Made by a program: the position numbers and the translations under genes
Shown here: positions 1 to 64,000 of the stretch, one piece after another
Position numbering within the stretch: the first letter of the stretch is position 1
How the letters are laid out: each line of letters starts with the position of its first letter
Notes under the pieces: model-generated
The model's input: only the letters and a program-made list of their open reading frames with translations
Database searches by the model: none
Told to the model about the DNA's origin: nothing
NCBI GenBank assembly: GCA_020061465.1
Contig: JAGUYG010000064.1
Span: forward strand, 1 to 64,000
Reading direction: 5' to 3'
DNA: 64,000 nt
DNA from: Ignavibacteriales bacterium
GTDB lineage: Bacteria; Bacteroidota; Ignavibacteria; Ignavibacteriales; Ignavibacteriaceae

Positions 1-402
1 CTCACTCTGCCAAAGGCATCCCTTTGGATAATCTCTCTCTTAAAAAGAGAGAGACTTATCCGTAGGATCTTTAGATTGTCAATAAAACCTTATATGACTA
101 TGTTCTGACAGAATATTTAACTCAAGTCATAAGTTTTAATCATAAAGATCCCTTGGATAAGCCCTTTTTTTTTCCTATGGATCCTTTGGATAAGAGAAGG
201 GTTGTCCGAAGGACTCCATTGGAGGGATGAGTTCCATTGTAGTGTAAAAACATTGTAATATTTTAATTATTCACAATAAATTTTCTTTAACAAAATTAAT
301 TTGGACAGTACTGGTGCAGTTATATTTAAACAGTAGTTTGATTTTATATAACCCTATGTTTATATTTTTTACACAAAATTCAATAATTAACGGAGGAAAT
401 GA
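1..402. other. Hairpin-rich intergenic leader upstream of etfB
   Basis: No gene is seen. Positions 26-61 form a strong hairpin: GGATAA, then TCTCTCTCT, a short TAAAA loop, AGAGAGAGA, a bulged C and TTATCC. Positions 151-212 form a second, imperfect hairpin whose centre (171-193) is a GGATCC-centred palindrome of the family also found at 26082, 23852 and 61314. The rest (about 240-402) is AT-rich and should hold the etf promoter, but I cannot assign -10/-35 boxes with confidence. A Shine-Dalgarno GGAGG lies just before the ATG at 403. Confidence 0.6.
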
Positions 403-1149
403 ATGAAAATAGCAGTATGTGTTAGTCATGTTCCGGACACTGCTACTAAGATAAAAATTGCTGACGATAGTAAAACTATCGATCCAAACGGTGTAACTTA
501 TATCATAAATCCTTATGATGAATTCGCTGTTGAAGAAGCATTAAAGACGAAAGAAAAATTTGGAGGTGAAGTAGTAGTTATTAGTGTAGGCAGCGAAAGT
601 AATAAAGAATCGATTAAGAAAGCTTTGGCGATGGGGGTTGACCGCGGTATTTTGCTAAAAGACGATAATCCCCGGGATTCATTCGGAGTTGCTAAAGTTC
701 TGGCAGAGGAAATTAAAAATGAACAATGTGAAATAGTTTTTTTTGGAAAACAATCTGTTGACTACGATAACTCAATCACAGGACAGCTTACAGCCGAATT
801 GCTTGGCTATCAGTGTATTTCGGTGGTTGTCGATTTGAAATTTGAAGGGGAAAAAGTAATTGCAGAACGCGAAATTGAAGGGGGACGCGAAGTGGTTGAA
901 TCCCGGCTTCCAGTGGTAATAACAGCTCAAAAAGGATTGAACGAACCAAGATATGCATCTCTTAAAGGAATAATGGCTGCTAAGAAGAAAGTTATCGAGG
1001 AAAAACCAGCAGCGGGTTCAAAACCCACTGTTGAAATTTTAAAAATGCATAAGCCCCCGGCTAAACAACCCGGAAGAATTTTAGGAACAGACTCTTCAGT
1101 AGTGCCTGAATTAGTTCGGCTGCTCCGTGAAGAAGCTAAAGTTATATAA
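403..1149 (+). CDS. etfB: Electron transfer flavoprotein beta subunit
   Basis: EtfB is the AMP-binding subunit of the ETF heterodimer. It passes electrons from acyl-CoA and other flavin dehydrogenases to an ETF:quinone oxidoreductase or a bifurcating partner. The 248-aa length is normal. The start MKIAVCVSHVPDT, the early INPYDEFAVEEAL motif and the segment around residues 112-132 (GKQSVDYDN, QLTAELLG) are typical of the family. An ATG with GGAGG upstream supports the start. etfA follows after 14 nt, so the two are co-transcribed and should be made in equal amounts. No dehydrogenase or quinone oxidoreductase partner lies in this window. Confidence 0.96.
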   Translation: MKIAVCVSHVPDTATKIKIADDSKTIDPNGVTYIINPYDEFAVEEALKTKEKFGGEVVVISVGSESNKESIKKALAMGVDRGILLKDDNPRDSFGVAKVLAEEIKNEQCEIVFFGKQSVDYDNSITGQLTAELLGYQCISVVVDLKFEGEKVIAEREIEGGREVVESRLPVVITAQKGLNEPRYASLKGIMAAKKKVIEEKPAAGSKPTVEILKMHKPPAKQPGRILGTDSSVVPELVRLLREEAKVI

Positions 1150-1163
1150 AGGAATTCAAAATA

Positions 1164-2135
1164 ATGTCAAAAAAAATACTCGCAGTACTCGAACAAAGAG
1201 AAGGAAAGATAAAGAAATCATCGTTCGAAGTTGTTTCAACGGCAGCTAAATTAGCCTCAGAGTTGAGCTATGAGGTTGAAGCAATTATTATCGGAGACGA
1301 GATCGATAATTTAAACCAAATTACTTTATATGGAATATCGAACATTTTTCATTACAAAAATGAGGCGCTGAAAAATTATTCTGCCTCCGCTTACCGCGAT
1401 ATAATCGTAAATCATGCTCAAGCAAATAATATAGAAGTGTTATTATTCTCGAATACGGCTTTCGGAAAAGATTTGGCTCCCCTTGCTGCAGTTAAATTAA
1501 ATGCGGGTTGTTTAATCGACTTAATAAGCATCGATGCTTCTGCGGGTGAAATTATCGGAACACGCCCCATTTATGCAGGGAAAGCATTATTAGACGTTAA
1601 GTTAAAAACGGCTGTCAAAGTAATTACGCTGCGCCCAAATGTATTTAAAGCCGTTGAAATAGGAAATAAATTAGAACCGAATTTGAAGACAATTAATGTT
1701 GAGCAAATTGATCTTACTTCTAAAGCTATACAATTCAAAAAGTCAGAAGGTAAATTAGATGTTGCCGAAGCTGACATCATTGTATCCGGCGGCAGAGGTA
1801 TGAAAGGACCAGAAAATTTTCATTTACTCGAAGAGCTTTCTGAAGCCCTTGGTGCCGCTGTCGGTGCTTCCCGCGCGGTAGTAGACGCCGGCTGGCGCTC
1901 GCACGGGGAGCAAGTAGGTCAAACAGGTAAAACGGTTTCACCTTCTTTATATATAGCATGCGGCATATCGGGTGCAATCCAACACCTTGCAGGCATGTCT
2001 TCTTCGAAGTATATTGTAGCTATCAATAAAGATAAGGATGCACCAATTTTTTCGATTGCCGATTATGGAATTGCCGGAGATGTTTTTGAAATACTGCCTG
2101 CATTGACAGAAGAAATAAAGAAGATTAAATCATAA
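1164..2135 (+). CDS. etfA: Electron transfer flavoprotein alpha subunit
   Basis: EtfA is the FAD-binding subunit of ETF. At 323 aa it has the N-terminal ETF domain (about 1-185) and the C-terminal FAD domain (about 205-318). The FAD domain shows the family signatures [32 protein letters not shown] and NKDKDAPIF followed by ADYGIAGD. These are the FAD-contacting loops, so the protein looks functional. It pairs with etfB immediately upstream. The nuclease-domain gene starts 17 nt downstream and may be in the same transcript. Confidence 0.96.
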
Positions 2136-2152
2136 GCAGATAGGAGTTTTAA

Positions 2153-2743
2153 TTGCACAAAGTTCAATGTGAGATATTAGGTCTTTCCTCCAGCCCTTCA
2201 ACCGGAGGAGCATACGCATTAATTTTAAAAGAGCTTAACGGAAACAGAAGACTGCCGATAATAATAGGTGCGTTTGAGGCACAAGCTATTGCACTGGAGA
2301 TTGAAGGAATTAAACCACCCCGCCCTTTAACTCACGATCTTTTAAAACATGTAATTGATAATCTCGGCGCAGTTATAATGGAAGTAATAATTGACGAACT
2401 GCGTGAAAATACTTTTTATGCAAAAATTATTTTAGAAGTTGCCGGCTTAACAAACGAAATTGACGCCCGACCAAGCGATGCAATTGCTATAGCTGTAAGG
2501 GGACAAGCTCCTATTTATGTGGCTGAAACCGTAATGACTTCGGCTTCGTTCGTTCCATCAGAAGAAGAAAGAGAACCTCGTGAAACTACGGAAGAAATCC
2601 ATGATAAAAGAGCAATTCCAAAGACTAAAGAAGCCAAAATTGCTGCCCTGCAAGATCAGCTAAGGGAGGCTATTGAAGCAGAAGAGTATGAGAGAGCTGC
2701 TAAGATTAGAGACGACATTAAAAAGCTTGCAAGCAGCAATTGA
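2153..2743 (+). CDS. Bifunctional nuclease (BFN/DUF151) domain protein with C-terminal UVR motif
   Basis: 196 aa. Residues 1 to about 130 match the BFN/DUF151 fold (start HKVQCEILGLSSSPS, then LPIIIGAFEAQAIALE and DARPSDAIAIAVR). Residues about 160-192 form a UVR helical hairpin (LREAIEAEEYERAAKIRDDI), as in UvrB/UvrC and McsA. This two-domain form is common in Bacteroidota and Chlorobi. Nuclease activity is established only for some homologues, mainly plant ones, so the bacterial role is unclear. The start codon is TTG with GGAG upstream. It lies 17 nt after etfA and is probably the last gene of that transcript. Confidence 0.88.
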   Translation: MHKVQCEILGLSSSPSTGGAYALILKELNGNRRLPIIIGAFEAQAIALEIEGIKPPRPLTHDLLKHVIDNLGAVIMEVIIDELRENTFYAKIILEVAGLTNEIDARPSDAIAIAVRGQAPIYVAETVMTSASFVPSEEEREPRETTEEIHDKRAIPKTKEAKIAALQDQLREAIEAEEYERAAKIRDDIKKLASSN

Positions 2744-2757
2744 GGTTATGGGCACAT

Positions 2758-2904
2758 CTGAAATCGCAAATGACAAGCACCAAAAGACAAATAAATTCCA
2801 AATTCAAAAAACGAAATTTCAAACAAATACAGTTTTTGCTTTGTTTTGGTCATTTGTATTTTGGTTATTGGCTCTTATTTGAGATTTGTTTTTTGTGATT
2901 TGAG
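2758..2904. repeat. AT-rich imperfect long palindrome between convergent genes
   Basis: The left arm begins CTGAAATCGCAAATGACAA (2758). The reverse complement of the right end (to 2904) begins CTCAAATCACAAAAAACAA, matching at about 16 of 19 positions. The interior continues as CAAAT/CCAAA-rich sequence on one side and its complement on the other. The whole tract could fold as one long weak hairpin. It sits between the 3' ends of the BFN gene (+) and the DUF2851 gene (-), where it could act as a bidirectional terminator or be a small mobile repeat. Confidence 0.55.
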
Positions 2905-2919
2905 TTTTTAGAGGTTCTC

Positions 2920-4401
2920 TTATGTAAATACATCTTTTCCTATTCTGCAATCGAGGCATTTATTCCTCGAACAGAAATTTCTGAATAATTCAATCATCCC
3001 TTGATAAAGAACGCTTCGCTTCCATGTATTTTCCAGCGCTAATGTGGAAGCAACTTCATCTACTAAATTATTTTCACTTGTTTGATAATAGTTCCCGTAC
3101 AATCTCACTATCTTTCTAGCAAGATGGGGTCTCTTAAATATTTCGAAATAAACAGCCAGTACCGGCAGGATGACGTTCACTAAAATTTCGTCGGAACGCG
3201 ATACACCGATAAAATAATTAATACTTACTTTAGCCTGTTGATCGAAAACATAATGATGTTTCCAAAATCCTTCTCCCTTTACTATAAACATTGCGCGAAG
3301 CTTATTTTCTAACTGTTTAGGATTGTCAACCGATTCAACCGTTTTAATGATATTGGAGATTAAATCGTTCTTCAATATGCGGGTAAGCAGTCTTGCACCT
3401 CCTGCAATTCTTATAGTAGGAAAATTTTGCGGTCGCAGCTTATAAAAGTGCCATTGAGCAGCATTAAATGTTCTGTTGTCGTAATAGCCTTTTATTTCAT
3501 TCCATAACTCTGCAAGCTTTTTTGTATACGCTGAGGTTTCTTCATCAGGGAGCTCCTGAACATCCGGCATTAAATTGCTGATGTTAAATAAAGCTGCTTC
3601 GGTATATGCTGTAAAATCATCCTTTTGGAAAAATGTTTTTAAGAATCGGATATTACACGATTCGGCTAAGCGCTGCATAATTTCTTTATTCTTTGAATAA
3701 CCCAATGCCTCAAAAATCGATTCATAAATAAGCTGCTGCCATATTTCACGGTTGTTGAAATCCTTTGGTTTAAATTCTCTCCGATGAAATGCCTCGTCAA
3801 GCTCATACCGGACTACCGGCTCTTTTAAGTTTAGCTCGTTTATGTAAGTTATTTCTTTTAGCCGTTCCAGCATCCTTGCTGTTTTTTTCCTAAACCTTTC
3901 CATGCCTAAATCATAAATGTAGTTTAACTTTACCTTTTCATCTACAAGCTGATTAAGCTCGCTGCACGGCATTTTATTTATTCTTTTTTTTGTTTCATTT
4001 ATTATTGTCTGCTGTACAGTTTTCCTTAAATCTTTTGCTAAAAATTCGCTAAGTGAAATTGATTGAACCTTTCTCCCCTCTTGAGTATAAACAAAAGCCT
4101 GTGAAGAATTGTTATTTAAAGCAACGTGAAGAATTACCTTATTATATTTTTTATTTATTGAGTGTCCGTGAGCTTTCCAATCGGATTGGTAACTATCGAT
4201 CTCCACATCGCCGCAATAAGTAATATTCCCAATTTTGATACGAGCATTTCTAAAATCGGGACCACCTAATTCTTTGTTTTCACTGCCCGAGTCAATCACT
4301 TCAATTTGCTGTCCATCTTTGGTAGTTAAATTTTTAACGAAATCCCGTTTTTTCCAAATTTCGTATAAATACTTTTCGTAAACTTTAACGTTCTTTTGCA
4401 T
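2920..4401 (-). CDS. DUF2851 family protein
   Basis: About 493 aa, with the DUF2851 pattern near the N-terminus: GGPDFRNARI, then GDVEID, DWKAHGHS and VILHVAL. The Asp ... (V)E-x-(D/H) spacing resembles a PD-(D/E)XK nuclease core, but that is my inference. The C-terminus carries a conserved-looking FCSRNKCLDC cluster (C-x4-C-x2-C) that could bind metal. An upstream ATG at 4419 exists. I prefer the ATG at 4401 because GGAAGG lies 6 nt before it and it directly follows the stop of the preceding gene. Function is unknown. Confidence 0.8.
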   Translation of the reverse strand: MQKNVKVYEKYLYEIWKKRDFVKNLTTKDGQQIEVIDSGSENKELGGPDFRNARIKIGNITYCGDVEIDSYQSDWKAHGHSINKKYNKVILHVALNNNSSQAFVYTQEGRKVQSISLSEFLAKDLRKTVQQTIINETKKRINKMPCSELNQLVDEKVKLNYIYDLGMERFRKKTARMLERLKEITYINELNLKEPVVRYELDEAFHRREFKPKDFNNREIWQQLIYESIFEALGYSKNKEIMQRLAESCNIRFLKTFFQKDDFTAYTEAALFNISNLMPDVQELPDEETSAYTKKLAELWNEIKGYYDNRTFNAAQWHFYKLRPQNFPTIRIAGGARLLTRILKNDLISNIIKTVESVDNPKQLENKLRAMFIVKGEGFWKHHYVFDQQAKVSINYFIGVSRSDEILVNVILPVLAVYFEIFKRPHLARKIVRLYGNYYQTSENNLVDEVASTLALENTWKRSVLYQGMIELFRNFCSRNKCLDCRIGKDVFT

Positions 4402-4402
4402 C

Positions 4403-4900
4403 TCAATCCTTCCGGGCATTATAAATTACATTTGAATAGAATGAAATCGACCTTCTGTTCCCGATGCGATAGAACAGTTCAATTAAATTTTCTTTTCTAT
4501 CCAGGCGAACATTTTTGAATGAGTAGAGCCCCGGAGGAACCTGGTAATACATGTCAATCTTTTTCCCGTTAACATAAAGAAATAAATCCGAGTGTTTTAT
4601 TTCGTCGGGAATTCTAACTGTGATGTTAATACGATTAGAATCTACATAGACATTATCTTCAAGGTTGATGAATTTAAGAATCGGGAGTGAAGTATCAATC
4701 CGTAGGGTTTGTATTTCGTAAATTTCCGGTAGAAGAGCCTGAACAGGTTCCTCATTCAGTTCGAGTGCTGTTTTATCCGAAAGACTCTTTTTGTCTTTTA
4801 GCTGCATCCCTTCCCCTAATCGTTTACTGTTCTCATTAATGTTGATAAAAATTACGAATATTAGGATTAAGAGTAAAACCGCTGTGAGATATTTTTTCAA
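4403..4900 (-). CDS. Hypothetical membrane-anchored protein
   Basis: 165 aa, not recognised. Residues about 5-21 form a single hydrophobic segment (YLTAVLLLILIFVIFIN) suggesting an N-terminal anchor or uncleaved signal. The rest is predicted periplasmic. Residues about 70-165 look beta-rich (repeated short hydrophobic strands such as NRINITVRIP and SDLFLYVNGKKI), possibly an Ig-like fold. The start codon is TTG and overlaps the pyrF stop (TTGA), so it is translationally coupled to pyrF. Its stop lies directly before the preferred DUF2851 start. The three genes form a tight unit. Confidence 0.7.
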   Translation of the reverse strand: MKKYLTAVLLLILIFVIFININENSKRLGEGMQLKDKKSLSDKTALELNEEPVQALLPEIYEIQTLRIDTSLPILKFINLEDNVYVDSNRINITVRIPDEIKHSDLFLYVNGKKIDMYYQVPPGLYSFKNVRLDRKENLIELFYRIGNRRSISFYSNVIYNARKD

Positions 4901-5709
4901 CTCAATTTAATTTGTGTAATTATTTTATTCATTTTCAACAGTTCGTTTCGCGCAGAATCTGCAAAATTATCAGAGGAATCGAAATAAATTATACTTCGGC
5001 TGACATTGATTATGTAATCTGATTTACCGATACCTTTAAATGTTACGACAACTTCATGAATATTTCCACCTTGGGCACCTATGCCCGGAAGCAGCACGGG
5101 AATATCTTTCAGCAAGTCGAGGTTTTCTTTGAGTTCGGTTATGTTGGTAGCGCCAAATACAGCTCCGCAGTTTCTTGCTGTATCCCACAGAGAAATTTTC
5201 TTAATAACATTTTGATATAGAAATTCGCCGTTGTTAAGAATCAATTTTTCGAAATCTACTGAAGAAGGATTTGAAGTTAAAGCAAGAATAAAATTAAGCT
5301 TATCTTTATACTCAAGAAATGGCTGCAATGAATCAAAACCCATGTAAGGATTAAGAGTGGCTGCATCGCATTTGAAATGCTCGAAAATAGAAGCAGCATA
5401 CATTGCCGAAGTATTTCCGATATCCCCCCTTTTTGCATCGCCGATAATTAACACGCTTTTAGGGATTACTTCAATTGTTCTTCTTAGTGACTCCATCCCT
5501 CGCTCCCCATACTTTTCATAAAAAGCGAAGTTCAATTTATATGCAGCCGCCTCAGTGCACGTAGCTTCAATTATTCGCCGGTTAAATTCGTATGTAGGAT
5601 CTTCAAATTGTTTTAATGAACTTGGAATCTTATTTAAATCGGTATCGAGTCCGATACAGACATGCTTATTTTCATTCGTTTGATATAAAAGCTTATCGAG
5701 GGCTGTCAT
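4897..5709 (-). CDS. pyrF: Orotidine 5'-phosphate decarboxylase (type 2)
   Basis: Catalyses the last step of de novo UMP synthesis (OMP to UMP plus CO2). At 270 aa it fits the longer type 2 subfamily. The catalytic block DAKRGDIGNTSAMYA is present, with the key lysine at K93. The N-terminal CIGLDTDLNKIP and the C-terminal PGIGAQGG phosphate loop are also typical. It lies 120 nt downstream of rodA on the same strand and overlaps the next gene by 4 nt. It may be read from the long pur/mre transcript or from a promoter in that gap. Confidence 0.94.
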   Translation of the reverse strand: MTALDKLLYQTNENKHVCIGLDTDLNKIPSSLKQFEDPTYEFNRRIIEATCTEAAAYKLNFAFYEKYGERGMESLRRTIEVIPKSVLIIGDAKRGDIGNTSAMYAASIFEHFKCDAATLNPYMGFDSLQPFLEYKDKLNFILALTSNPSSVDFEKLILNNGEFLYQNVIKKISLWDTARNCGAVFGATNITELKENLDLLKDIPVLLPGIGAQGGNIHEVVVTFKGIGKSDYIINVSRSIIYFDSSDNFADSARNELLKMNKIITQIKLS

Positions 5710-5829
5710 ATAAAAATTATATTATTTAAGTTACAGAACGAGACGGCAGAATTCAATTATAGCTCTAATTCAAATTTGGTATCCCCGGTATATACGTCAT
5801 AATATATCAGCATAAAGCATCTTGAATTT

Positions 5830-7071
5830 TCAGGTGTAATATTTACGTGTTCTAAATACATTGAGGATAATTCCCAACATAATCATATTCACTAACAGAG
5901 AGCTTCCCCCATAGCTAACGAATGGAAGCGGTATTCCGATTACAGGCATAATTCCTACGCTCATACCGATATTAATGATCCAGTGGATAAAATAAACAGC
6001 AAGGATGCCGATTGAAACTAAGCTTAAGAATTCGTCTTTTGCCGAATAGGCAATTTTAATGATCCTGTAAAAAATAATGATGAAAAAAATAATTGTTATA
6101 ACCGAACCGATGAACCCGAACTCTTCTCCTATAACGCAAAAAATAAAATCTGTCCATTGTTCGGGAATAAATTGAAGTTGTGTTTGATTTCCCTGTAAAA
6201 AGCCTTTACCGAATAAACCGCCTGAACCAATAGCAACCTTAGCTTGTATAGCATTGTAACCTGCACCAAGAGGATCGGCATACGGGTCCATAAAAGATAA
6301 AATTCGTTTTTGCTGATGCGGACTTAGTGCTTTGAAAACATAATCGGTAAAAAATCCAGCAGCTATGTTGAGCGCGAAAATTGATCCGCTGAAAAAAATA
6401 TCTTTCCTGAAAAATAATAAACCCAGCAGAACTAAAGATAAGCCACCTAAGAAATAATACATTCCAAACAACGATGAAACTGCAATAAATGCAGGACTTA
6501 ACACTACAAACAATCCGAATAAACTTATCCCTTTCCAAAAAAGCAAACAAAGTATTAAGCCAAAAAACACGAAAGAAGAACCCATATCAGGCTCTAATAG
6601 AATCAAGCCTACGGGAATAAATCCGATAGTCAAAGTGTAGATGATATCTTTGAAATTCTCAATGTTACTATTCGTTCTGCTTAGGAAAGCCGATATAGCT
6701 AAAATTGCAGCAAGCTTGGCAAATTCGGAAGGTTGAAATCCGAATGCACCTAAATCAAGCCAGCTTTTTGCACCCGATACTTGTTTTCCCGCAACTAAAA
6801 CAATCACTAAAAGAAATATTGACAAAAGATATGCTGGAACTGCTGCCATTCTAAAAAAATTTGTAGGAATTGAATAAACGGTGAAGAAAAGTATTATTGA
6901 AATGATTGTGAAAATAACTTGCTTTTCGAAATTTCCCGAGGCAGTAGGATGATTCACGGTTGAGCTGTAGATAGCAGCCAAACCAATCCCGATTAATGCT
7001 AACACGGGTAAGAAGAGTTTGAAGTCGAACAAATCTTCTATTTTATAATCAATCCTCAAGGCTGACACCAA
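5830..7071 (-). CDS. rodA: Rod-shape peptidoglycan glycosyltransferase RodA
   Basis: SEDS-family polymerase that, with PBP2, builds the lateral wall of rod cells. The 413-aa protein has about ten membrane segments. It carries the family signature near the C-terminus (PLPFVSYGGSSLLVNM) and the GSGGLFGKGFLQGNQTQL segment typical of RodA/FtsW. The first codons read TTG-GTG, so the start may be 7071 or 7068. It overlaps the 3' end of mrdA by about 23 nt, indicating coupled translation of the two partner enzymes. Confidence 0.95.
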   Translation of the reverse strand: MVSALRIDYKIEDLFDFKLFLPVLALIGIGLAAIYSSTVNHPTASGNFEKQVIFTIISIILFFTVYSIPTNFFRMAAVPAYLLSIFLLVIVLVAGKQVSGAKSWLDLGAFGFQPSEFAKLAAILAISAFLSRTNSNIENFKDIIYTLTIGFIPVGLILLEPDMGSSFVFFGLILCLLFWKGISLFGLFVVLSPAFIAVSSLFGMYYFLGGLSLVLLGLLFFRKDIFFSGSIFALNIAAGFFTDYVFKALSPHQQKRILSFMDPYADPLGAGYNAIQAKVAIGSGGLFGKGFLQGNQTQLQFIPEQWTDFIFCVIGEEFGFIGSVITIIFFIIIFYRIIKIAYSAKDEFLSLVSIGILAVYFIHWIINIGMSVGIMPVIGIPLPFVSYGGSSLLVNMIMLGIILNVFRTRKYYT

Positions 7072-8863
7072 TTACAATTGTATGAAACTGCGGTATAGGT
7101 TCTACTTTTTTTATTTTATCTTTTTGCAAATAAGCTTCAATCATTTTCTTTGCAATGGGGGCTGCGTGTGTTCCGCCATATCCTATATTCTCAACAACTA
7201 CGGCAACGGCAATTTGGGGGTCCTCGTACGGAGCAAAACCGACAAACAAAGCGTGATCTTTTCCGTGAGGATTCTGAGCGGTTCCAGTTTTACCGGCAAT
7301 ATTTAATCCGGGTATCCTAATACGTGTTGCTGTTCCTGCACCGTTAACTACGAGATACATCCCGTATTTAACAATTTCAAAAACTTCGTCTTTTACTCCG
7401 GTATCAATCTTATCGAATTTCAGTGGAATAATCTCTTTAGTTCTATCATCTAAATATCCTTTAACAACATGCGGCACAAAAGATTTTCCGTTATTTGCAA
7501 TTAAAGCCACATACTGCGCAAGTTGAAGAGGAGTAGCTCCTACTTCGCCCTGCCCAATGCCCAGACTTGCCATAATACTGCGAGGCCAGTTTTTGCCGTA
7601 CTTTTTTTCGTAATATTCGTTATCGGGTATAAGTCCGGCGGCTTCTTCACCTATGTCTATATTTGTCTTTTCTCCAAAGCCAAAACGTCTTGAATATTCT
7701 GCCCATTTTTCCAAGCCAACTTTATAGATCAAATTGTAAAAAAATGTATTGCATGATTTTTCAATGGCACGAACCACATTAACCGGACCGTGTGCACTGG
7801 TACATTTGAAAAACCTGCCGAAAGTAAATCCACCACCGCAGCTTATTGTTGTTGAAGTACTGATAATCCCCAAATCTAATGCAGCTATTGCTGAAAGCAT
7901 TTTATATGTTGAACCGGGAGGTTTAAGCGACATAGTAGCCCTATTGAACAATGGCTTATCCGGGTTGCTGTAAAGCCCGTCTAAAAAATCTTTAGAGGTT
8001 AAATAAGAGAACTGATTAAGATCATAATCGGGGGCACTGTGCATAGCTATTATTTCACCCGTTTTTGGTTCAATAGCTACAACGGCACCTCGTTTTCCTT
8101 CGAATTCTTCTTCAACTACACGCTGCACATCAACATCGATTCCGAGAATAAGATCCCTTCCTTTTATGGAACTCTTATCCTGTATTCCATCCCGAAATTT
8201 ACCTATTTCTCTTCGTCTTGAATCAACCAGGATAAAGTTAAATCCCTTTACTCCTCTTAATCCCTTCTGATAAGTTTTTTCGAGACCGTTATGCCCTACG
8301 TAATCACCCGGTATATAATAATCCTTTTCCTCAGCAAGCTGTTTTGCCGAGATTTCTTTGGTATAACCAAAAGTATGTGAAGCCATTATTCCCGCAGGAT
8401 AAGCGCGCTGCATCTCCACCACGTAATCTACTCCGGGTAAATGTTCCCAATTTTCTTCATACCAGGAAACAACCTTAAAATCAATTCCTCTTCTTATTCG
8501 AATCGGAATAAACTTGGAATAAATGCGGTTGTTAAACAATATCCGGTTTACGTATCCTGAATCGACTTCTAAAACAGTTTCAAGTATGCGGTTAAGATTC
8601 CGATCATAATAGGCAGGCGTTATCCGGAGTGTGTACGCCGGATGATTGCTTACTATCACCTTCATATTGCGGTCGTAGAAAACTCCTCTTAAAGGAGTCT
8701 GTTCGATTGCTTTGATGCTATTATCTGCCGATCTGTCTTCGTACTCGGCTTGTTGAAGGATTTGCATCTGAAAAAGTCTAAAACTTACCGCAGCAAAGGA
8801 AATTCCGATAATGAAAAGTACAATTGAACGCCTCTGAATGGAAGCAAAATTTTCTGACTTCAT
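7049..8863 (-). CDS. mrdA: Penicillin-binding protein 2 (transpeptidase of the elongasome)
   Basis: Class B PBP that cross-links peptidoglycan during elongation and activates RodA. 604 aa: one N-terminal membrane anchor (about 14-31), a dimerisation/pedestal domain, then a transpeptidase domain. All three active-site motifs are present: S318-x-x-K (PGSTYK), an SCN motif near residue 370, and K525-T-G. It overlaps mreD by 4 nt at the start and rodA at the end, as expected for an mreBCD-mrdA-rodA operon. Confidence 0.96.
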   Translation of the reverse strand: MKSENFASIQRRSIVLFIIGISFAAVSFRLFQMQILQQAEYEDRSADNSIKAIEQTPLRGVFYDRNMKVIVSNHPAYTLRITPAYYDRNLNRILETVLEVDSGYVNRILFNNRIYSKFIPIRIRRGIDFKVVSWYEENWEHLPGVDYVVEMQRAYPAGIMASHTFGYTKEISAKQLAEEKDYYIPGDYVGHNGLEKTYQKGLRGVKGFNFILVDSRRREIGKFRDGIQDKSSIKGRDLILGIDVDVQRVVEEEFEGKRGAVVAIEPKTGEIIAMHSAPDYDLNQFSYLTSKDFLDGLYSNPDKPLFNRATMSLKPPGSTYKMLSAIAALDLGIISTSTTISCGGGFTFGRFFKCTSAHGPVNVVRAIEKSCNTFFYNLIYKVGLEKWAEYSRRFGFGEKTNIDIGEEAAGLIPDNEYYEKKYGKNWPRSIMASLGIGQGEVGATPLQLAQYVALIANNGKSFVPHVVKGYLDDRTKEIIPLKFDKIDTGVKDEVFEIVKYGMYLVVNGAGTATRIRIPGLNIAGKTGTAQNPHGKDHALFVGFAPYEDPQIAVAVVVENIGYGGTHAAPIAKKMIEAYLQKDKIKKVEPIPQFHTIVIGVSLED

Positions 8864-9360
8864 TTTAAACCTCGCCTTGGGCTAAAGAAGACGATTATCA
8901 AACTGATAATCGCCGTATAAAAACCCGGCAGCATACCTTGCTCGAAAAATAATAAGATTAGGTTTGTACTTATGTCTGCCGCTGAAATTGATGCCGAGAA
9001 AAAAGAATATAAGATAGAATCTATAAAGCTGCACAACAGAACAATAAGGGAAAAAGAAAATGAACGTAAATAAACATCGCGCTTTGTTTCAGAAGAAAAA
9101 TATCCGGCAGTAAAACCCGCAATTGTTTTTGAAATCATTCCGCTTCCTAATAAAATACCGGCGATTATATCGAAAAGAAAACCAAAAATGAATCCCAATA
9201 CCGTTCCGTAGATTTGGTTGTTATTAATACTATAAAACACAAGAAGAATAAGAATCAAATCCGGAACAACCCCGCTTATCTGAATAAACGGCATTATCGT
9301 AGTTTGGATCAGCAGCAATGGGAAAAATATTAGAATCGGTATAAAGTATTGCGAGCGCAT
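8860..9360 (-). CDS. mreD: Rod-shape determining protein MreD
   Basis: 166-aa integral membrane protein with about five hydrophobic segments and the MreD-like sequence PDLILILLVFYS near residue 35. MreD links the MreB/MreC scaffold to the wall synthases in the inner membrane. It lies 1 nt from mreC and overlaps mrdA by 4 nt. MreD is poorly conserved in sequence, so the call rests on size, topology and exact position between mreC and mrdA. Confidence 0.9.
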   Translation of the reverse strand: MRSQYFIPILIFFPLLLIQTTIMPFIQISGVVPDLILILLVFYSINNNQIYGTVLGFIFGFLFDIIAGILLGSGMISKTIAGFTAGYFSSETKRDVYLRSFSFSLIVLLCSFIDSILYSFFSASISAADISTNLILLFFEQGMLPGFYTAIISLIIVFFSPRRGLK

Positions 9361-9361
9361 T

Positions 9362-10198
9362 CTATCTGTTCATTCTGTAGAAATTAAGTTCAAGATTGTT
9401 TTTTTGTTTACTTTCCACTATACCCAGAACAAATACATGTTCTACTCTAATAAAATCGACAAAAGGCTTAATTTTAACTTCATTAAAAATTCCCGTCTCA
9501 ACTTTACTCAGTTGAGTAACTACACCCACTCCGATAGGAACAGCAACAATAGAACTTAAATCGGAAGTAATAATCCTATCGCCCGGTTCAATATCATAAG
9601 TTTTAGGAACATCAACCAATACTAAATCCTCGCCGTTCCACTTTAATATGGCGTCTGCTCTGCTTCTTTCATTTTTTACGGTAATGTTCAAGTCTCTATT
9701 TTTTAATGTTCTCACGATGGAATAATTTTCTGAAACCGAATGAACGATACCAATTAGACCTTCGCCGTTTACAACCGGCATGCCCGGTTTTACGCTGTCG
9801 CTAATTCCAACATTAAGGGTTAAACTACTCTGCGATGCTGTAAGCGATTTAGAAACAACGTGTGCCGGTATTAGCGGATATTTGACTGTATCCTTATAGC
9901 CAAGCATGTCTTTTAATTCATGGTTAGTAATTCCGTAATATCTGAGCAAGTTTACCTGCAGCATCAACTCTGCATTCTGCCTGCGTAATTTTTCGTTTTC
10001 GCTTTTTAGCTTAGTAATATTTACGGCGTCGGAAACTAATGAGGTAACCGCAGCAAAACTACCGAAAGCAACTGCCTTTAAGTTTTTTACTGCCGGTGTG
10101 TAATTAAGAGATAGAAATACAAGCCCTGTGAGAATCAAAATTATAAGAATTATATATTCTTTAAAGCTGTCCCATAATTTCGAAACGGTTCTTAACAT
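9362..10198 (-). CDS. mreC: Rod-shape determining protein MreC
   Basis: 278 aa. One N-terminal membrane helix (about 15-32) is followed by a coiled coil (about 63-95, KSENEKLRRQNAELMLQ) and the double beta-barrel domain. The motif GMPVVNGEGLIGIV, diagnostic of MreC, is clear. It forms periplasmic filaments that organise PBP2/RodA. Its start overlaps the last base of mreB, which supports co-translation. Confidence 0.95.
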   Translation of the reverse strand: MLRTVSKLWDSFKEYIILIILILTGLVFLSLNYTPAVKNLKAVAFGSFAAVTSLVSDAVNITKLKSENEKLRRQNAELMLQVNLLRYYGITNHELKDMLGYKDTVKYPLIPAHVVSKSLTASQSSLTLNVGISDSVKPGMPVVNGEGLIGIVHSVSENYSIVRTLKNRDLNITVKNERSRADAILKWNGEDLVLVDVPKTYDIEPGDRIITSDLSSIVAVPIGVGVVTQLSKVETGIFNEVKIKPFVDFIRVEHVFVLGIVESKQKNNLELNFYRMNR

Positions 10199-11223
10199 TA
10201 ATATCTTCTATTGCGTATAAGTACTTTTGAATAGTGATTTAAATTTTCTATCACTTTGCCGGCTCCTCGCACTACAGCAGTCAGCGGATCTTCGGCTACA
10301 TGCACCGGTAAATTTGTCTCCATGCGGATTCTTTCATCTAATCCTTTAAGTAAAGCACCGCCGCCTGTTAGCATTACACCCCGGTCTAATATATCCGCGG
10401 AAAGTTCGGGGGGAGTTCTTTCAAGTGATTGCCGTACCGCATCAACAATCTGAACAATCGATTCATTCAGCGCTTCACGAATTTCAACTGAGCTTACCTC
10501 TGTAGTTTTTGGAATACCTCCCACAAGATCGCGTCCCTTCACCTGAATAGTGATTTCCTCCTTCAACGGTACTGCAGAGCCTACTTCACATTTTATCGCT
10601 TCGCTTGTTCTTTCACCGATAAGTATGTTATGATTTTTTTTGAAGTATTGCATTATTGCATTATTCATTTCATCACCGGCTATTCGTATCGACTCTTCAT
10701 TAACAATGCCCGAAAGAGCAATTACGGCTATTTCAGTTGTGCCTCCTCCGACATCGATAATCATGTTTCCTACTGGGGCTTCAACATCGATTCCTATTCC
10801 TATAGCTGCTGCCATCGGTTCTGCAATTAAATGAACTTCCTTTGCGCCGGCATGTTCGGCACTGTCGCGAACCGCTCTTTTCTCTACTTCAGTAACGCCG
10901 CTCGGTACGGCTACAATTACCCTGCGGCTGGAAATCATACCTGCTCTCACTCTTTTGATGAATGCGCGAATCATTCCCTCGGCAATTTCAAAATCGGCAA
11001 TTACGCCATCGCGCATCGGACGTGTAACTCTGATTTCTTTATGTTCTCTTCCCTGCATTTCTTTCGCTTTGTTTCCAAGAGCGATAATTTTTTTTGTATT
11101 CCTATCGAAAGCGACTATCGAAGGCTCGTTAAGTACGATTCCTTTACCCTTAACATAAATTAATGTATTGGCTGTTCCAAGATCGATAGCGATATCGGCA
11201 GCAATAAAGTCGAATAAGCCCAT
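10198..11223 (-). CDS. mreB: Rod-shape determining actin homologue MreB
   Basis: 341-aa actin-family ATPase that forms membrane-attached filaments directing lateral wall growth. It shows the phosphate-1 motif (AIDLGTANTLIYV), the phosphate-2 motif (IIDVGGGTTEIAVI) and the adenosine motif (GVMLTGGGALLKGL). The length is standard. It starts 7 nt after the purH stop, so cell-shape genes are transcribed behind a purine gene, and it heads the mreBCD-mrdA-rodA block. Confidence 0.97.
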   Translation of the reverse strand: MGLFDFIAADIAIDLGTANTLIYVKGKGIVLNEPSIVAFDRNTKKIIALGNKAKEMQGREHKEIRVTRPMRDGVIADFEIAEGMIRAFIKRVRAGMISSRRVIVAVPSGVTEVEKRAVRDSAEHAGAKEVHLIAEPMAAAIGIGIDVEAPVGNMIIDVGGGTTEIAVIALSGIVNEESIRIAGDEMNNAIMQYFKKNHNILIGERTSEAIKCEVGSAVPLKEEITIQVKGRDLVGGIPKTTEVSSVEIREALNESIVQIVDAVRQSLERTPPELSADILDRGVMLTGGGALLKGLDERIRMETNLPVHVAEDPLTAVVRGAGKVIENLNHYSKVLIRNRRY

Positions 11224-11230
11224 AAAACCT

Positions 11231-12748
11231 CTAATGTTTAAAGTGTCTGATTCCAGTAAATATCATTGAAATATTAAATTTATCGGCAGCTTCTATAACC
11301 TCTGCATCACGGACAGAGCCGCCGGGCTGAATTACTGCCTGAGCGCCGCACTCAATTATTTTTATTAGACCATCGGCAAAAGGGAAAAATGCATCCGATG
11401 CAGCCGCCGAGCCTTTTAAATCGAGACCATGTTCTTCAGCTTTCATTGCGGCTATTTTTACCGAATCAATACGCGACATTTGACCGGCTCCTACTCCCAA
11501 TGTAGCTTTCTCTTTAGCAAACACAATGGCGTTCGATTTAGTGTATTTAGCAACTTTCCATGCAAAGATTAAATCTTCAAGTTCTGTTTCGCTTGGTTTT
11601 TTATTGGTAATAAATTTCAATGCATCATGGTCCAAAATAGTTTTGTCATAGTCTTGCGCAATTATTCCGCCGGGAATATTTCTAAACGAAAGTTTTTCGG
11701 ATGAAATTTGTTTTAGCTGTTTTAGTAATCTTCTGTCCTTTTTTTTCTTAAGAATATTTAAAGCATCCTCAGTGAAATCCGGCGCACAAATAATTTCAAG
11801 AAAAATTTCATTAAGCTTTTCTGCTAAAGCTGCATCTACCGCAGAAGCGAAGGCGACGATGCCGCCAAATGCGGAAACCGGATCGCATTTAAGTGCCTTG
11901 CTGTAAGCATCGAATGAGCTTTTTCCCACAGCAGCTCCGGCAGGATTACTATGTTTAATTATCGCGCAGGAATTTTTTCCTAATTCTTCAATTAATTCCA
12001 CAGCGGCTGTTAAATCGAGTATATTATTATACGATAATTCTTTCCCATGGAAAAATTCGAAGTAACTCTCAAAATTACCATAGATAGCAGCTTTTTGATG
12101 GGGATTCTCTCCGTATCTTAAAACTTTTTCCTTTGGTAAATTAATTCTGATTGACGATTGCGGCAATTGAAATTTCTCTTCGAAGAAATTAGCAATGTAA
12201 GTATCGTAATGTGAAGTGTGAGAGAAGGCTTCTACTGCAAGCTTGCGCCGGGTTGATAAGCTAACCTCACCGGTTTTTAATCCACCAATAAAATAGGAAT
12301 ACTGCTCATGATTCGTAAGAACAGAAACGAATTTATGATTCTTTGCTGCAGCACGGATTAAACTAGGACCGCCTATATCGATGTTTTCAATTATATCGTT
12401 GAGCGTCGATTCGGGATTTTCGGCTGTTTTAATAAACGGATATAGATTTACGCAAACAACATCAATCGGTTCAATTGCATTTTCTTCTGCTTCCTTAATG
12501 TCAGCATCATTATCACGACGCAATAAAATTCCTCCAAAGATTTTTGGATGCAAAGTTTTTACACGTCCTTCTAAAATTTCAGCAAATCCTGTTATGCTGC
12601 TAATTTCTGTTACGTCAATATTTGCTTCCTTCAAAATCCGCGACGTGTTTCCCGTTGCAATTATTTTATAATTCAGTTTTTCCAATGCAGCCGCAAGCTC
12701 GACGATGGAAGTTTTATCCGATACACTTAAGAGGGCTAATTTTTTCAA
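11231..12748 (-). CDS. purH: Bifunctional AICAR transformylase / IMP cyclohydrolase
   Basis: Catalyses the last two steps of IMP synthesis. At 505 aa it has an N-terminal MGS-like cyclohydrolase domain (start KKLALLSVSDKTSIVELA, then TGNTSRIL, TLHPKIFGGIL). The C-terminal transformylase domain has the Lys-His catalytic motif in AIIKHSNPAGAAVG and ends with the expected QPGGSVRDAEVI and MIFTGIRHFKH. It lies 120 nt downstream of purN and 7 nt upstream of mreB. Confidence 0.97.
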   Translation of the reverse strand: MKKLALLSVSDKTSIVELAAALEKLNYKIIATGNTSRILKEANIDVTEISSITGFAEILEGRVKTLHPKIFGGILLRRDNDADIKEAEENAIEPIDVVCVNLYPFIKTAENPESTLNDIIENIDIGGPSLIRAAAKNHKFVSVLTNHEQYSYFIGGLKTGEVSLSTRRKLAVEAFSHTSHYDTYIANFFEEKFQLPQSSIRINLPKEKVLRYGENPHQKAAIYGNFESYFEFFHGKELSYNNILDLTAAVELIEELGKNSCAIIKHSNPAGAAVGKSSFDAYSKALKCDPVSAFGGIVAFASAVDAALAEKLNEIFLEIICAPDFTEDALNILKKKKDRRLLKQLKQISSEKLSFRNIPGGIIAQDYDKTILDHDALKFITNKKPSETELEDLIFAWKVAKYTKSNAIVFAKEKATLGVGAGQMSRIDSVKIAAMKAEEHGLDLKGSAAASDAFFPFADGLIKIIECGAQAVIQPGGSVRDAEVIEAADKFNISMIFTGIRHFKH

Positions 12749-12868
12749 TTTATAAATCCGCTGTTTAATCTTCGAGATGTAAATTATAAGTTATTTAATT
12801 TATAAAAACATATAAGGTAACAAACTTAGTTGATGGTTAAAAAAATTTATTAGTTTTCAATTAAATAC

Positions 12869-13474
12869 TCACTCATCAACAAAAATTCTTGTGCCTGAAA
12901 AGCGTACTTTTTTCTCCGCAATTTTTTTTATCACATAGGGAAGAAGCTCATGTTCTATCTCAAGCACTCTAACTGCAATTTCTTCGGGTGATTTTATATC
13001 CGAAATATCAACACATCTTTGAGCAATAATTTTACCGGTATCGTAAGTACTATCCACGAAGTGAACAGTTGCTCCCGATATTTTTGCCGATGAATTGAAC
13101 ACGGCATTATGAACGTTCATACCATACATTCCTTTTCCTCCAAATGAAGGTAAGAGCGCAGGGTGTATGTTAATAATTTTCCAGTTAGCCGAGTTAACAA
13201 TTTTTGAGGGAATCAATTTTAGATAACCGGCAAGAACAATCAGCTCGACTTGCTTATCTAGCAGCAACTGATATACTTCATCATACGAAATTGTAGCGTG
13301 TGCATTGCCAATACTGAACGTTTGAATTAAAAATTCATCAGCAATTTTAAACGCCGGACAATTTTCTTTATTACTAAAAACGGCTTTTACTTCAATTAAT
13401 CCATGAAGTGATTCGTCAGTCAGCACAGCTTTTAAATTGGAGCCTCTCCCCGAAACAAATACTGCAACGTTCAA
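12869..13474 (-). CDS. purN: Phosphoribosylglycinamide formyltransferase (GART)
   Basis: Formyl-THF-dependent step 3 of purine synthesis. 201 aa with N-terminal VAVFVSGRGSNLKAVL and the catalytic block IINIHPALLPSFGGKGMYG (the Asn-x-His pair). The downstream SGATVHFVDSTYDTGKIIAQ contains the catalytic Asp. It lies upstream of purH in the same direction. The 120-nt gap between them is AT-rich and could hold a promoter, which I cannot locate. Confidence 0.95.
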   Translation of the reverse strand: MNVAVFVSGRGSNLKAVLTDESLHGLIEVKAVFSNKENCPAFKIADEFLIQTFSIGNAHATISYDEVYQLLLDKQVELIVLAGYLKLIPSKIVNSANWKIINIHPALLPSFGGKGMYGMNVHNAVFNSSAKISGATVHFVDSTYDTGKIIAQRCVDISDIKSPEEIAVRVLEIEHELLPYVIKKIAEKKVRFSGTRIFVDE

Positions 13475-13563
13475 CGTAAATCTTGTTTATAAATGATTCA
13501 AATTAGTTAATCAGGTAAAAATTGTCAATTTTATCAATTATGCTAAGCAGCATCACTTAGCAA

Positions 13564-15078
13564 TCATTTTCTAGAATAGGAAAGCCCGTATAGAAAATTT
13601 TTTATTCTTCCTTGATAATCGTAGTCAGCATATTTGCTTGCTTCATCTAAAAATTTCTTAGCTTCAGTTTCGTTTCCCAGTTTGTAGAATGCACGTGCTA
13701 AATAATAAGAAGCAAACGGAACTATCCATTTTTCATCGGCAGCCTTCATGTATTTAGCTTTCAGTGCAAAGTTGATCGATTCGGCAGTCTTGCCAAGTGA
13801 ATAGTACGCCTCACTCATTAGAAGATATACCTCCGCCTTTAATTTTTCGGTTTTAATTTCGTTAAGGAATACCGAAAGAGTATAGAGGGCTTCTTCATAG
13901 ATTCCCTGGTCAATTAAATTTCCTGCTTTGATAACTTCTTTTTCATTTTCCGATAAAGTTCTCTTTGAATAAATCTCACCTTTCCGCTTTGCAAATATAT
14001 CATCTTCAATATCCATATTACCGTTTTTAGTTAAATTAAAATAGTGTTCGGCTTGTTCCCTATCCCCCAATATTTCATAAGATATTCCAAGTCTTAGCGC
14101 TGTAATGCCTGTGTATTCCTCATCATTCGTTAAATCCAAAAATTTTTGATAGTAAACTACGGCAGAGTCAAATTGATTTCTTTTAAAATATATTTCTCCG
14201 ATTAAAAAATTGGAGAAAGCGGCTATCTGCTTGAACTTTGGTTCGTTGGAAATAATTATCCTGTGGAGAATTTTTTCGGATTCATTCAACTTTCTCATTT
14301 TAATCTTCAGTACACCTAAAGAATAATTAAAGAGAAGATTATTAGGGTAACGCTGAGCAAGTTTTTTTATGTAATCGGACGCTGTATCATAATCGGCAAG
14401 GTACTCGGAAAGAATTTGAGAGAGATAATACTGCGCTTCAACTTTTGTAATCACTCCCTCATCGGCGGCTAATTTGATAAACTCAAGTCCCTTAACTTTG
14501 TCGCCTGTTATGCCCGCTAAGCTTAGTGCCCATCTAAAACCGGCAGGTATTTGTCCGAACGCGAAATTATATAACCCTAATCCTAAATAAGCGTCATTAT
14601 TATTTGGATTTATCTCAATAGTTTCCGTTAAATAGGATTCGGATTTTTTGCTAGCCCATACGGCATCAAGGAAATTGCCTGCTTTGGCAAAAGCAATTGC
14701 ACGGTAAGTATAATTTATACCAACAGTGTAAAGCAGTCGGTCATTTTTTGAATTGTTGTTCAGAAGTTGTAATGAAAGATCTAATGCCTGATCTGAATAT
14801 TTGACGAACGAATTGTAGTCATCTTTATTTTTATTGCTTAAATAGTACCACAGATAAACACTGGAAAGATACGTGTACCCTTCAGGAAGTTCGGGATAAT
14901 GCTCTATCATCGATTTGAAAACTTCCTCAGCTTTTTCCCACTCGAAGTTGTAGCAATACTCCAACCCCTTTTTCACATTTCTGTGAGTTTCACCGGCAGC
15001 ATTAAGTTCATTAAAGAGAGGTGAAGCACAAAATGTTAATAACAGAACTACAGAAATAAGAAATAATTTATTGAGCAT
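13564..15078 (-). CDS. Secreted tetratricopeptide-repeat protein
   Basis: 504 aa with an N-terminal signal sequence (KLFLISVVLLLTFCASPLF). Several degenerate TPR helical pairs follow (for example around AYLGLGLYNFAFGQ, NFLIGEIYFKRNQFDSAVVYY, YYLARAFYKLGNETEAKKFL). Predicted periplasmic or envelope-associated, and probably a protein-interaction scaffold. No catalytic motif is seen. It lies 9 nt downstream of pyrG, so it is in the same transcript. The specific role is unknown. Confidence 0.8.
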   Translation of the reverse strand: MLNKLFLISVVLLLTFCASPLFNELNAAGETHRNVKKGLEYCYNFEWEKAEEVFKSMIEHYPELPEGYTYLSSVYLWYYLSNKNKDDYNSFVKYSDQALDLSLQLLNNNSKNDRLLYTVGINYTYRAIAFAKAGNFLDAVWASKKSESYLTETIEINPNNNDAYLGLGLYNFAFGQIPAGFRWALSLAGITGDKVKGLEFIKLAADEGVITKVEAQYYLSQILSEYLADYDTASDYIKKLAQRYPNNLLFNYSLGVLKIKMRKLNESEKILHRIIISNEPKFKQIAAFSNFLIGEIYFKRNQFDSAVVYYQKFLDLTNDEEYTGITALRLGISYEILGDREQAEHYFNLTKNGNMDIEDDIFAKRKGEIYSKRTLSENEKEVIKAGNLIDQGIYEEALYTLSVFLNEIKTEKLKAEVYLLMSEAYYSLGKTAESINFALKAKYMKAADEKWIVPFASYYLARAFYKLGNETEAKKFLDEASKYADYDYQGRIKNFLYGLSYSRK

Positions 15079-15087
15079 TTTTCAATT

Positions 15088-16734
<1,647 letters not shown>

Positions 16735-17003
16735 TTATGCCTGCTAAAAACAATTTAGGGATTGCTTAAAAAATTATAATATTGGATAAAAGAAGATTGT
16801 TCTAACCGGAAATTTTTACCCCATCGTTTGATTCATAAGTTTTGAAGTGAAAGTTATATTGGATTTATTCCGGCTTACCCTGTTATCGTATCATTCCCAT
16901 CATCATTCATAATTCTTTGTTCGGTCTTCAATATCCGCAAACCGTTCATCTTCGATCACAATATTTCAACGTTCTAAAATAATCCAAATAGTTCGGGATG
17001 TAA

Positions 17004-18281
17004 TTATTTCTTTACCGCATCTTTAATCCACTCCGTTGTAACAGATTTTGGCCTGATTAGCGGTGACATCATTCCCCTATTTATAACCGCTTGCGCAGAT
17101 AGTCCAAGGCTCCTTGATACTGCAAACATAACCGTGTAGTATGAATACTCTGTTAACCCGTAGTGGTATAACAATGACCCTGAGGCAGCGTCAACGTTAG
17201 GAAATGGATTTTTTATTTTTTCAATCTTTTTCAATTCTCCAGGAACTACATCGTACATTCGTGATACTGTTAAAAAAACGGGATCGTCGGGGAAGTGCTT
17301 CTTACCAAAGTTCAGAAAGGCTTCAAACCGGGGATCGGTTATTCTTAATACTGCATGACCGTAACCTGGAATAACTTTCCCGGCATTTAATGTTTCCTGA
17401 ATCAATTCTTTGATCTGTTCGACCGAAGGAGCCCCGCTGTATCGTTCGATAATTTTCATAACCCATTTTAAACTTTCTTGATTAGCCAAGCCATGCAACG
17501 GACCGGCAAGTCCGTTAAATCCTCCGGAGAGCGCATAGTAAAGATCGGAAAGAGCCGAATTAATTGTCTGTGTTGTGAGAGCACTAACATTGCCGCCTTC
17601 GTGGTCGCAGTGTGCTACCAAATACAGCCTAATTAGTTCATAAAAATTCGGATCGGGATTTGGGAGACCTAGCATGTGAACATAGTCGCCAGTCAAATCC
17701 ATTCCTGGATCTGGCTGTATAATCTGACCTTTATTAAACCTAATCCTATAAACACCTGCGGCAATTGCCGGCAGTTTTGCGATTATATTGAGTGCATCTT
17801 CTAATGTAGGTTTCCAATGTTCTTCCTTTCTTAAACCTTTTTCATATTCTGCGGCAAAGATTGATTCTTTTTGCATAACTAAAATAGCAGTATTGAACAT
17901 TACCATCGGGTGGGAATCTTTCGGCATACTTTCAAGCACTTTCCATACGTACTGAGAAACCGATTTTCTTTTTCTCAATTCGGATTTTAACTCTTCCAAT
18001 TCTTCTTCCGAAGGTAATTCACCGGTAAGTAAAAGGAATAAGATTTCTTCCGGAGTAAGGTGAATTAATTCTTTAAGATGTCTTCCGCGTATAATCAATC
18101 CATCTTCTTGCGGTACTCTGGATGTATCGCAGATTAAGGATCTAACACCACGCATACCGCCATATCCCTGGCTTACAGTTACTTCCGATATTACCGTTGA
18201 GCCGTGCTGCTCAATTATTTTTTTAGCTTCCTGGCGCCATTCATTAAATTTGTTCGATAGTTTTTCGACAAGTTTTGACAT
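17004..18281 (-). CDS. Citrate synthase, eukaryotic/mitochondrial-like type
   Basis: Condenses acetyl-CoA and oxaloacetate to citrate. 425 aa. Catalytic residues are visible: the histidine-rich HCDHEGGNVSA block, H in GPLHGLANQES, H in PGYGHAVLR and the following DPR segment. The sequence resembles the mitochondrial Si-type family more than GltA of enterobacteria (for example SVSQYVWKVLESMPKDSHPM and MDLTGDYVHML). It stands alone between two gene-poor gaps. The family is clear; the exact subtype is from memory of the family. Confidence 0.93.
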   Translation of the reverse strand: MSKLVEKLSNKFNEWRQEAKKIIEQHGSTVISEVTVSQGYGGMRGVRSLICDTSRVPQEDGLIIRGRHLKELIHLTPEEILFLLLTGELPSEEELEELKSELRKRKSVSQYVWKVLESMPKDSHPMVMFNTAILVMQKESIFAAEYEKGLRKEEHWKPTLEDALNIIAKLPAIAAGVYRIRFNKGQIIQPDPGMDLTGDYVHMLGLPNPDPNFYELIRLYLVAHCDHEGGNVSALTTQTINSALSDLYYALSGGFNGLAGPLHGLANQESLKWVMKIIERYSGAPSVEQIKELIQETLNAGKVIPGYGHAVLRITDPRFEAFLNFGKKHFPDDPVFLTVSRMYDVVPGELKKIEKIKNPFPNVDAASGSLLYHYGLTEYSYYTVMFAVSRSLGLSAQAVINRGMMSPLIRPKSVTTEWIKDAVKK

Positions 18282-18560
18282 TCAAGAATCCTTTTTTTGA
18301 TTAATTTAGGAATGCAGAATTATAATACAAAAGTTATCCTTTTTTCTCAAGCAATTCAATAAAGTCAATCGATGATTTGAAAGGTTTTTAGAATATTTTA
18401 CAGTTTAATAGTAATGCAAAGTTAAAAAAAGCAGCAATGCTAAATTATCTTCGATTTTCTGCTATCATATTTGTCCAAAATAAACTTAACTTTTAATAAT
18501 CAGTGGCAAGCTTGATAAATGTATAATTCTAATAAACTTAAATTGTGTTATTAAATATTT

Positions 18561-18880
18561 CCGTCAGTTTTAACTGACTGATTAGAGATTAGCAGCAATT
18601 TTGCCTTTCAAATTTATCCTTTGAATAACTAACTCACGTTACGCAAATTCACATGTTCTGTTGCCACAACCTTTAGACTCTGTTACAAAACTCTGATAAT
18701 AAAAAAATTGCCGTCGGTTTTAACTGACGGAATTTGAAAAGCCAAGAGTATTTTGGCTTTCCCAGGGGAATCCTACTGAAAACCACAATCAGAGCGCATA
18801 TATGGGGCTAAAGCCCGACTTTTACTTGATTACACTTATACCGTCAGCCTGCCTTCAGCAGGTAAACTAAAGCAGACGGA
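18561..18880. repeat. Cluster of REP-like palindromes
   Basis: Successive hairpins: GTCAGTT-TT-AACTGAC at 18563-18578; CCGTCGGTTTTAACTGACGG at 18711-18730; AAAGCCAA ... TTGGCTTT at 18738-18760; GGGCT ... AGCCC near 18805-18816; and a compound one at 18841-18879 with outer CCGTC/GACGG and inner CCTGC/GCAGG. The CCGTC...GACGG units are versions of one repeat. Such units are typically dispersed in genomes of this group, often with a RAYT-type transposase elsewhere. No transposase is in this window. Confidence 0.7.
18626..18648 (-). repeat. Dispersed 23-nt repeat, copy A
   Basis: The core is AACTCACGTTACGCAAA. Its reverse complement matches 19000-19022 at about 17 of 23 positions and 26001-26024 at about 20 of 24 positions. 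Copies A and B face each other around the hairpin cluster, as terminal inverted repeats of a roughly 400-nt element would. Confidence 0.5.
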
Positions 18881-18999
18881 AATTGACAACTAAGTTTGAT
18901 ATTATGTAGTAAAGTATTTCATACGCAAGACACTCTTTAAATCTTGGTTTAGCAATGCTCATAAATTTTTTGCTTTACCCCCCAAAAAAATATTGTAGC

Positions 19000-19022
19000 T
19001 TTTGCGTTAGGTGAGTAACTAA
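19000..19022 (+). repeat. Dispersed 23-nt repeat, copy B
   Basis: The core is TTTGCGTTAGGTGAGTAAC. It is inverted relative to copy A at 18626-18648 and in the same orientation as the copy at 26001-26024 (TTTGCGTGTTGTGAGTTAA). Confidence 0.5.
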
Positions 19023-19326
19023 ATTAAAAACCAAATATTATGGTTAATGCATGATGTAGGCTTCCTTTCGTTCCGTCCGTTGAAGCTGATGGTAATTGAG
19101 ATTACTGGTAATTTCCAGTGTGATCGAACTCAGGGGATTGTTCAATACTTTCAGAACAATCGATAAAATTTGAATTGTTTTTCAAAAGAATTTCACCCCC
19201 TAAATATAATCTGAACGACATGCTATTAATAATTTCATTCTGATGCTTAAATTTTTTTTCTATTTAGATAGAATTTAATTTATATTCTTTATAGATTTAA
19301 ATAAATTATTCTGTAAAGAGGTAGTT

Positions 19327-19728
19327 ATGAAAGACTCGATCAAAGTTTCTATCGTGCTGCCCGTTACTGCTAAACGACTTTTTGAAGCCTGGTTGGACAG
19401 TAAAGAGCATTCTAAATTCAGCGGCGGAAAAGCTAAAATAAATCCGCATCCCGGTGAAGAATATTCTGCCGTGGACGGTTATATTTCCGGCAAAACACTT
19501 CAACTTCAACCTTACGGAAGGATCGTACAATCCTGGCGTACAACCGATTTCAAACCGACGGATAAAGATTCAATCCTTGAAGTTCTTTTGGAAAAGGTTG
19601 ACAAGGGTACAAGAATGACCATCTTGCATACAGAAATTCCTAACGGTAAGGGGAAAGAATATGAAGAGGGGTGGATAAAATATTATTTTGAGCCTATGAA
19701 GAAATATTTTACCAATGATAATTTATAA
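19327..19728 (+). CDS. SRPBCC / AHSA1-family protein
   Basis: 133 aa of the START-like SRPBCC fold, in the Aha1-C-terminal (AHSA1) group. The family pattern is visible: SIVLPVTAKRLFEAWLDSKEHSKFSGGKAKI, then GYISGKTLQL, IVQSWRTTDF, and ending GWIKYYFEPMKKYF. These small proteins form a hydrophobic ligand pocket; the ligand is unknown. ATG start with GAGGTAG upstream. The gene is isolated and convergent with the decayed phosphatase at 19762. Confidence 0.85.
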   Translation: MKDSIKVSIVLPVTAKRLFEAWLDSKEHSKFSGGKAKINPHPGEEYSAVDGYISGKTLQLQPYGRIVQSWRTTDFKPTDKDSILEVLLEKVDKGTRMTILHTEIPNGKGKEYEEGWIKYYFEPMKKYFTNDNL

Positions 19729-19761
19729 ACATTTTTATCACTGAATTTATATCGGCTTGTA

Positions 19762-20866
19762 TTAAATAATTTTGACCACCACCATAGTCATATCGTCGTG
19801 TTGATACGCCTTTCCGATGAACTGCCTCACATCCGAAACTAAATTTTTAAGTATTATCTCTGAAGAAAATTGCGCATTAGAATTAATTGCTGAAGCCAAT
19901 CTTTCTGCTCCATATTCATCACCGGATTTATTAACCGCCTCCGTAAATCCATCAGTATAAAATACGAGTGTATCATTTGAATTCAACTGTAGTTTTACTT
20001 CATGGATTATCCGGTTAAAAAGTTCACCCGACTCTAAACCGAGAGCTAAACCAGCCGCGTTACAAATTGGATGAATATTTATCATCTGCTTTCTCTGTAA
20101 ATTCATATTCGGAAATAATATTTCCAATCAGTGCAACTTTCAGCGTCTGTTCGTTATTGGTTACCGGGGAATTAGCCTGCCAGGTAAAACTCTTTCCAAC
20201 CTATCTTTTCTAACAGTGGATTCTTCCGAGATAAACTCAAATTCACCGTTATATTCATTTTGAACTTTTTGTACTTCATCCGGCATTGTGAGACGAGCTT
20301 TATGAAAATGACCGGGAGGTGAAAATTCACTTAAAAATTTTTCTGCTGTTTGTTCTGCATCTGCTGTCTGATTATTTTCAAAAGCTAATGGGTCGGGGAA
20401 TTGTCTTTTAAATTGGACTAAGTTTCCCCTTAAGTCGAATTTCATGTCAATTATTGAAGGGCTTTTCTTCTCCCTGTTCTCCACCGCTAACTATAATTTC
20501 AACCTGTTCCGAATCTTTCCATGATATTTGCCAAAAAAAACCTGAAATTTTACTACGCAGCATTTCATTTGCCTCGCTTAAACCGTACTGTTCCTGTAGC
20601 TGTCGAATAAGCTGAGAATTGACAGTTATATCTTCTGTAATAATTTTTTCCTCAAGATTGATATTCAGGCTGTTTAAAATATTATCGCCTCGCTCGATAA
20701 TTTCTTTAACATTATGTTTAATTTTTATGCCGCCGAAGGGATGAACATCCGCATATAGAACATAAATTATAAGAGCGGAAACAAGTGTAACTAAAAGATA
20801 AAGGATGAGGAATTTTGCTTTTCCCATACTATGAATTCTTAAGAACTTAATAAAATCGAGGTTCAA
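19762..20866 (-). pseudogene. Decayed SpoIIE-family (PP2C-type) serine phosphatase
   Basis: Three reading-frame fragments in gene order. At 20866-20447 there is a membrane helix (about 18-40) plus part of a periplasmic sensor. At 20484-20161 the sensor continues in another frame (overlap 38 nt). After a further shift near 20185 a third frame reads SFTWQANSPVTNNEQTLKV to a stop near 20110. At 20127-19762 there is only the last third of the SpoIIE domain (ALGLESGELFN, FYTDGFTEAVNKSGDEYG, DDMTMVVV). The first metal-binding half of the phosphatase domain is missing. At least two frameshifts and an internal deletion make function unlikely. The intact relative is at 23150. Confidence 0.8.
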
Positions 20867-21025
20867 ATTAGTTTTTAGCAGGTTTACCTACAAGTTTTTT
20901 TATTTGATTTTAGGCTGACGAATGTCATAAGTTTCCATGAATTTTCAATAAACGTAAATAAGAACTGACTTGACGTTATTTATTAAATTACTTACATAGC
21001 AATTAAGAATTTTATAGAAATTAAT

Positions 21026-22591
21026 TTGAAACTTAAATTAAAAATATTACTATTGACCTCGCTTTTTTTTGTAATCAACGGTTATGCAGCAAGCGAAATT
21101 CAAAGTGATACTGCCACAAGTCTTGCATTTAAAAAGAATAGACCATCAAAAAGCCACCCGATATTTTATCAACCCGATTTATCATATCAAATATGGCAAC
21201 AATTCTCGCTCCTTCGGGAAGCAAACAACGGCGATGCTCTTGCGCAGCATGAACTTGGAATTCGATATCTGCTCGGAGAAGGTTTTCCGGCTGATACTAG
21301 TACAGGCGCTTATTGGATTCAAAAAGCAGCTTTACAGAATTTAACTCCGGCATGTTATAATTACGGTATTCTGCTGTTGAACGGCTGGGGAGTTGCATGG
21401 AATCCGTTCGAAGCTTATCAATATTTTTTAAAGGCTGCAAACGATAAAATGCCGGCAGCTCAGTATATAATAGGAATTCTGCATACCGATAATCTGATTG
21501 TTAAAAAAGATTTAAACCAAGCTTATTTATGGCTGCAAAAATCCTATGCTAATGGATATGAAACTGCTTCCGAGGTAATTAAACAACTGGAAGGTAAGGT
21601 AAAAATTAATCCGGCTGATACTATAAAATATGCTTTTGAGGACGATCCCAACAAAGAGTTTTCTGGTTCGGACAATCCGATCAGTTCAACATTAGGATTG
21701 GTATATATAGATTTTGAGGCTATTGCCGATTCAACAATAAAAATTTCAGAAGAAATCTTGTTAGATGATTTGTTCCGGCTCGGAAGCGATACCTTAGCGA
21801 TTTCGTTAGGAGTTCAAAAGGAATTAGCGTCTTTAAATGGAATAGATTTTCAAGGTATATCATTTCTTGCTAAATCTTCAGAGTACGGAAATCCCGAAGC
21901 TTTGACTCTGATAGGCTATCTTTATCAAAAGGGGATATATTATCCGCTAAATGAAATAACCGCGGCTGCAAATTACATAAGAGCGATAAGATTAGATGCT
22001 CCCCGTGCACCGCTTCTTCTGTGGGAGATAATAAACTCAAAAAGCTTTTACGACAACCTAAGGAAAGAATCCGCCGCTGAGAATCCTGAAGCCTTATTCG
22101 TTTGGTACGGCTTGATTTCTTACGGCTTTGACAATCGAGTTACTGAGAGTGATGCTTTCGAGCTTCTGAATAAAGCAGCAGCATTGGGACATACACCTTC
22201 AATAATTGAACTTGGATTAAATTATTATACAGGCAAACTCGTCAACGTTAATAAAGAAAAAGCTCGTGAGATTTGGAAATATGCAGAACGCTTAAATATA
22301 GCAGAGTCAAAAATTCGACTCTCAGCGGTAACCATACTCGACGGTAAAGTAGACAGCAATGTACAGCCGTTAATCGCAGCTCTAAGAGAAGCGGAAAAAG
22401 TTGGTTCTATTCTTGCGCAGGTAACATTGGCATACTGTTTTGAAAACGGAATTGGCGTCGAAGAAAATAAAGCCGAAGCAGTAAAATATTATAGGACTGC
22501 CGCACAGCGAGGCAGCCGCTTTGCGTATGAAGAATTGAAGCGAATCTACGATCAAATCCGTCCTGCCGAAATTCGATTTAAGGTTCATTAA
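21026..22591 (+). CDS. Secreted Sel1-like repeat protein
   Basis: 521 aa. Signal peptide at 1 to about 22 (KLKILLLTSLFFVINGYAAS). Sel1-like repeats follow (AQHELGIRYLLGEGFPADTSTGAYWIQKAA; ACYNYGILLLNGWGVAWN; AQYIIGILHTD; SIIELGLNYYTGKLV; AQVTLAYCFENGIGVEENKAEAVKYYRTAA). These alpha-solenoids bind proteins, so the protein is probably an extracytoplasmic scaffold. The start is TTG. It sits alone beside signalling phosphatases; no partner can be named from sequence. Confidence 0.85.
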   Translation: MKLKLKILLLTSLFFVINGYAASEIQSDTATSLAFKKNRPSKSHPIFYQPDLSYQIWQQFSLLREANNGDALAQHELGIRYLLGEGFPADTSTGAYWIQKAALQNLTPACYNYGILLLNGWGVAWNPFEAYQYFLKAANDKMPAAQYIIGILHTDNLIVKKDLNQAYLWLQKSYANGYETASEVIKQLEGKVKINPADTIKYAFEDDPNKEFSGSDNPISSTLGLVYIDFEAIADSTIKISEEILLDDLFRLGSDTLAISLGVQKELASLNGIDFQGISFLAKSSEYGNPEALTLIGYLYQKGIYYPLNEITAAANYIRAIRLDAPRAPLLLWEIINSKSFYDNLRKESAAENPEALFVWYGLISYGFDNRVTESDAFELLNKAAALGHTPSIIELGLNYYTGKLVNVNKEKAREIWKYAERLNIAESKIRLSAVTILDGKVDSNVQPLIAALREAEKVGSILAQVTLAYCFENGIGVEENKAEAVKYYRTAAQRGSRFAYEELKRIYDQIRPAEIRFKVH

Positions 22592-23149
22592 ATATCTGTA
22601 TTCTTTTTCTCTTAGAACATTTGAATATCGCAAGAAATCCGCGCTGGTTATATTAAAAACGTAAATTAGATTAATTACTGCACTACATTACGAAGAATGC
22701 CAAACCTCCGGGGTTTCAATGGATGGTTTTACGAAAATACTTTTGATTACCAGGTAAAAAACAACTATAAGAATAAACCAAATTTACAAAACCTCGGAGG
22801 GTTTTACACTCACTTGAGTAAAGGTGCTACTAACAATCCACAATTCAATGCTACCGGCAGTATAATTTATCGATCAAATATACATTTTATTAAGGTATTA
22901 ATCTGAAACACCGGTATATTTCCGCTCAATGATGAGAACACTCTGCCGTTTGTTTATTAAGAAGAGAAAGTTTTGTAATAAAACTGAGTCATTAGATTTG
23001 GAAAAAGCATGGATACAAAATTATGTAATACAAAATTTTTCAAGGATGCGAAGAATCGAACATGCTGCCATAATATTTAATGATTCAGTTTTCCATTTTA
23101 CTATAGAAAACTTTATAAATTTGAAAGTATTAAATCGAAAGACTTTGTA
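22592..23149. other. Gene-poor interval with an inverted pair of REP-like palindromes
   Basis: No convincing gene. Short open frames at 22697-22906 and 22929-23150 lack family resemblance and a good ribosome site. The only structure seen is the repeat pair at 22702-22716 and 22788-22805. The last about 100 nt should hold the promoter of the phosphatase at 23150. Confidence 0.5.
22702..22805. repeat. Inverted pair of AAACCTCCG-type palindromes
   Basis: AAACCTCCGGGGTTT at 22702-22716 and AAAACCTCGGAGGGTTTT at 22788-22805. The reverse complement of the second is AAAACCCTCCGAGGTTTT, so the two are the same palindromic unit in opposite orientation, 71 nt apart. This is the arrangement of a REP doublet. 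Confidence 0.6.
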
Positions 23150-24265
23150 GTGTCAAAATTTCAATCGTTCAAAAAAGTATACGATTTTTACACGAGCGAC
23201 CTCAGTTATAAAGACATTGAGCGCTTAATTAAACGTGAGGTACCGGAAGTATATGATTTTTATGTGAACCGGATGAAAAAGCCGGACAGCACTAAAAATC
23301 CCTTGATGAGAGGTTTATTATTCATCCGGAATTTGTTTGTTGAATTCCTTCTGCAGCTTTCCCCTATCCGCAGGCTGTTGTATACTGCGGCAATACTTAT
23401 GTTCGTAATCGGATACTTTGAGAATGATTGGCAGGGCGCAGTAATCGGGTTTATACTTCTTAATCTTTTGCTTGCATTCGAGCTTGCCGATAAGCTTACA
23501 GCTAAAGATGAATTAGCAATTGCACGCGAAATTCAAACCGCGCTAATGCCGAAATCACCTCCGCAAAATCCTCATTTTCAAATTAGCTGTTGTGCCGAGC
23601 CCGCACTTGAAGTTGGTGGAGATTATTTTAATTTTATAAATAACTCGGAGAACGAGCAAAATACGATGCTGGTAATAGGCGACATCTCCGGTAAAGGTAT
23701 GGCTGCCGCTATTTACATGATTCAAGTTCATACGATAATAAAAAATTTTTCGAACGGTTACCACTCTCCAAAAACTCTTTTGCTTTCTTTGAATAAAAAC
23801 TTAATTAAAATATTTAATCCAGGAACGTTCTTTACGCTCTGTGCAGCTTCTTTTCCAAAGGATCGTTCCGAAAATTCAGATAAAAACATTAAGCTTGCCA
23901 GAGCAGGACACATGCCCGTAATTCATTACAGAAAAAATGAAAAAAAATGTGAGGAGTTAAGACCAGCCGGAATCGGTTTAGGATTGATTAATTCCGATGT
24001 TTTTGATCAAACTCTTGAAGAGGTTGATGTGAAAATTGAATCCGGAGATGTGTTGGTCTTCTTTACCGATGGAGTTATTGAAGCCATGAATAGATATAAT
24101 GAAGAATTCGGGGAAGAGAGATTAAAAAATATTATCGCTGCACATGCGGATAAGCCTGCTAAAGAAATTCAAGAACTGATTATGCAGAGTATTACAGGCT
24201 TTACAGATTTTGCTCCCCGCACTGACGATATTACACTTATCGTTCTCAAAGCCGCTCAGAATTAG
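23150..24265 (+). CDS. SpoIIE-family PP2C-type protein phosphatase
   Basis: 371 aa, GTG start. The N-terminal soluble part (1-75) is followed by two membrane helices (about 76-112), a signalling helix ending AKDELAIAREIQTALMP, and the PPM phosphatase domain (about 140-370). Metal-binding motifs are present: EVGGDYFNF, VIGDISGKGMAAA, FFTDGVIEAMN and RTDDITLIV. Such enzymes usually dephosphorylate an anti-sigma-factor antagonist. An inserted peptide F235-P-K-D-R-S lies in a turn before KLARAGHMPV; it is encoded by a copy of the palindromic repeat also seen in gatA. Likely active. Confidence 0.9.
   Translation: MSKFQSFKKVYDFYTSDLSYKDIERLIKREVPEVYDFYVNRMKKPDSTKNPLMRGLLFIRNLFVEFLLQLSPIRRLLYTAAILMFVIGYFENDWQGAVIGFILLNLLLAFELADKLTAKDELAIAREIQTALMPKSPPQNPHFQISCCAEPALEVGGDYFNFINNSENEQNTMLVIGDISGKGMAAAIYMIQVHTIIKNFSNGYHSPKTLLLSLNKNLIKIFNPGTFFTLCAASFPKDRSENSDKNIKLARAGHMPVIHYRKNEKKCEELRPAGIGLGLINSDVFDQTLEEVDVKIESGDVLVFFTDGVIEAMNRYNEEFGEERLKNIIAAHADKPAKEIQELIMQSITGFTDFAPRTDDITLIVLKAAQN
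23852..23880. repeat. Palindromic repeat element inserted in the phosphatase gene
   Basis: The 29-nt tract is 25/29 identical to 61314-61342 in gatA. Core: TTTCCAAAGGATCGTTCC. It is read in the same frame in both genes (FPKDRS). Its GGATC-centred palindrome also matches intergenic sites at 26082-26103 and 171-193. Confidence 0.7.
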
Positions 24266-24349
24266 ATTCATTTCTTTTTATATTTCGATTAAACAAGCTG
24301 AATTTTCTTCCCAATTGCTGTAATCAGCAAATTATGATTTTAGCATCAG

Positions 24350-25333
24350 ATGAATGATTTCAAATTAAAGAGGAACGCTGCATTGTTATCCTTATTCGTT
24401 GGAATAGGGATGTTTATAGCAAAGATGGGTGCCTATTCAATAACGGGTTCTGCTGCTATATTTTCCGATGCAGCCGAATCTATAGTGCATGTATTAGCAA
24501 CAATGATGGCTTTATACAGCATCATACTTAGTTCTAAGCCTGCTGATGATTCTCACTTATACGGACACGGCAATGTCGAATTTTTTTCGGCAGGAATTGA
24601 AGGGCTTTTAATTTTAGCTGCCGCTGTTTATATCATTTACAAAGCAACACTCGATATAATAGAAGGTCCCGAACTTGAAAAATTAGATGTGGGAATTATT
24701 ATAATCAGTACGGCAGGTTTAATCAATCTTTTCCTGGGCGTTTTCTTAATCAAACGTGGAAAGAAAACTAATTCATTGACTTTGATAGCCGACGGAAAGC
24801 ATGTTCTCACCGATTCATATACAAGTCTTGGCGTTTTAATAGGAATAATTTTGGTCATGATTACCGGATTTACTCTCCTTGATCCTATTTTTGCAATCGC
24901 CGTTGCTTTAAATATTCTCTTCACCGGCTATAAGCTTGTTCGTCAATCCATCGGCGGCTTGATGAATGAAACAGATAGAGCTACACTTAATCTGATAGTT
25001 GAAACACTTAGTAAGCATAAGAAAGAATACTGGATTGATATACATGAGTTAAGATTTTGGATCTCGGGAGATAGAATATTTTTAGATTTTCATTTAATCA
25101 TCCCCTATTATTTTACTATACAGCAGAGCCACACCGAGGAAAAAGATATCGAGGAAAAATTGAAAAATGTCATCTCGAATTTACAATTGAAGATACACTT
25201 CGATTATTGCATCCCGGACTTATGCAAATTCTGCAAATATGAAATCTGTGAAGTTAGAACAGAAAAAAAGAAGAACAGTTTCGATTGGGATGTAGCTAAA
25301 ATGACCGGCAAAGCGGTGTATAAGCTTAGATGA
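24350..25333 (+). CDS. Cation diffusion facilitator family metal transporter
   Basis: 327 aa, inner-membrane proton-coupled efflux of divalent metal (Zn, Fe or Mn cannot be decided). Six membrane segments are expected. Metal-site motifs: FSDAAESIVH in TM2, HLYGHGNVE in the TM2-3 loop and GKHVLTDSYTSLG in TM5 (His-x3-Asp). The cytoplasmic C-terminal domain ends in a cysteine-rich stretch (C-x4-C-x2-C-x4-C around CIPDLCKFCKYEIC) that probably senses metal. A standalone gene 84 nt after the phosphatase. Confidence 0.92.
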   Translation: MNDFKLKRNAALLSLFVGIGMFIAKMGAYSITGSAAIFSDAAESIVHVLATMMALYSIILSSKPADDSHLYGHGNVEFFSAGIEGLLILAAAVYIIYKATLDIIEGPELEKLDVGIIIISTAGLINLFLGVFLIKRGKKTNSLTLIADGKHVLTDSYTSLGVLIGIILVMITGFTLLDPIFAIAVALNILFTGYKLVRQSIGGLMNETDRATLNLIVETLSKHKKEYWIDIHELRFWISGDRIFLDFHLIIPYYFTIQQSHTEEKDIEEKLKNVISNLQLKIHFDYCIPDLCKFCKYEICEVRTEKKKNSFDWDVAKMTGKAVYKLR

Positions 25334-25524
25334 AATACTAAATAATGGCACAGAAGGTTCAGAACATTATTCTTTCCTTAAGATTATTCAATATTCTCAT
25401 TATCACAAAATATAATAATTGATTTTCATTCAGAGTTAGTGTAGAAATGAAATAGATTTGAATTGCAGTTAAATTTTGTGTTTAATATTTTGTGCCACAA
25501 ATTAAGGACAATAAATCGAGGTGA

Positions 25525-25680
25525 AAGATTAGACAAGCATTTCGCAACCATTTATCAAAAGGACAATTCATGGATTGTATGGAATGCCATATTACTAGTA
25601 ATTGGCTTTTTATTTATCGCATCGAAGGCAATGAATTAGTCCTGGTGCGAACCGGTTCTCATTCGGAATTATTTATATAA
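25525..25680 (+). pseudogene. C-terminal remnant of a YafQ-family (RelE superfamily) toxin
   Basis: The open stretch encodes AFRNHLSKGQF, then ECHITSNWLFIYRIEGNEL and VLVRTGSHSELF before a stop at 25678. This is the C-terminal half of YafQ/RelE-type mRNA interferases: R-N/D-H-x-L-x-G, ECHI-x3-WL-IY-I, RTGSHS-LF, including the last catalytic His. A stop codon precedes it in frame (25522-25524). No N-terminal half or DinJ-like antitoxin is visible upstream, so this is a truncated relic rather than a working toxin. Confidence 0.75.
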
Positions 25681-25914
25681 GAACAAACCATCCGTTTTTT
25701 TCATAATATAGTTTTTATGAATTGTCTTAAGCAATATTTATTGACGAAAGGTTTTAGAATTAGAAATTATTTCTAATTTTATTAGCAAGGCAAAGATTAA
25801 TACTTAACTGAATTACACACATTGCACAAAAAAGAGGAAAACCTTTTATAGTTAAAAAGTTAATGAACATATCATCAAAAGGTTTAATGAATAAATTTTA
25901 TTGTAATTGCAAAT

Positions 25915-25942
25915 GTAGAGACGGGGCATGCCCCGTCTTTAC
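25915..25942. repeat. REP-like perfect palindrome
   Basis: The central ACGGGGCATGCCCCGT (25921-25936) is a perfect 16-nt palindrome, flanked by GTAGAG and CTTTAC, which extends the stem with one mismatch. Units of this GTAGAGAC...GTCTCTAC type are dispersed in many bacterial genomes. Confidence 0.75.
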
Positions 25943-26000
25943 AACCTCTAAAATATAATCGATTAAATAGTTTGAGAATTATTGCAAAAATTTTTGGGGG

Positions 26001-26024
26001 AATTTGCGTGTTGTGAGTTAATTA
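26001..26024 (+). repeat. Dispersed 24-nt repeat, copy C
   Basis: AATTTGCGTGTTGTGAGTTA (26001-26020) plus ATTA. Its reverse complement matches the repeat at 18626-18649 at about 20 of 24 positions. It abuts the palindromic element at 26025. Confidence 0.5.
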
Positions 26025-26157
26025 CTATTTATGAGGCGTATCTAAAAAGGTCTTATTTGGAAATTTTGTATTCGAATATCCTTTCCAAAGGATCCTTCGG
26101 AAATAATCGAAACATTTCCTTAATGAAAATACCTTTTTAGAGAAGACTCATTTATGG
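26025..26157. mobile_element. MITE-like 133-nt palindromic element
   Basis: The ends are 27-nt imperfect inverted repeats (26025-26051 and 26131-26157), matching at 21 of 27 positions and sharing TCTAAAAAGGT. The centre (26082-26103) is a palindrome around GGATCC (TTTCCAAAGG / ATCCTTCGGAAA), of the same family as the in-gene copies at 23852 and 61314. No coding capacity. The structure suggests a non-autonomous mobile element or a long regulatory hairpin downstream of the tRNA. Confidence 0.55.
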
Positions 26158-26173
26158 AAAGTTGACATTCAAC

Positions 26174-26202
26174 AAAAAATCCGTGCTCGGTAACACGGAT
26201 TT
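26174..26202 (-). terminator. Rho-independent terminator of tRNA-Phe
   Basis: Read on the minus strand: perfect 9-bp stem AAATCCGTG ... CACGGATTT with an 8-nt loop, followed by a T run. It lies 34 nt past the tRNA 3' end. A second hairpin (TTCGGC/GCCGAA, 26204-26230) lies between it and the tRNA. Confidence 0.8.
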
Positions 26203-26235
26203 GTTCGGCTTCGTTAATAACTTCGCCGAAACAAG

Positions 26236-26308
26236 TGGGCAGAGACGGAATCGAACCGCCGACACATGGATTTTCAGTCCATTGCTCTACCGACTGAGCT
26301 ATCTGCCC
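26236..26308 (-). tRNA. tRNA-Phe (GAA)
   Basis: 73-nt cloverleaf on the minus strand: acceptor stem GGGCAGA/TCTGCCC with discriminator A, D arm with GCTC-AGTCGGTA-GAGC, anticodon loop CTGAAAA giving anticodon GAA, and T arm GGCGG-TTCGATT-CCGTC. The CCA end is not encoded. It is read in the same direction as the GTPase and glmS genes upstream and is followed by its own terminator. Confidence 0.96.
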
Positions 26309-26387
26309 TTTATTTTTTGCGTGCGAAAAATAAATATTTTCAGTCTAAACTCAAAAATAAACTTGATAAATTTTTGTATCGCTTAAA

Positions 26388-27707
26388 TTATATAAGTCCT
26401 TTCTGTTTCAAGACGGTTTGTAATGTAACGGCTCCAATCTCCTGGAGTTCATATCGAACTCTTGTGTAAGGTTTGTTCATTTTTAATATTCTTCCTAAAT
26501 CAATCGGAGTTCCTATTACCACAGAATCACAATCAGTCCGATTGATCGTTTCCTCCAGGTCTTTTATTTGCTGCTCACCATAACCCATTGCCGGCAGCAG
26601 AATCCCTATATTAGGGTATTTTCTGAACGTATCGGCTATCGAGTTTACGGTGAACGGTCTTGGGTCGATTATTTCCGATGCGCCGTGATTCCATGCGGCA
26701 ATCATACCGGCACCGTATTCCATTTCGCCGTGTGTTAATGTCGGACCGTCTTCAATTACCAATACTCGTTTGCCATTAATCAGTTCGGGTTTTTCGACAA
26801 ATATTGGAGAGTCGGCTTCTATTATTTGTGCATCCGGATTAACTTCTCGAACATTATTTCTTACAATTTGAATATTTTTAGGTTCCGCCGAAACTACTTT
26901 ATTTACTATCACCACATCAGCCATGCGAAGTGAGGTATTGCCGGGATAGTAAATCATTTCATGTCCGGGTCGATGCGGGTCGACGACAGTGATTGTAAGA
27001 TCGGCTTTATAGAAGGACATATCATTATTTCCGCCATCCCAAATAATTATATCGGCTTCCTTTTCAGCCTCTCGTAAAATCGCTTCATAGTCTACGCCTG
27101 CATAAATAATTCCTCCCATAGCAATATGCGGTTCATATTCTTCCATTTCCTCGATGGTGCAATTTTGTGTATTTAAATCCTCAATCGAACCGAATCGCTG
27201 AATTTTTTGTTTTACCAGGTCGCCATAAGGCATCGGATGCCTTACGGAAACAACTTTTTTCCCTGCATCTCTCAAAATTTGAACTACCCTCCTAGAAGTT
27301 TGAGATTTACCGGCACCGGTTCTAACGGCAACCACAGCAATTACCGGTTTGCTGCCTTTAAGCATTGTTTGTGCAGCACCTAATAACTTAAAGGATGCAC
27401 CGGCAGCGTTAACGATTGAAGCTTTTGTCATCACATAATTGAAGGTGACATCAGAGTAAGAAAATACAACTTCATCAATACTTAACTTTTTGATTAATTC
27501 AATAAGATCAGCTTCATCATAAATATTTATTCCTCTTGGATAAAGTCTGCCAGCCAGCTCGGGGGGATAAACTCTCCCTTCTATGTTCGGTATTTGTGTG
27601 GCAGTAAATGCAGCAACATTATAATCTTCATTATCCCGGAAGACAACATTAAAGTTATGGAAATCTCTTCCGGCGGCTCCCATAATTAGAACATTTTTTT
27701 TCGACAT
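26388..27707 (-). CDS. Cyclic 2,3-diphosphoglycerate synthetase-like P-loop NTPase
   Basis: 439 aa. The N-terminal Rossmann-like part (NVLIMGAAGRDFHNFNVVFRD; IPNIEGRVYPPELAG) is followed by a P-loop domain with VAVRTGAGKSQTSRRV (about 127-142), IIWDGGNNDMSFYKADLTITVVDP and VIVNKVVS. This is the family annotated as cPGS in methanogens and as a putative GTPase in bacteria. The bacterial substrate is unknown; cyclic diphosphoglycerate production here is only a possibility. It lies 29 nt downstream of glmS on the same strand. Confidence 0.8.
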   Translation of the reverse strand: MSKKNVLIMGAAGRDFHNFNVVFRDNEDYNVAAFTATQIPNIEGRVYPPELAGRLYPRGINIYDEADLIELIKKLSIDEVVFSYSDVTFNYVMTKASIVNAAGASFKLLGAAQTMLKGSKPVIAVVAVRTGAGKSQTSRRVVQILRDAGKKVVSVRHPMPYGDLVKQKIQRFGSIEDLNTQNCTIEEMEEYEPHIAMGGIIYAGVDYEAILREAEKEADIIIWDGGNNDMSFYKADLTITVVDPHRPGHEMIYYPGNTSLRMADVVIVNKVVSAEPKNIQIVRNNVREVNPDAQIIEADSPIFVEKPELINGKRVLVIEDGPTLTHGEMEYGAGMIAAWNHGASEIIDPRPFTVNSIADTFRKYPNIGILLPAMGYGEQQIKDLEETINRTDCDSVVIGTPIDLGRILKMNKPYTRVRYELQEIGAVTLQTVLKQKGLI

Positions 27708-27736
27708 AAAGTCTCCGTAATTGTGATAGTATTTAT

Positions 27737-29569
27737 TTATTCAACAGTAACGCTCTTTGCTAAATTTCTTGGTTGGTCTACATTTAACCCCTTTTTCACG
27801 GCAATATGATAAGCAAGCAATTGCAGCGGGATAACAGTTAAAATCGGCATCAGCATTCTGATTGTATCCGGTACTTTTATTGTGTAATCAACCAGCTTAT
27901 CAATTTCATTATCGGATTGGCTCGCAATGGCAATTATTCTTCCCTTCCTCGCTTTTATTTCTTCAATGTTGCTAACAATCTTTTCGTAAGTTGAATCTTT
28001 AGGGGCTATAAAGACTACAGGCATATTTTCATCTATCAATGCAATAGGACCATGCTTCATTTCTGCAGCAGGATATCCTTCTGCATGTATGTAAGAAATT
28101 TCTTTCAATTTAAGAGCACCTTCAAGAGCGACAGGGAAATTGTAACCTCTTCCCAGGTAAAGGAAATTTTTTGCATCCTTAAATTGTTCTGCAATCATTT
28201 CAATGTGGCTGTTTAATTTTAGTATCTCTTCTATCTTTTGCGGAATATTTTTTAATTCTTCGGCAATCGATTTTCCGTCAATCAAACTGAGGTGTTTTTT
28301 TCGCGCAATAAGCAACGTGATTAGCGCAAGTACAATTAGCTGAGAGGTGAATGCCTTTGTTGATGCAACACCGATTTCCGGTCCGGCATGAATATAAACT
28401 CCCGCCATACTTCCGCGCGCTATCGAACTGCCGACTACGTTGCAAATACCAAGCACAAGCGCACCGCGTATTTTCGCCTCACGAAGTGCTGCTAAAGTAT
28501 CGGCAGTTTCTCCGCTTTGCGATATGAAAAAGACTGTATCTTCAGGAGTAATGATCGGATTTCTATATCTGAACTCCGAAGCATATTCAACCTCGGTTGG
28601 AATTCGGGCAAATTGTTCTAACATGTACTCGCCTACAAGTCCGGAATGCCAGGAAGTACCGCAGGCTGAAATGATAATTCTCTTTGAATTTGTAAGCTGC
28701 TCAGTTACACTCTCTAAACCGCCAAGTTTTGCAGTGCCTTTTTTAAAAAGAATTCTTCCGCGTAATGAGTTTGTAACCGAATCCGGCTGCTCCATAATTT
28801 CTTTAAGCATGAAATGAGGATATCCGCCTTTATCGATTTGATCGAGTGTCATGCTAATCTCATGAACTTCCTTAGCAATTTCTGTATCGGAAATTGTTTT
28901 CGTTATAAATTTATCTTTATAAATTTCAACTAATTCACCATCTTCCAGATAAGCTACCTGTTTTGTATGTGCAAGAATTGCCGAAACATCGGATGCAACG
29001 AAGTTTTCGTTTTCTCCGACACCAACAATAAGCGGTGATCCCTTACGTGCGGCAACTATTTTGTTCGGCTCACCTTCGTATATAACTGCTATGCCATAAG
29101 TTCCTTCGACTTCGCTTAGAGCTAACCTTACCGCTTTAAATAAATCAAATCCTTTTTGAAGAAAGCTATCTATCAAATGTGGTAAAACTTCGGAATCTGT
29201 CTCACTCAAGAAACTGTAACCCATTTGTCTCAAACCTTCTCTCAGTGTTTGATAATTTTCAATTATTCCATTGTGAATAACGAAGAGGTTCTTCTTATGA
29301 TTATGATGCGGATGAGCATTTATCTCATTAGGCACACCATGAGTTGCCCATCGTGTATGACCAATACCCAATTTAGCTGAAAGATTTAAACTATCAACTT
29401 TCTCTTGCAGTAAAGAAACCTTCCCCTTGTTTTTAATAACCGAGGCAGTGCCGTTATTTATTAATGCTAAACCTGCCGAATCATATCCCCTGTATTCCAA
29501 TCTTTTTAATCCGTTTAAAAGAATCGGCACACAATTTTTTTCACCTATGTAACCTATTATGCCGCACAT
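27737..29569 (-). CDS. glmS: Glutamine-fructose-6-phosphate aminotransferase
   Basis: Makes glucosamine-6-phosphate, the entry point to peptidoglycan and amino-sugar synthesis. 610 aa, normal. The N-terminal glutaminase starts MCGIIGYIG with Cys2 as nucleophile, then RGYDSAGLAL and GHTRWATHG. Two SIS sugar-isomerase domains follow (ISACGTSWHSG, FISQSGETADTL, LGRGYNFPVALEGALKLKE). It ends in the conserved QPRNLAKSVTVE. No glmS ribozyme is visible in the short 118-nt upstream gap. Confidence 0.97.
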   Translation of the reverse strand: MCGIIGYIGEKNCVPILLNGLKRLEYRGYDSAGLALINNGTASVIKNKGKVSLLQEKVDSLNLSAKLGIGHTRWATHGVPNEINAHPHHNHKKNLFVIHNGIIENYQTLREGLRQMGYSFLSETDSEVLPHLIDSFLQKGFDLFKAVRLALSEVEGTYGIAVIYEGEPNKIVAARKGSPLIVGVGENENFVASDVSAILAHTKQVAYLEDGELVEIYKDKFITKTISDTEIAKEVHEISMTLDQIDKGGYPHFMLKEIMEQPDSVTNSLRGRILFKKGTAKLGGLESVTEQLTNSKRIIISACGTSWHSGLVGEYMLEQFARIPTEVEYASEFRYRNPIITPEDTVFFISQSGETADTLAALREAKIRGALVLGICNVVGSSIARGSMAGVYIHAGPEIGVASTKAFTSQLIVLALITLLIARKKHLSLIDGKSIAEELKNIPQKIEEILKLNSHIEMIAEQFKDAKNFLYLGRGYNFPVALEGALKLKEISYIHAEGYPAAEMKHGPIALIDENMPVVFIAPKDSTYEKIVSNIEEIKARKGRIIAIASQSDNEIDKLVDYTIKVPDTIRMLMPILTVIPLQLLAYHIAVKKGLNVDQPRNLAKSVTVE

Positions 29570-29688
29570 TGGAACTCCCGGTATTTATTTATTAAATTTT
29601 ACTTAAACCTAAAGGAAAGATTCTTTTGAATCTGATTTACAGTATAAATTCAGAGGGAGTTAATTCATACTGCAATTATGAGATCAGG

Positions 29689-32600
29689 TTATTTAATTTT
29701 TGCTAATTTTTCGGTAACGGTTTTAATAACTCCGTTATTTTTAGTTACAATTTTGTAAAAATATACACCATTTGCAACTTCGTCACCGTCTTCGTCTCTT
29801 CCATCCCAAAAAAGATGATTAAATCCAACCGTAAGCGAGGATTGTGGTACGGTAATTTCTTTAATCAGTCTTCCTGCTATTGTATATATTTTAAGATAGA
29901 ATTCTTCCGGCGGCTGTATACCTCTTATCTCAAAAGTGAAATATGTATTGGTTTTGAATGGATTTGGATAGTTAAATACGTTCAATAAATCAGCTTTATT
30001 ATAAACAAAGAAAATCGATCTGGAGAATGTGGAATCAAAAAAGTTGCCCGAAGCATCCTTTGCAAGCACTTCCAATACATGTCTGCCGTCATTTAATTCA
30101 GGCTGCCAAAGAATTTCTGCTTTTGAATTAGGATAAGGCATGTAAAAATATTCCAAATCGGGATTGGAAAAATAAAGGAGCTTATTGTTATGTATGATAG
30201 TAAAGTAACTTGTGTCCAGCGGCAGCGGACTGTTATCTTCCAGCGTAATTCTTACTTTAGGTTTTGCAGAAATAATATCTCCGTTTAAGATTTCCTTATC
30301 GTCAAAAGTAATTGTGAATTTTGGTGGGATAGAATCACGCACTACATAAAAGCTGTTTTCAGCAATGTTATTATAAGTAAAGAATTCATTATGGGGTACT
30401 GAAGCTATTACTTTAATATTATTATTAAATATTAATAAAGCAGTATTGATGATGTAGTCAATCGCCGAACTGCTGTTTTCTCCAATGCTTATAACTTTTG
30501 TCAGAAAAGCAGAATCCGCTCCGTTAAGAAAAAACTTAGCGACGGTACTGTCAGCCTTGGAGTAACCAATGTTCTGCATAACCGCTGTAAGCTTAGTTGG
30601 TAAACCCTGCAGAACAGAATCAGGTGTGAAGGTAATATTCCTGCTATTTATAAAAACTTCAGGCGGTGGATTATAATCGATATGGAAAGATTTAAGCACC
30701 ATTGGTAATGATGCCCCAAAACTTGAGTCAATTAAAGAATATTCTACTCTTAATTTTGTATACATTAAAGGATTAATTCCCAAAAGTGTCGAGCTTTGAA
30801 GCAAATTGATGCCCAGCGTGTCCCAACTTTTTGAATTATTGTTGTACCCTTCCAATACTGCTTGATAATTTCCTGCAGAGCCTGTGGTTTCAAATTCAAA
30901 ATTTAAACTATTCCATTTTTGAGCGGGACCGACTTCCTCAGTAGTAATACTTCCCTTTGCGTTAAAATATTTTCCGGCAAACTTGCTGAACTTACGTTTA
31001 TAACCGGAGCTTCGATAAGTAGAGGCATATACTCTATCATTAATCCAATCATACGTCCATGCATAATAACTTTGAAAGGGAGTTCGGGTCAGCCATTCAT
31101 CCTCGAATACTCCATCTGAAATTCTGATCTTTCTCATAAACCCGTTGTAATAATATTCATAAGGATATATATAACCTTCGGCAGCAAAAAATCCTGAAAA
31201 TCCCGGATAGGTTGTTCCGGTAAGAAGCATATCGGGTTTTACTAATCTCCAATTGTCCTGCGGGTCTAAAATCCTAAGAATATAACGGGAAGAACCCAAA
31301 GTATCTTTTGAACTTATATTGTACACATAGTATCCATCAGAAGTTACGTAAAAAGAACCATCTGCAATTTTAGAATCATCCCATCTTAAGAACCCCGTAG
31401 GAATATGTATATCTTCAATTTCTTCGGACAAGACATCTATTCGCTTTACATCGTATGGACTTCCGGTAATAATATAAATTCCTCCGTCGCCGTGATAAAA
31501 CATTTGATTGCTAATCCTATCATAAAAATCTGAAAAGATGCCATAGAATTTTCCTTTTTCTGTGCCGTTATTTCCGGTTCCCACTTTATAAATTCTGGTC
31601 TTACCGGCAACATTATCGCTTAGCTGGAAATACCACATGTTCGCAAAATAGAGATATGTACCATCTGTTGTAATTGTTGTTAACCCAAGCTTACCTATTG
31701 CCGTTGTATCAAAAAAGATATCTTCTAAAAATCTATCGTTTGAAGGACGCGGCGGATTCGGATTAATATTAAGAACTAATCCTCGCCGGGATGAAGAATA
31801 ATTTACATTGTCCGTCTTAAATTGCTTTAAAGCATTACCTTCAGCGTAGTAACCACTTTTGGGGTTATCCGTTATAATAATGCTTCTTACCTCACTCCAC
31901 TTTCCGTATTCTTCTCCGTCAAATATTCTTGCTCTCCAAAAATATTCTCCTTTTATAAGCTGTGGGGAACGCCATTTAACGAGTCCGGTATCAGGAAGTA
32001 AACCGGAAGACTTAATAATCGGAGATGAAAAATTCCGGCTTGTATCAATCTCAATAAAGTATTCTAAACTTCTATCAATATAAAAACCGATGTCGGCAAA
32101 TAGAAAATCGACATAATTATTTGAAGTTGAATGACCATTTACCGGTGATATAATATTAGGCTCGTTGATGCTGTAAACTGCAAATTGAGCCGAAGCGGAA
32201 TTATCAGAAATATCAGGTTCCGCAATTCTTAAATCGTCATTCACTCTTACAGTTAATTCGTATAACCCCGCATCAATAGGAATCCAAGTAATTATCGTCG
32301 AGTCAAGAATTCCAAAACTCGGCATCTTGACCCTGTCCACTAAATAAGAAGTATCTTTCGATGCTGCAAAAAGTTCAACTGTAACCGAATCTTCCGGAAA
32401 AGTTACTCCATAGTTTCTAACGAAAATTTTCACTGCTACAGTATCTTCAATGAGCGGATTAGAGGGTGAAATTGAAATACCATTCGATTTAACTTCAAAA
32501 TCCGGCTGTGTAGGTAATGCAATATTAATTCCCGGATCGCCTAATAACGTAAGCACCGCAAGTTGATTTCTGTACGCTAAACTATTAGGCACCTTACCCT

Positions 32601-35418
32601 TTGCAAACAAAATTGATTTACCCAAGTTGTAGTTTCGGTTATTAAAAATATCGTTGAATATAAGATTGTTAATTTGTTTACCTATTTCCCAATTCGTTAA
32701 ACCGGAACTGCCGAAAAAGGCAAGGCTTCCTTTTCCAGGTACTTTATTAAATTGCTCACCGAAAACATCCTGGTTATCGAAGTGTGCGGTATAACAGGTA
32801 ACGCTGAAAATAACAGGCAGCCGTCCTTGATTTTCGAGCAGATAAATGTCGTCATTCAAAAATGTCAAGTCCCATTGATATCCGCCGCCGTGCCCATAAT
32901 AATTTGCTATGGCAGCCCCTTGATTAAATGCGTGCCTTATTTCTGGACCTTCACCCATGAAAGGTATGTACTCAGGTTTATTAGGGTAACGAAATATTTT
33001 AACAGCCTCAAAACCGTTCTTTGTTAAATATAAATTTTGGAGAGTCATGCTTGCATCATTAAATCCATAATAGTTTTCATCGCTTGCATTAACTCCGGAT
33101 GCCATGAGCAGAACATTTTGCTTCCATTTTTTTGATGCATCCGACGGATAGTTGATAATTTTATCAACCAGGATTTCCGCTTCACCCACCGTTTCGCAGG
33201 ATATTCTGCCTATTGCTAAATCAGGGTAAACGTCATCGCCGGCAACGGCTGCAATTAGATTATCGCTTGCAGATTGACCGAATTCTCTCGATTGATACGG
33301 AATCGAAGGAACAAAGTTAGGACGGCTTGTTGGTAATATTTTTCTATAATCATAGCTCATATCGCCAAACAACGCAATATAGGACGGAGCGGGTGTCGCC
33401 CAATTTTCAAATGCATATCTTACGAAATAGTGTAAAGCAAATGGGTCTAATAATCCATAGGAAAATTCATCATATATGTCATTTACATTTACGATAACAA
33501 CGCGCGGATTTACTATTGAAGAATCTAACATTCTGCTTGATCGATAATTGGCAAGAGATTGCGCAGGTACTATAAATTTTGGATGAGAGATTATTATATA
33601 GTCAGCGCCGTTTGAAATGTTTTTTAAATCCGAATTGTTCACCCGAACAATAGAATCTGGTTTTAAGTGGTTATAAGTAATTCCCGTTATGAAAAACTCA
33701 GTTTTGTTCGATAGGCTGTCATCAAAAATAAATGCGTTTTGGTATTGGGAGAGAAACAAGGGGTTTACTATAATATCAGCAGTTTCCGGTTTAAATATTT
33801 TGATACTGTCATCTTCCCAAAGCCAAACCCAAAATCTCGTTTTACCAGTTGAATCATTTGAAGAAAAAAAGTTTAGCTGTTCGTCTTCGGCTCTGAATAC
33901 TTTCCAATAATCAAACTCAATCCAATTTATCCTAATCTCATCGGAATATGTATTTGGACAAATATCTCCCTTTACCCAAACACTTAAAATGTTTCCTTGA
34001 GGATAAATGCTCACACCACCGGCACCAATAAAAATTCGTTTTTCAAATGTCGACTCAGTCTGCCCATCCCAAATTTGTTCACCGATGAGTTTATTATTTA
34101 TATAAATGTATGCCCGATGTTCAGGATTGCAGAACAAGTTATTAGTAATGCCATGCATGTTTACACGTACATTAACGTAGTTAGAATCAGTATTGATATT
34201 TTTGAATCCCGGAAATCTTGCCTCAAAACCCTGTGTTGATTGCCCCCCAAAAGCGGATGCCTTGCCCCAGTACCAAAAATCTCTCTTCTCATCCGGTGCA
34301 TAGCCAAGTCTTTCATACAATACATCCTGCTCGTAATGAATTGTATGCAGCGATCCGGTCCATGCAGAAAGTTCTCCTTTAGGATAACCATCCTTCAGCT
34401 TGTAAAATTTTCCTTTCTTATCACCGTCGAATGTTAACCAATATACGTTTTGCAAATTATAAATATTTTGATAAGTGTAGGGAGTCGGCGGCGGCGGCGT
34501 TCCTAAAAATTCAAAATAATCACCCTCATTAAATAGACTGTCCTGATTGGCATCGGTAATATGTACGGGGATTAGTTCTCCGATATTCCACAATTCAATA
34601 TTGTCAAAAGAAACATCACCCAATTCCATTCCCGCCGAAATTATATCTTCGTATGTTATTTTATACATGCCTTTCTTATTCAAATAGAGCTTAAGATATT
34701 TTTTCTGAGGCGAATACCAACTTTCTGAAGAAATTTCTTTCTTAATTACAGAGCTTGATTTATGTACCCAATTAACGGCTTCTTCAGGATTAATTAATTG
34801 ATCACTGACAAAATTCATCGTCATCGGATCAACCGGCATTTCATATTCAATATAGTTTTGGATTAAATTATAATCTATTCTAATTAGCACACGTTTATTG
34901 TGCATCAAATTCCGGTTTACCGGATTAAATTGAAATGGAGCTAAAGATACCGATACAACTCTAACAAATCGGAACATAAATGGTTCATCAAGGGTTGCAG
35001 CATCCGAAGGAAAAAATTCATTCTTGCTATAAATGTTGTAGTCGAAATTAAGTGATTTTAAAAGTTCTATTTCATCCTCACCTGCACTATACGGCAGAAC
35101 CATTTTATTTTGGTGTATTTCGAAGTCACGGTCAAGTATTGTTAAAATTGGTTTTGCCTGCGGCGGCAATCCCAAATTAATGAAGTAATCAGGCAGCAGC
35201 GGTTCGCCATAATTCCTTCCGTATGAATTTCCACCTCGAATAATGGTATAATCTATACCTTTAATTAAAGTATCATTTAAACTAAAAACCTCATCAAAGG
35301 AGAATTCAATTGTAAGATAATTTTGAGTGGATTCGATTATTCTATGGTTTTGAGAATGTAATGAGAGAGATAAAATGATTAGAATAAAAATAGTTTTTGC
35401 CAATAACTTCATAAACAA
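29689..35418 (-). CDS. PorU-like C25 (gingipain-family) cysteine peptidase with T9SS C-terminal domain
   Basis: 1909 aa. A signal peptide (about 1-23) and an N-terminal prodomain-like region precede the C25 peptidase domain (about 605-1000). The catalytic His (H843 in YYGHGGG) and Cys (C875 in FSVTCYTAH) lie 32 residues apart, as in gingipains. Then come beta-rich segments (CARDB-like about 1010-1110; others to about 1800). The end is a FlgD-like/type IX sorting domain (YPNPFKTNTYF, DGRDEDGDEVANGVYFYKI). PorU is the cell-surface sortase of the type IX secretion system. This protein is much longer than Porphyromonas PorU, so it may be PorU or a large secreted C25 protease. Confidence 0.8.
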   Translation of the reverse strand: MFMKLLAKTIFILIILSLSLHSQNHRIIESTQNYLTIEFSFDEVFSLNDTLIKGIDYTIIRGGNSYGRNYGEPLLPDYFINLGLPPQAKPILTILDRDFEIHQNKMVLPYSAGEDEIELLKSLNFDYNIYSKNEFFPSDAATLDEPFMFRFVRVVSVSLAPFQFNPVNRNLMHNKRVLIRIDYNLIQNYIEYEMPVDPMTMNFVSDQLINPEEAVNWVHKSSSVIKKEISSESWYSPQKKYLKLYLNKKGMYKITYEDIISAGMELGDVSFDNIELWNIGELIPVHITDANQDSLFNEGDYFEFLGTPPPPTPYTYQNIYNLQNVYWLTFDGDKKGKFYKLKDGYPKGELSAWTGSLHTIHYEQDVLYERLGYAPDEKRDFWYWGKASAFGGQSTQGFEARFPGFKNINTDSNYVNVRVNMHGITNNLFCNPEHRAYIYINNKLIGEQIWDGQTESTFEKRIFIGAGGVSIYPQGNILSVWVKGDICPNTYSDEIRINWIEFDYWKVFRAEDEQLNFFSSNDSTGKTRFWVWLWEDDSIKIFKPETADIIVNPLFLSQYQNAFIFDDSLSNKTEFFITGITYNHLKPDSIVRVNNSDLKNISNGADYIIISHPKFIVPAQSLANYRSSRMLDSSIVNPRVVIVNVNDIYDEFSYGLLDPFALHYFVRYAFENWATPAPSYIALFGDMSYDYRKILPTSRPNFVPSIPYQSREFGQSASDNLIAAVAGDDVYPDLAIGRISCETVGEAEILVDKIINYPSDASKKWKQNVLLMASGVNASDENYYGFNDASMTLQNLYLTKNGFEAVKIFRYPNKPEYIPFMGEGPEIRHAFNQGAAIANYYGHGGGYQWDLTFLNDDIYLLENQGRLPVIFSVTCYTAHFDNQDVFGEQFNKVPGKGSLAFFGSSGLTNWEIGKQINNLIFNDIFNNRNYNLGKSILFAKGKVPNSLAYRNQLAVLTLLGDPGINIALPTQPDFEVKSNGISISPSNPLIEDTVAVKIFVRNYGVTFPEDSVTVELFAASKDTSYLVDRVKMPSFGILDSTIITWIPIDAGLYELTVRVNDDLRIAEPDISDNSASAQFAVYSINEPNIISPVNGHSTSNNYVDFLFADIGFYIDRSLEYFIEIDTSRNFSSPIIKSSGLLPDTGLVKWRSPQLIKGEYFWRARIFDGEEYGKWSEVRSIIITDNPKSGYYAEGNALKQFKTDNVNYSSSRRGLVLNINPNPPRPSNDRFLEDIFFDTTAIGKLGLTTITTDGTYLYFANMWYFQLSDNVAGKTRIYKVGTGNNGTEKGKFYGIFSDFYDRISNQMFYHGDGGIYIITGSPYDVKRIDVLSEEIEDIHIPTGFLRWDDSKIADGSFYVTSDGYYVYNISSKDTLGSSRYILRILDPQDNWRLVKPDMLLTGTTYPGFSGFFAAEGYIYPYEYYYNGFMRKIRISDGVFEDEWLTRTPFQSYYAWTYDWINDRVYASTYRSSGYKRKFSKFAGKYFNAKGSITTEEVGPAQKWNSLNFEFETTGSAGNYQAVLEGYNNNSKSWDTLGINLLQSSTLLGINPLMYTKLRVEYSLIDSSFGASLPMVLKSFHIDYNPPPEVFINSRNITFTPDSVLQGLPTKLTAVMQNIGYSKADSTVAKFFLNGADSAFLTKVISIGENSSSAIDYIINTALLIFNNNIKVIASVPHNEFFTYNNIAENSFYVVRDSIPPKFTITFDDKEILNGDIISAKPKVRITLEDNSPLPLDTSYFTIIHNNKLLYFSNPDLEYFYMPYPNSKAEILWQPELNDGRHVLEVLAKDASGNFFDSTFSRSIFFVYNKADLLNVFNYPNPFKTNTYFTFEIRGIQPPEEFYLKIYTIAGRLIKEITVPQSSLTVGFNHLFWDGRDEDGDEVANGVYFYKIVTKNNGVIKTVTEKLAKIK

Positions 35419-35785
35419 TTCCAGGAGTAAAATTTGGTCGTTAAATTAGATTTTTTTAGGTGAGCGTTCAAGGGGAAAAGTATGTAATCGATTAAATCTT
35501 ACGATATCCAAAAAATTATTTTATATACTCGTGTTTCGCAAAAAGTTGAGTCTAAAAAGATGACTTCGTTTCAGGGTGTTTAGGGTAATTTAAAAACTTA
35601 GGTTACACATTATCCTTCAAGGTCACAGCCTTAGACCACGGAAGTTACTGCGTTATTCAGCAACTTTGAATTTCTGAAACCTCTGACCTTTCCGAGGATC
35701 TTTATGACAAGGCTTCGTAAGTCTCCGGCTAATATGAATTACTGAGAACTTTGATTATAACTTTACCAAAAAAACTTCAAATTCC
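35419..35785. other. Intergenic gap, nothing recognised
   Basis: About 370 nt between the PorU-like gene and the Wzi gene, both on the minus strand. It should carry the promoter of the PorU-like gene. Short partial self-complementary segments are present (for example TCCTTCAAGGTC and CTTTCCGAGGATC near 35620-35702), but no clear hairpin, RNA or gene. Confidence 0.5.
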
Positions 35786-37459
35786 TCACTCAAAACTCAA
35801 AATCATTGAAATCCAGCCGGAATTATTTTTGTTAAGTTTCTTTTCCCTTTTTTCGCTTGTAAATAAGTATGTGCCTTGAATGTATAAGCCGTATAGTAGT
35901 TCGTAATCAATACTGAACATGAATGTATTTTCTTCTTCCACTATGCCGCCTAACAGCGGAACATTCCTAGAATCATATATCGAAAAACTATTAAAAACGT
36001 TTCCGCCTACATTTTTAATCAAATTGCCTTTTGAATCATAATAATTATCACCATGAAGAGTACGACTGTATTGCATAGTCAAATTACACCGGCTAAATAA
36101 TCTGTATTCAGCAGTAAGGGAAAAAAACATCGAGTTCGGCTGTAAATCCATTCCTAACATAAAGCCGTTGTTAGTTGCCGTTAAAGCTTCTCCGATTCCT
36201 GCATGCGAAAACATGTAAGGACGAAGTAGACCATACTCAGCAGTTAGAGTAAGATTTCTAAAAATCAGAGGAGATGTAAGCATTAAACCCGAACTAAAAG
36301 CAAACTTGTTTTGAATGTCATTCCACTCTCCTTTAAAATAATTTCCAAGTTCTAAATCATCTAACATAATTGTGGCGGTCAGTTCCAATCCTGGTGTTAT
36401 TAAATATTTAGCATCTAAAGAGAGGAAAGAGTTATCAAGATCATTTAAAGAACGCTGTGCAGATTCCCAAAACAAAAAAGGGTTTAAATATGCGGCTTCA
36501 AACGGTCGATTTGAATAAATCACCATCTGCGAAATTCCCATCGAAAAATTAGACGAAGGCGAAAATCCTAATCGGCTTACGGCAATATATTTTGGTCTTT
36601 TTTCTTTCACGCTGCCGATTAAAGAATCTACATAGTATACTTCCGGTTTTTGATTAAGCCAGCCGTGGATAAAATCATACAGCAGCGTTTTGTATGAAAA
36701 ATTAAATCTGAGAAAATCGAACATTGGCGGATTATCGCTCAGAAATAATCTTCCCGTTTTTCCATATCCCCATAGAATCCTTTCTCTTCCTAACTGCAGA
36801 CTAAGGTGCTCGGTTTGAAATTTTAAGTAGCCTTCAGTGTTATCAAAAAAGTCTATGCCGGTTTCATTGAATGTAAAACTGTGTTTTACTCGTGTATCCA
36901 GCAAAGCAGCTTCCCTTTCATTAAAAACCACACCGTTTGAAGCGCTTAAATAAAATCCGAACCAATCACGATACGAACCATAAACTTTGCCGCCGAGATT
37001 CATTAATGAACTATTACCGCTTTGCTCATGCCGGTAAATGAATTTATAATCAGCAAAAGGCAAGGCGCTAAAATTGAGGTTCGAATCACGATGGTTAAAT
37101 AAGTATTTTTCCTTATACGAAGCTAAATTATTTCCAAATTCTTCAGGGAAGGAATCAAAAATTCCGATTGGCTGTTCTTCGGGATTTATGTAAGAAGTAA
37201 ATTTTTTTAGCTGATCATTTAAATATGATTTTTCATTTTCACTGATTGCTTCTTGATTTTTTTTGATTTCCAGCAGCGCCGAAACAACCGACTCCCTCGA
37301 CAATGGTAGAATTACATCGTCGTACTCAGTTAGTATTCCCTGAACATACATTTTTTTAAGAAATGAATATATTCTATGATCGGAGGGGATATTATCAACT
37401 TGTGCGTAACCGCCGATGTTTAGGACAAAAAGAATTGTAAAAATCGATTTAAGCTTCAT
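35786..37459 (-). CDS. Wzi-family capsule assembly outer-membrane protein
   Basis: 557 aa with a signal peptide (KLKSIFTILFVLNIGGYAQ). A predominantly beta-stranded body is consistent with an outer-membrane barrel (for example YGSYRDWFGFYLSASNGV, LKFQTEHLSLQLGRERILWGYGKTG, LSLDAKYLITPGLELTATI). Wzi-family proteins anchor or assemble capsule at the cell surface. Its place as the last gene of the polysaccharide locus, 9 nt after the phosphoglycosyl transferase, supports that role. Confidence 0.82.
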   Translation of the reverse strand: MKLKSIFTILFVLNIGGYAQVDNIPSDHRIYSFLKKMYVQGILTEYDDVILPLSRESVVSALLEIKKNQEAISENEKSYLNDQLKKFTSYINPEEQPIGIFDSFPEEFGNNLASYKEKYLFNHRDSNLNFSALPFADYKFIYRHEQSGNSSLMNLGGKVYGSYRDWFGFYLSASNGVVFNEREAALLDTRVKHSFTFNETGIDFFDNTEGYLKFQTEHLSLQLGRERILWGYGKTGRLFLSDNPPMFDFLRFNFSYKTLLYDFIHGWLNQKPEVYYVDSLIGSVKEKRPKYIAVSRLGFSPSSNFSMGISQMVIYSNRPFEAAYLNPFLFWESAQRSLNDLDNSFLSLDAKYLITPGLELTATIMLDDLELGNYFKGEWNDIQNKFAFSSGLMLTSPLIFRNLTLTAEYGLLRPYMFSHAGIGEALTATNNGFMLGMDLQPNSMFFSLTAEYRLFSRCNLTMQYSRTLHGDNYYDSKGNLIKNVGGNVFNSFSIYDSRNVPLLGGIVEEENTFMFSIDYELLYGLYIQGTYLFTSEKREKKLNKNNSGWISMILSFE

Positions 37460-37468
37460 GGCGGAAGA

Positions 37469-38044
37469 TTAAATGTTACCGCTGTTGTTTGCAACTACCT
37501 GAAACGTCTTGAGGAAAATTTTCAGATTGGAAATAAAATTCTCCTTGCTGTAGTATTCAATTTCCATATTAACACGCTGCTCGGGAGTAAGCAGTTGTCT
37601 TCCGTTTATTTGCGAAATTCCGGTAACACCCGGTTTAAACCTGAACACCTGCTTTTGATATTCATTATAATCTTTTGTTATTGAAGGAAGTTCAGGTCTT
37701 GGTCCAATTAACGTCATATCGCCTATCAATACATTAATAAAATTTGGTATTTCATCAATACTCGTTCTTCTCAAAATTTTTCCTACCGGCGTTATTCTAT
37801 TGTCATTCTGAGCTGTGAAAATTGGACCAATCATTTCGGCATTTTGTACCATGCCTCTAAGCTTTATCATTTTAAAATTTTTACCAAGGTAACCGGAACG
37901 CTCCTGAACAAAAAAAACAGGTCCTTTTGAATCTAGCTTTATGGCAATTAAAGCTATCAGAAGAATAGGAGAGGAAATAATTAAGACAAGCACACTTACG
38001 ATTATATCGATAATTCTTCTTATGAAAGAGAATCGTCTATCCAT
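37469..38044 (-). CDS. Initiating sugar-phosphate transferase (PglC/WbaP-type)
   Basis: About 191 aa, a small monotopic phosphoglycosyl transferase that links the first sugar-1-phosphate to undecaprenyl phosphate. One re-entrant hydrophobic segment (about 11-32) precedes KLDSKGPVFFVQERSG, KMIKLRGM, the catalytic LRRTSIDEIPNFINVL (Asp-Glu pair) and GPRPELP. A longer frame begins at 38089, but it would overlap the aminotransferase. The ATG at 38044 with AGGAAG upstream fits better. The small PglC-like size next to a DegT aminotransferase suggests a 4-amino-sugar substrate. Confidence 0.88.
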   Translation of the reverse strand: MDRRFSFIRRIIDIIVSVLVLIISSPILLIALIAIKLDSKGPVFFVQERSGYLGKNFKMIKLRGMVQNAEMIGPIFTAQNDNRITPVGKILRRTSIDEIPNFINVLIGDMTLIGPRPELPSITKDYNEYQKQVFRFKPGVTGISQINGRQLLTPEQRVNMEIEYYSKENFISNLKIFLKTFQVVANNSGNI

Positions 38045-38051
38045 ACCGAGA

Positions 38052-39212
38052 CTACTTCCTAAATTTTGACAGCAAACTTGTAAGCACATCGATTACCCGC
38101 TCAACCTGTGCTTCGGTCATACCGGGATAAATGGGAAGAGACAATAAACGGTGAAAAGCATTAGTTGCAGCCGGAAAGTCTTTATCATCAAGAGAAAGAG
38201 TTTCTTTGTAATAAAGATGCATGTGCACAGGCATGAAATGAACAGCAGCACCAATACCGGCATCTTTCAACTGATCGATAAATTGTGCACGATTTATTTT
38301 CAGAGCCTCAAGATTTAACCTAATTGGAAACAAATGCCATGATGATTCACGATCAGCTTTCATTGTGATTAATCTTATACCGTCGTTATCCTTTAATGCC
38401 TCTGTATACCTTTGGGCAATCTCTTTTCTTCTTTGCCACATTAAATCAACTTTTTTTAGCTGTGCTAAACCAAGCGAAGCTTGAAGGTCAGTAAAATTAT
38501 ATTTATAACCCGGCGCTACAACTTCATAATACCATGAGCCGGATTCATTGTATCTATTCCATGCATCACGGTTTATTCCATGCAGGCGCATTACCTTGCA
38601 TCTTTCGGAAATCTCTTCGTTTTCTGTGCAGATCATTCCCCCTTCACCTGTTGATAACGTTTTAGTAGCATAAAAGCTGAAACATGTTACCTCGGAAATA
38701 GTACCAACTTTTCTCCCCTTATAAACCGCAGGCAGCGCATGTGCCGCATCTTCTAAAACTCTAATACCATGCTTCACTGCTAATGCATTTATTTCATCCA
38801 TGTCGCAAGGCTGTCCCCCGTAATGCACAGGAATTATTACCTTAGTTTTTGGTGTAATGGCTTTTTCTAACAAGTCAACAGAGATGTTGAGTGTTTCATC
38901 TTCAACATCCACCAAAACAGGTTTTGCCCCAAAGTAGCAGGCAATCTCCGCAGTAGCCGGGAACGTCATTGTGGGAACGATAACTTCATCATCCTTTCCA
39001 ATACCAAAAGCTTCAAGGGTAAGGTGTCCGGCGGCAGTCCAGGAATTTACCGCAATAGAATTTTTAACACCGATATAATTCCCGAAGGCTTCTTCGAATT
39101 GAAGAGTTTTCGGACCCATGCTAATCCAACCGGATCGCAAAGTATCTACCATCTCCTCAATTTCATCTTCAGAAATAAACGGTTTATGGAATGCAAGAAA
39201 ATCTTCGGTCAT
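38052..39212 (-). CDS. DegT/DnrJ/EryC1/StrS-family sugar aminotransferase
   Basis: 386-aa PLP enzyme that transaminates a nucleotide-linked keto-sugar. The PLP lysine is K184 in FSFYATKTLSTGEGGM. Other family motifs: GWISMGPKTLQFEEAF, VPTMTFPATAEIACYFG, VHYGGQPCDMDEI and EDAAHALPAVYKG. Directly upstream of the phosphoglycosyl transferase. Together they resemble the PglE-PglC part of bacillosamine-type pathways, but no acetyltransferase or dehydratase is in this window. Confidence 0.92.
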   Translation of the reverse strand: MTEDFLAFHKPFISEDEIEEMVDTLRSGWISMGPKTLQFEEAFGNYIGVKNSIAVNSWTAAGHLTLEAFGIGKDDEVIVPTMTFPATAEIACYFGAKPVLVDVEDETLNISVDLLEKAITPKTKVIIPVHYGGQPCDMDEINALAVKHGIRVLEDAAHALPAVYKGRKVGTISEVTCFSFYATKTLSTGEGGMICTENEEISERCKVMRLHGINRDAWNRYNESGSWYYEVVAPGYKYNFTDLQASLGLAQLKKVDLMWQRRKEIAQRYTEALKDNDGIRLITMKADRESSWHLFPIRLNLEALKINRAQFIDQLKDAGIGAAVHFMPVHMHLYYKETLSLDDKDFPAATNAFHRLLSLPIYPGMTEAQVERVIDVLTSLLSKFRK

Positions 39213-39264
39213 CTATTCTCCCCTAATAAGAAAGATAAAAACATTCTCCACCGCTTAAGTTTTT

Positions 39265-39990
39265 TTAATGTTTTTCGATCCAGCATAGTAAATGAGTTCT
39301 TAATAAAAAAATAGAACTGGTTATTGAATATAGTGAATGATGAAGTTTTGTTACAAATCGACTTATCGGCGGCGCTAAAGTTATCCTCCATGATTTTATT
39401 TTACCTGAAGGAAAAAGATTTTTAATTTCTCTTAATGGTATTCCTTTTACATCTTTGTTGAAAGGATTGTCAACTGTAAAATCGTACCACAGGACCCCAC
39501 CTCCAGGTTTGATAAACTTCCACATTTTCGCTGCAAGCTCCTGACGGAAATTTTCATTTAAAATTGAGCTAAAAACTAATGATTGATAAACGATATCGAA
39601 ATACTCGGCGGCAAATTCAAGATCGAGGGCACTGCAGCATAAAACTTCGGTTTTTGCGGGAAGAATCTCTCTCGCCTTTTCCGCTCTATTTGATAATAAT
39701 TCATTCGCTACAATGTTTTCAGGTTTAAATCCCAGTTTCAGAAATAATAATAGATTGCTCCCGTCTCCGCATCCTATTTCAAGAAGTGTCTTATCGCTTA
39801 AAGGTAAAATATTCGATTTCCTAATCCAGCGTAAAATAGCTCTCTCTTTTTCGTGACGAATCATCAACTCGGCGGGAGAAAGAGGACTGTAGTGATCGGG
39901 CACTTCAGCAGTTCTTTTTTCATAGGCTCTTGTTATTCGTTTGAGCTCTAATTCAATTTCGTTATTTATTACACCGGAATGATTTTCCAT
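39265..39990 (-). CDS. SAM-dependent methyltransferase
   Basis: 241-aa class I methyltransferase. SAM motif I is LLEIGCGDGSNLLLFLKLG (about 63-81). Acidic strand 2 and motif IV follow as EYFDIVYQSLVFSSI, with PGGGVLWYDF later. Its ATG directly follows the stop of the GT2 gene (TAAATG). In this setting it probably methylates a sugar or terminates chain growth by methylation, but the acceptor cannot be told from sequence. Confidence 0.85.
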   Translation of the reverse strand: MENHSGVINNEIELELKRITRAYEKRTAEVPDHYSPLSPAELMIRHEKERAILRWIRKSNILPLSDKTLLEIGCGDGSNLLLFLKLGFKPENIVANELLSNRAEKAREILPAKTEVLCCSALDLEFAAEYFDIVYQSLVFSSILNENFRQELAAKMWKFIKPGGGVLWYDFTVDNPFNKDVKGIPLREIKNLFPSGKIKSWRITLAPPISRFVTKLHHSLYSITSSIFLLRTHLLCWIEKH

Positions 39991-40944
39991 TTACTTTCGA
40001 AATATTTTTTTCAACCCTATTAAAAATCCGCTTCCGTATGCGATATGCAGAACCGGATATACAGCAAAAGAATAAATTTTGGCAGCGGTTTTAATATCCG
40101 AACCGATTACCATAACTGACATTACAAAGATATAAACAAGTAAAGGAAATAACCAGCCTGTAATTAAGAAAGCCAAAGGAATTGATATTAAATAAAGAAC
40201 GAAAAATGAGGGAACAAAATGACGCAGTTTAGCTTCCGATTTAACTTTAGCCAAAACTAACGGTTTGTATAAACCATATTCAAAATACTGCTTGAATAAT
40301 GCACGTAAACTTTTCCGCGGGTGATACCATAATTTGATTTCGGGATTCTGATAGATTTTTCTATTTGCCTTTTTTGCACGGTAGTGAAATTCATCGTCCT
40401 GATTTCGAATCAGACGTTCATCGAATAACCCAATTTGTTCAAATAATTCTCTTTTCCACGCACCGAAAGTAACGTGATCAGTATAACCTTCAAACTTGCT
40501 GTCATGCACTTTACTGCCGCCTATTCCGAAGGGATTTGAAATGGCTGCTGCAACTGCTTCCTGCAAACTCGATTCGGATTTCGTTCTTGTAGGACCGCCG
40601 ACTATATCGGCGCCGGTTTTATTGAATGTTTCGATAATTTTTAAAAAATAATCCCGGGCGAAATCGGCGTGTCCATCTATTCTAATAATGGGATCACCGG
40701 AACTATTTTTTATGCCGAGGTTTAATGCATTAGGAACATAGTGGAATGGATTATCTATCAAACGGATATTCGAATGTCTTAAGCACCACTCTTTAACTAT
40801 TTCCTTCGTGTCGTCGGTTGATCCACCATCAATTATTAATAATTCTTTATCTTGCGGTTCAGATTTTATGAAAAACGAAAGTATCCTTTCAATATTATTC
40901 TGTTCATTTAGTACGGGACATAATACCGAAATCAAATTGATCAC
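39991..40944 (-). CDS. Family 2 glycosyltransferase
   Basis: 317 aa GT-A enzyme. N-terminal SVLCPVLNEQNNIERIL, the first Asp motif in LLIIDGGSTDDTKEIV, the DxD-like segment IRIDGHADF and the ED-type region RNQDDEFHYRAKKANRK. The C-terminal part has hydrophobic segments (about 225-300), so it is membrane-associated. The closest familiar group is ExoA-like succinoglycan glycosyltransferases. Upstream lies a 363-nt gap, so it may begin a sub-operon. Confidence 0.88.
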   Translation of the reverse strand: MINLISVLCPVLNEQNNIERILSFFIKSEPQDKELLIIDGGSTDDTKEIVKEWCLRHSNIRLIDNPFHYVPNALNLGIKNSSGDPIIRIDGHADFARDYFLKIIETFNKTGADIVGGPTRTKSESSLQEAVAAAISNPFGIGGSKVHDSKFEGYTDHVTFGAWKRELFEQIGLFDERLIRNQDDEFHYRAKKANRKIYQNPEIKLWYHPRKSLRALFKQYFEYGLYKPLVLAKVKSEAKLRHFVPSFFVLYLISIPLAFLITGWLFPLLVYIFVMSVMVIGSDIKTAAKIYSFAVYPVLHIAYGSGFLIGLKKIFRK

Positions 40945-41307
40945 TTTCTATTGCTTAGTTTCTAAGATAAAATATTTTTATTCATTTCTGAACTAAAAAA
41001 AGATATTACAATACATTTTGTGCGAAATCTTAGCCCCTGACAATTATTGGTTCAGGACCTTTCTCAATTGAAGGTTCAGGCTGCACTATCTAGTCATACT
41101 AATGAAATATTTCATTCTTGACGGAGCTTGTATTTAACAGGGTATTTTGTTGCTCGTTTAATGTTAGACAAATGATGGAAATCAATTTTTTCCTTGACCT
41201 TTTTAAAATATTAATCTATGCTTAGTCAAAAATAGAACTAAGTAATGCATGGTGATTTACCAAGTTTTGTTTAAGATAACCTCGGAAATGAAATCCCGCT
41301 GTCAATC
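40945..41307. other. Intergenic gap within the polysaccharide locus, nothing recognised
   Basis: About 360 nt between the GT4 and GT2 genes on the same strand. A small hairpin (CCTGA ... TCAGG near 41036-41056) is the only structure seen. It could carry a promoter for the downstream half of the locus. Confidence 0.45.
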
Positions 41308-42492
41308 TCAATTTAATTCATTATTGGATTTCGCGTCCTTATAAATGTTCAATATTTTCTGCAAATATGTATCCCAAGAATAATTTCTGATAACAAATTT
41401 GCGAGCGTTGCAACCCAACTTTTCTCTTTGGTCTTTATTTTCAATAAGAAATCTGATTCCATTTTTTAGATTTTGTAATGCCTTAGTTGATAAGCCATAA
41501 TCTTGATAGGTGGAATCAATTTTTCCAAAATCAACAATGATACCTGTTTTTTCATGTAGCACTATTTCAGGTAATCCGCCAACATTACTTACCACCACAG
41601 GTTTTGCACACGACATTACTTCAAGGCATGCTATGCTAGTAGCTTCAGCTAAGGAAGGAAATACACTGAAATCTGAACATCTAATGTAATCTACAACTTG
41701 ATGGTTGGGGATACCACCTGTAAATGTAAAATATTTATCAAGTGATTTTTTATTTACAAAATTTTTCATATTGTTTTCAAGCGGTCCGGTTCCTATTACT
41801 AAAAAATGAACGTTCGTATTTCCTTCAATTAATTCAGGAGCAATTTGAACGATATATTGAACTCCTGTTTTAGGATGCAGGCGCCTTAGTATTAATATTA
41901 ATACTACATCTTTTGCAATCCCAAGTTTGTTGCGCAAATTAGAATGAGAAGGTGAAAATAAATCTGTATCGACAGCATTTGCAAACGTAATGGTTTTATT
42001 TATAGCTGCCCCTGCGTTTATAGAAAATTGACTCATTTCCTTACTAACTCCTATAATCTTAAATGCGTGCTTAAATGCATAGTGAATAAAAGGTTTTATT
42101 AATAATTGTTTCCCCCTCACAATCAGCTCGAAACCATGCGAAGTAATAATAAAAGGGATTTTGTATTTGCGGCATAAAAGAGCACCAACGAAGCCCGAAG
42201 GAACAACAGTTTGAGCATGGACAATATCTATATTAAAATTTTTATGTAACTTTTTCAAAAGCAGGTAAGCAAATATGAAATAAAGCTTATTCCCGATAAC
42301 CGGCAGATTAGGTATTCTATAAATAGTTATACCGTCTTTTTCCTCACTCGAAGGCGACTTTTTAAATGTTTTATAGCCGACGAGACAAACTTTGAATCCT
42401 TTTTTTACTAACTGTCGTGCTAACTCATAAGAGTAAACTTCAAGCCCCCCAATAACAGGTGGAATATTGGTTCCTACTATACAAATATTCAT
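41308..42492 (-). CDS. Family 4 glycosyltransferase (GT-B)
   Basis: 394 aa, retaining GT-B enzyme. N-terminal NICIVGTNIPPVIGGLEVYSYELARQL is the glycine-rich loop. The C-terminal half has LILRRLHPKTGVQYIV, FLVIGTGPL, FTGGIPNHQVVDYI and the donor-binding EX7E block (VFPSLAEATSIACLEVMSCAKPVV). It adds one sugar to the growing repeat unit on the cytoplasmic face. Separated from the O-antigen ligase gene by 143 nt. Confidence 0.92.
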   Translation of the reverse strand: MNICIVGTNIPPVIGGLEVYSYELARQLVKKGFKVCLVGYKTFKKSPSSEEKDGITIYRIPNLPVIGNKLYFIFAYLLLKKLHKNFNIDIVHAQTVVPSGFVGALLCRKYKIPFIITSHGFELIVRGKQLLIKPFIHYAFKHAFKIIGVSKEMSQFSINAGAAINKTITFANAVDTDLFSPSHSNLRNKLGIAKDVVLILILRRLHPKTGVQYIVQIAPELIEGNTNVHFLVIGTGPLENNMKNFVNKKSLDKYFTFTGGIPNHQVVDYIRCSDFSVFPSLAEATSIACLEVMSCAKPVVVSNVGGLPEIVLHEKTGIIVDFGKIDSTYQDYGLSTKALQNLKNGIRFLIENKDQREKLGCNARKFVIRNYSWDTYLQKILNIYKDAKSNNELN

Positions 42493-42635
42493 AATCTTTA
42501 TGATAAGCGTAATTATTTTTTAATCAAGTTGTTATTTAACAAGAATAATATACCTAATAGATATTTAATCAAGAGCCTAGAATATAATTAGTAAATTTTA
42601 ATTGCTCACGTTATCTTTATAAAGTTAAGAATCTT

Positions 42636-44054
42636 TTATTTTTTCACGGATGTTCCCGTCTTAATTTCGCCTGATTTTTGATAAAGATAAATAATACAAG
42701 CAAATAGAATCCAAAATGAAATGTCTCTTGTAACCCATCCGTGAGACAAAATTCCTGTTGCTTCAAAAAAGGATCGAACAAATAATCCATATCCAATGCC
42801 AAGTATTGCGATAATTAAATTTTTTACCTTATTGTTATCTTTGATTGAAGAATAAACTCGGTAAGAATATTTGAAGAAAAGAAATGCGATGAAGAAGGCG
42901 CTTATTATTCCTAAAACACCAAGTTCAGATGCACGAAATAATAAAAAGTTATGCTGATGCCCTAAACCTGAGTATTCATATATAAAAGCTAATTGTGTTT
43001 CATCCCAACCTCCTAGTTTTACAGGAAGGTATTTGTACATATAATATTTGAATGTACCAGGTCCGATTCCAAAGCTTGGACTCTCACCAATAGCGCTAAA
43101 AGAGATATCCCAAAGGTAAAATCTTGTATTCTCAAATATTCGGCTTACCCTAAAATAGGTGCCAATCCATTTTGTTACTTCGCTGTAATAAATGATGAAA
43201 GGGATAATTAGAATTATTAATGATGTAATTACCGCCTTTATCCTAATTTTTTTTAGTTTGAAAAAAATATAAACTAAGCTAACAATTACAGAAAGCACTG
43301 CTGCCCTTGAATTAGTTAGCAGCAAACCGCTTAGCTGAAGTGCAAAAAGCAGCCAAAGGATAAATTTCTTTTCTTTGCTTTCCGAATTAAATACGAACGC
43401 CAATGTTAATGGAATTGTAGCGGCAAAAATTCCTCCTGCGGCGGCTACATTTTTAAAATATCCCCCCTCGTGTAAAATTCCTTGTGTCTGAAGCAGAACT
43501 AAAGAAACATCCGAAGTAATAAAAACATAGACTATAGTAACAGAAATAAATATCCCTGCAGCGATTAAATATTTCATATATCTTGAAATATCTTCATTAC
43601 TTTTTATGAATGAATAAAATAAATATATGAGTAAAAAAAACACCGTTTGTCTTAACGTTTCTATCACTCCTATTTTGAAATATCCTGAGTTTAAGGTTGA
43701 AACTGACATTGAAAAAAGTACAAGAAAAATAAATAGAAGCATTGGTGCCGGAAGAGTTGGATAAAGTTTTAGTTCAAATCCATATTGCCTGAAGAAAATA
43801 ACTAACAAGAAAATGATCCCACTAAGATTTACAATTAATCTGAGACCCTCATTAATATCACTCGTAACAATTAATAAAAGGGTGAGGAATAAGAATGGGA
43901 AAATTTTTTCGCCAAAAATAATAATCGTTAAAATAAATATCGGTAACGCAATTAAAGCCGGAAGCAAAGGAAGCAGCAGGATGCATAACATCGAAATCAT
44001 GATAGAAACAATTAGATAACTATCAGTAATATTTATTATGCTACTGTTCTTCAC
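42636..44054 (-). CDS. O-antigen ligase/polymerase (Wzy/WaaL) family protein
   Basis: 472 aa with roughly ten to twelve membrane helices and one large periplasmic loop. The loop holds the family signature around FGIGPGTFKYYMYKYLPV and GLGHQHNFLLFRASELGVLG (the conserved H-N-x5-E pattern). It polymerises repeat units (Wzy) or ligates glycan to lipid A core (WaaL); sequence alone does not separate the two. It follows the GT9 gene by 7 nt. Confidence 0.88.
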   Translation of the reverse strand: MKNSSIINITDSYLIVSIMISMLCILLLPLLPALIALPIFILTIIIFGEKIFPFLFLTLLLIVTSDINEGLRLIVNLSGIIFLLVIFFRQYGFELKLYPTLPAPMLLFIFLVLFSMSVSTLNSGYFKIGVIETLRQTVFFLLIYLFYSFIKSNEDISRYMKYLIAAGIFISVTIVYVFITSDVSLVLLQTQGILHEGGYFKNVAAAGGIFAATIPLTLAFVFNSESKEKKFILWLLFALQLSGLLLTNSRAAVLSVIVSLVYIFFKLKKIRIKAVITSLIILIIPFIIYYSEVTKWIGTYFRVSRIFENTRFYLWDISFSAIGESPSFGIGPGTFKYYMYKYLPVKLGGWDETQLAFIYEYSGLGHQHNFLLFRASELGVLGIISAFFIAFLFFKYSYRVYSSIKDNNKVKNLIIAILGIGYGLFVRSFFEATGILSHGWVTRDISFWILFACIIYLYQKSGEIKTGTSVKK

Positions 44055-44061
44055 GTTCCGT

Positions 44062-45168
44062 TTATTGATGCTGTATAATTAATTTACTTAAGATCACTTC
44101 AACCTTGTTATACACTTCCTCAACGGAAAGCTGGTGCATACATTCAAACGAAGGGCATCCATCTCTGCCTGCGTTAGTAAAACAATATTTTTCATCTCCT
44201 GATGGAGAGCAATGAATTTTTTTTTGAATAAAATGATGGTGTGATCCGTAAGGAAGATGATGAAGAGGATTCGTCGGTCCAAAAATAGTAAACGTTGGTT
44301 TTCCTAATAAGCTTGCTATGTGCACCGGTCCGGAATCGTTTCCGATAAAAAATTTGCATCCCTTAATAACCTTGATTAACTCTTCTACATTGTTACATCC
44401 TAAAAATTTTAAACCAAACTGTTTATTTTCATCTTTAACTTTTTGCGGAATATTATTATTAGGAGAGACGATTACACATTCATTGTTAACAACTAATTTC
44501 TTTGCGAGTTCAATAAATTTATAAAGCCCCCACTCCTTAGCGCTCCAACCAGCAAATGGATGAATTAAAATATAACCTTCTCCGGTCACTTCAACTGGGA
44601 ATTCTTTTAATTTTTCGTCATCTTGTAAGGGAATAATATTTCTTATGACATCAAGCGAAATATCCATTAAATGCGTTTTAGTCCTTAGCGGAACGAATTG
44701 CGTATACATCGGTTTATAATAAATCTCATTAGTACCTATAATTTCTTTTGCACTGCTGTTGAATATTATCGAAGCTGAGGTAATCATACCGGTTATATCG
44801 AAAATGATTTCGGGATTTAGCTCGTTAAGCAGTTTGCGAACTGCACTTTTGGCTATCCTTCCTCCCCAAAAAAAATTATCGTGAGGTAATTCAATTATGT
44901 CAATCTTACTTAAAGCTAATTTATATATCGGTGATGTTTCCGGATAGCAGATAAGAAATATTTTTTTTTGATAATACGCTTCAATCGATTTTATTGCAGG
45001 AATTGAGAAAACTGCATCACCTAGCTTATGAAGAGAGATAATTGCAATCGAAGCACTTGTAGATTTTTTAATTTTAAAACCCCGGCAAAGGAAGACAAGA
45101 AACGCTGCCTTCAACCTAAGTATTTTTTTAATAAACGGATACCTGTTTAATAATTTGCTGATTGCCAC
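44062..45168 (-). CDS. Family 9 glycosyltransferase (heptosyltransferase-like)
   Basis: 368 aa GT-B enzyme of the ADP-heptose:LPS heptosyltransferase family. Signatures: IAIISLHKLGDAVFSIPAIKS near residue 40, ILIHPFAGWSAKEW, and FIGNDSGPVHIASLLGKPTFTIFGPTNPLHH in the donor site. A cysteine-containing stretch after this (CSPSGDEKYC, CPSFECM) is also common in the family. It probably transfers a heptose or related sugar to lipid A core or a carrier glycan. Confidence 0.9.
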   Translation of the reverse strand: MAISKLLNRYPFIKKILRLKAAFLVFLCRGFKIKKSTSASIAIISLHKLGDAVFSIPAIKSIEAYYQKKIFLICYPETSPIYKLALSKIDIIELPHDNFFWGGRIAKSAVRKLLNELNPEIIFDITGMITSASIIFNSSAKEIIGTNEIYYKPMYTQFVPLRTKTHLMDISLDVIRNIIPLQDDEKLKEFPVEVTGEGYILIHPFAGWSAKEWGLYKFIELAKKLVVNNECVIVSPNNNIPQKVKDENKQFGLKFLGCNNVEELIKVIKGCKFFIGNDSGPVHIASLLGKPTFTIFGPTNPLHHLPYGSHHHFIQKKIHCSPSGDEKYCFTNAGRDGCPSFECMHQLSVEEVYNKVEVILSKLIIQHQ

Positions 45169-45189
45169 CGGGGTAATACCTCGAAATGT

Positions 45190-46731
45190 TCAACGGTTAT
45201 TAATGGAGCTTTTAAATCCGGCGTAAGCAACCCGTATAAGCTCTATTGAACTTGATTTCGCAACAATTGAGTTAATTAAAAAGAAAATCGAAAACAATAC
45301 GATCTGATTTATGCGCCATACTAATCCGCCGGAAAGCGCTATTATATTTTGAATTAATAAAACCGTAAGCAAACTTATTAAACCGTTAACTGCATTAAAA
45401 GTCATTTCACCGATAAAAACCCTGTTCAGCTTAATTTTAATCTTTTTGGAGATAAGGAAAAAAGAAACAACAAAAAAGAAGATAAAACTTAATGTTGTAC
45501 TTAGAGCCAATCCTGCCTGATGTATTTCCGAAACTAATAAAATATTCAAAATGAATTTAAGTATAACACCTATGAGTGTAATAATAAGCAGATGAGAAAT
45601 TAAACCTGCGCCGTAAAGAATTTTATTTTGAACAGCGTATAAAGAGTAAAAAATCAAACTGATAGAATAAATTTTTAACATGTCATTAGTTAATATGGTG
45701 TCGCTGATCGTAAAATTTCCTCTTTGATATAATATTTCGACTATCGCTTCACCATAAAAGAAATAGATAAACGAAATCGGGATGAACACGAATAAATTAA
45801 TTCTGAAAAAAGAATGAATCTGAGCAGATGACTGCTCTAAGTCTTGTTTGTTAAAAGAATCGGAAAACTTCGGAAATATCGCTGTTGAAATTGCAATCGA
45901 AATAATGGAAATTGGCAAAAGAAAAAGTGTAAATGCGTAATTAAGCGCCGATAATCCACCTGGTTCAATGTATAAAAAAAAATATCGATCAATTAGCGAA
46001 TACAATTGACTGATCGATTCAATTACTATGATGCCAACTAAAGGGAAAGTTGTAGTTATAAATATATTCCGAATTGATTCAATGCTTGGAATTATAAATC
46101 GGAATAATTTTTTAGTGCGGATAATTAAATAACCAAGCTGGAGTAAACTGCCGGCGAGATATCCCCATGCTATTGAATGAATACCCCAACTGTCTGCTAA
46201 TAAAACTATAAAAATGATCACTCCCATATTCTGCAGCAGTTGAGAAAGTGCCGGATACTTGAATTCGTATTCTGCTTGCAAAAAGGAAGACAAAATAGAA
46301 ACAATAGCCTGAATAGGAATTGTTGTAATGAAAATTAAAAATATGGATTTAACAATTCCTATCTGAATATTTCCGCTTAAATAAAAATTTATTAAAGGAC
46401 TTGAAAAGGTGAAGAGCAGAACAGTGATAAAAAGACTACCCAAAGTAAAAATAGCAAGGGCTGAAAATAAAAACTGTTCAGGAACAGTTTTCGTATCTGT
46501 TTTGGTTTTAATGTAAATTGGAATAAAATAATTTTGAGCAACGTAGTAAATAACAGTATTTATAGTGATGGGTATAACTGCACCGATTAGATAAAAATCG
46601 AACTGAACGGATAAGCCGAAATAATTAGCAAATAATATTTCGCGAATGAACCCAAGTCCCCTGCCTGCAAGCCCAACAATCATTAAAAGAATCGATGCAC
46701 CTGCTATTGAAGAGGTAAACTTGCTGTTCAT
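45190..46731 (-). CDS. MurJ/MviN-family lipid flippase
   Basis: 513 aa, about 14 membrane helices. The N-terminal GRGLGFIREILFANYFGLSVQFDFYLIGAVIP is the MurJ/MviN pattern. MurJ flips lipid II. A copy inside a polysaccharide locus, between a nucleotide-sugar enzyme and glycosyltransferases, more likely flips an undecaprenyl-linked glycan in place of Wzx. I cannot tell whether it is the only MurJ of the cell. Confidence 0.85.
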   Translation of the reverse strand: MNSKFTSSIAGASILLMIVGLAGRGLGFIREILFANYFGLSVQFDFYLIGAVIPITINTVIYYVAQNYFIPIYIKTKTDTKTVPEQFLFSALAIFTLGSLFITVLLFTFSSPLINFYLSGNIQIGIVKSIFLIFITTIPIQAIVSILSSFLQAEYEFKYPALSQLLQNMGVIIFIVLLADSWGIHSIAWGYLAGSLLQLGYLIIRTKKLFRFIIPSIESIRNIFITTTFPLVGIIVIESISQLYSLIDRYFFLYIEPGGLSALNYAFTLFLLPISIISIAISTAIFPKFSDSFNKQDLEQSSAQIHSFFRINLFVFIPISFIYFFYGEAIVEILYQRGNFTISDTILTNDMLKIYSISLIFYSLYAVQNKILYGAGLISHLLIITLIGVILKFILNILLVSEIHQAGLALSTTLSFIFFFVVSFFLISKKIKIKLNRVFIGEMTFNAVNGLISLLTVLLIQNIIALSGGLVWRINQIVLFSIFFLINSIVAKSSSIELIRVAYAGFKSSINNR

Positions 46732-46744
46732 TCTAATAGGTTGG

Positions 46745-47692
46745 TTAGGCTTTGATAATTTTTTTAAAATAATCTATCGTAATCTTCAATCCATCCGATC
46801 GCTCTACTTTGGGCTGCCAATTCAATACTCGTTTAGCTTTTGAAATATCCGGCTGCCGGACTTTGGGATCGTCAACAGGAAGTTCTTTATAAACAATTTT
46901 GTTGTTTGTGCCGGTTGATTTTATAACCTCCTCGGCAAACTGCTTAATTGTAATCTCCGCAGGGTTGCCAAGATTAACCGGCTCCACTTCATTGGATAAT
47001 AAAAGTTTAAAAATTCCGTCAACTAAATCAGATACGAAACAAAAGCTCCGTGTTTGTGAACCATCGCCAAAAACTGTAAGCGGCTCACCCCTTATTGCCT
47101 GTCCGATAAAAGCAGGCAAAGCCCTGCCGTCGTCCAATCTCATTCGTGGACCATAAGTATTAAATATTCTTGCTATTCGTGTTTCTATTCCATGATAGCG
47201 GTGATATGCCATTGTTAAAGCTTCGGCAAACCTTTTTGCTTCGTCGTAAACACCGCGCGGACCGATAGGATTTACATTGCCCCAATAATCCTCGCCTTGC
47301 GGATGAATTGACGGATCGCCGTATACTTCCGAAGTTGAGGCAAGAAGAAACGTTGCTTTCTTTTCCTTCGCTAAACCTAATGCTTTATGCGTCCCTAACG
47401 AACCAACTTTAAGTGTTTGGATGGGAAGCTGTAAATAATCAATAGGACTTGCGGGCGAGGCAAAGTGGAGTATGTAGTCAACTCTTCCGGGAATAAAAAT
47501 ATAATTTGTAACATCATGCTTTACGAATAGAAAATTTTCATTTCCGAATAGATGAGAAATATTATCGATGTTGCCGGTAATCAGGTTATCGATGCAAACT
47601 ACTTTGAATCCTTCTTTTAGCAAACGGTCACACAGATGCGAACCCAAAAATCCGGCACCGCCGGTTACTACTGCGGTAAATTTATACAACAT
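46745..47692 (-). CDS. UDP-glucuronate decarboxylase / NAD-dependent sugar epimerase (UXS-type)
   Basis: 315-aa extended short-chain dehydrogenase. NAD loop [15 protein letters not shown] near residue 10. UXS-typical segment [15 protein letters not shown], then [11 protein letters not shown]. Catalytic Y-x3-K in YDEAKRFAE and substrate segment [11 protein letters not shown]. This pattern matches UDP-xylose synthases. It therefore probably converts UDP-glucuronate to UDP-xylose for the glycan made here. Its start touches the last base of the Wzz-like gene. Confidence 0.9.
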
Positions 47693-48822
47693 TAACTCCC
47701 GATGTTTGATTTTTTTTCTTTTAGCAAGACAAGAACCGCAATCAGTAAGAAGGAAAAAATACCTCCAAGTATTGTGTTTACAATTAACCTCGGACTTGAC
47801 GGCTTAAGCGGCGGGATGGCTTCATCAAGAACCTCTACGGTAGGGATGTCTCTGTTTTCTTGAATTTTTTCTTTATAATATTGCTGCTGTAAAAGCATAT
47901 AAACTTCATTTTGAATTTTTACTTCTCGCAGCAGGTCAGCCAATTCCCTTCCGAGTTCGGGCACGTTACCGAATGCAAGAAAGTAATCCGGATTACTCAA
48001 CTCCATTTTTTGGTACTGCTCGTTAAGTTCGTTTAATTTTTTGTTTAATTGCTGGATTACTCTGTTATCTTCTCTCAAATTAGGTTTAAGGAGAGCAAGC
48101 TCAATCTCGGTTTTAACAATTTCGCTCTTTAGCTTTGCAGCAGCTTCAATCGACGCAGTTAATTGTTCGGGCAGTGAAATAGTTTTATGTATTTTTTGGA
48201 ATTCAACTAATGCGTGTTCAACAGAATCCATTCGTGCTCTAATGTTTACAAGCTGTGTTTCGATATACTCTCTTGCTCTGCCGGCTCTTGATGTCAGCTT
48301 TTCTTTATTGATGATGTCAAGCGCTTCGATAAGTGAATTTGAAAGTTCGGCAGCCAATTTTTTTACTGAGTCTTTTTCGGACGTAAACAACGGAAATAAG
48401 CCTGTGTTCAAATCAACCGAGACGAAAAGTATTCCTTCCTTATTTATCTCGGTGTTAGTCTTCTTTAATAACTTTTCTGCAGCTTCATATATATTTCCCG
48501 TGTTAAAGTAGCTTTTAAGCGAATGTTTTTTTACTACATACTCGGCTGCGCTCCGGCTGAGAATAATCTGTGCATATAACTGCGGATTTGCCTTAGTTTG
48601 AGCGGCAGGAAACAACGACGATAATTCTTGTGCACCCAAAAGTCCGCCTAAACCGCCGAATTGCGGGCTAACTTCAGGCGGCAAAATTGATGCGGGCGAA
48701 CGGTAAGTGTACGGATAAACTAAAAAAAGTAACAGAAAAATAAATAACGTACTTAACAGCGTTACTTTAATAATTATACTTTTATTTTTCGTTAAGGCTT
48801 GTATTATTTCTTGATAAGTCAC
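47692..48822 (-). CDS. Wzz/GNVR chain-length determinant protein
   Basis: 376 aa with the Wzz topology: membrane helix about 18-37, a long periplasmic coiled-coil part (about 170-300, for example [21 protein letters not shown] and [16 protein letters not shown]), a proline-rich stretch ([10 protein letters not shown]) and a second helix (about 345-365). No tyrosine-kinase domain is attached. It sets glycan chain length and contacts the SLBB export protein encoded 3 nt upstream. Confidence 0.92.
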
Positions 48823-48825
48823 TTT

Positions 48826-50415
48826 TTACCTCGATGCAACGATTACTGCAATGGTAGCTGCCACGATTGCGGCAACCTGTCCGACTATTTGTAATGAAGT
48901 GGTAAAAACGTCCCAAAATTTTGGAGGCGGCGGATTTTCGGGTATCCATATAGTATCGCCAGGTTCGAGTAGTTCAACATCGTCAGCATCAATCCATTCG
49001 CCTGTTTTTGCTTTTATCACTCTTACATCGCCGGATAAAGCCCGCCAGCTATAACCTCCGGCAAGTTTTATGTAATCTTCAACAGTTAATCCTTCTGAAT
49101 ATGGAATCTTACCCGGACTTACTATTTGTCCTAACATAGTAATATAATTTTTCGCTTCGGGAACAGTTATAATATCCCCTCTCATTAAAATAACATCTTC
49201 ATTCTTTAAGTTCTTTTGGAAGATGTTAACAAAGTCGACAACTACGCGTCCTTCTCTCTGTCGGGATTTTGCTTTTAAGTAATCATACTCATCATCGGTC
49301 ATATCGGCACGCGGAATTAATTTCAGTCTTTCAAATTCCGGATCAAACGTGGTTATGCCTGAGGTTCTATAAAGAGATGCTTCAATTAACGAAGCATTTT
49401 TTCTAAATCCTCCGGCAGATAATATTACCTCCGATAAAGTGGTTACTCCTTCAATTATTTTGTAGTAGCCGGGATAGTTCACATAACCTTCAACTCTTAC
49501 AAATTTTTCGATAAAGTAATCGGGTATTTCTCTTACTAAAATATTATCGAATTTATTCAAGATGATTTTGTTATTACTTAAATCATCGAGAGTATAAAAT
49601 CTGCTTGACTGCTTTTCTCCGTTTTCGTTAAAACTCACTATTTCGATTGTGTCGGTTTTTGCGCGGCTTAAAAATCCGCCGGTCAAAGTTATAAAATCGA
49701 TTACACGTTCATTTTCTTTAAATTCATAAGTGCCCGGATATTTTATCATTCCGTCAATGGATATTGTTTTGTCAACCTTATCAACAAAAATTATATCATC
49801 TTCATGGAGCAGCGGGTTGTTTTCTCTTTTTCCTAATCTTAAAAATGGAAGTAAATCAAAAATCTTCTCTTCGCCTTCATTATTTGCTACCCTTATGTTT
49901 CTATAGTTTGAAGTGTTCTTCATTGTTCCGGGTATTGCCAATAGTTGTAAAAGGCGGGCATTGCCATTTATTGTAACAGGACCCGGATTTGTAACTTCAC
50001 CTAATAACGTAACTTTTATCTTTCTTACATCCCTTAAGGAAATAAATACTTCGACATCTTTATAATACTTATTAATTGCTTCTTTTATTTTGTCCTTTAC
50101 ATCTGTTAAAGTAAAATTTTTTAGCGAGATACCACCGACTTTAGAAATATATATATCGCTTTCTTGATTCAGAATTACATCATGAAGAATTTCATGAATT
50201 CCAATGATTGAGATGAATAATTTATCGCCCGGACCAACTATATATTCATCCGGATCAACTCCGCTGCCGATCATTTCCCACTGCTGCATCTGAAGGTCTC
50301 TGCTGCTGCTTAATTCGGCAGGCTGTCTTTCAGGATAATCCGGGAAAGTTTGTGCAAAAACAATTTGCCCGAAAATAATCCAAAATGCTAATCTTGTTTT
50401 AACGATATTCTTCAA
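48826..50415 (-). CDS. Wza-like polysaccharide export protein with SLBB domains
   Basis: 529 aa. Signal peptide (about 1-22) and the polysaccharide-export domain (YIVGPGDKLFISIIG, about 58-130). Several SLBB beta-grasp modules follow (VTLLGEVTNPGPVTI, ISIDGMIKYPGTYEF, VRVEGYVNYPGYYKI, ITMLGQIVSPGKIPY). It ends in a hydrophobic helix (QIVGQVAAIVAATIAVIVAS). It forms the outer-membrane or periplasm-spanning export channel. It overlaps ftsX by 4 nt, so the two are co-translated. Confidence 0.93.
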   Translation of the reverse strand: MKNIVKTRLAFWIIFGQIVFAQTFPDYPERQPAELSSSRDLQMQQWEMIGSGVDPDEYIVGPGDKLFISIIGIHEILHDVILNQESDIYISKVGGISLKNFTLTDVKDKIKEAINKYYKDVEVFISLRDVRKIKVTLLGEVTNPGPVTINGNARLLQLLAIPGTMKNTSNYRNIRVANNEGEEKIFDLLPFLRLGKRENNPLLHEDDIIFVDKVDKTISIDGMIKYPGTYEFKENERVIDFITLTGGFLSRAKTDTIEIVSFNENGEKQSSRFYTLDDLSNNKIILNKFDNILVREIPDYFIEKFVRVEGYVNYPGYYKIIEGVTTLSEVILSAGGFRKNASLIEASLYRTSGITTFDPEFERLKLIPRADMTDDEYDYLKAKSRQREGRVVVDFVNIFQKNLKNEDVILMRGDIITVPEAKNYITMLGQIVSPGKIPYSEGLTVEDYIKLAGGYSWRALSGDVRVIKAKTGEWIDADDVELLEPGDTIWIPENPPPPKFWDVFTTSLQIVGQVAAIVAATIAVIVASR

Positions 50416-51275
50416 ATCTTTAACGATATTTTTCTAAGTGAAAAAATTGTAACAACTAATGCAAGCACCGGTCCTATGATCAACACCAGCAGCACATTGT
50501 ATTTCGATTTAATCGAAAGAAATTCTCTTAACCCGATATAAGGGTCAAAATAATTGGTAAATAACATTATCAAAGCTAATGACAAAAGACTTGCGATAAA
50601 ACCGATAAAAATTGCATTTAGTATAATGGGCATTTTAATTGTTGAAAGCTTAGCCCCAACAAGTTTCATAGTTTCTAATTCGTTGTACTTGGAACGCATG
50701 ATTAATTTGATCGTACTATAGACGATGTAAACCGATATAAACACCAAAACAGCGGTAATGATAAAAACATATTTTTTAATATTGTAAAGGTAATTTATAA
50801 TCTTCGCAATAAATTTGTCATGATACACTACTTCATCCGCCTGTTTAAGTTTTGAAAGTTCAGCGGCAATCATTTTTATGGAATCTTGAACTAAAAGCCC
50901 GCTCTTTAAAGTGAGAACATAAGAAGCCGGCAGCGGATTGTAATCCAAAATTCTTCTGAAATCTTCTCCCGTTTCTTTAATGAAGATTTCTGCGGCTTTC
51001 TCTTTATCTATGTATTCGATTGACGAAAAGTAATTCATCTCTTCCAAATCCTGCCTTAAACTAATATTTTCTTTTTCGGATGAAGATTCCTTTAAGAAAA
51101 TATTGATCTTAGCACTTTTACTAATAGCTTCCTGAAATTCTTCCGAAATTTGAAATAGTACAACCGAAGCTATTATCAAAAGAATGGAAATAGATATTGA
51201 GATGAAGGACATAAAAAAATAAGACTTAGCCCTGCCTATAAGTCTGAATGATTCTTTAATCCAAAATAAAAGCAT
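50412..51275 (-). CDS. ftsX: Cell division permease-like protein FtsX
   Basis: 287 aa. A first membrane helix (about 22-44), a periplasmic domain (about 45-165) and three C-terminal helices with the FtsX motif SKYNELETMKLVGAKLSTIKMPIILNA. FtsX works with the ATPase FtsE to activate wall hydrolases at division. No ftsE is present nearby, which is unusual. It overlaps the SLBB gene by 4 nt, so it is expressed as the first gene of the glycan-export operon. Confidence 0.9.
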   Translation of the reverse strand: MLLFWIKESFRLIGRAKSYFFMSFISISISILLIIASVVLFQISEEFQEAISKSAKINIFLKESSSEKENISLRQDLEEMNYFSSIEYIDKEKAAEIFIKETGEDFRRILDYNPLPASYVLTLKSGLLVQDSIKMIAAELSKLKQADEVVYHDKFIAKIINYLYNIKKYVFIITAVLVFISVYIVYSTIKLIMRSKYNELETMKLVGAKLSTIKMPIILNAIFIGFIASLLSLALIMLFTNYFDPYIGLREFLSIKSKYNVLLVLIIGPVLALVVTIFSLRKISLKI

Positions 51276-51405
51276 AAAAGCAATCTGTTAAATTCAAAAG
51301 AAATTTAAGAAGATAAATTTTCGATTCAAAGAATCCATACATTAATGCCGCTTGTATTGAATTTAAATCTAAGTCAGCCTTAGTCAAATCCAATCCGTAT
51401 GCATA

Positions 51406-51915
51406 TTAAAAGTTTGATTCGTCAAGCCAGCGTGTTATTTCCCATTTTTGTGTAGATAAATTTCTTCTAAGCGAAAGATTAACCCTGCCATCTAGCCTAA
51501 TAATATCGGTCGGATTAAACGTTACGGTTAGATTAAAGCTTCGCAAAACATTAGCACTCAGTGAGTCTTCAGTTGAAAGAATTACGTTATTCCAAATCAA
51601 ATCAAGTCGCTGCGAGTTTTTGAACAATCCATAAGTAGTTTTCATTTCTTCATCGCGTCCCCAGGAAACGTCGAAGTTTTGATCATAATCTCTGTAGGTG
51701 AAAATAAAATCGTGGCTAATCAATTCGCCGTAGATCAGAGTATCCCGGAATGTGTAAGCATATTGAAAGTTTTGAAATACACCGTCGACGGTTTTTAAAT
51801 CGGAAATAGTTGAAGACGAACTTCCGATTGACTCATCAAACGCCGGTGCGAACGGATTTTTACAACCGCCAAGGATCACAAGGAAAATTAACGATGAAAG
51901 AATCAGCCTTTTAAT
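51406..51915 (-). CDS. Small lipoprotein, probably with a non-standard ATT start
   Basis: The protein reads (I)KRLILSSLIFLVILGGC then KNPFAPAF, a good lipoprotein signal with lipobox LGGC. The only standard start in frame is GTG at 51879, just before ILGGC, which would leave no signal peptide. An ATT at 51915-51913 has GGGAGG (51925-51920) just upstream and overlaps the stop of the preceding gene, so I extend to it. The body (about 150 aa, beta-rich) is not recognised. It shares an operon, and probably a membrane address, with the next lipoprotein. Confidence 0.65.
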   Translation of the reverse strand: MKRLILSSLIFLVILGGCKNPFAPAFDESIGSSSSTISDLKTVDGVFQNFQYAYTFRDTLIYGELISHDFIFTYRDYDQNFDVSWGRDEEMKTTYGLFKNSQRLDLIWNNVILSTEDSLSANVLRSFNLTVTFNPTDIIRLDGRVNLSLRRNLSTQKWEITRWLDESNF

Positions 51916-52489
51916 AAAACCTCCCTTTCAATTCACTCCAACTGGGCAGGTCGCTGTTTTTTGAATCCTGCCAATAATAAATAGCCCAAACCGACCTCGA
52001 ATCCCGTATCATGCTGAATTGTAAATCGCCTTGATAATCTCTGGGAATATTTGCATCGTTATGCGGAACATTCAACGAATAAGAGGCAGAATACAACAGG
52101 CTGTCACCTTGCGGACTTGAAACTGTATTCGACAATATTAATGTCACAGGCAAATTATCCGGTATTTTTGATTTCATATTATTGAAATATTGTTCCTCAT
52201 CATTTCTGCTCCAATCACTTGCGAGCGAAGGAAACTGAGAGGAAGCTCCGCTTGATGGAGAAAATTTATAATCCATATCCGTAAATGAAGGATCCGAAAA
52301 GCAGGCTAAATAATTTTCTACATTCTTATCCTGAAGAGAATATATCAGATTTTGAATCAAGATTTGAGGAGTAACTGCTGATTGAAAATTAGAGCGCGGC
52401 TGATCGGGAAGTTCTGCTTCCCGTGTTTCAAACAAATCGCATCCGCATACTAATAAAGCTAAAAGTAATATGGAAATTAAAAATTTCAT
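51911..52489 (-). CDS. Hypothetical lipoprotein
   Basis: 192 aa with a clear lipoprotein signal (KFLISILLLALLVCGC, lipobox Cys17). The mature part starts DLFETREAELPDQPRS and has a small mixed fold that resembles NTF2-like/SnoaL cups: a segment ILIQNLIYSLQDKNVENYLACFSDPSF followed by strands and a final YYWQDSKN. That similarity is weak and inferred. It overlaps the next lipoprotein gene and is probably outer-membrane linked. Function unknown. Confidence 0.72.
   Translation of the reverse strand: MKFLISILLLALLVCGCDLFETREAELPDQPRSNFQSAVTPQILIQNLIYSLQDKNVENYLACFSDPSFTDMDYKFSPSSGASSQFPSLASDWSRNDEEQYFNNMKSKIPDNLPVTLILSNTVSSPQGDSLLYSASYSLNVPHNDANIPRDYQGDLQFSMIRDSRSVWAIYYWQDSKNSDLPSWSELKGRFY
51920..51925 (-). 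promoter_or_regulatory. Shine-Dalgarno site deciding an ATT start
   Basis: GGGAGG on the minus strand, inside the last codons of the upstream gene and 4 nt before an ATT codon. The spacing is slightly short but supports coupled initiation at the non-standard codon. Confidence 0.5.
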
Positions 52490-52641
52490 TACGGAGTAAT
52501 TATACTAATTTGCTGTTAGGATTGTAAGTGAAATTCTTGTACATCGATTGCCTCTTCCTATCAAATTGATTCACGAATAGAAAATCATACATTCAAAAAA
52601 TAAACCGCCGATGAATTTTTGAGAATGACAGAGTGAACCTG

Positions 52642-55600
52642 TTATAATACTGTATTTTCAACCCTGTCATAATGCTTATCTATTTCTCTTTGTAATTCAA
52701 TTGTTTTTGACAGTGCGTTTATCATTTTAAAATAAGTATATATCTCATCTGAAGTAAGAATTCTACCTCTCCTTTCTTTAAGCCACTTTTCACATACCTG
52801 ATAACCGCCTATTCGATAATTCCAAGCTTCTTCATTTACATCATCGAAGAATTGGTCATCGTTTATATAAATACGCCCTAAAAGTTGAAAAGATACGTTC
52901 TTTGTCTCTTGAAAAACAAATTTCGGTTTTTCTACTTTATTGTTTCCTTCAACGGGAAATTTAGGAATTTTGTTGATTAGAGATTGATGCTTTAATAAGT
53001 GTAAATCGACAAGCTGCTCACCGATATCAGCCAACTTAATGAAAAGATTGAAATTTTTAGTAAAAGGAATTCTTGGAAAATCAATCCTCAAAAAATTTGC
53101 ATATCTTTTTCTGTAAACGCTGCTGTAAAGAATAGCGTAGATGTAATAAAATATTTTTTTGGCGCTAAATTCTTTTAGCGACTCACTTTGTTTATCCTGA
53201 GGGTAGAGAAAGTTGGCTTTGTATGAAGTGCTTAATTCCTCAATTAGAGTATTATTTATATTCGGGATAATTAATCCATAAGTTTCTCCAGGTTCAAAGA
53301 TCATAAGTTGAATTAAGGATTTTTTCCTTTTCCCGGTTTTTTGAGGGTACAGATATAGTGGTGCAAGATAGCAGGTCGTTTTACTCGATAAACAGCCATG
53401 TTCGATAATTTTGTCGGTAATCATAAAATGAGAGTAAGGTATTTGAATCTCTTCACGCTTATGAAATATCAAGCCTAAGTTCTCATTCAAAATGTGTTGC
53501 ATTACTTCTTTACGAGTTCTTTCAATCATATCATCATGGTAAAAAATCCACCTTTCATCAAAAGGACGGTAAAGAATTTTTGTAATCGAATCTTTCCAGT
53601 CCAAACCTTTTCTAAGCTTTTCTCTTTGCTCCTTAATTTTCCAGCTCTGATTTTCGCTTAAACCATAAGTTTGTTTAAGGATTTCATCATCAATTTTGGG
53701 ATCCAGAAACTGCTTTACTCTTTGCTCTAGTTTTTTTTTGTCGAAATCAATAACAAAACCATCTCTTGCTGTCACTATCCCAACGCTGTTCACCGGAAAT
53801 ATTTCCGTAATCTTGTGAAATGAATAATAATGATTTGCCAGCTTATTATCGGTTGGAATGAATAGATAAAATTCCGGATGTGGAACAGCTTTTTTCCATT
53901 TCACAGTGTTGATATTATTTTTCAGAAGCCATTTGGATTTCTTTTCCCTTAATCCAAAAATCTCAGAGTGAAATACTTTATTCGTTTTATGCTTGAGCTT
54001 GTATTTAATAAAGAAAGCAATTGCTACGCCTTGTTGAATATCGAATACATTTTCATCTTTACTTCCGTCCGGAGCTTTTTCTTTTTTTAAGCTGTTACCA
54101 TGTAAATCGAGAACATAAATCTCATCAAAGCTGTTAATAAGAGATTGACGCATACCTCTGAAAGTCGGATTATCGAGATAGCTGTGGTTGGTAATAAAAC
54201 CCAATACACCTTCGCCAGCCTGGTCAATTTTCCATTGCGCGAAACGAATGAATTTAACATAATCATCTTGAAGCCATTTGGGATTTTTTTCACCCAGTGG
54301 TTTACCGTCAACTTTGTAGTATTCTCTAATTTCTTCGGATATCCATTCCCCTATATTTGAAGAGTGCCCGGAGTAAGGTGGATTACCGAGTATTACGAGA
54401 ATCGGCACATCTTTTTTTACTTTTCCGGCTTCATGGCTTTCTGCGGAAAGTGAGGACATTCCAGGAAATCTCGATTCCTCTAATTCTTTCATTTCCAGTG
54501 TATTTGTTAAATAGTATTTAATACGCTCGTCATCTTCCATTTTGTAACCAAGCTCTTCCAGAAGAAAAGACAACTTCATATGTCCGATGGCATAAGGTGC
54601 CATCATAAGCTCGAAAGCATAAAAATTTTCCAGAATCCGCTCTTTAACAAATGGTTTGACAAAACCTTTTCCAAATCTCTCCGTTATTTCTTCGATTGTT
54701 ATTTCGATTGCTTTTGCAAGGAACCCAAGAGTTCCGCCGGCTGGATCGAGAAGCGTGACGTTTTTTGATGCTAAACCATCTGAGATTTTAAATTTTTCTT
54801 TTAGTATTTGATGAAGAGAACGTACGATGAATGAAACCACAGGTTCCGGTGTATAATACACCCCTCGTTTTTCCCGGGTTTCGGGATCATAAACAGAAAG
54901 AAATGTTTCATAAAAATGTAAAACCGGATCGGCGCCTTTTCCCTCGTGATAATATTGATCTAAGATTTTTTTTGCATCGGCAGCGGAAAGCACTTCGGCA
55001 ATGTCATCAATTATTATTTCCATCTGGAGAGGCAAATCTTCCATTGATATAAATTTAAAAATGTCTCTCAGAATTCCAATAGACTTGGGAATGAATGAAT
55101 AAGCAAGTTTCCTGTTAAACTCAGTTTCGGCACGAAGACGAGCGGCAAATAAACCATAGGTTATGGTTTGGGAATAAATATCCGCAAATTCATCCTCACT
55201 TATTCCGGCAATTAAGAATTCTTTAAAAGCTTCATAAAATCCTTGAATTGATTTCGTCCCGGATTTAAGTTCTTCACTTACGATTTCATCTTTTAGGAAC
55301 TTTGTTCTCTTAGCAAGTTCAATAGCTAATGTTCTTGCGGTATAAGTTTTGGGGAGTGAGAAATCCAAAAACCGCTCGAACAATTCAAACAATTTATCTT
55401 CATTCTCAACCACCGGGAGTGTCGAAAGTTTTTTAATAACAAAAGGACGAGCAATGGATACACTTTCAATCCTTTCACCGTTTCTAAATAAACGGAATTC
55501 CGTGAAGTTTGTTAAAATCACATTGGGGAATGTAGCCAAATACCTTTCGAGCTGTTCGCTGTCTTCAATTCTGTTCAGGTCTGCGCCTAAATCCTTAGCT

Positions 55601-55818
55601 TCGATGTAACCGATAATTTTTTGCTTTCCGTCCCAAATTCTAAAATCAGGATTTCCGGCTTCTGTTTTTTTAGGCAGAATGGTTATATCGATTTTCTTTT
55701 TTCTTTGTAACTCAGAAAATAAAGAAATAAAATCAGCGAGATGTTTATAATAAGATTCCTCCCTCGCATCGCCCTTCTTATAGGTGTTGAAGAGATTTGA
55801 TAAGAATTGGTTAGTCAT
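52642..55818 (-). CDS. Single-chain restriction-modification enzyme (type IIG/ISP-like N6-adenine methyltransferase-nuclease)
   Basis: 1058 aa. The N-terminal PD-(D/E)XK nuclease has D58 (NPDFRIWDG) and E73-A-K75 (GYIEAK). A helical linker follows. The methyltransferase has the YYTPEPVVSFIV entry motif, SAM motif I LLDPAGGTLGFL (about 354-365) and catalytic NPPY in ILGNPPYSGH (about 477). The C-terminal part (about 650-1058) should hold target recognition, with a conserved-looking end GGYQVCEKWLKERRGR. No helicase is present, unlike true type ISP enzymes. It is flanked by unrelated housekeeping genes and stands alone as a defence gene. Confidence 0.88.
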   Translation of the reverse strand: MTNQFLSNLFNTYKKGDAREESYYKHLADFISLFSELQRKKKIDITILPKKTEAGNPDFRIWDGKQKIIGYIEAKDLGADLNRIEDSEQLERYLATFPNVILTNFTEFRLFRNGERIESVSIARPFVIKKLSTLPVVENEDKLFELFERFLDFSLPKTYTARTLAIELAKRTKFLKDEIVSEELKSGTKSIQGFYEAFKEFLIAGISEDEFADIYSQTITYGLFAARLRAETEFNRKLAYSFIPKSIGILRDIFKFISMEDLPLQMEIIIDDIAEVLSAADAKKILDQYYHEGKGADPVLHFYETFLSVYDPETREKRGVYYTPEPVVSFIVRSLHQILKEKFKISDGLASKNVTLLDPAGGTLGFLAKAIEITIEEITERFGKGFVKPFVKERILENFYAFELMMAPYAIGHMKLSFLLEELGYKMEDDERIKYYLTNTLEMKELEESRFPGMSSLSAESHEAGKVKKDVPILVILGNPPYSGHSSNIGEWISEEIREYYKVDGKPLGEKNPKWLQDDYVKFIRFAQWKIDQAGEGVLGFITNHSYLDNPTFRGMRQSLINSFDEIYVLDLHGNSLKKEKAPDGSKDENVFDIQQGVAIAFFIKYKLKHKTNKVFHSEIFGLREKKSKWLLKNNINTVKWKKAVPHPEFYLFIPTDNKLANHYYSFHKITEIFPVNSVGIVTARDGFVIDFDKKKLEQRVKQFLDPKIDDEILKQTYGLSENQSWKIKEQREKLRKGLDWKDSITKILYRPFDERWIFYHDDMIERTRKEVMQHILNENLGLIFHKREEIQIPYSHFMITDKIIEHGCLSSKTTCYLAPLYLYPQKTGKRKKSLIQLMIFEPGETYGLIIPNINNTLIEELSTSYKANFLYPQDKQSESLKEFSAKKIFYYIYAILYSSVYRKRYANFLRIDFPRIPFTKNFNLFIKLADIGEQLVDLHLLKHQSLINKIPKFPVEGNNKVEKPKFVFQETKNVSFQLLGRIYINDDQFFDDVNEEAWNYRIGGYQVCEKWLKERRGRILTSDEIYTYFKMINALSKTIELQREIDKHYDRVENTVL

Positions 55819-55945
55819 AAATTGTAAAGCAATAAATTTATTAAATACGGAAAAGAAGAACTTATACTAAGTTACAGCTTTGAACAGAGATTACTGATTT
55901 ATTTCATTACTTATTGCTGGAACAAATGATTGTCTTCACATTTAC

Positions 55946-56542
55946 TCACAACTCAATCCTCCCGGAAACTGCTCTGCCGATAGTTGCTTCATCGGCAAAC
56001 TCTAAATCTCCTCCTATCGGAAGTCCACGGGCAATACGGGTAACTTTAATTCCCAATGGCTTTATCAGCTTAGCCAGATATAAGGCAGTCGTTTCTCCTT
56101 CAGTATCAGGGTTCAGGGCTAAAATAATTTCTTTTATATTCTCGCTTTCAAAACGTTTTAATAATTCTTTTATTTTGAGTGTGTCGGGTCCTATCCCGGA
56201 TAGGGGTGACAATACTCCGCCTATCACATGATAAATTCCGTAATACTCATTCGACTTTTCGATAGCTATTACATCGCTTGCTTCCTCTACTACGCAAATT
56301 ACCGAGTCGTCTCTTTTTGCGCTTTGGCAAATAGGACAAAGCTCCTCTTCCGAAATATTAAAGCAGCGAGCGCATAACCTTAATTTAGTTTTTAATTCAT
56401 GCAGTGCTTTAAGTAGATTTGCTACGTTTTCATTTTCGCCTTTGAGCAAAAAAAGCGCTAAACGCTGCGCAGTTTTCTTTCCGATCCCCGGCAGCTTGCT
56501 AAGCTCTTCGATAGCCGCTTGTAATGGTTCTGCTAATTGCAA
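55946..56542 (-). CDS. recR: Recombination mediator protein RecR
   Basis: 198 aa. A helix-hairpin-helix (LSKLPGIGKKTAQRLALFLL), a four-cysteine zinc site (C-x2-C ... C-x2-C in LCARCFNISEEELCPIC) and a Toprim domain (VVEEASDVIAIEKS, ALNPDTEGETTALYLAK) are all present. RecR loads RecA at gaps with RecF and RecO. It starts 2 nt after the ybaB stop, the usual pairing. Confidence 0.97.
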   Translation of the reverse strand: MQLAEPLQAAIEELSKLPGIGKKTAQRLALFLLKGENENVANLLKALHELKTKLRLCARCFNISEEELCPICQSAKRDDSVICVVEEASDVIAIEKSNEYYGIYHVIGGVLSPLSGIGPDTLKIKELLKRFESENIKEIILALNPDTEGETTALYLAKLIKPLGIKVTRIARGLPIGGDLEFADEATIGRAVSGRIEL

Positions 56543-56544
56543 TT

Positions 56545-56871
56545 TTACATCCCCGGCAAATTTAATCCAGGCGGCAGCATACCCTGAGTGACTTTCGCCA
56601 TTTCTTCTTCAGCCATTTTCTTAGCCGAATTTAAGGCTTTGTTTACTGCGGCAACAATTAAATCTTCCAAAATTTCTTTTTCTTCCGGTTTTATTACTTC
56701 TTGGTCTATCTCGATGGATACAATTTCTTGATTTCCGTTAGAGGTTGCTTTTACCATCCCCCCGCCTGCTTCTTCACTTACAGTCAAATTACCTAATTCA
56801 CTCTGAATCTTCTGTATTTCAGCTTGCATTTTTTGAACCTGTTTCAACATTCCCTGCATTCCGCCTTTCAT
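56545..56871 (-). CDS. YbaB/EbfC nucleoid-associated protein
   Basis: 108 aa. KQVQKMQAEIQKIQSELGNL is the N-terminal helix. Then GGGMVKATSNGNQEIVSIEID and the LVAAVNKALNSAKKMAEEEM helix, all characteristic of YbaB. It binds DNA as a dimer. The C-terminal GMLPPGLNLPGM tail is common. Directly upstream of recR as in many bacteria. Confidence 0.95.
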   Translation of the reverse strand: MKGGMQGMLKQVQKMQAEIQKIQSELGNLTVSEEAGGGMVKATSNGNQEIVSIEIDQEVIKPEEKEILEDLIVAAVNKALNSAKKMAEEEMAKVTQGMLPPGLNLPGM

Positions 56872-57182
56872 TAAAATCCTCCTAATTCGTCTATTTTTTG
56901 AATATTTTGATTAAAAAGTGTTTCAACCCTTCTTTGACATAAATGAAGAAATACGTCGATTATTTGATAAAACCCTTTTTTGTCAATTGTTTCTTACTCA
57001 ATGCACAATAAAGATTTAGTTTATTTTTCTTCAGTATTCCAACTTTTATCAACATATTTCCCTAAAAGTTCTAATAATGTTGTTAAAGCCGGGTTAATTT
57101 CGCTGCAAATATAGCATAATGAATTGACTTTATACACCCAATTTTCATAATTTCCAACCCGAAATAAATCAATCAGAGTGTC
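56872..57182. other. Divergent intergenic region
   Basis: 311 nt between ybaB (-) and the PurC-like gene (+). It must hold promoters for both directions. It is AT-rich. I see no hairpin, RNA or clear operator, and no purine-riboswitch-like element could be recognised by eye. Confidence 0.45.
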
Positions 57183-57893
57183 TTGATAAACAATTCAATT
57201 ACAAATAAGACCAATAACGAAGAGGCTTCAAAACAAGGGCTTTCTATTGACAGTTTGGATTTCCATATTGTGGAATACCCCGACTTTTTTGTAGATAACA
57301 GCTCTAAAAAGATAAAATGTAAGAACTTAGGTGAAAAATTCGCATCCATTAATTCGTTCTTTTTAGATTATTTGAAAGAATACCACATTCCCACCGGGTA
57401 TGTTAAGCTGCATTCAAAAAATTCAATGAAATACATCCGGCATACCTTGCTTCCATTTTCTGTGAAAATACTCAACACGGCTGATAAAAGAATTTCAAAG
57501 CTGTTTAATTTGAAAGAAGGCGACCAACTAAACCTGCCTATTTTCGAATATCACATCGGTGATTCAAAAGATTCGTTGGTCTCGGAAAGCCACTTAATAG
57601 CCTTTAATTTTTGTATCCTGGATGATTTGAAAATTATGAACCGCATTTGTTCAAAAGTGAATGCAGTTTTAAGATCCTTCTTCGAAAGAAGAAATGAAGT
57701 TTTGGCAGAAGTTAACTGTATTTTTGGTAAGAGTAATGATAAGCTATACTTGATTGATGATTTCACACCCCGAAGCTTAAAACTATTTCCTGCCAACGGC
57801 GAGCTTAACAAACGGGTTAATCCATATAAGATAAAAACTGCTTCCGATGTGAAGAACTATACCGATTACCTTCACAAATTGATGATCGCCTAA
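57183..57893 (+). CDS. Degenerate PurC-fold protein (SAICAR synthetase-like pseudoenzyme)
   Basis: 236 aa, TTG start (weak ribosome site, so uncertain). Residues about 45-235 align with PurC by eye: HIPTGYVKL with PurC GIPT, LLPFSVKILN with VPxEVVVRN, LFNLKEGDQLNLPIFEYHI with LGIxEGxEL-PxxEF, DSLVSESHL with DPxxxExH, and YLIDDFTPRSLKLF with LxDExSPDxxRLW. The key positions differ. The N-terminal GKAK loop is absent, the VVRN Arg and AGS Ser are lost, DFKLEFG reads EVNCIFG, and the SPD Asp reads Arg. It therefore should not make SAICAR. It heads an operon with psd, pssA, purS and purQ. Confidence 0.75.
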   Translation: MINNSITNKTNNEEASKQGLSIDSLDFHIVEYPDFFVDNSSKKIKCKNLGEKFASINSFFLDYLKEYHIPTGYVKLHSKNSMKYIRHTLLPFSVKILNTADKRISKLFNLKEGDQLNLPIFEYHIGDSKDSLVSESHLIAFNFCILDDLKIMNRICSKVNAVLRSFFERRNEVLAEVNCIFGKSNDKLYLIDDFTPRSLKLFPANGELNKRVNPYKIKTASDVKNYTDYLHKLMIA

Positions 57894-57897
57894 GGCA

Positions 57898-58548
57898 ATG
57901 TTCACAAGATACGGATATCTAACAATTGGGATTATCGCCGGAATTTCTTTCATCTTAATTTCATCCAGTTTTTTTGTTCAAAACAATTTGGCAAAATGGC
58001 TGCTAATACTATTACCGATATTATTTCTCATCTTTACCCTAAATTTCTTTCGCGACCCTGATCGTACTGCCCCTACTACAGAAAAAGTAGTTGTTTCACC
58101 TGCTGACGGCAAAGTTCTTTTAGTTAAAGATGTAGAGGACAACAAATATATAAACGGAGCCGCCAGGCAGATTTCAATTTTTATGTCTCCGCTTAATGTT
58201 CATGTTAATAGAATTCCTGTAAGCGGAATGGTCGAATATGTAAAATACTATCGCGGGAAATATATTGCGGCGTTTGAAGATAAAGCATCCGATATGAACG
58301 AGAGGGCGGAATTTGGAATAAACGGCGAATATGGAAAAGTATTTTTTACACAAGTAGCCGGCTTTGTAGCCCGAAGAATCGTGTATGAAATTAAACCAGG
58401 AGATGAAGTAAAAATCGGGGAGAGATTCGGTATGATAAAATTCGGCAGCAGGGTTGATGTTGTAGTACCAGCGGAATGGCAGCCGAAAGTAAATGTGGGG
58501 GAAAGAGTCACCGCAGGTGAATCAATCTTATTTGAATTAAAGAATTAA
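57898..58548 (+). CDS. psd: Phosphatidylserine decarboxylase (short, archaeal-type form)
   Basis: 216 aa. Two N-terminal membrane segments (about 7-27, 33-49), then NFFRDPDRTAP, VSPADGKVLLV, the Asp-His type SPLNVHVNRIPVSG motif and the self-cleavage site F-G-S184 in GMIKFGSRVDVVVP, where Ser184 becomes the pyruvoyl cofactor. It makes phosphatidylethanolamine from phosphatidylserine. It lies 4 nt after the PurC-like gene and 3 nt before pssA, its partner enzyme. Confidence 0.95.
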   Translation: MFTRYGYLTIGIIAGISFILISSSFFVQNNLAKWLLILLPILFLIFTLNFFRDPDRTAPTTEKVVVSPADGKVLLVKDVEDNKYINGAARQISIFMSPLNVHVNRIPVSGMVEYVKYYRGKYIAAFEDKASDMNERAEFGINGEYGKVFFTQVAGFVARRIVYEIKPGDEVKIGERFGMIKFGSRVDVVVPAEWQPKVNVGERVTAGESILFELKN

Positions 58549-58551
58549 TAA

Positions 58552-59280
58552 ATGAATCAACTCAGAATTACTCCTTCCATCATTCCAAACTTATTCACTG
58601 CAATGAATATGTTTGCGGGATTTTTATCAATCATTAGTGCAAGCCAGGGTAAATTAATTTATGCCGCTTGGCTTATTATAATTGCGGCTATATTCGATAT
58701 GTTAGACGGATTGTTAGCACGATTGACAAAATCAAGCAGCCAATTGGGGGTTCAATTAGATTCGCTGTCCGATATTGTAAGCTTCGGTGCAGCTCCGGCT
58801 TTTTTGATTTACCAGGCTCACTTACATTCATTAGACGCAATCGGAATAATACTCAGCTCTGCTTTAATGATTGCAGGCGGATTTAGGCTTGCAAGGTTCA
58901 ACGTACAATTAGTAGGATTCGATAAAGAATATTTTGTGGGATTACCGATTCCTTCTTCGGCAATTACAATAGCTGCCTTTATGCTTACTTATTATGAACC
59001 GGAAATCGGATTTGAAGCACCGTATTCGTACTTTGTTCTTCCTATGGTTCTAATTCTGTCATTATTGATGGTCAGCCGGATTAAGTACGATACAATCCCA
59101 AAAATTTCTAAGCAATCGCTTAAAGAAAAACCTTTGCCGATTATTTTTTTAGTTCTATCTGTTATCCTTCTAATCATCACGGCAGGTAAAGCTTTGTTTT
59201 ATATTTTTGTTTTCATCATACTCTTTGGTATTTTGAGATACATTTTCAATATGTTCAAAAATGTAAAAGTGAAATCTTAA
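58552..59280 (+). CDS. pssA: CDP-diacylglycerol-serine O-phosphatidyltransferase
   Basis: 242-aa integral membrane CDP-alcohol phosphatidyltransferase. The signature D-x2-D-G-x2-A-R-x8-G-x3-D-x3-D is complete (FDMLDGLLARL ... GVQLDSLSDIVSFG, about 43-70). It makes phosphatidylserine, the substrate of Psd encoded just upstream. The N-terminal ITPSIIPNLFTAMNMFAGF is typical of this subclass. Six or more membrane helices are expected. Confidence 0.95.
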   Translation: MNQLRITPSIIPNLFTAMNMFAGFLSIISASQGKLIYAAWLIIIAAIFDMLDGLLARLTKSSSQLGVQLDSLSDIVSFGAAPAFLIYQAHLHSLDAIGIILSSALMIAGGFRLARFNVQLVGFDKEYFVGLPIPSSAITIAAFMLTYYEPEIGFEAPYSYFVLPMVLILSLLMVSRIKYDTIPKISKQSLKEKPLPIIFLVLSVILLIITAGKALFYIFVFIILFGILRYIFNMFKNVKVKS

Positions 59281-59314
59281 AAATTATTTTTCTAACCACT
59301 TCGGGGAACATAAA

Positions 59315-59566
59315 TTGTTTAAAGCAAAAGTTTTAATTAAGAGAAGACTTTCTATTTTAGACCCGCAAGGACAGGCTGTTGAAAAAGGTGCTATACATCT
59401 CGGACTGAATAATATTAAAGAAACAAGAATCGGGAAGTACATTGAATTTCTGGTAGAGCTTGATGACGAAACTAAAGCCAGTACAGAAGTAGATGAGTAC
59501 TGCCGCAAGCTGCTGGCTAATCCAATAATTGAAGATTACGAATTTCATCTGGAAAAAATATCATGA
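59315..59566 (+). CDS. purS: Phosphoribosylformylglycinamidine synthase subunit PurS
   Basis: 83 aa. [21 protein letters not shown], then [23 protein letters not shown] and [15 protein letters not shown] are the standard PurS pattern. PurS bridges PurL and PurQ in the FGAM synthase complex. TTG start. It overlaps purQ by 4 nt (ATGA), so subunits are co-translated. purL is not in the window. Confidence 0.95.
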
Positions 59567-60261
59567 AGCTTAAGTTCGGAGTTGTTGTTTTTCCCGGTTC
59601 AAATTGTGACCATGATGCTTATTACTCTCTAAGAAAAATTTTAGATCAAGACGTAAAATTTTTATGGCATAAAGATAACGATCTTCAAAACTGCGATGTT
59701 ATCATATTGCCCGGCGGCTTTTCATACGGAGATTATTTGAGGAGCGGTGCAATCGCACGATTCTCCCCTATTATAAATTCGGTGATAGATTTTGCGGAAC
59801 GCGGCGGTTACGTAATAGGAATATGCAACGGATTTCAAATCTTGCTTGAAGCCGGTTTGCTCCCGGGTGTTATGCTGAAAAATAATTCCCTTCAATTTAT
59901 ATGCAGAGATATTTATCTTTCGATCGAAAATTATAACACAATATTTACTAATAATATTGAAACAAGTAAGCCGCTGAAAATGCCGATAGCTCATGGCGAA
60001 GGAAATTATTATACCGATGAAAATACTTTGACGAGTCTTATTGAAAATAATCAAATTGTGTTTAAGTATTCTTCAAATGATGGTAAAGTTGAAGACCTTT
60101 TCAATCCAAACGGCTCATTACTTAATATTGCAGGTATAATAAACAAACGAGGCAACGTTTTGGGAATGATGCCCCATCCGGAGCGGGCGTGCGATTCGGT
60201 ACTAGGTAAAACCGATGGACGTTTGATCTTTAATTCATTGATTCAAAATATAAATAACTAA
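59563..60261 (+). CDS. purQ: Phosphoribosylformylglycinamidine synthase subunit PurQ (glutaminase)
   Basis: 232-aa class I glutamine amidotransferase that supplies ammonia for FGAM synthesis. Nucleophile C88 in [14 protein letters not shown]. The His-Glu pair is in [10 protein letters not shown]. The HGEGNYYTD motif is also typical. Partner of PurS (overlapping gene). Its presence next to a catalytically eroded PurC-like gene recalls the purCSQ order common in other bacteria. Confidence 0.96.
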
Positions 60262-60272
60262 TAGGTGACAGA

Positions 60273-60473
60273 ATGTTTGGTAATCTTGGCGCAGGCGAAA
60301 TAATTCTGATTCTTCTCGTAATTTTAATTTTATTCGGCGCAAAAAAAATTCCCGAATTAGCTCAAGGACTCGGAAAGGGAATGAGAGAATTCAAGAAATC
60401 CTTAAAGGAAGTTGAAGAGGATATTAAAGTTTCGGAACAGGAAGAATCCAAAAAAAATAATAAGAACGCTTAG
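60273..60473 (+). CDS. tatA: Sec-independent translocase subunit TatA/E
   Basis: 66 aa. Short N-terminal membrane helix ([17 protein letters not shown]), the hinge [15 protein letters not shown] with the Phe-Gly just before it, an amphipathic helix and a charged tail. Single Tat pore-forming subunit; tatC is not here. It follows purQ by 11 nt. Confidence 0.93.
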
Positions 60474-60566
60474 ATTGTTAGAATTTTTATTCGAAAAATT
60501 TACTTCCGGTAAGCAAATCAATTATCAAGCGCATATTTTGTTTAACTCAATTTCTTAGGTGATTAC

Positions 60567-62021
60567 TTGCTGCCTTACACTCCGTATTCTGAAATCTTAG
60601 AAAAAATAAAATCGGGGGAAGTCTCACTCGTTGCCCGTGTAGAAAATTTTTTAGAAAGAATCGAAAAGAAAAAACACTTAAATGCATTCAATTTCATTTT
60701 CGAAGATGCAATTGAAAAAGCAAGAGAGATAGAAGCAAAAATTCATTCCGGTTCAGCAGGGAAGCTTGCTGGAATGGTGATTGCGGTTAAAGATGTACTT
60801 TCTGTTAAAGACAAACCTACAACCTGTTCATCAAATATACTTAAGAATTTTAAAGCGATTTACACAACTACAGCAGTTAAGAAATTAATTGAAGAAGACG
60901 CAATAATAATCGGGAAAACCAACTGCGATGAATTCGCCATGGGTTCTTCAAATGAAAATTCTGCTTTCGGTCCGGTATTAAATCCACACGATAATACCCG
61001 GGTTCCCGGCGGTTCAAGCGGTGGTTCTGCAGTTGCGGTGGCAGCCGGTTTGTGCGATGCTTCTTTAGGTACCGATACCGGCGGTTCGATACGGCAGCCG
61101 GCAGCTTTTTGCGGAGTACTCGGACTTAAACCAACATACGGAAGAGTTTCAAGATACGGCTTAACGGCTTTTGCTTCTTCTTTTGATTCTATCGGTCCAT
61201 TTGCAAATACTATTGAGGATATAGCCTCTGTGCTCGAAGTTATTTCAGGACATGATGAGAATGACTCAACCTCTTCACGATTGCCGGTTCCAAAATTTTC
61301 GGAAGAATTAACATTTCCGAAGGATCGTTCCAAAAGCTCAGAAAACATGAAAATTGGAATTGCAGAAGAATATTTCGGCGAGGGCTTAAAGGCTGAAATA
61401 AAAGACAACATAAACCAAATTATTAATTGGCTGAAGAATAATGAATTTCAGATTGTTCCGATTCATCTGCCGCACAATGAATATACTATTGCTGCTTATT
61501 ACGTATTAACTACTGCAGAAGCTTCATCAAACCTTGCAAGGTATGATGGAACCAGATACGGATTTCGTGCACCGGAAGCATCCTCCTTAATCGATATGTA
61601 TAAATCTTCAAGATCACAGGCATTCGGCAGCGAAGTAAAAAGAAGAATTATGCTCGGTACCTATGTACTCTCTTCCGGATATTATGATGCATACTACCGC
61701 AAAGCTCAAAAAGTAAGACGGTTTATCAAAGAAGATTTTGACAAAGCTTTTAATGAAGTTGACGTAATATTAACACCAACATCGCCAACTACCGCCTTCA
61801 AAATTGATGAAAAATCAAGCGACCCGCTGCAGATGTATTTAAGCGATATTTATACAACTTCAGCTAACCTTGCAGGTATTCCGGGAATCAATATTCCAAT
61901 AGGTAAAGACAGCAGTGGTTTACCAGTAGGAATGCAATTGTTAGCAAATCAATTTGAGGAAGAAAAACTGCTTAGGGTTAGTGCATTTATTCAGAATAAT
62001 TATCTCAGAAGCTTGAAGTAG
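60567..62021 (+). CDS. gatA: Glutamyl-tRNA(Gln) amidotransferase subunit A
   Basis: 484-aa amidase that feeds ammonia to GatB for Gln-tRNA (or Asn-tRNA) formation. The catalytic triad is complete: K75 (VAVKDV), S150 (PGGSSGG) and S174 (TGGSIRQPA), with the usual spacing. TTG start. A short insert F250-P-K-D-R-S-K-S-S-E lies in the variable linker before MKIGIAEEYFG. It is encoded by the same repeat that interrupts the phosphatase at 23150. gatB and gatC are elsewhere. Confidence 0.96.
   Translation: MLPYTPYSEILEKIKSGEVSLVARVENFLERIEKKKHLNAFNFIFEDAIEKAREIEAKIHSGSAGKLAGMVIAVKDVLSVKDKPTTCSSNILKNFKAIYTTTAVKKLIEEDAIIIGKTNCDEFAMGSSNENSAFGPVLNPHDNTRVPGGSSGGSAVAVAAGLCDASLGTDTGGSIRQPAAFCGVLGLKPTYGRVSRYGLTAFASSFDSIGPFANTIEDIASVLEVISGHDENDSTSSRLPVPKFSEELTFPKDRSKSSENMKIGIAEEYFGEGLKAEIKDNINQIINWLKNNEFQIVPIHLPHNEYTIAAYYVLTTAEASSNLARYDGTRYGFRAPEASSLIDMYKSSRSQAFGSEVKRRIMLGTYVLSSGYYDAYYRKAQKVRRFIKEDFDKAFNEVDVILTPTSPTTAFKIDEKSSDPLQMYLSDIYTTSANLAGIPGINIPIGKDSSGLPVGMQLLANQFEEEKLLRVSAFIQNNYLRSLK
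61314..61342. repeat. Palindromic repeat element inserted in gatA
   Basis: 29-nt tract with core TTTCCGAAGGATCGTTCC, 25/29 identical to 23852-23880. It is in the same reading frame in both genes and falls in a surface linker of GatA. Confidence 0.7.
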
Positions 62022-62130
62022 GTCTGCATCAATCCTCCATCTCCCAAGATTATTTTCTTAGTTTGATTCAAAATTCCTATTTTTACAAATAATAATTCAA
62101 TGATTACTCAACATCTGCATAAGGAAATTA

Positions 62131-63147
62131 ATGAGCATTCTTGTCGATAAAAAAACTAAACTTGTAGTTCAAGGCATCACTGGAGGAGAAGGATCTTTCC
62201 ACACACAACAAATGATTGAATACGGAACGAAGGTAGTAGCCGGAGTAACGCCCGGCAAAGGTGGTACCGAGTTTTTAAGCGTGCCGGTCTTTAATACTGT
62301 AGACGAAGCAGTTAAGCAAACAAAGGCTGATACTTCGGCAATATTCGTCCCGCCGGCGTTTGCCGCTGATGCAATTCTTGAGGCAGTCGATGCAGGTATA
62401 AAAGTTATCGTATGCATAACCGAAGGAATTCCTGCTGCAGACATGGTAAAAGTTTATAATGTAATAAAAAATAAAGGCGTGGTTTTGGTTGGACCTAATT
62501 GCCCCGGGGTTATTTCACCTGGAAAAGCTAAGGTTGGAATCATGCCTGGCTTTATTCATAAGAGAGGAACAATTGGAGTAGTTTCAAGAAGCGGAACACT
62601 TACTTATGAAGCGGTGAAGCAGCTTACCGATGTTGACCTTGGACAATCCACCTGTGTCGGAATAGGTGGAGACCCGGTTATCGGATCAAGATTCATCGAC
62701 GTTATCAAATTGTTTAACGAGGACGAAAATACCAAAGGAATAGTAATGATTGGAGAGATAGGCGGAACGGCGGAAGAAGAAGCCGCCGCCTATGTAAAAA
62801 AATATGTTAAGAAGCCTGTTGTCGGTTTCATAGCAGGTAGAACAGCACCTCCCGGACGCAGAATGGGTCACGCCGGTGCAATTATTTCAGGAGGTAAAGG
62901 CACGGCAGCAGAGAAAATGGACGCGATGAAAAAAGCTGGAATTAAAGTGATTGAAAGTCCTGCTGAAATTGGAACAACTATGTTAAAAGCTCTTGATAGA
63001 TTTAAGAAAAGAACAGCTAAGAAAAGGAAAGTTAAAGCTTCGTTAGAAGTAAAGAAAAGTTTAAAGAAAAAAGCTGCAGCAGCTTCAAAAGCAAAAAGCA
63101 AGGCTGCTGTTAAGAGTAAATCAAAACAGAAAAAATCGAAACGATAA
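62131..63147 (+). CDS. sucD: Succinate-CoA ligase alpha subunit with lysine-rich C-terminal tail
   Basis: 338 aa. The normal enzyme (about 1-290) is complete: CoA-binding [39 protein letters not shown], and the phospho-histidine segment [19 protein letters not shown]. It makes ATP or GTP from succinyl-CoA in the TCA cycle with SucC, not in the window. Residues about 291-338 are an added tail of 48 residues with 20 Lys and 3 Arg plus many Ala/Ser, like a histone H1 or AlgP tail. That tail is not part of the known fold. ATG start; the gap upstream is 109 nt. Confidence 0.93.
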
Positions 63148-63174
63148 ACAGAGAATAAATACAGGAGAATTAGT

Positions 63175-63606
63175 TTGAGTAAAAAAACATTAGCTATAAT
63201 TAAACCTGATGCGGTTAAAAAAAATTATACAGGACAAATAATCACAAATATTTCAGAAGCCGGTTTTAAAATTAAGGCAATGAAGATGGTAAAACTTACG
63301 ACTAACTCAGCCGAAGGATTTTATGAAGTGCATAGAGAGAGAGGCTTCTTTAGGGACTTAATTGAATATATGACCTCCGGTCCGTGCATACCCATTGCAC
63401 TGGAAAAAGAAAACGCAGTAGATGAATTTAGAAAACTGATAGGAGCTACTGATCCTGCAAAAGCGGAGAAAGGTACGATCAGAAAGCTTTTTGCAGTGAA
63501 CATACAAGAGAATGCCATTCACGGATCTGATTCTGATGACAATGCTGAAAAAGAGATTAGTCATTTCTTCTCCCGAAATGAGCTATTAGAAAATTACAAC
63601 GGGTAG
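63175..63606 (+). CDS. ndk: Nucleoside diphosphate kinase
   Basis: 143 aa. KKTLAIIKPDAVKKNYTGQI, then GFYEVHRERGFFRDLIEYMTSGP and the active-site His in NAIHGSDSDDNAEKEISHFF (H116). It balances NTP pools. TTG start with AGGAG upstream. It lies 27 nt after sucD, a sensible pairing because succinate-CoA ligase may yield GTP that Ndk converts to ATP. Confidence 0.97.
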   Translation: MSKKTLAIIKPDAVKKNYTGQIITNISEAGFKIKAMKMVKLTTNSAEGFYEVHRERGFFRDLIEYMTSGPCIPIALEKENAVDEFRKLIGATDPAKAEKGTIRKLFAVNIQENAIHGSDSDDNAEKEISHFFSRNELLENYNG

Positions 63607-63641
63607 GATGATTATTACACACAATTACAAATGGAGGAGGT

Positions 63642-64000
63642 ATGAGCTTAGCGAAAAATATATTTATTATACTTTTATTATCAGTAGAAGTACTTGCCAT
63701 AAATGAATTAGTTGTACGTGTTCCGGATATTTATATTTCCAGACCTGGATATATTGACAAATCCATATTAGTTATCGAACCGCACGGTGGCTACATCGAA
63801 CAATCATTATATCTCGAATATTCAGATCATTATCAATTTTCCCCAGGTCAAAATGTTGAAGTTATTCATCGATTTGAATTGCCTCAAGGATCTGTAATAA
63901 ATGATTTATGGCTCTGGATAGGAGATAGCGTAATGCAGGCAATAATGCTGGATACGTGGACGGCACGCTCTATCTATGATAGTATTGTCAGCATGAAAAG
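63642..64000 (+). CDS. Partial secreted VIT-like domain protein (runs off the window)
   Basis: The open frame starts ATG at 63642 with GGAGG upstream and is cut at 64000. A signal peptide (LAKNIFIILLLSVEVLA) is followed by a VIT-like region: VIHRFELPQGSVINDLWLWIG, then MLDTWTARSIYDSIV. VIT domains occur in von Willebrand-type surface proteins (inter-alpha-trypsin inhibitor family). Only about 119 residues are visible, so the full architecture and any type IX sorting tail cannot be judged. Confidence 0.7.
   Translation, partial: MSLAKNIFIILLLSVEVLAINELVVRVPDIYISRPGYIDKSILVIEPHGGYIEQSLYLEYSDHYQFSPGQNVEVIHRFELPQGSVINDLWLWIGDSVMQAIMLDTWTARSIYDSIVSMK

What the first reader, a model, noticed from the sequence alone, without database searches (positions are those of the whole stretch)
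57183..57893. PurC-fold pseudoenzyme heading a phospholipid and purine operon
The protein aligns along most of SAICAR synthetase but has lost the N-terminal GKAK loop, the VVRN Arg, the AGS Ser, the Lys and Glu of DFKLEFG and the Asp of SPD. It is not broken: it is intact over 236 codons and tightly spaced with psd. Since purS and purQ lie a few genes on, it may descend from a real purC in a purCSQ cluster and have taken a new, non-catalytic role, perhaps regulatory or linked to phospholipid synthesis.
Basis: partly seen in the sequence, partly recalled or inferred. Interest (0 to 1): 0.75.

Follow-up and report, generated by a model that had tools for sequence, protein, structure and literature searches.

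The report
Retired purine enzyme in phospholipid operon
A gene descended from a purine-making enzyme (PurC) has lost its catalytic residues but is still preserved by selection beside two phospholipid-making genes, even in bacteria that have lost purine synthesis genes, so it probably has a second, non-catalytic job tied to membrane lipid synthesis.

Summary
The 236-codon ORF at 57183-57893 is a short-type SAICAR synthetase (PurC) fold (AlphaFold pLDDT 89; best PDB match Z 25.6) that has lost nearly all catalytic residues. The genome has a separate, complete long-type purC. The gene is no local accident: in Ignavibacteriales it sits directly before psd in every genome found to carry it, under purifying selection as strong as psd's (median dN/dS 0.088 against 0.090). 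In other phyla (LCP-89, Tariuqbacter) the same slot before psd holds a fully catalytic PurC; Calditrichota, KSB1 and deep Ignavibacteria hold graded intermediates. Two Ignavibacteriales genomes that lack purine-synthesis genes (PurC, PurS, PurD, PurE) still keep it, so its job is probably not purine synthesis. The gene is lost or hyper-diverged in several lineages. In most of these the gating loop of the neighbouring phosphatidylserine synthase (PssA G122) has changed; one recent loss has not. I propose a PurC-derived non-catalytic partner of PssA/Psd. Ancestry, loss of catalytic residues and selection are shown; the partner role is inferred. I found no description of it in the literature held.

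The parts
57183..57893 (+). PurC-fold pseudoenzyme (first gene of the operon)
   Evidence: Pfam SAICAR_synt 67.7 bits; AlphaFold pLDDT 89, best PDB match PurC 3nua Z 25.6; 2 of 15 catalytic residues kept
57474..57491 (+). codons 98-103, N-T-A-D-K-R: replaces the R-N-x-x-A-G-S motif of PurC; N98 invariant, K102/R103 conserved in 37 and 40 of 45 Ignavibacteriales members
57898..58548 (+). psd, phosphatidylserine decarboxylase, 4 nt after the pseudoenzyme stop
   Evidence: spacing median 3 nt in 50 relatives
58552..59280 (+). pssA, CDP-diacylglycerol-serine O-phosphatidyltransferase
   Evidence: TIGR00473 133 bits over its cut-off of 107
58906..58935 (+). PssA codons 119-128 (QLVGFDKEYF), loop aligned with the cytoplasmic helix 4-beta1 gating loop of M. 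jannaschii PSS; G122 and F123 covary with presence of the pseudoenzyme
59315..59566 (+). purS
59563..60261 (+). purQ
56872..57182 (.). divergent intergenic region between ybaB and the pseudoenzyme; should hold the operon promoter (inferred). Consensus hits are not clearly above chance (19 found in 56800-60600, shuffles 14.0, sd 3.6)
56545..56871 (-). ybaB/ebfC, divergent conserved neighbour
55946..56542 (-). recR, divergent conserved neighbour (named from its sequence)
   Evidence: ORF; conserved neighbour

Best explanation
The gene is the descendant of a catalytic short-type PurC that headed a purC-psd-pssA-purS-purQ operon. After the lineage came to use a second, long-type PurC encoded elsewhere, the operon copy was freed from catalysis; its active site was rebuilt, but the fold was kept because the protein had, or acquired, a non-catalytic role with the phospholipid enzymes next to it. 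Most likely it is a soluble accessory protein that binds phosphatidylserine synthase (PssA) on its cytoplasmic face, near the helix 4-beta1 loop that gates the serine site, and stabilises or regulates it, thereby setting phosphatidylserine and phosphatidylethanolamine supply. Shown here: homology, predicted fold, operon position, loss of catalytic residues, the second PurC, purifying selection, retention without purine genes. Inferred: absence of activity, contact with PssA, sign and trigger of regulation.
For: Fold and ancestry; tree with the Ignavibacteriales clade at 100/99 and the second PurCs included in one long-type clade at 100/100. Intact operon PurCs with 15 of 15 residues in LCP-89 and others, graded intermediates elsewhere, same slot. 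Genomes with an intact operon PurC mostly have no other PurC (1 of 7 do), those with an eroded one mostly do (17 of 22; Fisher p 0.006, phylogeny not corrected). Selection: median NG86 dN/dS 0.088 against psd 0.090, pssA 0.080, purQ 0.054, recR 0.049. Position: directly before psd in all 32 relatives first examined and in 29 of 30 further f1 genomes, usually -1 to +7 nt from the psd start. Independence from purines: G027 (99% complete) lacks PurC, PurS, PurH, PurD and PurE, and G023 (96%) lacks PurC, PurS, PurD and PurE, yet both keep the gene with psd-pssA. PssA link: 20 of 242 PssA columns separate family f2 (gene lost) from f1/f3, against 2/216 psd, 1/232 purQ, 0/198 recR, 3/108 ybaB. PssA G122 changed 4 times on the tree, each time in a lineage where the gene is lost or hyper-diverged. 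In genomes fetched afterwards, 28 of 28 with a well-conserved gene keep G122, and the 10 f2 genomes and one hyper-diverged case do not. The loop aligns with the MjPSS loop holding Val110, which enters the citrate site next to the serine site (PMC8633023). Partial rate correlation was highest with PssA, 0.47.
Against: The gene is dispensable: absent in all f2 genomes examined, in genus g8 and in G119, with psd and pssA kept. G119 lost it without a change in the PssA loop. Independent losses are too few for significance (2 of 2 or 3 of 3 informative pairs, sign test p 0.5 and 0.25). G122 was picked after looking at 242 columns, and f2 is one clade. The rate correlation with PurQ (0.43) is nearly as high as with PssA (0.47), and with Psd lower (0.23), in the better-controlled set. 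No physical interaction was tested; only single-chain prediction is on offer.
Confidence: 0.45

Rival explanations
1. It is an enzyme with new chemistry: the old CAIR/ATP pocket was rebuilt (R->L97, G->K102, S->R103, D->E176, R->K200) to bind another, probably anionic, ligand, perhaps a phospholipid precursor.
For: Residues that replace the catalytic ones are themselves conserved: L 37/45, K 37/45, R 40/45, E 43/45, K 40/45 and P 41/45, which decay alone would not give.
Against: In diverged members (L111, L114, L115, L122) several of these positions vary too; no recognisable Mg/ATP-binding set is left.
Confidence: 0.17
2. It is a regulatory partner of the true long-type PurC or of other purine enzymes (heteromeric activator).
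For: Operon with purS and purQ; it shares its fold with PurC.
Against: Kept in G027 and G023, which lack PurC and most tested purine genes; the true PurC is of a distant type.
Confidence: 0.06
3. It works as a ligand sensor that tells phospholipid synthesis about purine nucleotide or AICAR/SAICAR status, without catalysis.
For: PurC fold and an operon that joins purine and phospholipid genes; ligand sensing is a common fate of retired enzymes (general knowledge).
Against: The residues that bind CAIR and ATP are gone; genomes without purine synthesis genes keep it.
Confidence: 0.12
4. It is a decaying relic kept only because translation of psd is coupled to it.
For: Graded erosion, faster divergence than psd (mean distance 1.13 against 0.55), very tight spacing to psd, and repeated clean losses.
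Against: dN/dS of 0.09, like psd's; invariant N98, R154, K158, N160 and R169; intact ORF in dozens of genomes; f2 keeps psd without it.
Confidence: 0.1
5. It still makes SAICAR at a low rate as a backup for the long-type PurC.
For: Fold and family match.
Against: Catalytic Lys, Arg, Ser, Glu and Asp replaced; kept in genomes without the pathway; a full purC is present.
Confidence: 0.03

Closest known systems
SAICAR synthetase PurC, short bacterial type (PDB 3nua, 2gqr, 2ywv)
   Same: Whole fold (Z about 25, rmsd 2.4 over 212 residues), structural residues N98, R154, K158, N160 and the EFG-like F181-G182
   Different: Catalytic Lys, Arg, Ser, Asp and Glu replaced; N-terminal GKAK strand missing; not the genome's only PurC; tied to psd-pssA
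Catalytic PurC in the same operon slot in LCP-89 and Tariuqbacter (L119-L121, L124, L138)
   Same: Position before psd-pssA, short type, 25 to 30% identity
   Different: All 15 catalytic residues kept and, apart from one further weak hit (91 bits) in the L120 genome, no other PurC found in these genomes
Long-type PurC (yeast/Mycobacterium type; here G000:C27)
   Same: Same superfamily fold (Z about 18 for solved members)
   Different: About 300 aa, motifs present, encoded elsewhere, separate clade at 100/100
Enzyme-derived non-catalytic partners such as HisZ of HisG and the AdoMetDC prozyme (from general knowledge, not tested here)
   Same: Retired paralogue retained as a partner or regulator
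   Different: Those regulate an enzyme of their own pathway; here the proposed partner belongs to another pathway

Membership tests
SAICAR synthetase (PurC) fold superfamily | Pfam PF01259 above its gathering score | tested here: met
   67.7 bits, cut-off 20
SAICAR synthetase (PurC) fold superfamily | PurC fold | tested here: met
   AlphaFold pLDDT 89, pTM 0.84; Foldseek and VIA best matches all PurC, Z 25.6
Functional SAICAR synthetase (EC 6.3.2.6) | Curated equivalog cut-off TIGR00081 | tested here: not met
   39.2 bits against 189.9
Functional SAICAR synthetase (EC 6.3.2.6) | Catalytic and substrate-binding residues | tested here: not met
   2 of 15 kept in the window protein, 0 to 5 in 45 relatives
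Functional SAICAR synthetase (EC 6.3.2.6) | SAICAR synthetase activity | not testable with these tools
   needs an assay or complementation
Pseudoenzyme (homologue of an enzyme without catalytic residues, kept by selection) | Catalytic residues lost, ORF intact, purifying selection | tested here: met
Pseudoenzyme (homologue of an enzyme without catalytic residues, kept by selection) | No catalysis | not testable with these tools
   inferred from residues only
Partner of phosphatidylserine synthase | Physical contact with or effect on PssA | not testable with these tools
   only correlated changes seen

The most novel reading that the evidence does not exclude
A purine-biosynthetic enzyme has been converted, stepwise and over several phyla, into a dedicated non-catalytic subunit that controls the serine gate of phosphatidylserine synthase, with living intermediates of every stage at one operon slot.
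Probability: 0.28. Interest if true: 0.8.

Novelty: new variant of a known kind. Interest (0 to 1): 0.6.

Why it matters
Pseudoenzymes are common, but a series with an intact, a half-eroded and a fully retired enzyme at the same operon position, together with genomes that lost the parent pathway and kept the retired protein, is a rare natural experiment on how a catalyst becomes something else. It also points to an unrecognised, testable factor in bacterial phosphatidylethanolamine synthesis and warns that these genes, which pass the Pfam cut-off, can be annotated as purC by mistake, hiding probable purine auxotrophy as in G027.

Tried and rejected
A regular-expression search for the true PurCs found none because the long type has another motif spelling; a profile was used instead. 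Mirror-tree distances favour PssA but do not separate it from PurQ; kept only as weak support. Families in which PF01259 found no second copy first looked like losses; the family HMM showed that G002, G006, G009, G031 and G034 keep a hyper-diverged copy in the same place. Apparent odd identities for L068 were an artefact of a second spurious HMM domain. Papers: no hit for SAICAR synthetase with pseudoenzyme, and nothing relevant on purC with psd or on PurC paralogues without catalytic residues; only open-licence papers are held. Promoter scan not clearly above chance.

Full report
WHAT IS THERE. The ORF at 57183-57893 (+) is intact, 236 codons from a TTG, and its stop lies 4 nt before the ATG of psd. 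It is the first gene of a run psd, pssA, purS, purQ, all confirmed by profiles, and it faces the divergent pair ybaB-recR. Pfam finds SAICAR synthetase with 67.7 bits, but the curated PurC equivalog model scores 39 against a cut-off of 190. The best solved relatives are all short-type PurCs. The genome holds one other PurC, complete, at G000:C27:31005-31742, with 249 bits. Its sequence shows the standard motifs of the long, yeast-like type.

FOLD. AlphaFold2 on a 74-row alignment of window and locus proteins gave pLDDT 89 and pTM 0.84; only residues 1-23 are poor. Foldseek and VIA-align give only PurC and PAICS above the background: 3nua Z 25.6, rmsd 2.4 over 212 residues; long-type PurCs near Z 18; the next fold Z 6.9. 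The fold is PurC, minus the N-terminal GKAK strand.

ACTIVE SITE. Of 15 catalytic or substrate-binding positions scored, the window protein keeps 2 and 45 Ignavibacteriales members keep 0 to 5, while operon PurCs of LCP-89, Tariuqbacter and some unnamed MAGs keep 15 of 15. Structural residues N98, R154, K158, N160 and R169 stay invariant. Several replaced catalytic sites carry a new conserved residue (L97, K102, R103, E176, K200), which speaks for a new function rather than decay, though the most diverged members vary there. Which PurC positions are catalytic rests on established knowledge of the family.

CONSERVATION AND POSITION. Among 59 relatives most genomes of families f1 and f3 have a second, weak PF01259 hit; f2 has none. 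In 32 of 32 fetched loci it lies directly before psd-pssA, usually with ybaB-recR on the other side, and the loci from a scan of GTDB contigs repeat this. The window belongs to the Ignavibacteriales (judged from record titles of its nearest relatives). The gap to psd has a median of 3 nt in 50 relatives. The family HMM recovers hyper-diverged copies in five genomes where Pfam saw none; true absence is found in f2, genus g8 and G119.

SELECTION. Pairwise NG86 dN/dS has a median of 0.088 for the gene, 0.090 for psd, 0.080 for pssA, 0.054 for purQ and 0.049 for recR. Some pairs are near-duplicates of one genome from two collections and dS is high in others, so only the comparison between genes is used. 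The protein is constrained, not drifting.

ORIGIN. In LCP-89, Tariuqbacter, Delongbacteria, KSB1, Calditrichota and deep Ignavibacteria the same slot before psd-pssA (mostly followed by purS-purQ) holds a short-type PurC at stages from intact to eroded. A tree puts all Ignavibacteriales copies in one clade (100/99), the second PurCs included in one long-type clade (100/100), and the operon copies between them; the long branch to the long type makes the exact rooting unsure. A second PurC is present in 1 of 7 genomes with an intact operon copy and in 17 of 22 with an eroded one (p 0.006 without correction for kinship; MAGs may be incomplete, one 91-bit extra hit in G064 was not counted, and in some genomes the second copy was not typed). 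The simplest history is replacement of function by the long type, then release of the operon copy.

NOT PURINES. G027 (99% complete) has no PurC (other than this gene), PurS, PurH, PurD or PurE hit over cut-off, and G023 (96%) none of PurC, PurS, PurD, PurE; both keep the gene beside psd-pssA. This separates the gene from the purine pathway and leaves the phospholipid genes as its constant neighbours.

LINK TO PssA. Comparing genomes with and without the gene, 20 of 242 PssA columns separate f2 from f1/f3, against 2 of 216 in Psd and 4 of 538 in PurQ, RecR and YbaB together. PssA evolves somewhat faster than these, which explains part of this. The clearest cluster is loop 119-128, QLVGFDKxYF before GLPIP: G122 is kept in all rows with a normally conserved gene and is D, N or E in f2, in g8 and in three of five hyper-diverged copies. 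In genomes fetched afterwards the rule held in 28 of 28 with a normal gene, 10 of 10 f2 genomes without it, and one hyper-diverged case; the exception is G119, a clean loss within genus g29 with the loop unchanged. On the tree G122 changed 4 times, always in such lines, but independent pairs are too few for a test to reach significance. In M. [quoted passage not shown] PMC8633023), so a soluble protein could reach it; the match of the two loops rests on a sequence alignment with a gap there. Partial rate correlations also rank PssA first, though PurQ is close.

VERDICT. The evidence is strong for a conserved PurC-derived pseudoenzyme family that heads the psd-pssA operon and persists without purine synthesis; moderate for neofunctionalisation; suggestive only for PssA as the partner. 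I found no description of such a family in the literature held.

Noticed in passing
window 52642-55818 (-): 1058-aa single-chain type ISP restriction-modification-like protein (Type_ISP_C 289 bits, N6_Mtase) next to recR-ybaB; this neighbour was not examined in relatives.
   Followed up: partly
window 62131-63147 (+): Succinyl-CoA ligase alpha subunit (SucD) with a lysine/alanine-rich C-terminal tail of about 45 residues after the conserved domains.
   Followed up: no
L062 and L122 (G027), L052 and L109 (G023): Two Ignavibacteriales lineages appear to have lost de novo purine synthesis (PurC, PurS, PurD and PurE absent; G023 keeps a divergent PurH); their only PF01259 hit is the pseudoenzyme, so automatic annotation could wrongly report a purC.
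   Followed up: partly
G073 (L129): A genome with an intact operon PurC (15 of 15 residues) and a second PurC of 256 bits, perhaps the state just before erosion begins.
   Followed up: no
G064:C41:8442-9137: A weak extra PF01259 hit (91 bits, 357-aa frame) in an LCP-89 genome that also has an intact operon PurC; type not determined.
   Followed up: no
window 11231-13474 (-): purH, with a probable purN (phosphoribosylglycinamide formyltransferase-like ORF) behind it, lie in the same window about 45 kb away from purS-purQ; purine genes are scattered in this genome.
   Followed up: no
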